A stretch of 20,907 bases of DNA from a virus: IMG/VR virus record IMGVR_UViG_3300009159_000397, positions 1 to 20,907 of that record; one strand, given 5' to 3'. Positions 1 through 20,907 of this stretch are shown here, piece by piece. The first letter of the stretch is position 1; each line of letters starts with the position of its first letter. The notes beneath the pieces were generated by a model, which saw nothing but the letters and a program-made list of their open reading frames with translations, made no database searches and was not told the origin of the DNA. The position numbers were made by a program, and so were the translations under genes.

Positions 1-428
1 TGACAGGTCCGACTGGTCCCACGGGGGCTGCGGGCATAGTGACTTCCGCAACAGCCCCAGTAGACACGGCGGTTTTGTGGGCAGATACAAACGTTACAGG
101 ATCCTTATTTGCCCCCTATCGACTCACGACAAACTCTCCAACAGGCCCTAGTTACACGTTAGTTCTAGCTGATGAGCAGAAACTTGTAGAATGCGACTAC
201 GCAACAGCATTCACCTTGACTGTTCCCTTAAATAGCAGTGTTGCTTATGCTGTGGGAACGCAGATCCATGTAGCACAGACTGGCGCGGGTCAAGCAACCA
301 TCACCCCGGCAGTGGGCGTAACTATAAATGGAACGCCTGGTCTAAAGACTAGAGCACAATGGTCTGCCGTTACTCTGATTAAACGCGCAACCAACACTTG
401 GTTGGCTATTGGAGATTTAAGCGCATGA
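1..428 (+). CDS. Collagen-like tail fibre, C-terminal part (5' end outside window)
   Basis: The reading frame is open from the left edge (first full codon at 3) and starts with GPT/GAA collagen-like triplets, so this is the end of a longer fibre gene; the GTG at 39 is only an internal codon. About 20 residues after the triplets a beta-rich terminal domain follows, ending at GDLSA. That domain is clearly related to the last ~100 residues of the large fibre at 16803-19307: both share QTGxGQ, TPGxK, RAQ(W/Y)SA, TLI and GDLSA in the same order. Such domains usually form trimeric fibre tips. By family knowledge the product is a virion tail fibre or spike; receptor binding by the tip is inferred. 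Confidence 0.8.
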   Translation, partial: TGPTGPTGAAGIVTSATAPVDTAVLWADTNVTGSLFAPYRLTTNSPTGPSYTLVLADEQKLVECDYATAFTLTVPLNSSVAYAVGTQIHVAQTGAGQATITPAVGVTINGTPGLKTRAQWSAVTLIKRATNTWLAIGDLSA

Positions 429-453
429 TTGACCACGAACTAAAGAGGTTTTA

Positions 454-1275
454 ATGACAGTAATAAAACAATACGTAAGTGGGCAATGGGTTGAAGTTGC
501 TGTTGGAGCTCAGGGGGCGCAAGGAGTCGCTGGCCCCACGGGCCCCACAGGAGCCGCATCGACCGTTACAGGCCCCACAGGCGCCACAGGTGCAACGGGA
601 GCCACGTCTACTGTAACTGGACCGACTGGAGCGGCAGGGAGTGGCGTTGCTATAGGTGGCGCAACTAACGAGTTTCTTGTGAAAAATAGTGCCACGGACT
701 ATGATACAAAATGGATTGCTACACCGTTGCCTATCGCTAATGGTGGTACTAACTCAACCGCCACTGCTACTGCTGGTGGAGCGGCATATGGTACGGGTAC
801 TGCTAATGCTTATACGGCTGCTGGAACTAGCGGACAAATCCTTCAGTCAAATGGTGCTTCAGCACCTACATGGGTTGGTGGCGCGTGGACTACCTGGAGT
901 CCATCGTTGACTTCGGTAACCGGCCCACAACCTACTTATGGAAGTACCGGTGCGGTTTACGGTTCTTATATACAAATTGGTAAAACAGTTATGGGCTGGG
1001 GATATCTTAACGCAGCTGGAACAGCACCAACTACGGGTACAGGTAACTATATGCTTAGTTTGCCAGTTGCTCCTAAGGTTTCAACAACCGGTAATCATAT
1101 ATTAGGGACTGTAAATTATTCTGTTCAATCACCTTATTTTGGAACACTAGTTTTGTCTCAAGATACAAATACAAAAGCAAGAATGATTATTAACAATGCA
1201 GCGGTAAGTTCTACCACGGGCATATGGGCGATCAATGCACTTATTCGATATCATTTTACTTACGAAGCAGCGTAA
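454..1275 (+). CDS. Short collagen-like tail fibre / receptor-binding candidate
   Basis: A 273-residue protein preceded by an AAAGAGG ribosome site. Residues 1-20 are a short head typical of fibre proteins (VSGQWVEVAVG), residues ~20-65 are collagen-like triplets ([13 protein letters not shown] breaks, GATGATGAT), residues ~75-150 carry the LPIANGGTN motif common in phage fibres and a Gly/Ala/Thr-rich stretch, and residues ~150-273 form a beta-rich terminal domain (GSYIQIGKTVMGWGYL, slightly irregular). The break motif STVTGPTG is the same one used in the 16803-19307 fibre, so these genes share a repeat vocabulary. The role as an adsorption fibre is well supported by architecture; the receptor is unknown. 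It follows the upstream fibre after 25 bases and probably shares its transcript. Confidence 0.78.
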   Translation: MTVIKQYVSGQWVEVAVGAQGAQGVAGPTGPTGAASTVTGPTGATGATGATSTVTGPTGAAGSGVAIGGATNEFLVKNSATDYDTKWIATPLPIANGGTNSTATATAGGAAYGTGTANAYTAAGTSGQILQSNGASAPTWVGGAWTTWSPSLTSVTGPQPTYGSTGAVYGSYIQIGKTVMGWGYLNAAGTAPTTGTGNYMLSLPVAPKVSTTGNHILGTVNYSVQSPYFGTLVLSQDTNTKARMIINNAAVSSTTGIWAINALIRYHFTYEAA

Positions 1276-1290
1276 TTAAGAAAGGCAACA

Positions 1291-1398
1291 ATGGCAAGAA
1301 AAGTTTCCGTCGTCAGGTCGGCTGGTACCGGAAATGTTTTTTTCTTTGCTGACGCCACACGAACCGCTTACTTTACTATTGAAGACGTTGGAATCTAG
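1291..1398 (+). CDS. Small hypothetical protein, 35 residues
   Basis: ATG at 1291 lies five bases after AGAAAGG, a good ribosome site, and reads 35 codons to TAG. The product starts MARKVSVVRS and has a hydrophobic aromatic patch (NVFFFADA) followed by TAYFTIEDVGI; it would fold as little more than a beta hairpin. It lies between a fibre gene and the glycosyltransferase promoter, so it may be a small fibre-associated or chaperone-like peptide, or a decayed gene remnant. I do not recognise a family. Support is the ribosome site and position only. Confidence 0.5.
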   Translation: MARKVSVVRSAGTGNVFFFADATRTAYFTIEDVGI

Positions 1399-1478
1399 GA
1401 ATCAAAACAAAGTCCACCATCTAACTGCATCTTTTTTTGCCGATGCGTGATTAATTAATTACGGGTATGGTTTAGGAA

Positions 1479-1508
1479 TTGACTGTAGTTACCATAAAGT
1501 AGTATCAT
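1479..1508 (+). promoter_or_regulatory. Sigma70-type promoter for the glycosyltransferase gene
   Basis: TTGACT (1479-1484) and TATCAT (1503-1508), each 5 of 6 to consensus, are separated by 18 bases. The expected transcription start falls at about 1515-1516, which coincides with the A of the ATG at 1516. There is no Shine-Dalgarno sequence before that ATG, so the transcript would be leaderless. Confidence 0.55.
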
Positions 1509-1515
1509 CTATAGT

Positions 1516-2583
1516 ATGAAAATCTGTGTGTATACAATAGCGAAGAATGAAAGCAGCTTTATTGAACGGTGGTACCATTCAGCAAAAGATGCTGATGAGT
1601 TGCTTGTTTTTGATACTGGCTCCACAGATGAAACAGTTAAAGTCTGTGAACAACTCGGCATTAAAGTTTTTGTCGGCTGCGTAAACCCATGGAGATTCGA
1701 CACGGCCCGTAATACGGCTTTGTCATTAATCTCTTCAGATGTAGATTACTGTATTTCGCTAGACGCAGACGAAGTCTTGGTCGATGGTTGGCGTGAACAT
1801 ATGGAGGATCTAGAAGATAATGTTACACGGCCAAGATACAAATATACTTGGTCATGGAATCCAGATGGCAGCGAAGGTCTTGTTTATGGCGGAGACAAAA
1901 TACATTCGAGGAATGGTTATAGATGGAAGCATCCGGTGCATGAGGTTTTAACAAAAACTCCAGAATCACCAGAAGTGCAGAGTTGGATAGGGCTACAGAT
2001 ACATCATTTCCCTGATTCAGAAAAAAGTAGATCACAATATGGCCCCATGCTAGAGCTTGCGGCACTTGAAGATCCTAAGGATGATCGTATAGCGTTCTAC
2101 TATGGTAGAGAGCTCGTATACTATAATGAGCTAGATAAGGCATATGATCAGCTTAAACATCACCTCAGTTTACCTACAGCATTATGGGGTCCAGAGAGAG
2201 CCGCTTCAAAAAGGCTAATAGCAAAATGTAGACCTGAAGAAGCCGAATACTGGCTATTGTCTGCAGCTTCTGAGGCAGCAGATAGAAGAGAGCCGTGGGT
2301 GGACCTTGCGAATTATTACTATGAGAAGTCGGAATGGATACAGTGTTTCTCTTCGGCTTTGCGGGCAATATCAATCCAAGAAAAACCACTAGAATACATA
2401 TGTGACGCAGATGCTTGGGGATCAAAACCATATGATTTAGCCGCTATAGCTTCTTACAGGTTAGGTAATTCAGATTGCTTGGCTTATGGGAAAATAGCCG
2501 TTACTATAGACCCAGAAGACGCTAGGCTAATCAGCAACTTAGAGCATTATGAGTCATTCGTGAATGGACTGGAAGAAGAATAA
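1516..2583 (+). CDS. Family-2-type glycosyltransferase with TPR-like C-terminal part
   Basis: A 355-residue protein. The N-terminal ~200 residues match the GT-A fold of family 2: an opening beta strand (MKICVYTIAKNE), nucleotide-sugar residues in DTGSTDET (33-40), and a DADE metal-binding motif at 83-86, then an RWKHPVHE motif around 135-145 seen in this subgroup. Residues ~200-355 are helical with TPR-like spacing (repeated tyrosine/alanine-rich helices). It should move a sugar from an activated donor to a protein or glycan acceptor in the cytoplasm; the acceptor is unknown. It sits between fibre genes, so a virion protein is a plausible acceptor. It has its own promoter and no ribosome site. 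An unusual place for an enzyme, but such genes are known in phage structural regions. Confidence 0.8.
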   Translation: MKICVYTIAKNESSFIERWYHSAKDADELLVFDTGSTDETVKVCEQLGIKVFVGCVNPWRFDTARNTALSLISSDVDYCISLDADEVLVDGWREHMEDLEDNVTRPRYKYTWSWNPDGSEGLVYGGDKIHSRNGYRWKHPVHEVLTKTPESPEVQSWIGLQIHHFPDSEKSRSQYGPMLELAALEDPKDDRIAFYYGRELVYYNELDKAYDQLKHHLSLPTALWGPERAASKRLIAKCRPEEAEYWLLSAASEAADRREPWVDLANYYYEKSEWIQCFSSALRAISIQEKPLEYICDADAWGSKPYDLAAIASYRLGNSDCLAYGKIAVTIDPEDARLISNLEHYESFVNGLEEE

Positions 2584-2584
2584 A

Positions 2585-2917
2585 ATGGCAGTAGGCGATA
2601 GAAACGAAAAGAGACTTGCTGGCCCATATAGTCTGGGGACCACAAATAGTGTAGTGGGTACGGTTCCTGCATCCCGACTTTGGGTCACAAAGCAAATTAC
2701 TATAACTAACACAAACTCGGTGGATGCTACCTTTAGGTTAGCTATTGGGACATCGGTAACTGCGGCTAATTGTTTTTTCTACAACCTTCCAATTGCCGCC
2801 AATGACACTATAGTATTTGATACTTCTTTAGTGTTTACTGCCGCAGAAGCTATATACGGAATTGCAGATAGATCTGGAATAAATGTAATTATAACAGGAT
2901 GGGAAAAAGAAGTTTAA
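2585..2917 (+). CDS. Small beta-sandwich virion protein (fibre-associated candidate)
   Basis: 110 residues from the ATG at 2585, one base after the stop of the glycosyltransferase. An ATG at 2564 in the same frame would add seven lysine-rich residues and overlap the upstream gene; I prefer 2585 because the conserved-looking part starts at MAVGDRNEKRLAG. The body has alternating hydrophobic strands (VTKQITITNTNS, TFRLAIGTSV, IVFDTSLVF, INVIITGWE) like the small beta-sandwich proteins often found next to phage fibres. Function is inferred from fold pattern and neighbours only. The stop overlaps the next start as TAATG, which suggests translational coupling. Confidence 0.6.
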   Translation: MAVGDRNEKRLAGPYSLGTTNSVVGTVPASRLWVTKQITITNTNSVDATFRLAIGTSVTAANCFFYNLPIAANDTIVFDTSLVFTAAEAIYGIADRSGINVIITGWEKEV

Positions 2918-3357
2918 TGCCCATAGATAGCGCTAAGACAAAATATTCATATTTACGCGACTTATTGGGTAGACCTTTTTTCTCTGTAGCGAATGAAGCT
3001 GGCTCTACTGTTACTGCGGGCAATAAAGCCACGTTCAATGTTACGTTCGCAGACCCAGACGATGTATGGAGTAGTGCAAATAACAGGTTTACGGCACCCG
3101 CAGATGGTTACTATGAATTTAATATTAACTTACTCAGCGCCTCTGCTGACAACACCGCATTCACATATGAGTTCAGGAAAAATGGCAGTTCTATGACTCT
3201 CGGAACTTACCCTAGGGGTTATTCGCTAAAGCAATATATGGCAAACTCAGCTAGTGGCATAATTAGCCTTAGTGAAAACGACTACATTGAGATATGGATT
3301 ACCGGTGGTACAATGCATTCGTATAATTGTTTTTTCAGTGGGAAAAGAGTTAGTTAA
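2917..3357 (+). CDS. C1q-like jelly-roll virion protein
   Basis: 146 residues from the ATG at 2917, which overlaps the preceding TAA by one base (TAATG); an in-frame ATG at 2899 is also possible. The sequence shows the C1q/TNF-like signature: FTAPADGYYEFNINLL around residues 55-70, a FRKNG turn near residue 90, and a closing SGIISLSENDYIEIW strand pair with a final FSGKRV strand. C1q-like domains form trimeric jelly rolls and are used as heads of phage fibres and spikes. Likely a small surface or fibre-tip protein that binds carbohydrate or a partner fibre; the ligand is unknown. It ends in another TAATG overlap with the S74 protein, so the three genes are translated as a chain. Confidence 0.65.
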   Translation: MPIDSAKTKYSYLRDLLGRPFFSVANEAGSTVTAGNKATFNVTFADPDDVWSSANNRFTAPADGYYEFNINLLSASADNTAFTYEFRKNGSSMTLGTYPRGYSLKQYMANSASGIISLSENDYIEIWITGGTMHSYNCFFSGKRVS

Positions 3358-4214
3358 TGGCCCTATCTAACGCTGTAGCCAATTCAATACTTAAACCCGG
3401 CGTATGTACTTCTGCTACAAGGCCCGCAAACCCTTACGAGGGTCAGTTTATATATGAAACAGATACAGACTACATGCTGGTTTACAGCGGTTCTGCATGG
3501 ATAACTCCTTCTGGCTCTGTTTCCGCCCCTACGACTAATGCCCAGTTAGCCAATAAGCTTTATGTGGACGGAAAACATACTACAGCATATGATAGGGGTT
3601 CGCTTGGTGTTACTAATGCTGCAACAGCACAAACAGCAGCGAACAATGCCGCAACAACCGCCAACGCTGCAATGGCCAGATCGGGAGGCACATTCACTGG
3701 AGCCGTTAACATGGGTAGCCAGGCGTTATATCTTAGGAGCGGCTTTAACAGCGAGAATTATCTGTATTGGAATTCTTCAGGAAATTCCGCCGAATTAGCT
3801 GGCTACACATCTGTAAGCATATACGTAGTCAGCGGCGCACAACTGTATTCGTTCAAAAACAACGGTAATGCTTCTGCTCCTGGTACTTGGTTAGATAACT
3901 CTTCTATAAGATTTAAAGATAACGTAGAGTCACTCAGCAGTGAAAAGGTTTCGGATTCTATAGAAAGGCTGAGGCCAGTATCTTATAAGTATAAGAAAGA
4001 ACACAACACGGATGATAGCGAGCGGATAGGCCTAATAGCTGAAGAAGTAGCCGAAATCTTCCCTGAGGTTGTTGAGTACGACGAAGAGGGGATACCTTGT
4101 GGTATAGCTTATTCTCGTCTTTCTGTCATAGCTATAGCCGAGATAAAAAGTCTACGTGACAGACTACTCGATCTAGAAAGGAAATTTGATGAACTATCTA
4201 GACATGACGATTGA
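3357..4214 (+). CDS. Tail spike/fibre with C-terminal S74 intramolecular chaperone
   Basis: 285 residues. Residues ~1-60 resemble fibre heads (PANPYEGQFIYETDT, YSGSAWI), ~80-125 contain an Ala/Asn-rich helix and the TFTGAVNMGSQ motif usual in tail fibres, and ~182-285 form an endosialidase-type intramolecular chaperone (peptidase S74). The chaperone shows SSIRFKDN with Ser182 and Lys187 spaced like the catalytic Ser/Lys pair of the family, then RPVSYKYK, GLIAEEV, PEVV, and a final coiled coil (IKSLRDRLLDLERKFDEL). By family knowledge it drives trimer folding and then cleaves itself off before the serine, leaving a mature protein of about 181 residues. The mature part is short, so it is a small spike. 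Overlaps the next gene by 26 bases. Confidence 0.85.
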   Translation: MALSNAVANSILKPGVCTSATRPANPYEGQFIYETDTDYMLVYSGSAWITPSGSVSAPTTNAQLANKLYVDGKHTTAYDRGSLGVTNAATAQTAANNAATTANAAMARSGGTFTGAVNMGSQALYLRSGFNSENYLYWNSSGNSAELAGYTSVSIYVVSGAQLYSFKNNGNASAPGTWLDNSSIRFKDNVESLSSEKVSDSIERLRPVSYKYKKEHNTDDSERIGLIAEEVAEIFPEVVEYDEEGIPCGIAYSRLSVIAIAEIKSLRDRLLDLERKFDELSRHDD

Positions 4215-4851
4215 TACCCCGGGTTCCTTCAGACTGTGTAAGGCTGTCAAGATATCGGATTATGCTCGGAATCTAGACAGGGTTCGTTGCGATAGTCATG
4301 GATGGGGGCCGGTAGCTATAGATTGGACTCCTGAATACGGAAAACTTTTTGGAACAGATGCTATAGAAAATATTTTTAACCTCAGAAATTTTGATATACT
4401 CGTAGATTGTGCGCCTTATTTCTATATCACATTTAACGAGATCGTTGAGCATGACACTCCTACTCATGGGCCAGAATCTTCTGAGTTGCAGGAGAAAGCT
4501 TGGCTAGAAAGGCCGGAAGCGGTTGCCCCAACGCTTGGTCATTTAATGAGGTTAATTATAGAATGGGCTTTAGTATATGAAGATCCATTCTATAATAGTG
4601 AAGCGTCTGCTAGGATAAGCCATCAGGCCTTGGATCTTCTTGGTATCGACAATTCGGTGAAGTCCGCTATAATGTCAGCATACCCAGAAATGCCGGTTGC
4701 TAGATATCTCCGCGGTGACGTAAATGCAAAAGATTTTCCAATTGAAGGAGATATGACTGCTGAAGTTAAAGACTTTATGCAGGTCATGCTATCCGATTTT
4801 GCGAAAAGACCAGCTAACCCTGATATGTGGCAAAAATTTTATGAACTATGA
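4189..4851 (+). CDS. Hypothetical protein, 220 residues
   Basis: The ATG at 4189 is chosen because AAAGGA (4177-4182) lies six bases before it; a TTG at 4186 and an ATG at 4204 are in the same frame. It starts inside the end of the S74 gene. The product is mixed alpha/beta, soluble, Trp/Tyr-rich, without signal peptide or membrane segment. Residues ~120-175 look helical (HLMRLIIEWALVYEDPFY, ARISHQALDLLGI). I do not recognise it. Its place at the end of the fibre cluster suggests a fibre assembly or virion protein, but an unrelated role is equally possible. Confidence 0.7.
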   Translation: MNYLDMTIDTPGSFRLCKAVKISDYARNLDRVRCDSHGWGPVAIDWTPEYGKLFGTDAIENIFNLRNFDILVDCAPYFYITFNEIVEHDTPTHGPESSELQEKAWLERPEAVAPTLGHLMRLIIEWALVYEDPFYNSEASARISHQALDLLGIDNSVKSAIMSAYPEMPVARYLRGDVNAKDFPIEGDMTAEVKDFMQVMLSDFAKRPANPDMWQKFYEL

Positions 4852-4864
4852 ATGGAGGTGAATA

Positions 4865-5020
4865 ATGTCAAATGAAATAGGAAAAATTATTATTAATATC
4901 GATGAAGATTCAGTAACTTGGGAAACAGAATTAGAAGTACCTGAAGTAATTTTTTGGCTTGAGGTTACAAAGTCTATGGTCATCAGCCGGAATGTACTAG
5001 GTGGCACGAAGGGTGAATGA
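4865..5020 (+). CDS. Small hypothetical protein, 51 residues
   Basis: ATG at 4865 follows GGAGGTG (4854-4860), one of the strongest ribosome sites in the window, just after the stop of the upstream gene, and reads 51 codons to TGA. The product starts MSNEIGKIIINIDEDSVTWE; it is acidic, with two likely strands and a hydrophobic segment VIFWLEV that is too short and charged to be a membrane anchor. The strong ribosome site argues for a real, well-translated gene, the last one before the terminator at 5053. Family not recognised. Confidence 0.6.
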   Translation: MSNEIGKIIINIDEDSVTWETELEVPEVIFWLEVTKSMVISRNVLGGTKGE

Positions 5021-5052
5021 CAATTATATAGGTTTATCTATTCTAATTATTT

Positions 5053-5074
5053 TAAGCCTACTTGTGTAGGCTTA
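5053..5074 (+). terminator. Intrinsic terminator after the first fibre cluster
   Basis: Perfect 9-bp stem TAAGCCTAC/GTAGGCTTA with a TTGT loop, followed by a T-rich but interrupted tail (TTTGGTTTAT). The stem ends two bases before the promoter candidate that serves the portal gene, so it separates two transcription units. Confidence 0.65.
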
Positions 5075-5075
5075 T

Positions 5076-5104
5076 TTGGTTTATGTTACTAACATGACTA
5101 TAGT
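5076..5104 (+). promoter_or_regulatory. Promoter candidate for the portal gene
   Basis: TTGGTT (5076-5081, 3 of 6) and TATAGT (5099-5104, 5 of 6) spaced by 17 bases, directly after the terminator at 5053 and 24 bases before the portal ATG. The -35 box is weak; the call rests on the -10 box, the exact spacing and the position. Confidence 0.4.
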
Positions 5105-5128
5105 CGTTTTTTATAGGTTGGAGTTTTA

Positions 5129-6655
5129 ATGCGCTTAAACGATTTTCTGCCATTCCAGAATGCACCTGGTAAAACCCCTAAAAAAGTAGCATCAATACTG
5201 CCCCTAGACGACCAAAAAGGTCTAGCTAAGGCTTTCAGGGTTGCCGCATTAGCTTTAGGTTTCCAGAATTTTTCGACGAGATCCTATACTGGGGACACTT
5301 ATGAGCTTCCGCCATTTGACTTTGATAGGATTATACAGGCTATAGATACAGACTCTTATGCTAAGCAGGCAACCTCTAAATATAAAGAGCTTTTCTGGAA
5401 AGAGGGTTGGAATATAGTTTCGGAAAACTCTGTAGCACGCGGATACCTTCTCCAGAGGGTAGACTTTATGGAAGTAGCTATGAAGAAGTCTTTTCAGGAT
5501 TTCTTGGTCGATGTAGCTGACCAGCTGGTGAAGTTTGGCAATGTATTCATAGCTAAATCCAGAGGCCCTTTACAGGAGTATTTCCCGGGGCGACTCTATC
5601 CCCCCGAAAATAAAAATCCAGTCATTGGTTACTATATAATTCCAACAGAGCGCGTAGAGATCATGCGTAACAAAAATAATAAAGTCTTATGGTACAGACA
5701 GAGAACAGATATGACTGGACTCGGTTCTACGGATCAGTCTCCAAGATGGAACGCAGATGATGTAATACACATATCTACAGATAAGAAACCGGGAAGAGTT
5801 TTTGGAACTCCATTTATGGTTTCTGCTATGGATGACATCATAGCCTTAAGGCAGATAGAGGAAGATATACAGAACCTCGTCCATAGAGAATTGTTCCCCC
5901 TATACAAGTTTAAGGTTGGAACAGACGATCAGCCGGCGACCGACGAAGAGCTAGATAAGGCCGCCAACGAGATAGAAGGACTAAGGTCTGAAGGTGCACT
6001 AATCATGTCTAATAGGCATGATGTGGACGTTCTTGGCGCTAATGGTAATGCACTAGATGCGTCGAAATATCTAGATCATTTTAAGGAACGCGTAGCGATA
6101 GGTCTCGGTGTTTATCCTCACCATTTAGGTATGACATCCAATGCATCGCAAGCGATGACAGACCGCTTAGACATCGCTCTTTACGACAAGATCAAGGAGT
6201 ACCAGAGAAAGTTCGAAGATGCTATGAGGCTTCATGTATTCAACGAATTGCTTTTGGAGGGCGGTTTTGATCCGTATACCAACCCAGAGTTTGGCGGGAC
6301 GTCAGATAGGTGCTATTTCAAGTTTAATGAAATAGATTCAGATACTGAAGTCAAGAAGGGCGCGTATATCATACAGAAAGTTTTAGCTGGTATACAAACG
6401 GTGCCAGAAGGTAGACTTGAGCTGGGCATGAAGCCTGAGATGGATCTAGAGGCAATATCTCCAAATGCGAATTCCGGATTGTCCACTGGTGCATCTAAGA
6501 GTGCAGAACCAAAAAATAATAGAAAAGGTTCCGACAACATCATAAGGCCCGCGAACCAGTATGGCACCAAAACGTCTCCAGATATAAGGAGATCAGAAAA
6601 TTTTGATCTTATAAATGAGATCGCTAGCCTTATTGATGATATGATAGAGGAATAA
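5129..6655 (+). CDS. Portal protein
   Basis: 508 residues, the usual size of phage portal proteins. It should form the ring at the unique capsid vertex through which DNA is packaged and to which the neck is attached. Visible family features are the stem/wing region with a WNADDVIHIS strand near residues 207-216, the following RVFGTPFM and DIIALRQIEEDI helix, and the GVYPHHLGM segment near 328 with the helix that carries TDRLDIALYDKIKEYQRKF. The C-terminal ~60 residues are low in complexity and probably disordered. Ribosome site TTGGAG precedes the ATG. It opens the head module, ahead of the protease and capsid genes, which is the usual order. Confidence 0.88.
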   Translation: MRLNDFLPFQNAPGKTPKKVASILPLDDQKGLAKAFRVAALALGFQNFSTRSYTGDTYELPPFDFDRIIQAIDTDSYAKQATSKYKELFWKEGWNIVSENSVARGYLLQRVDFMEVAMKKSFQDFLVDVADQLVKFGNVFIAKSRGPLQEYFPGRLYPPENKNPVIGYYIIPTERVEIMRNKNNKVLWYRQRTDMTGLGSTDQSPRWNADDVIHISTDKKPGRVFGTPFMVSAMDDIIALRQIEEDIQNLVHRELFPLYKFKVGTDDQPATDEELDKAANEIEGLRSEGALIMSNRHDVDVLGANGNALDASKYLDHFKERVAIGLGVYPHHLGMTSNASQAMTDRLDIALYDKIKEYQRKFEDAMRLHVFNELLLEGGFDPYTNPEFGGTSDRCYFKFNEIDSDTEVKKGAYIIQKVLAGIQTVPEGRLELGMKPEMDLEAISPNANSGLSTGASKSAEPKNNRKGSDNIIRPANQYGTKTSPDIRRSENFDLINEIASLIDDMIEE

Positions 6656-6691
6656 GTTAATATAAGCAGCAGAATATTCGATAGAGGTTTC

Positions 6692-6946
6692 ATGAACAAC
6701 AGTAGACCAAGTTTTACTCTTAATTCTAATAAGAGTGTAGGTTTTAAAAATGCAGTAACAAATGGGCAGACAAGGTTAGCCTTGGAGTACGCCGAACAGA
6801 TTATTTCCGAGTTGTGCGATAGGGTAAATTTGCTCGAATCTGTTTCAGTCGAAGAAGGGGACGCAACCTTGCCTAAGGCAACTGCTGAAGCTGTAGCGGA
6901 AGAGAAAAAAGTAGTAAGAGTCAAGAAGACTTCAGAAGAAGTCTAG
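6692..6946 (+). CDS. Small hypothetical protein, 84 residues
   Basis: ATG at 6692 follows AGAGG with normal spacing. Residues ~1-25 are polar (MNNSRPSFTLNSNKS), ~28-52 are a likely helix (TRLALEYAEQIISELCDRV), and the last ~30 residues are a charged tail (EEKKVVRVKK) that is probably unfolded. Located between portal and the second glycosyltransferase; no family recognised. A small head-assembly or internal virion protein would suit the place, but this is a guess. Confidence 0.6.
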   Translation: MNNSRPSFTLNSNKSVGFKNAVTNGQTRLALEYAEQIISELCDRVNLLESVSVEEGDATLPKATAEAVAEEKKVVRVKKTSEEV

Positions 6947-6996
6947 TGGCAGTCGTTGTTTCCTCTTTTAGTTAGCTTTCTTTTCGACGGGTGTTT

Positions 6997-7767
6997 ATGA
7001 AGATATTAATTGGTAGCCCAATTTATCAAAGAGCTTGGGTTTTAAAAGACTGGTTTAGATTCATAGAAAATCAAACCATGCCATTATCGGATATCGGTTT
7101 TATATTCGAGTTGGGCCCTAACGATGACGATACCCATGAAATAATTTGGCAATGGCACAGAGATCATCCAGAGGTTGCTTTCTTCGATGCTACCATAAGA
7201 GAAGATATCAACCATACTACGCATCCTGACGGCCATAGAACGTGGACGCAGGATGCATACCATAAAATGGTGGAGTTGAGAAACTCTCTCCTAGAGCGGG
7301 TTAACTGCGTTAAGCCCGAAAAGTATCTATCATTAGATTCAGATTTATTCTTAGAAGATCCGCAAACTTTAGAGAAGCTCTACCACATGCTCAATAGAGA
7401 TGGGATAGATGCTATATCACCATTATCTTATATGTATCAGAAGGACATTAGGTTTCCAAGTGTTATGACTTGGATGGATGGGGCTGGCAACAGGGCTACA
7501 AGGATGCTTGCGGATTACAAAATAGGTGAAACATTTCGTGCAGATATTATTATGGCCGCAGTAATGATGAATCCTGTAGTGTATCAAAATTGCAGGTATG
7601 CTTGGCACCCCCAAGGCGAAGACCTTGGTTGGTCTGCGGAATGTGCAAAGCAAAATTTTAATCTGTACTGCGCTTCCGACATATATGTTCCCCACATAAT
7701 GCACAAGTGGATGCTGGATCAATATTATGCTATTGGCGATCCTAGAAAAGAACAAGCATACAATTAA
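6997..7767 (+). CDS. Probable glycosyltransferase (GT-A fold)
   Basis: 256 residues from the ATG at 6997; a GTG at 6991 in the same frame would add two. It begins with a beta strand (MKILIGSPIYQRA) and carries a DSD metal/nucleotide-sugar motif at 114-116 (YLSLDSDLFL) and an acidic HPQGEDLGW motif at ~204-212 that resembles the catalytic-base region of several GT families. No membrane segment or signal peptide, so cytoplasmic. It should transfer a sugar to an unknown acceptor. It is distant from the enzyme at 1516-2583, with no obvious sequence alignment outside the GT motifs. Lying between portal and protease genes, it may modify a capsid or fibre protein, or a host glycan. Some doubt about exact family. 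Confidence 0.68.
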   Translation: MKILIGSPIYQRAWVLKDWFRFIENQTMPLSDIGFIFELGPNDDDTHEIIWQWHRDHPEVAFFDATIREDINHTTHPDGHRTWTQDAYHKMVELRNSLLERVNCVKPEKYLSLDSDLFLEDPQTLEKLYHMLNRDGIDAISPLSYMYQKDIRFPSVMTWMDGAGNRATRMLADYKIGETFRADIIMAAVMMNPVVYQNCRYAWHPQGEDLGWSAECAKQNFNLYCASDIYVPHIMHKWMLDQYYAIGDPRKEQAYN

Positions 7768-7778
7768 GTTAATGTAGC

Positions 7779-7807
7779 TTGATAGGTTTTACTATATACA
7801 AGATAAT
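7779..7807 (+). promoter_or_regulatory. Sigma70-type promoter for the protease/capsid genes
   Basis: TTGATA (7779-7784) and GATAAT (7802-7807), each 5 of 6 to consensus, with the ideal 17-base spacer. The expected start at about 7814 leaves a 15-base leader containing GGAG (7818-7821) before the GTG at 7829. This is the best-formed promoter in the window and sits just before the most heavily needed genes. Confidence 0.6.
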
Positions 7808-7828
7808 GCCCGACATTGGAGTAGACAA

Positions 7829-10471
7829 GTGGCTATAGAGTTCGTAGAAAATGTTACACTACTTTTACCAGATTCACCTTCTTTCGATAGGTTCCAGGAG
7901 AATGAATTCAGTGAGAGCCACGGCCTTATAGTCGAGGTCGCAGCCATCCACTCTGGGGTAACCGCGAACTATAACTTCTATGGGGAGAATGAATTAGAAA
8001 AGTCTCTTGAGTCCTGGTTGAGCCCATACCCAAAGCCAATCATCATAAATCATGACATAAATAGCGATCCGGTTGGTAGAGTTATTGGAGCGAGGATGGA
8101 CCGCGAAGCTAATGGCTCAGCATTCGTAAGACTTCAGGCTGCCATAACAGATCCAGTTGCAGTGCAGAGGGTCATGGATAAAAGGTACCTAACAGGCTCT
8201 GTTGGCGGTAAGGCAGAAGAGGCAGTTTGCTCTGTCTGTGGTATCGATTGGGCTATGCCCCGTAGAGGCGCAGGCGCACCATGTGCACACATGAGGGGCG
8301 AAAGCTATAAGGGTAAAGTTGCGATGTTGGAAATGCGCAACATTGGTTTCAAAGAGTATTCCTTCGTCAACGTACCTGCTGACTCGAACTCTACTATTAG
8401 AGTGGTTGATAGCAATGTGCAGGAGTCGCAAGAAGCAGACTCTTTTAAGCCAACTTCCGGTATGGTCTCTGAAGCACGCATGGGCCTAGAGTGGCGAGAT
8501 GAATTTAATAGGGGCGGAACTGGCATCGGCATAGCTCGGGCTAGGGACATAGTGAATGGTAAGAATCTACCTTTAGATACTGTTAAGAGAATGTATTCAT
8601 TTTTCTCTAGGCATGAGGTCGATAAGAAAGCTCAAGGTTTCAGGCCCGGCGAAGAAGGCTACCCAAGTAACGGTAGGATCGCTTGGGCTCTCTGGGGTGG
8701 AGATGCTGGTTATTCTTGGTCGCGCAAAATAGCAACTTCAGCAATGAATGAGTTCGAATACGAAGAGGCGGATAAAGTTTCTGTTGGTGATTTTGTCAGC
8801 TGGAATTCTTCTGGCGGTAGAGTTCGCGGAAAAATCTCTAGAATAGTAAGAAATGGCACTATACGTGTGCCAGACTCTAGTTTTACTATCACAGGCACCC
8901 CAGAAGATCCTGCTTTGTTAATTACGGTTTGGAAGAAGTCGGGCGGAGCGTGGAGTCCTACCCAGGTCAAGGTGGGCCACAAGATGTCTACTGTGACTAG
9001 AATAGATGCCCTAATTAGAGATAGTCAAGGCATGAAAGATCCAGATGACCATGGTATGCCAGACCCATTCGAGTCCATAGTTGGGCTGTTTATACTCGAC
9101 CTTAATCAGGAGAGTATTATTAAGTTTACAGAGTCTGAGAATGTAGAGATTCTCTCAGAGATGAAAAAGAAAGATGCTTCTTCACTTCACCTTAAGATGA
9201 AGGGTGCATTTATAGAAGCAAAGATCATAAATAAAATTTCCGAAGAAGTTGTAAAACGTAATATAAATGATACTAATTTAGCAGATGGTGTTAAAAATAA
9301 CTCCGAGGAGAATTTAGTGGCGACAGAAAAGGCTGAGTCTTCTTCAATAGAAGAGGCTGCAACCAAAAGAGAAGGTGGCGAGGATTTCCCTGCGGAAGCC
9401 TTTGCTTATGTACCAGTTCCAGAAAGGCCATCTACCTGGAAACTTCGACTTTGGGATAGCTTGAGCGAAAAAGAAACAGTAGCTCAAGTCTCTCGTGCCG
9501 TTGCAGCTATTAGGCAATCAGGCTTTAGAGGTAATAAAGTCCAGATTCCAATGGACGATCTTGCTGCTGTTAAGCGAAAGATCGCTAAAGCATGGAGAAA
9601 AGCCAATGGACCGGACAGACCAGTCCCCGACATTTTGAAAGAAAGCACAGAGTTCGAAATGGAAGATTTTGAAGATGACATTCTCGATATTATCGAGAAC
9701 CTAAATACAGATCTATCAGCAGATCCCGATACCGAGGTAGAAGAAGAAGCTGAAGAAGTCAGTGATGACACCCCCGAAGACGCAGAAGAGTTAGAGGATC
9801 CTTCAGCAGAAGAGTTCGAAGACGAAGCCGCAGAAGAAGAGGTGGCTGACGAGGAGCAGTCCGAAGAGGTAGAAGAGGGAGAACGTCCCGAAGGTCAAGA
9901 AAAGTCGGGTAAAAAAGACGTTGATCCTGAGACTTCTAAGGGTGCACCAATTAGCCGTGAATCAGATGAGGAAGACGAGACCGAAGAGGTCGAAGAACCC
10001 GCCGCTGAAGAATCGGTTATTCAGGATGGAGAACAGGCCGAGGATAGTGAACTCACTGTCGAAGAACAGACAGATGAGCTACACATTAACGATCTTCAGG
10101 CTAAGATTCTCGAACTTGAAGGAACAAACACTAAGCTTAAACGAGCACTTCACCGCACCCTTGTGGAGCGAGTTGTCGATGCAAAGATTTCGCTAGGTGT
10201 TGTCGAGTATGACGAAAGAGATTCAGCTATAGAAGAGCATTCCGCAAGGACTGGAACTTCTTTAGCCGATTCGCTCCGTGATCTCGCAACCATGCCTCGC
10301 ACTGAAGCTAGGAAAGCACCCGCTGACCTTGCTGTAGAAGAGGCACTGTACGCGGTTGGCCAAGAGCCAAACGTTTCAACAGAGATCGAAGAGTCCTTAA
10401 CTCAGGTTTCGACCGGGGAAAGAGCTGAGCAACTCTTTGTTGATATCCTTATGGGTAAAAGAAAAGCCTAA
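7829..10471 (+). CDS. Prohead protease-scaffold polyprotein
   Basis: 880 residues; GTG start with GGAG eight bases ahead. Residues ~1-190 are a prohead (HK97/S78-like) serine protease: His75 in INHD, Ser124 in LTGSVGG, and Glu176 as a candidate acid in FKEYSFVNVPAD. A CxxC (134/137) and CxH (152/154) pair inside it could bind zinc. Residues ~210-305 hold a compact helical domain (FFSRHEVDKKAQGF, RIAWALWGGDAG) often seen in phage head-protease proteins; ~317-393 look like an HVA1/DUF2945 Tudor-type domain (VSVGDFVSWNSSGG). Residues ~520-610 hold a WKLRLWD/FRGNKVQIP domain, ~620-755 are strongly acidic and disordered, and ~755-785 form a coiled coil. The last part is expected to act as scaffold, cleaved by the protease during maturation. 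Decoration and capsid genes follow. Confidence 0.85.
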   Translation: MAIEFVENVTLLLPDSPSFDRFQENEFSESHGLIVEVAAIHSGVTANYNFYGENELEKSLESWLSPYPKPIIINHDINSDPVGRVIGARMDREANGSAFVRLQAAITDPVAVQRVMDKRYLTGSVGGKAEEAVCSVCGIDWAMPRRGAGAPCAHMRGESYKGKVAMLEMRNIGFKEYSFVNVPADSNSTIRVVDSNVQESQEADSFKPTSGMVSEARMGLEWRDEFNRGGTGIGIARARDIVNGKNLPLDTVKRMYSFFSRHEVDKKAQGFRPGEEGYPSNGRIAWALWGGDAGYSWSRKIATSAMNEFEYEEADKVSVGDFVSWNSSGGRVRGKISRIVRNGTIRVPDSSFTITGTPEDPALLITVWKKSGGAWSPTQVKVGHKMSTVTRIDALIRDSQGMKDPDDHGMPDPFESIVGLFILDLNQESIIKFTESENVEILSEMKKKDASSLHLKMKGAFIEAKIINKISEEVVKRNINDTNLADGVKNNSEENLVATEKAESSSIEEAATKREGGEDFPAEAFAYVPVPERPSTWKLRLWDSLSEKETVAQVSRAVAAIRQSGFRGNKVQIPMDDLAAVKRKIAKAWRKANGPDRPVPDILKESTEFEMEDFEDDILDIIENLNTDLSADPDTEVEEEAEEVSDDTPEDAEELEDPSAEEFEDEAAEEEVADEEQSEEVEEGERPEGQEKSGKKDVDPETSKGAPISRESDEEDETEEVEEPAAEESVIQDGEQAEDSELTVEEQTDELHINDLQAKILELEGTNTKLKRALHRTLVERVVDAKISLGVVEYDERDSAIEEHSARTGTSLADSLRDLATMPRTEARKAPADLAVEEALYAVGQEPNVSTEIEESLTQVSTGERAEQLFVDILMGKRKA
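9305..9319 (+). promoter_or_regulatory. Internal ribosome site and in-frame GTG for a separate scaffold product
   Basis: GAGGAG (9305-9310) lies six bases before an in-frame GTG (9317-9319, residue 497 of the polyprotein). Starting here would give a 384-residue protein holding the WKLRLWD domain, acidic region and coiled coil but no protease. Phage lambda makes its scaffold Nu3 from an internal start in the protease gene C in the same way; that this phage does so is inferred. Confidence 0.45.
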
Positions 10472-10498
10472 TCAACTTATTTATGAAAGGAAACTTTA

Positions 10499-11248
10499 AT
10501 GAGTTTAGCAAAGTTTCGTAAGGTTGGTAGTAAAACAGGTTCAGGTCGTTTTGTAGTCTCAGAGGGCATTGCTCCTGCGACATACTTACTTCCCCACCCT
10601 GCCCTGCCAACTTGGTACCTCGATGACGAAGATGATCGTTTCGAGATTGTAATTCCAAAGGGAACTATCCTTTCTGTCGTAAAAGACAGCAATGATGACT
10701 CCCGAATTGTTCCAGCTAATGGAACTAGTTCCACCCAAACCTGGGGCGACGCAGACACAATCGATCTAGAGACTGGTGCTACACCCACCAATGTCGCTGG
10801 TGATGAAGAGACTGTAACAATCGCTGCCGGGACTGTTCCAGTCGGCTGTGCCCAGTACGACCTTTATCGTCCATTCGATAAGGGAACTTCACAGGGTGCT
10901 GGTTGGATTACCCGCGGCTATGTTGAATGGCCACTGGTTAATGGTGTTAATGCAAATCTTCTCCCTGGTGACATTGTTCGCGCCGACAAACTCGGCCGTG
11001 CAGTTAAGTTTACCAAGGGGACTGATGCGCATTACCTTGCAGTAGGTACCGTTATTGAGGTTGAGTATTTCGCTACCAACTTTGACGATGGTCTTCTTTC
11101 CTACATGCAGCTTCCTTCGGATCCCGGAGCTCTTAAGGAAGTTTATGAACTTACCAAATCTGGTCCATATAGTGGCAAGCTCGGTATCCGTTCAAACCTT
11201 GACACCGCAAATGTTGTCGGTGCCGTTCGCGTAAGCCTAACTCTATAA
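10499..11248 (+). CDS. Probable capsid decoration protein
   Basis: 249 residues, with GAAAGGAAA before the ATG. It is Gly/Thr/Asp-rich and all-beta in pattern, with no hydrophobic segment: YLDDEDDRFEIVIPKGT near 40-56, TWGDADTIDL, a GAGWITRGYVEWP strand pair, and a closing VVGAVRVSLTL strand. Its place directly before the major capsid gene and its codon use, rich in CGT/CGC, GTT and CTT like the capsid gene and unlike other genes here, indicate an abundant virion protein. Decoration or cement protein is the best guess from position; a capsid fibre is an alternative. No catalytic motif is seen. Confidence 0.6.
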   Translation: MSLAKFRKVGSKTGSGRFVVSEGIAPATYLLPHPALPTWYLDDEDDRFEIVIPKGTILSVVKDSNDDSRIVPANGTSSTQTWGDADTIDLETGATPTNVAGDEETVTIAAGTVPVGCAQYDLYRPFDKGTSQGAGWITRGYVEWPLVNGVNANLLPGDIVRADKLGRAVKFTKGTDAHYLAVGTVIEVEYFATNFDDGLLSYMQLPSDPGALKEVYELTKSGPYSGKLGIRSNLDTANVVGAVRVSLTL

Positions 11249-11278
11249 TAAGAAAGCACACAGGAGGAAAGTCCTAAG

Positions 11279-12328
11279 ATGGCAAAACCAATAGAAGAAC
11301 TCCTCGCGAATTATGACGCCTGGGAATCTGTACTAACTGAGGACGGTTTCATCGATGATGACCGCAGAGTAACAGTAAAGGAAGCTTTTGCTTCTCCTGA
11401 TGCTCCTATCCTTTTCCCCAAAGTTATTTCTCGCACTCTAAAGGAAGCGGCAGAACCACAATTACTGGTCACTCCTCTTCTTTCGGTTGTGCGTCTTGGG
11501 AAGGGTCGTTCATTAGAATTCCCCGCAGTTAATGCAATCCAGGCAGATGAAATTCCCGAAGGACAAGAATACCCGGAACAAGCTCTTGCATTTGCAAAGC
11601 AAATCGAAGGTAAAGTCAGCAAAAAAGGTGTGAAGGTAGCCTTCACCGAAGAAGTTATCGCAGATAGCCTCTGGGACATTGTTGGTCTTCACGTTCGTGC
11701 CGCTGGTCGTGCAATGGCTCGTCTCAAGGAGCAGATTGCTCTTTCGAGATTCGCTGGAGCTGCTACGGTAGTTTTCGACAATGATGATGCTGCTATCGAT
11801 AACACCACTGGTCTTGGATCTACTGGCGCAGCCAATAAGACCATTACCTGGGATGACGTTATCGAAATGGCTGCTGTACTCATGGCAGAAAATCATGTCC
11901 CAACTGACTTTATTCTACACCCACTCATGTGGAGCGTTTTCGCTCGTAACTACGAGTTCCGTATGGATAATCAGCCCTGGCCAGCATGGAGCATGCGTCC
12001 CACCTCAAGAGAGCAAGCCGCTAACGCTACTGCACCTCTTGGTATGAACGTCCTTGTCTCTCCTTTTGTTAGCTTTACCGCTAAGAGTGGAGCTACAGCG
12101 GCTAAGTCAGATGTTTTCCTCATCGACCGTAATGAGGTTGGCGTACTCCTTGTCAAGGAAGATATGTCAACCGATGGATGGAACGACCCAAGTCGCGACA
12201 TTCAAGCTCTTAAGATGAAAGAGCGTTACGACATCATCATGATGGGTGACGGTGAAGGCATCACTGCAGCTAAGAATGTCAGCCTTGCTAGAGCATACGA
12301 AGTTGAGCTTAACAAGACTGTAGCTTGA
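11279..12328 (+). CDS. Major capsid protein (HK97-type fold expected)
   Basis: 349 residues, a usual size for this family, with AGGAGG before the ATG. It follows the protease/scaffold and decoration genes, as capsid genes do. Features: a helical N-terminal arm (EELLANYDAWES), a hydrophobic/Pro segment with FPKVISRTLKEA, the VSKKGVKVAFTEEVIADS stretch typical of the start of the P domain and spine helix, a long helix (LHVRAAGRAMARLKEQIAL), an A-domain stretch (DFILHPLMWSVFARN), and a final strand (FLIDRNEVGVLLVKED). Of 17 arginines 13 use CGT/CGC and four AGA, and isoleucine uses ATA only once, a sign of high expression. A strong terminator follows at 12354. No decisive motif exists for this family, so position and pattern carry the call. 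Confidence 0.85.
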   Translation: MAKPIEELLANYDAWESVLTEDGFIDDDRRVTVKEAFASPDAPILFPKVISRTLKEAAEPQLLVTPLLSVVRLGKGRSLEFPAVNAIQADEIPEGQEYPEQALAFAKQIEGKVSKKGVKVAFTEEVIADSLWDIVGLHVRAAGRAMARLKEQIALSRFAGAATVVFDNDDAAIDNTTGLGSTGAANKTITWDDVIEMAAVLMAENHVPTDFILHPLMWSVFARNYEFRMDNQPWPAWSMRPTSREQAANATAPLGMNVLVSPFVSFTAKSGATAAKSDVFLIDRNEVGVLLVKEDMSTDGWNDPSRDIQALKMKERYDIIMMGDGEGITAAKNVSLARAYEVELNKTVA

Positions 12329-12353
12329 TAGCAATTTTAAATTAGTACTTGAG

Positions 12354-12382
12354 CAGGGGATGGGCATAAAGCTCATCCCCTG
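12354..12382 (+). terminator. Strong intrinsic terminator after the capsid gene
   Basis: 12-bp stem CAGGGGATGGGC/GCTCATCCCCTG with a single G-T wobble and an ATAAA loop, followed by TTTACTATATAG. The T-run is short, so some read-through into the neck and sheath genes is expected; this would set a high capsid-to-connector ratio. Confidence 0.75.
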
Positions 12383-12419
12383 TTTACTATATAGCTGTAA
12401 GCTCTCCAAGGGGATTTAA

Positions 12420-13775
12420 GTGGCTGAATTAATAGAAGAATATACCGTTACTAACGTATACGTCAAGGTCAAGTTTGGCGTTACAGTAAAAGTCTCTAGC
12501 ATACTTAATGCTAGTTTTTTGCTATTCAACACAGATGCCACACCATCATCTATAGCTAACCCTTTTAAGACCATCTCTCTAGTTAGAGACTATAATTCTA
12601 TATCAAGAATACTATATCTTTACTTCTCTGACGATGTCATTCAGAGCAATACTCCATATCGGTTTACGGCAACGAACCTAACGGACGTACTAGACAACGT
12701 TTTAGCTAACTCAACATTTACTTTCGCAACACAAACGTTGAGCGTAGATGCAAGCACAATGCCGGAGTTTGTATATCCAGATCCGATAATTGTAGATTAT
12801 TCTATATCTGATTCTGTCTTTAGCATTCCAACAAATAATGGCACTAACAATACTATTCTTTCCCTAGTGTCCTCCTATCCCGCAGATAATTCTTACTACC
12901 TTTTTGAAGACGAGAATAACGGTAGATTAGAGCTCACATTTAATTTTCCCCCATTAGAAGAGTATCTAACTTCCCCACACATAAAAGTCCAAAAAAGGGA
13001 AATCAAAAAAGGACCATCTAGATGGGTTGATGTGTCTACGGAGATAACACTAGACGACACAGATCCTATAGTGTATGTAGACTTGCCGTCCGTAGATCAC
13101 TATCCGGATGCAGCGACTCCATCTACATCTACGCAATACAATCAGAGTGGGTATACTTACTTTGAGCCAAATTATAAGTATAGAATCTTACTGGCAAAAA
13201 CGTTAACAGGTTTAAACAACGTTTCTACGCCAACAGAATACAGCATGATTGGCGACGTAGAACTCACCTATTGCGGTGTCCTTGACCCAATGTACATAGA
13301 CGTGGATGAACTTGCGGCAATATACACAGACGCGGGCAATGTAGAGATAGCTGAAAACATACACTATTTCTCTAAAGAGGTTTATAAATTATTGGGCTTG
13401 AACGAGGAGCCTACCGAAGTACCTTTTGTTGCTATAGAGTATATAAAGGCAGCTGCAGCATGCTCGTTAGATAAAATCTATTCAGTTAGTTCTGGTTTCG
13501 TCACCTCATTCACACTCGGCGACCTGACTGTCAATAGGCCAAAATCTGGGTCGAAGTCCCTCAATAGAGGCAATGCCAACTCGTGGTGTGAGTTAGCTTC
13601 TGTTTTGCGTGGCGAGATACTTTCCTCTAGCTCACGTGGCGGTTTCCGTGGTGTAGTTAAGGGTGATAAATTACTAAATCCAATACCTGTCAGGAAAATC
13701 AGGGACATAGACGCTACAGATACTATGGCTTATAATGTTGCTAGGGTCCAAGGTAATCTGGATGTAAGGTTATGA
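12420..13775 (+). CDS. Neck/head-tail adaptor candidate with beta-rich N-terminal part
   Basis: 451 residues; GTG start with AAGGGG seven bases ahead. The N-terminal ~280 residues are Ser/Thr/Tyr-rich strands in Ig-like spacing (FKTISLVRDYNSISRILYLYF, YKYRILLAKTL). Residues ~285-451 are different: an acidic, mainly helical part (DVDELAAIYTDAG, AIEYIKAAAACSLDKIY) and a basic loop (NRPKSGSKSLNRG), resembling helical head-tail adaptor proteins. Position between the capsid gene and head-closure/sheath genes supports a connector role. The large N-terminal extension is unusual, as adaptors are normally 100-200 residues. It might instead be a neck whisker or a collar protein. Ends in an ATGA overlap with the next gene. 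Confidence 0.5.
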   Translation: MAELIEEYTVTNVYVKVKFGVTVKVSSILNASFLLFNTDATPSSIANPFKTISLVRDYNSISRILYLYFSDDVIQSNTPYRFTATNLTDVLDNVLANSTFTFATQTLSVDASTMPEFVYPDPIIVDYSISDSVFSIPTNNGTNNTILSLVSSYPADNSYYLFEDENNGRLELTFNFPPLEEYLTSPHIKVQKREIKKGPSRWVDVSTEITLDDTDPIVYVDLPSVDHYPDAATPSTSTQYNQSGYTYFEPNYKYRILLAKTLTGLNNVSTPTEYSMIGDVELTYCGVLDPMYIDVDELAAIYTDAGNVEIAENIHYFSKEVYKLLGLNEEPTEVPFVAIEYIKAAAACSLDKIYSVSSGFVTSFTLGDLTVNRPKSGSKSLNRGNANSWCELASVLRGEILSSSSRGGFRGVVKGDKLLNPIPVRKIRDIDATDTMAYNVARVQGNLDVRL

Positions 13776-14155
13776 CAAGCATATCATCGGAATTCGATTC
13801 TATACTCCTAAAATGGGGTCATAATATTTATTTGCAGCGGGTCGAGAATAGGTTTAACGGCGAAAAGTTCGTATATAAAAACATATTCGAAAAGCATACA
13901 GTACGCCATATATCGGCGTCCAGCCAGCAAAACGCTGCACAAGAAAACACTGAGGGACTAGCCTTCAACTCCAGTATGGTATATTATATGAGGCACGACG
14001 TCAACCCTCTTCCTGGTGATCGCATATACGAAAATATAGAAAATTACCCAAATAATACTGTTACCTACATAGTTGAAAGCGCCATTCCAATGCGTGGAGA
14101 GAATGGCAAAATATCATATTGGTCTATTGGTGCAACTAAAGAAAGCCCCGTCTAG
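13772..14155 (+). CDS. Head-closure / head-tail joining candidate
   Basis: 127 residues; the ATG overlaps the upstream TGA (ATGA), so it is translationally coupled. The layout, a short N-terminal helix (FDSILLKWGHNIYLQR), a variable middle, PLPGDRIYE near residue 85 and a final strand pair (YIVESAIPMRGENGKISYW), is like small beta-barrel stopper/head-closure proteins, which have a DxI/V turn of this kind in their barrel. Size and position between adaptor candidate and sheath also fit. Assignment is by inference from order and pattern; no diagnostic motif. Its stop overlaps the sheath start as TAGTG. Confidence 0.5.
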   Translation: MTSISSEFDSILLKWGHNIYLQRVENRFNGEKFVYKNIFEKHTVRHISASSQQNAAQENTEGLAFNSSMVYYMRHDVNPLPGDRIYENIENYPNNTVTYIVESAIPMRGENGKISYWSIGATKESPV

Positions 14156-15822
14156 TGCAAGAAGTCGTTTACGGAAATTCTATAAATTTTACTAAAACAT
14201 TCCTTGATTCTTCGCAGTCATATTATGACCCTATTCAGGTAGAGTTTTCTATTGTAAAAAACGTAAATGCAATTCTTTACGGCCCATACTTGTACGACAA
14301 TAGTGCAACGCCAGAGGAATGGACGGGGGAGTTCCAAAACCCTGGTGCTGGCGTTTATATATTCAGTCAATACATAGAGGATGTTGTAGTGCCGGGCGTG
14401 TACGCTGCGAAGTGGGAAGCTGAAATAGATGGGGTTGTTCAGGTATCCTATGAGGATTTCCAAGTCATTGAGCCAACTAGAGCGCCTAATAGGATAATAG
14501 ATCCACCATCTACATACGGCGTGATAAGAGAGACTCCACTTTACAACGACTTATCTATAGGGCTTACCGATAGAATAGTACTCATAGGTCATGCTAATGG
14601 GCTAGAGCTCAACTCGCCGCATAGGGTAGTCAATATGCAGGAGACTCTAAACAAGCTTGGCGCAGACGGTGATAGCCCCTTGGTCCGAGGGTTGCTGGAA
14701 GCTTATAACGCTGGCGCTAGGGACATTTGGCTTGTGGCAGCTGCTCCCATGTCGGAGTATTTGCCTTTTGATTACACCGATCAAGGTGCTAGGAAGGTGG
14801 AACGTCCAGACTTTAATAATTTAACTTTCTACCAAAGGTATTCTCAAAGGTTAGATTTAACTTACGAAATGCTGCGTCAAGAAGATTTTCCTGAAATAAT
14901 CGTGCCGCTAGAAGCGCCGTTTTACGATTCTGGAGATGTTGATTTCTTAACCCCAATGTTATTCAACTGCCTCCAAAGATACAGGGAGACTGGTTCAGTC
15001 TCTGTTGGCATTATAGGGACAAGGATATCATTTAACGCCACAAACGTTGCTGAAAGCCTTATGTCAGATCCTAGAATTTCCGTTTTCGATGGAACTAGTT
15101 ATTCATATTCTACTAAAAATATCTTTTCTGTCCTAAAATACCATTATGGTATTAGCCTATTTAAAAATGACACCCAAACAAATATATTGGATGGTCAAGA
15201 TATAGGCAAGTTTGGCATGATCGTGGCGGGCGAGGCTATTGTCAACGTTCCGCAGCTCGACCTACAGTACTCCGCCTCATTGCCGGCCGTTACCGCAGCG
15301 CTACTAGCTACAAGAGATATTAACCAAAGCATTATCCATAAGAGGATACCGAGAGTTAATAGTTTGGTTGGTTACAAGTTTACTAAAGACGAGGTTAGGG
15401 AGCTTTCGCGTAAAAGAATCAATGCTGCTACTTTAACTCCATTAGGTAACCGTGGTTTTTCTTACGAAGTCTTCTTACCGACAGACAACACATTAGCTAA
15501 TGGTTGGCCTCAGTCGTCAGCAGACGATCAGAGTGCTTACTGGTCACTATCTACATTAAGGTTAATAAGCAAGATAAGTCAACAGGTTGTAGCCTTAGGT
15601 AAAAGGAATATTGGAACTATACAATACGCACAGTTCCAGCAGTCCGTAAGAAACTACCTAAGCACAATAAGGGCCTCTAATTACATTAGAGGTTTCAACG
15701 TTAATATATATAGAGGCGACGACGAGAATAGAACTGTTTATGTAGATTTAGTATTGACGCCTTATTTTTCTTTACGTGAAATCTACTTCACGGTTAAAGT
15801 AGGCCCAGGAACAGGTGAATGA
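14155..15822 (+). CDS. Contractile tail sheath protein with extra N-terminal domain
   Basis: 555 residues, GTG start overlapping the previous TAG (TAGTG); no clear ribosome site, so probably coupled. Residues ~125-555 are a tail sheath: an LTDRIVLIGHANG strand, LVRGLLEAYNAGARDIWLV (the classic Rossmann-like core motif of sheaths), an IVAGEAIVNVP stretch, GYKFTKDEVRELSRKRINA, and a C-terminal domain with a ~20-residue helix followed by YIRGFNVNIYRGDD and VDLVLTPYFSLREIYFTVKV. Residues ~1-118 form a separate Ig-like beta domain (VEFSIVKNVNAILYGPYLYD, GVYAAKWEAEIDGVVQV) joined through IEPTRAPNRIIDPP. The sheath contracts to drive the tail tube into the host. The fused N-terminal domain probably faces outward and may be decorative or host-binding. 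Confidence 0.9.
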   Translation: MQEVVYGNSINFTKTFLDSSQSYYDPIQVEFSIVKNVNAILYGPYLYDNSATPEEWTGEFQNPGAGVYIFSQYIEDVVVPGVYAAKWEAEIDGVVQVSYEDFQVIEPTRAPNRIIDPPSTYGVIRETPLYNDLSIGLTDRIVLIGHANGLELNSPHRVVNMQETLNKLGADGDSPLVRGLLEAYNAGARDIWLVAAAPMSEYLPFDYTDQGARKVERPDFNNLTFYQRYSQRLDLTYEMLRQEDFPEIIVPLEAPFYDSGDVDFLTPMLFNCLQRYRETGSVSVGIIGTRISFNATNVAESLMSDPRISVFDGTSYSYSTKNIFSVLKYHYGISLFKNDTQTNILDGQDIGKFGMIVAGEAIVNVPQLDLQYSASLPAVTAALLATRDINQSIIHKRIPRVNSLVGYKFTKDEVRELSRKRINAATLTPLGNRGFSYEVFLPTDNTLANGWPQSSADDQSAYWSLSTLRLISKISQQVVALGKRNIGTIQYAQFQQSVRNYLSTIRASNYIRGFNVNIYRGDDENRTVYVDLVLTPYFSLREIYFTVKVGPGTGE

Positions 15823-15823
15823 T

Positions 15824-16501
15824 ATGGTCTTAGAATTTAACTCCCCGATTAATCCATCAGCCCCACTAAAGTATCCTAAGGCGCCACTCAGGGCTGAAAG
15901 TAACTTAAGTTATTTGCAATTTATAGCTTTACTGAAAAAGCTATGGGAAGATGGAAATCCCCTTATCCCATTCAAGCCCGTGCAAAGTCAAAGCTACGCT
16001 TTTACTACAGCAAATCCCGAGTTCGATGCAGCTGAGATTGAATCCTCTGACAATATAAAAAATATGGATATAGATTGCATGATGGTCTATTCTTTGGAGC
16101 TCAGGAAGCCAAACGCAAACGAACCAAAAATGAGGGTAAGGGAAGAAATAATTACTGATGGTGATGTTAACTATCTGGTCCAAGGTCAAAGATTTGAAAA
16201 CTTAATTATATTTTCGGCTCTAAGTAAAGGTGGACCAGAGTTAGCTGAAGCCGTAATAGAGGCATTTGAAGATTTTATGCTGGAGTACACTCCAGTATTT
16301 AAGAGGCTTGGGGTCTCCGAGATACTTTACAGTAGAAGGACTCCAGATAATGAACAGTCACGGTTTGCGGAAGATATAGATAAAAGAGCTGTTGCTTACG
16401 TAGTGGTAATAGAGAAACTTAGAGCAACAGAGATAGCTAAGATAGAAGAGATCATCCTAAATGTAAGGCAGTATCTCGGCACGAATACAATAGATGGATG
16501 A
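15824..16501 (+). CDS. Tail completion/terminator candidate
   Basis: 225 residues from the ATG at 15824, with AGGTG six bases ahead; a GTG at 15815 in the same frame would add three residues. The first ~110 residues are variable with a helix (YLQFIALLKKLWED). Residues ~120-225 have an alpha/beta pattern, strand RFENLIIFSAL, a long helix (AEAVIEAFEDFMLEYTPVF), strand VSEILYSRR, strand RAVAYVVVIEKL, and a final helix, that resembles tail-terminator proteins, which cap the tail at the head side. Because these usually precede the sheath, an alternative is a baseplate-linked protein. It is coupled to the sheath by a close junction. Not a tail-tube protein in size or pattern. Confidence 0.5.
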   Translation: MVLEFNSPINPSAPLKYPKAPLRAESNLSYLQFIALLKKLWEDGNPLIPFKPVQSQSYAFTTANPEFDAAEIESSDNIKNMDIDCMMVYSLELRKPNANEPKMRVREEIITDGDVNYLVQGQRFENLIIFSALSKGGPELAEAVIEAFEDFMLEYTPVFKRLGVSEILYSRRTPDNEQSRFAEDIDKRAVAYVVVIEKLRATEIAKIEEIILNVRQYLGTNTIDG

Positions 16502-16506
16502 CTTGA

Positions 16507-16797
16507 GTGATAATAAACATACAAGATGACTATCAATATCAGGCAGTGCCCGCTGTAACTATTGGAAGCCAAGATGTCGTATCTGATGATAAGTTTATTT
16601 CTAAAATTACCGATGAATTTGGCGCACAATTCGTGTACAGTGCAACACCATATCACGCAACGCCGTCGTCTTATTTTATAGTGCGTATAGTAGATGAATT
16701 TGGGGATACTCCGGATGAGTGGGTACTAATAACTGAAGATGGATTTGTCATATCTATTGAACTACCCGACGATGAGTTCGGCATAACGGTGGAGTAG
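16507..16797 (+). CDS. Hypothetical protein with three DEFG motifs, 96 residues
   Basis: GTG start at 16507, five bases after the upstream stop, with only a weak ribosome site (GGATGACTT). The product is acidic. The motif DEFG occurs three times, at 36-39, 63-66 and 89-92, each in a similar setting (TDEFG, VDEFG, DDEFG), suggesting a degenerate repeat of a short beta/turn unit. Hydrophobic strands ([25 protein letters not shown]) separate them. No family recognised; the place before the large fibre gene suggests a small fibre-anchoring or tail protein. An artefactual gene is possible but unlikely because the frame fills the gap between neighbours exactly. Confidence 0.6.
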
Positions 16798-16802
16798 GTC
16801 AA

Positions 16803-19299
<2,497 letters not shown>

Positions 19300-19307
<8 letters not shown>

Positions 19308-20874
19308 TATTTTGGGAATCGTGGCTTCAGGTTTCCTTGAAGTTGCTTCTGGTATTACTTTTGCAAGTAAGTCAGTTACTACGGGTACTTCGGCTTCGTC
19401 TTGGAGTATTACTCAGGCATCTTTTTCTAATCCCATTTTGGCGGGAGATTATTTAGTTTTATTTGAGCGTTACACGATTGATTACAAGTCGGGTAACTAT
19501 CCAACGGTTGTACCTGATGGATGGGTTCGGCAGCAAGTTACCTCCGATGGCATGGGCGAGGGATCAACCACTACCATCATGCGCCTGTGTACGAGAGTTG
19601 CCTCGGCATCGGAATCCACTTACACCACCTCGGGCATTGTGGCTGATACTTTTACTGCTGGTGTTTTTGTATTGAGGAGTGCCTACAAACACGACGCTTC
19701 CTCGATTGGAAGTTTCTTTTCAACAACGTCTGCCACGTCAAGTGCTGTCTCCGCCGTAGGCAATGCTGATGCGATTCTGTATTTTATGTCGGATGGAAAC
19801 AGCGCGACAACTACGCTTACCGCCCCAAGTGGGATGACAGAAATGCACCGAGAAACGGGCGCTCGAAATGTTTATGCGGGTTTTCAAGTGGTTAGTGGTG
19901 CAGCAAGTTACACAAGAACAGGAACTTTAAGTTCTGCTGAATCAGGTCTTGTCGCCGCAATGGCGATCAATAACACTGTTGCCACTGTTCCTGCTGCTCC
20001 CACAGCCGTCGTGGGCAATCATTTTACGTCAGGAACTCTGCTTACGGCATTCACTGCCGGATCAACTAATGGAGGTGATCTTGTGGAGTATCAATATAAA
20101 CTTGACAGTGGTGCATTTACCTCTATCACGCCAGCAATGTATTCCAGTGCTGGCTACAGTTGGCTAGATTCTCGCTTTAAACTTACTGGACTAACTGATA
20201 GACAGGTTTATTCTTTGCAGGTGCGGGGAGTTAATGCAGCAGGTGACGGAACTGCTTCAACTGCGGTTGATGTTTCTCCCGGTGCCTACGTCAGAGCGTA
20301 TTCAGATGCGCGCACTACTGGTGCTAACACAAGCATCACAATCAGCAAACCATCGGGAACAGTAAATGGCGACATTATGGTCATGTTCTTTGCTTATGAA
20401 GGATCGGGAACATTTACAGCACCGTCTGGGTGGACCAATAGGGCTGCACTGACTAATAGTAGTAGGAAGTATAATGTCTACACAAAAACTGCCGCATCAG
20501 AAGGAACCGATTACACATTTTCAATGACAAGTAGCAATTTTTCAAGTGCAATCATTCTTTCTGTTGCGAACGCAACTGCTTACGACAGTATTCAGACAGC
20601 AACAGCAACTGCTGCAAGCACGATTAACGTCCCAACAATAACCCCGACAGGTAACGGGAGTTTGTGGATCGGCGGTTTTTACACTGCTGCTTCTGGTGCG
20701 CCGTATCCGGAGTTGCACGCCGATTTCTTTGATCCAAACTTCACCACATCATCAAGCAGTAACCGTCATCGTGCTGGGTGGATTTCATTGGCAAATCAAA
20801 ATGCCACAGGAACTAGAGCAACAACTGGTACGGCATTTGGTACAGGATTCGCAACCTCGGTGATAATCAAATGA
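19300..20874 (+). CDS. Three-part fibre protein with a central Fn3 domain
   Basis: 524 residues; GTG start at 19300 overlapping the upstream stop, with AGGTGA six bases ahead. Residues ~48-132 and ~357-435 look like two copies of one beta-rich domain: both contain a GDY/GDI strand start, a PDGW/APSGW turn, a T..ASES/AASEGT stretch and a closing FxxSxx(I/V)xLx strand. Between them, ~231-327 is a fibronectin type III domain (PAAPTAVVG, a [14 protein letters not shown] strand near 310). The final ~90 residues form another beta domain. Likely a fibre or baseplate appendage that follows the large fibre; Fn3 domains on phages bind carbohydrate weakly. Ends in ATGA with the next gene. Confidence 0.72.
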
Positions 20875-20907
20875 TCTACCTCATCGCAGGAATGTATCGA
20901 ACAGGAA
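20871..20907 (+). CDS. Start of a truncated gene, P-loop transferase candidate
   Basis: ATG at 20871 overlaps the previous TGA (ATGA) and only 12 codons are in the window: a hydrophobic strand followed by GMYRTG. This is how sulfotransferase-like and some kinase P-loops begin (strand, then GxxRxG[TS]). With no more sequence, the family is a guess from one motif. Confidence 0.4.
   Translation, partial: MIYLIAGMYRTG

Follow-up and report, generated by a model that had tools for sequence, protein, structure and literature searches.

Phage-encoded glycosyltransferases are usually explained by DNA protection or by changes to the host surface. Virion glycosylation is known in mycobacteriophages, in which, according to the papers that cite this work, the phage encodes enzymes that attach O-linked glycans to its own capsid and/or tail (Freeman et al. 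2023, cited in PMC12619734 and PMC11652166). For collagen-like proteins, the closest described system is that of C. difficile SgtA, a 358-residue protein composed of a GT-A domain and a C-terminal TPR domain, whose gene lies immediately upstream of bclA3; in vitro, SgtA adds beta-O-GlcNAc to Thr residues of peptides from the collagen region (Gly-Pro-Thr) of BclA3 (PMC7157674). We found no description of phage fibre-collagen glycosylation in the literature.

The window, i.e. the whole 20,907-nucleotide stretch analysed here, is a metagenomic fragment of a lake-type bacterial virus. A first-pass annotation had assigned glycosyltransferases to positions 1516..2583 (GT1) and 6997..7767 (GT2), inside the virion gene block, and, by analogy with BclA of the Bacillus exosporium, had proposed that they may sugar-coat the phage's own fibres or capsid. 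The analogy is apt, but the SgtA/BclA3 pair is a tighter match. Both enzymes were confirmed, GT1 by Pfam and PHROG matches and GT2 by its family alignment and a GT-A model, and both do lie in the virion block, GT1 by the fibre genes and GT2 in the head module. All features of the window described below are on the plus strand.

Results

GT1 (355 aa) matched Pfam Glycos_transf_2 (7.8e-12) and PHROG 13126 (6e-108). Its GT-A domain spans approximately residues 1-170, with DADE at 83-86 and HE at 142-143, and is followed by TPR helices at 172-354. The GT-A motifs named in the first-pass annotation were DADE in GT1 and DSD in GT2. A bare DxD is no evidence, because 12 of the 20 ORFs in the window contain one; in GT1, however, the LDADE motif is unbroken, with no variation at D83, D85 and E86 among 43 relatives, and as judged from family-wide invariance, DADE and DSD are both real motifs, far beyond chance. 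A profile search with GT1 retrieved GmaR (1.7e-11), SunS (1.8e-7) and TPR proteins (positions 189-349). The best folds for its AlphaFold model (pLDDT 96.0) were SunS/ThuS (6e-16), together with the TPR domain of OGT. The acceptors of GmaR, SunS and ThuS are proteins or peptides. No membrane segment was found in GT1 (maximum KD19 0.85). GT1 thus joins a genuine GT-A glycosyltransferase domain to a TPR domain at its C-terminus, and its relatives include the protein glycosyltransferases GmaR and SunS. Its family matched 449 stretches in IMG/VR and 405 in bacterial genomes.

Three collagen-like genes are present in the window. The first (3..428), identified as an ORF with two GPT triplets, is the 3' part of a fibre gene that runs off the window, and the C-terminal domain of its product resembles that of the third. 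The second (454..1275) adjoins GT1 and encodes a 273-residue fibre, a candidate acceptor of GT1, with a collagen stretch at 505-645; it has 13 triplets in runs, with Thr at 54% of the Y positions, and four GPT in the whole protein. The third (16803..19307) encodes a long fibre with an internal GDSL/SGNH hydrolase domain (Pfam Collagen 8.8e-9, Lipase_GDSL_2 3.3e-12) and is likewise a candidate acceptor; its collagen stretches, at 16938-17162 and 18498-18995, comprise 63 triplets in runs, and the product has 19 GPT, 17 GAT and 45 Gly-X-Thr sites. This GPT-rich gene is 14 kb from GT1 and 9 kb from GT2, so that the earlier description of the neighbouring fibres as full of GPT was overstated locally. 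Similarly, adjacency to collagen holds for GT1, whereas GT2 is flanked by the portal gene, a small gene and a protease-like gene. On its other side, the end of GT1 is overlapped by the start of an ORF for a small protein (2564..2917), which makes co-transcription of the two probable; the small protein is conserved in three loci (L002, L003 and L004). Further downstream are a C1q-like/BclA C-terminal-like domain protein of the trimeric head-piece type (2899..3357; Pfam C1q 5.9e-5, BclA_C 0.009) and a tail fibre with an S74 self-cleaving chaperone domain (3357..4214; Pfam Peptidase_S74 1.2e-14).

The first-pass annotation had suggested looking for co-occurrence of the two genes with collagen-like fibres in related phages. 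Collagen neighbours were counted in six frames, since longest-ORF calling undercounts them by picking antisense ORFs of collagen genes. Of 42 non-redundant IMG/VR loci with GT1 relatives, 33 have a collagen-like gene no more than 5 kb away, always on the same strand and in 30 cases upstream. The corresponding counts for the controls were 1/41 for GT2 (p 1e-13), 3/19 for the capsid gene (p 8e-6) and 0/7 for another phage glycosyltransferase (p 1e-4); the co-occurrence therefore stands for GT1 and fails for GT2. Gene-sharing groups that include loci retrieved by the GPT pattern (collagen in 14/15 and 18/19) were excluded from this count, as those loci had been chosen for collagen. The same cluster of GT1 and collagen is present in the isolated actinophage DSL-LC01, and in several phages GT1 overlaps the preceding gene by 1-4 bp. 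Bacterial relatives of GT1 have collagen within 5 kb in 29 of 45 loci (median Thr fraction at Y 0.57); some of them sit among chromosomal housekeeping genes, and the surroundings of the bacterial copies yielded no flagellin motif. Collagen is absent within 5 kb at 9 phage and 16 bacterial GT1 loci. Many of the phage loci are related, single linkage placing 28 of a 33-locus subset in one group, so the independent events are fewer than the loci.

In the reverse direction, GT1 was found at 17 of 120 GPT-collagen loci vs none of 220 Thr-poor collagen loci (p 9e-9); within the sequence stretch available per locus, it was not seen at the other 103 GPT loci. Thr is just as frequent in the collagens of phages that lack GT1 (~0.55-0.6 at Y), and within the GPT set the comparison of Thr content near GT1 and far from it gave p 0.11. 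Because of this, a GPT-rich collagen is by itself no sign of GT1, and we rejected the Thr content of the collagens as proof of GT1 action. Distant GT1 homologues in PaBG and Y3, both jumbo phages, are located within virion blocks that have no annotated collagen, from which it follows that the acceptor may vary. The SgtA-like layout, the linkage to collagen in both phages and bacteria and the absence from Thr-poor loci nevertheless indicate, at the level of sequence comparison, that Thr residues of the phage's collagen-like fibres are most likely O-glycosylated by GT1.

GT2 is a single-domain GT-A glycosyltransferase of 257 aa, identified by profile, fold and synteny as a core gene of the head module. 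Its ORF opens at GTG 6991, and the family alignment starts at ATG 6997. Single-sequence searches of Pfam, PHROG and PDB gave no informative match. The family alignment revealed the invariant motifs S-L-D115-S-D117 and H-x-x-G-E209-D210-x-G-W, and the AlphaFold model (pLDDT 93.9) has a GT-A fold. GT2 matched COLGALT1 by profile (4.1e-7 over ~98 residues including DxD) and by fold (5.9e-17, TM 0.72); LH3 and mimivirus R699 are further solved relatives. Anp1 (PF03452) was matched by 18 of 25 family members (best 6.1e-5), the GT2 of the window not being among them. Taken together, profiles and the predicted fold identify GT2 as distantly related to the COLGALT1 N-terminal domain and perhaps also to Anp1/GT62. 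A GT25 domain is absent (no Glyco_transf_25 match in the single 257-aa domain).

In all 65 loci from relatives, GT2 lies between the portal gene and the homologue of the protease-like gene. In the window, these are the portal gene at 5129..6655 (Pfam Phage_portal 1.4e-11; PHROG 9232 1.3e-47) and the gene at 7829..10471, which encodes a head maturation protease-like protein with a TUDOR-like domain (Pfam Hva1_TUDOR 1.8e-6; synteny) and defines the head module; its match to the PHROG head maturation protease is only 0.027. Next come a conserved head-module protein (10499..11248; 63-96% identity across relatives, no family match) and the major capsid protein (11279..12328; PHROG 3922 9.8e-27, Pfam Phage_capsid_4 2.3e-15), both of which are possible GT2 acceptors. 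The GT2 family matched 474 stretches. No match was found in isolated phages, and KLEB27-3 and MTATph1, the nearest capsid relatives, have no GT2-matching gene between the portal gene and the next head gene. Most GT2-bearing relatives show no collagen; among 18 large GT2 contigs (up to 206 kb), a Gly-X-Thr run was found in four and GT1 in one. The proposal that the phage sugar-coats its own fibres therefore survives for GT1, on the comparative evidence of layout and collagen neighbourhood, but not for GT2, the acceptor of which is probably a head protein; a target in the capsid had been allowed for in the first-pass annotation as well.

Discussion

The reading that we favour, and regard as quite probable, is that GT1 is an O-glycosyltransferase of the phage's collagen-like fibres and GT2 a separate enzyme that glycosylates another virion protein. 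GT1 would act in the cytoplasm as a peptide O-glycosyltransferase: its GT-A domain would use a nucleotide sugar, perhaps UDP-GlcNAc or a similar donor, its C-terminal TPR domain would hold the acceptor chain, and the sugar would be moved to Thr (or Ser) of Gly-X-Thr triplets in the phage's own fibres before these fold into triple helices and enter the virion. The glycan would stiffen and protect these hydroxyproline-free fibres, and it could also hide them or adjust how they bind. GT2 would work as an enzyme of the head-assembly module on another virion protein, most likely one in the head. For both enzymes we infer the acceptor, the sugar, the timing and the biological role, and the folds are predicted models.

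A role at the host surface has been suggested for phage glycosyltransferases, including those of the Nanopelagicales phages E7/F5 (PMC10202952) and of pelagimyophages (PMC7029224). GT1 and/or GT2 might accordingly alter the wall polysaccharide or teichoic acid/lipoglycan against superinfection, and lie beside fibres only through a shared host-recognition island. PHROG 13126 and the gene in PaBG carry annotations as beta-1,4 or LOS glucosyltransferases, and TarP, TarS and RmlT are among the lower fold matches of the two models. We nevertheless consider this unlikely: there is no membrane segment, GT1 has the TPR layout of a protein glycosyltransferase and the enzymes closest to it in sequence and fold use proteins or peptides as acceptors, its bacterial relatives too are linked to collagen while a different phage glycosyltransferase is not, and GT2 belongs to the head module rather than a fibre island. 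Glucosylation of phage DNA against host nucleases, a classic function of such enzymes that is also cited for E7/F5 (PMC10202952), is highly improbable here, as DNA glycosyltransferases are not among the best matches of GT1 or GT2, both genes belong to the virion block, and GT1 co-occurs with a protein, collagen, in phages and bacteria alike.

The kinship of GT2 with the collagen glycosyltransferases COLGALT1, LH3 and R699, together with the three collagen-like genes of the window, might suggest that both enzymes modify the fibres, with GT2 in the role of a COLGALT1-like collagen galactosyltransferase. This seems distinctly unlikely. COLGALT1 acts on hydroxylysine, and the window yielded no lysyl hydroxylase; moreover, the fixed head-module position of GT2 and the whole-contig searches led us to reject a single collagen system for it.

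The linkage to collagen gives the large GT1 family a concrete candidate for a protein acceptor and connects phage fibres with the collagen glycosylation known from bacterial spores. Glycosylation of the fibres would matter for host recognition and for how fibres stay stable in the absence of hydroxyproline. GT2 is apparently universal in the head operon of an abundant group of aquatic phages and leads one to expect a glycosylated protein in the head. More tentatively, these actinobacterial myophages may possess two independent virion glycosylation systems, GT1 for fibres and GT2 for the head, with phage collagens of the GPT type being routinely modified. GT1 would then be mobile and SgtA-like, with Thr in collagen-like tail fibres as its target. 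GT2 would be COLGALT1-like, would define the clade and, as a fixed part of the head operon, would glycosylate a protein associated with the capsid, a step without which the head could not mature; GPT-type collagens may be modified by glycosyltransferases and 2OG-Fe(II) oxygenases, like animal collagens.

Compared by published architecture, GT1 resembles SgtA in length (355 aa), in its GT-A and TPR domains, in being soluble and in its place beside a Gly-X-Thr-rich collagen-like gene. SgtA, however, is encoded by a spore-forming bacterium and has a spore coat protein as its substrate, whereas GT1 is encoded by a phage whose collagens are virion fibres. By profile and fold, GT1 falls into the same GT-A subgroup as GmaR and SunS/ThuS, with the DxD and a GmaR-aligned H-E motif in common. 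GmaR is a flagellin O-GlcNAc transferase and SunS/ThuS are peptide S-glycosyltransferases; GT1 scores 26 bits against the 350-bit cut-off of the SunS equivalog (NCBIfam TIGR04195), and no flagellin or glycocin genes were seen near it. GT2 was compared with the COLGALT1 N-terminal domain, the glycosyltransferase domain of LH3, mimivirus R699 and Anp1/Mnn9 (GT62). Its profile match to the COLGALT1 domain covers the DxD region, and its fold match extends over the entire domain, but GT2 is a single domain without GT25 and is not linked to collagen genes. Finally, the mycobacteriophage sites, as described in the citing papers, are the C-termini of capsid and tail-tube proteins, whereas the candidate sites of GT1 are in collagen-like fibres, which by description sets the two systems apart.

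Genes of the window and host

In the window, an IMG/VR virus record of 20,907 bases, all 20 called genes are on the plus strand. They include several fibre genes, of which three are collagen-like (at 3, 454 and 16803), and genes for the portal (start 5129), a protease-like head protein (7829-10471) with a Hva1/TUDOR-like domain (1.8e-6), the capsid (start 11279) and the tail sheath (start 14155). The head-module protein 10499-11248, which matched no family, is conserved nearly at capsid level (63-96% identity among relatives). The closest relative is L002, a 190-kb contig with portal and capsid identities of 85-95%; L002 and 5 of 9 further large relatives carry WhiB genes, which suggests that the host is an actinobacterium.

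The first-pass annotation placed two glycosyltransferases near GPT-rich fibres. Such richness was confirmed for 16803-19307 (63 triplets in runs; 19 GPT, 17 GAT), but is modest in the collagen gene adjoining GT1 (start 454; 13 triplets in runs). In fibre 16803-19307, two collagen stretches flank a GDSL/SGNH hydrolase domain (3.3e-12) that may deacylate host surface glycans.

Identity of the glycosyltransferases

Both enzymes proved to be real. Matches to Pfam (7.8e-12) and PHROG 13126 (6e-108) identify GT1 (1516-2583) as a family-2 glycosyltransferase, and in its AlphaFold model (pLDDT 96.0) TPR helices come after a GT-A domain. Its family profile matched GmaR (1.7e-11), SunS (1.8e-7) and numerous TPR proteins, and SunS and ThuS ranked top in the fold search. 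GmaR, SunS and ThuS act on proteins or peptides. At 1479-1516, a promoter-like TTGACT-18-TATCAT ends 8 bases before the GT1 ATG without a Shine-Dalgarno sequence, and L003 has a similar site; the transcript is possibly leaderless, although chance alone would give one such site in this region.

A single-sequence search with GT2 (6997-7767) gave no informative match. However, in a 25-member alignment the motifs S-L-D-S-D and H-x-x-G-E-D-x-G-W were invariant, and the model is a confident GT-A fold. The only convincing profile match was procollagen galactosyltransferase 1 (4.1e-7, spanning its DxD); fold matches were, in order, COLGALT1, LH3, mimivirus R699 and Mnn9, and 18 of the 25 family members matched Anp1 (GT62).

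Linkage to collagen-like genes

We scanned six frames for collagen runs of 10 or more triplets in loci reduced at 95% identity, with at least 3 kb of upstream and 1 kb of downstream sequence. The anticipated co-occurrence with collagen-like fibres was borne out for GT1, with collagen within 5 kb in 33 of 42 phage loci (same strand in all 33, upstream in 30), but failed for GT2 (1/41, p = 1e-13). The capsid gene (3/19, p = 8e-6) and an unrelated glycosyltransferase of the isolated actinophage DSL-LC01 (0/7, p = 1e-4) also served as controls; all three are Fisher p values against phage GT1. In the reverse scan, GT1 (at least 100 bits) was present at 17/120 GPTGPTGPT-pattern loci versus 0/220 GPKGDKGD- or GPQ-pattern loci (p = 9e-9). 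Many phage loci are related (in a 33-locus subset, single linkage joins 28 into one group), so the loci outnumber the independent events; stronger support comes from the bacterial-genome relatives (29/45 with collagen within 5 kb) and from the control patterns.

At several loci, GT1 and the gene before it overlap. In DSL-LC01, two collagen genes are followed by a hypothetical gene, an annotated tryptophan halogenase (L001 13433-15004) and GT1, the last two overlapping by 4 bases.

Candidate acceptors

GT2 lies between the portal and the 7829 homologue in 65/65 distinct loci with both genes and is a fixed head-module gene. Among 18 large contigs from GT2/capsid loci, four had a Gly-X-Thr run and one had GT1. 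Thus, collagen is an unlikely acceptor in most carriers and GT2 is probably not a collagen enzyme there. The natural candidates are the neighbouring head proteins 10499, capsid and 7829, and we tentatively predict a head-protein glycosyltransferase.

For GT1, we consider a collagen-fibre Thr glycosyltransferase likely. Phage collagens without GT1 are equally Thr-rich, so Thr in the Y position also has other causes. Distant homologues in the virion blocks of jumbo phages PaBG and Y3 (L584 10001-11275; L585 8046-9218), near prohead protease genes and without annotated collagen there, suggest that the family's acceptors may be broader than collagen. Tandem GT1-family copies in Lacrimispora/Clostridium-type genomes (L416, L417, L422, L431, L432, L439, L444, L453) had no collagen within 5 kb.

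At those GPT-collagen loci (in the range L089-L208) that lack GT1, Pfam annotation of 110 neighbouring proteins gave nine 2OG-Fe(II) oxygenases, three family-2 glycosyltransferases, a GT25 and a PLOD glycosyltransferase domain. The 25 commonest families among 110 GPKGD-collagen neighbours included no oxygenase and only group-1 glycosyltransferases, one member each. Phages may thus modify their GPT collagens by more enzymes than GT1, possibly including hydroxylation by the neighbouring oxygenases.

Comparison with known systems

In phages E7 and F5, glycosyltransferases were assigned a proposed DNA or cell wall role, and collagen-like genes in a variable island were noted apart from them (PMC10202952). 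For mycobacteriophages, glycosylation of the virion, on capsid and tail, is an established finding (reported in PMC12619734 and PMC11652166). A search of largely open-access papers found none linking phage glycosyltransferases to phage collagens. E. coli prophage collagens, in which GPK, GPQ and GPA are common triplets, were expressed in E. coli without glycosylation (PMC3368898), in agreement with the lack of GT1 at GPKGDKGD/GPQ loci. In C. difficile, sgtA lies immediately upstream of bclA3, and in vitro SgtA attaches beta-O-GlcNAc to Thr residues in peptides from the collagen region; its size and domain layout are like those of GT1 (PMC7157674).
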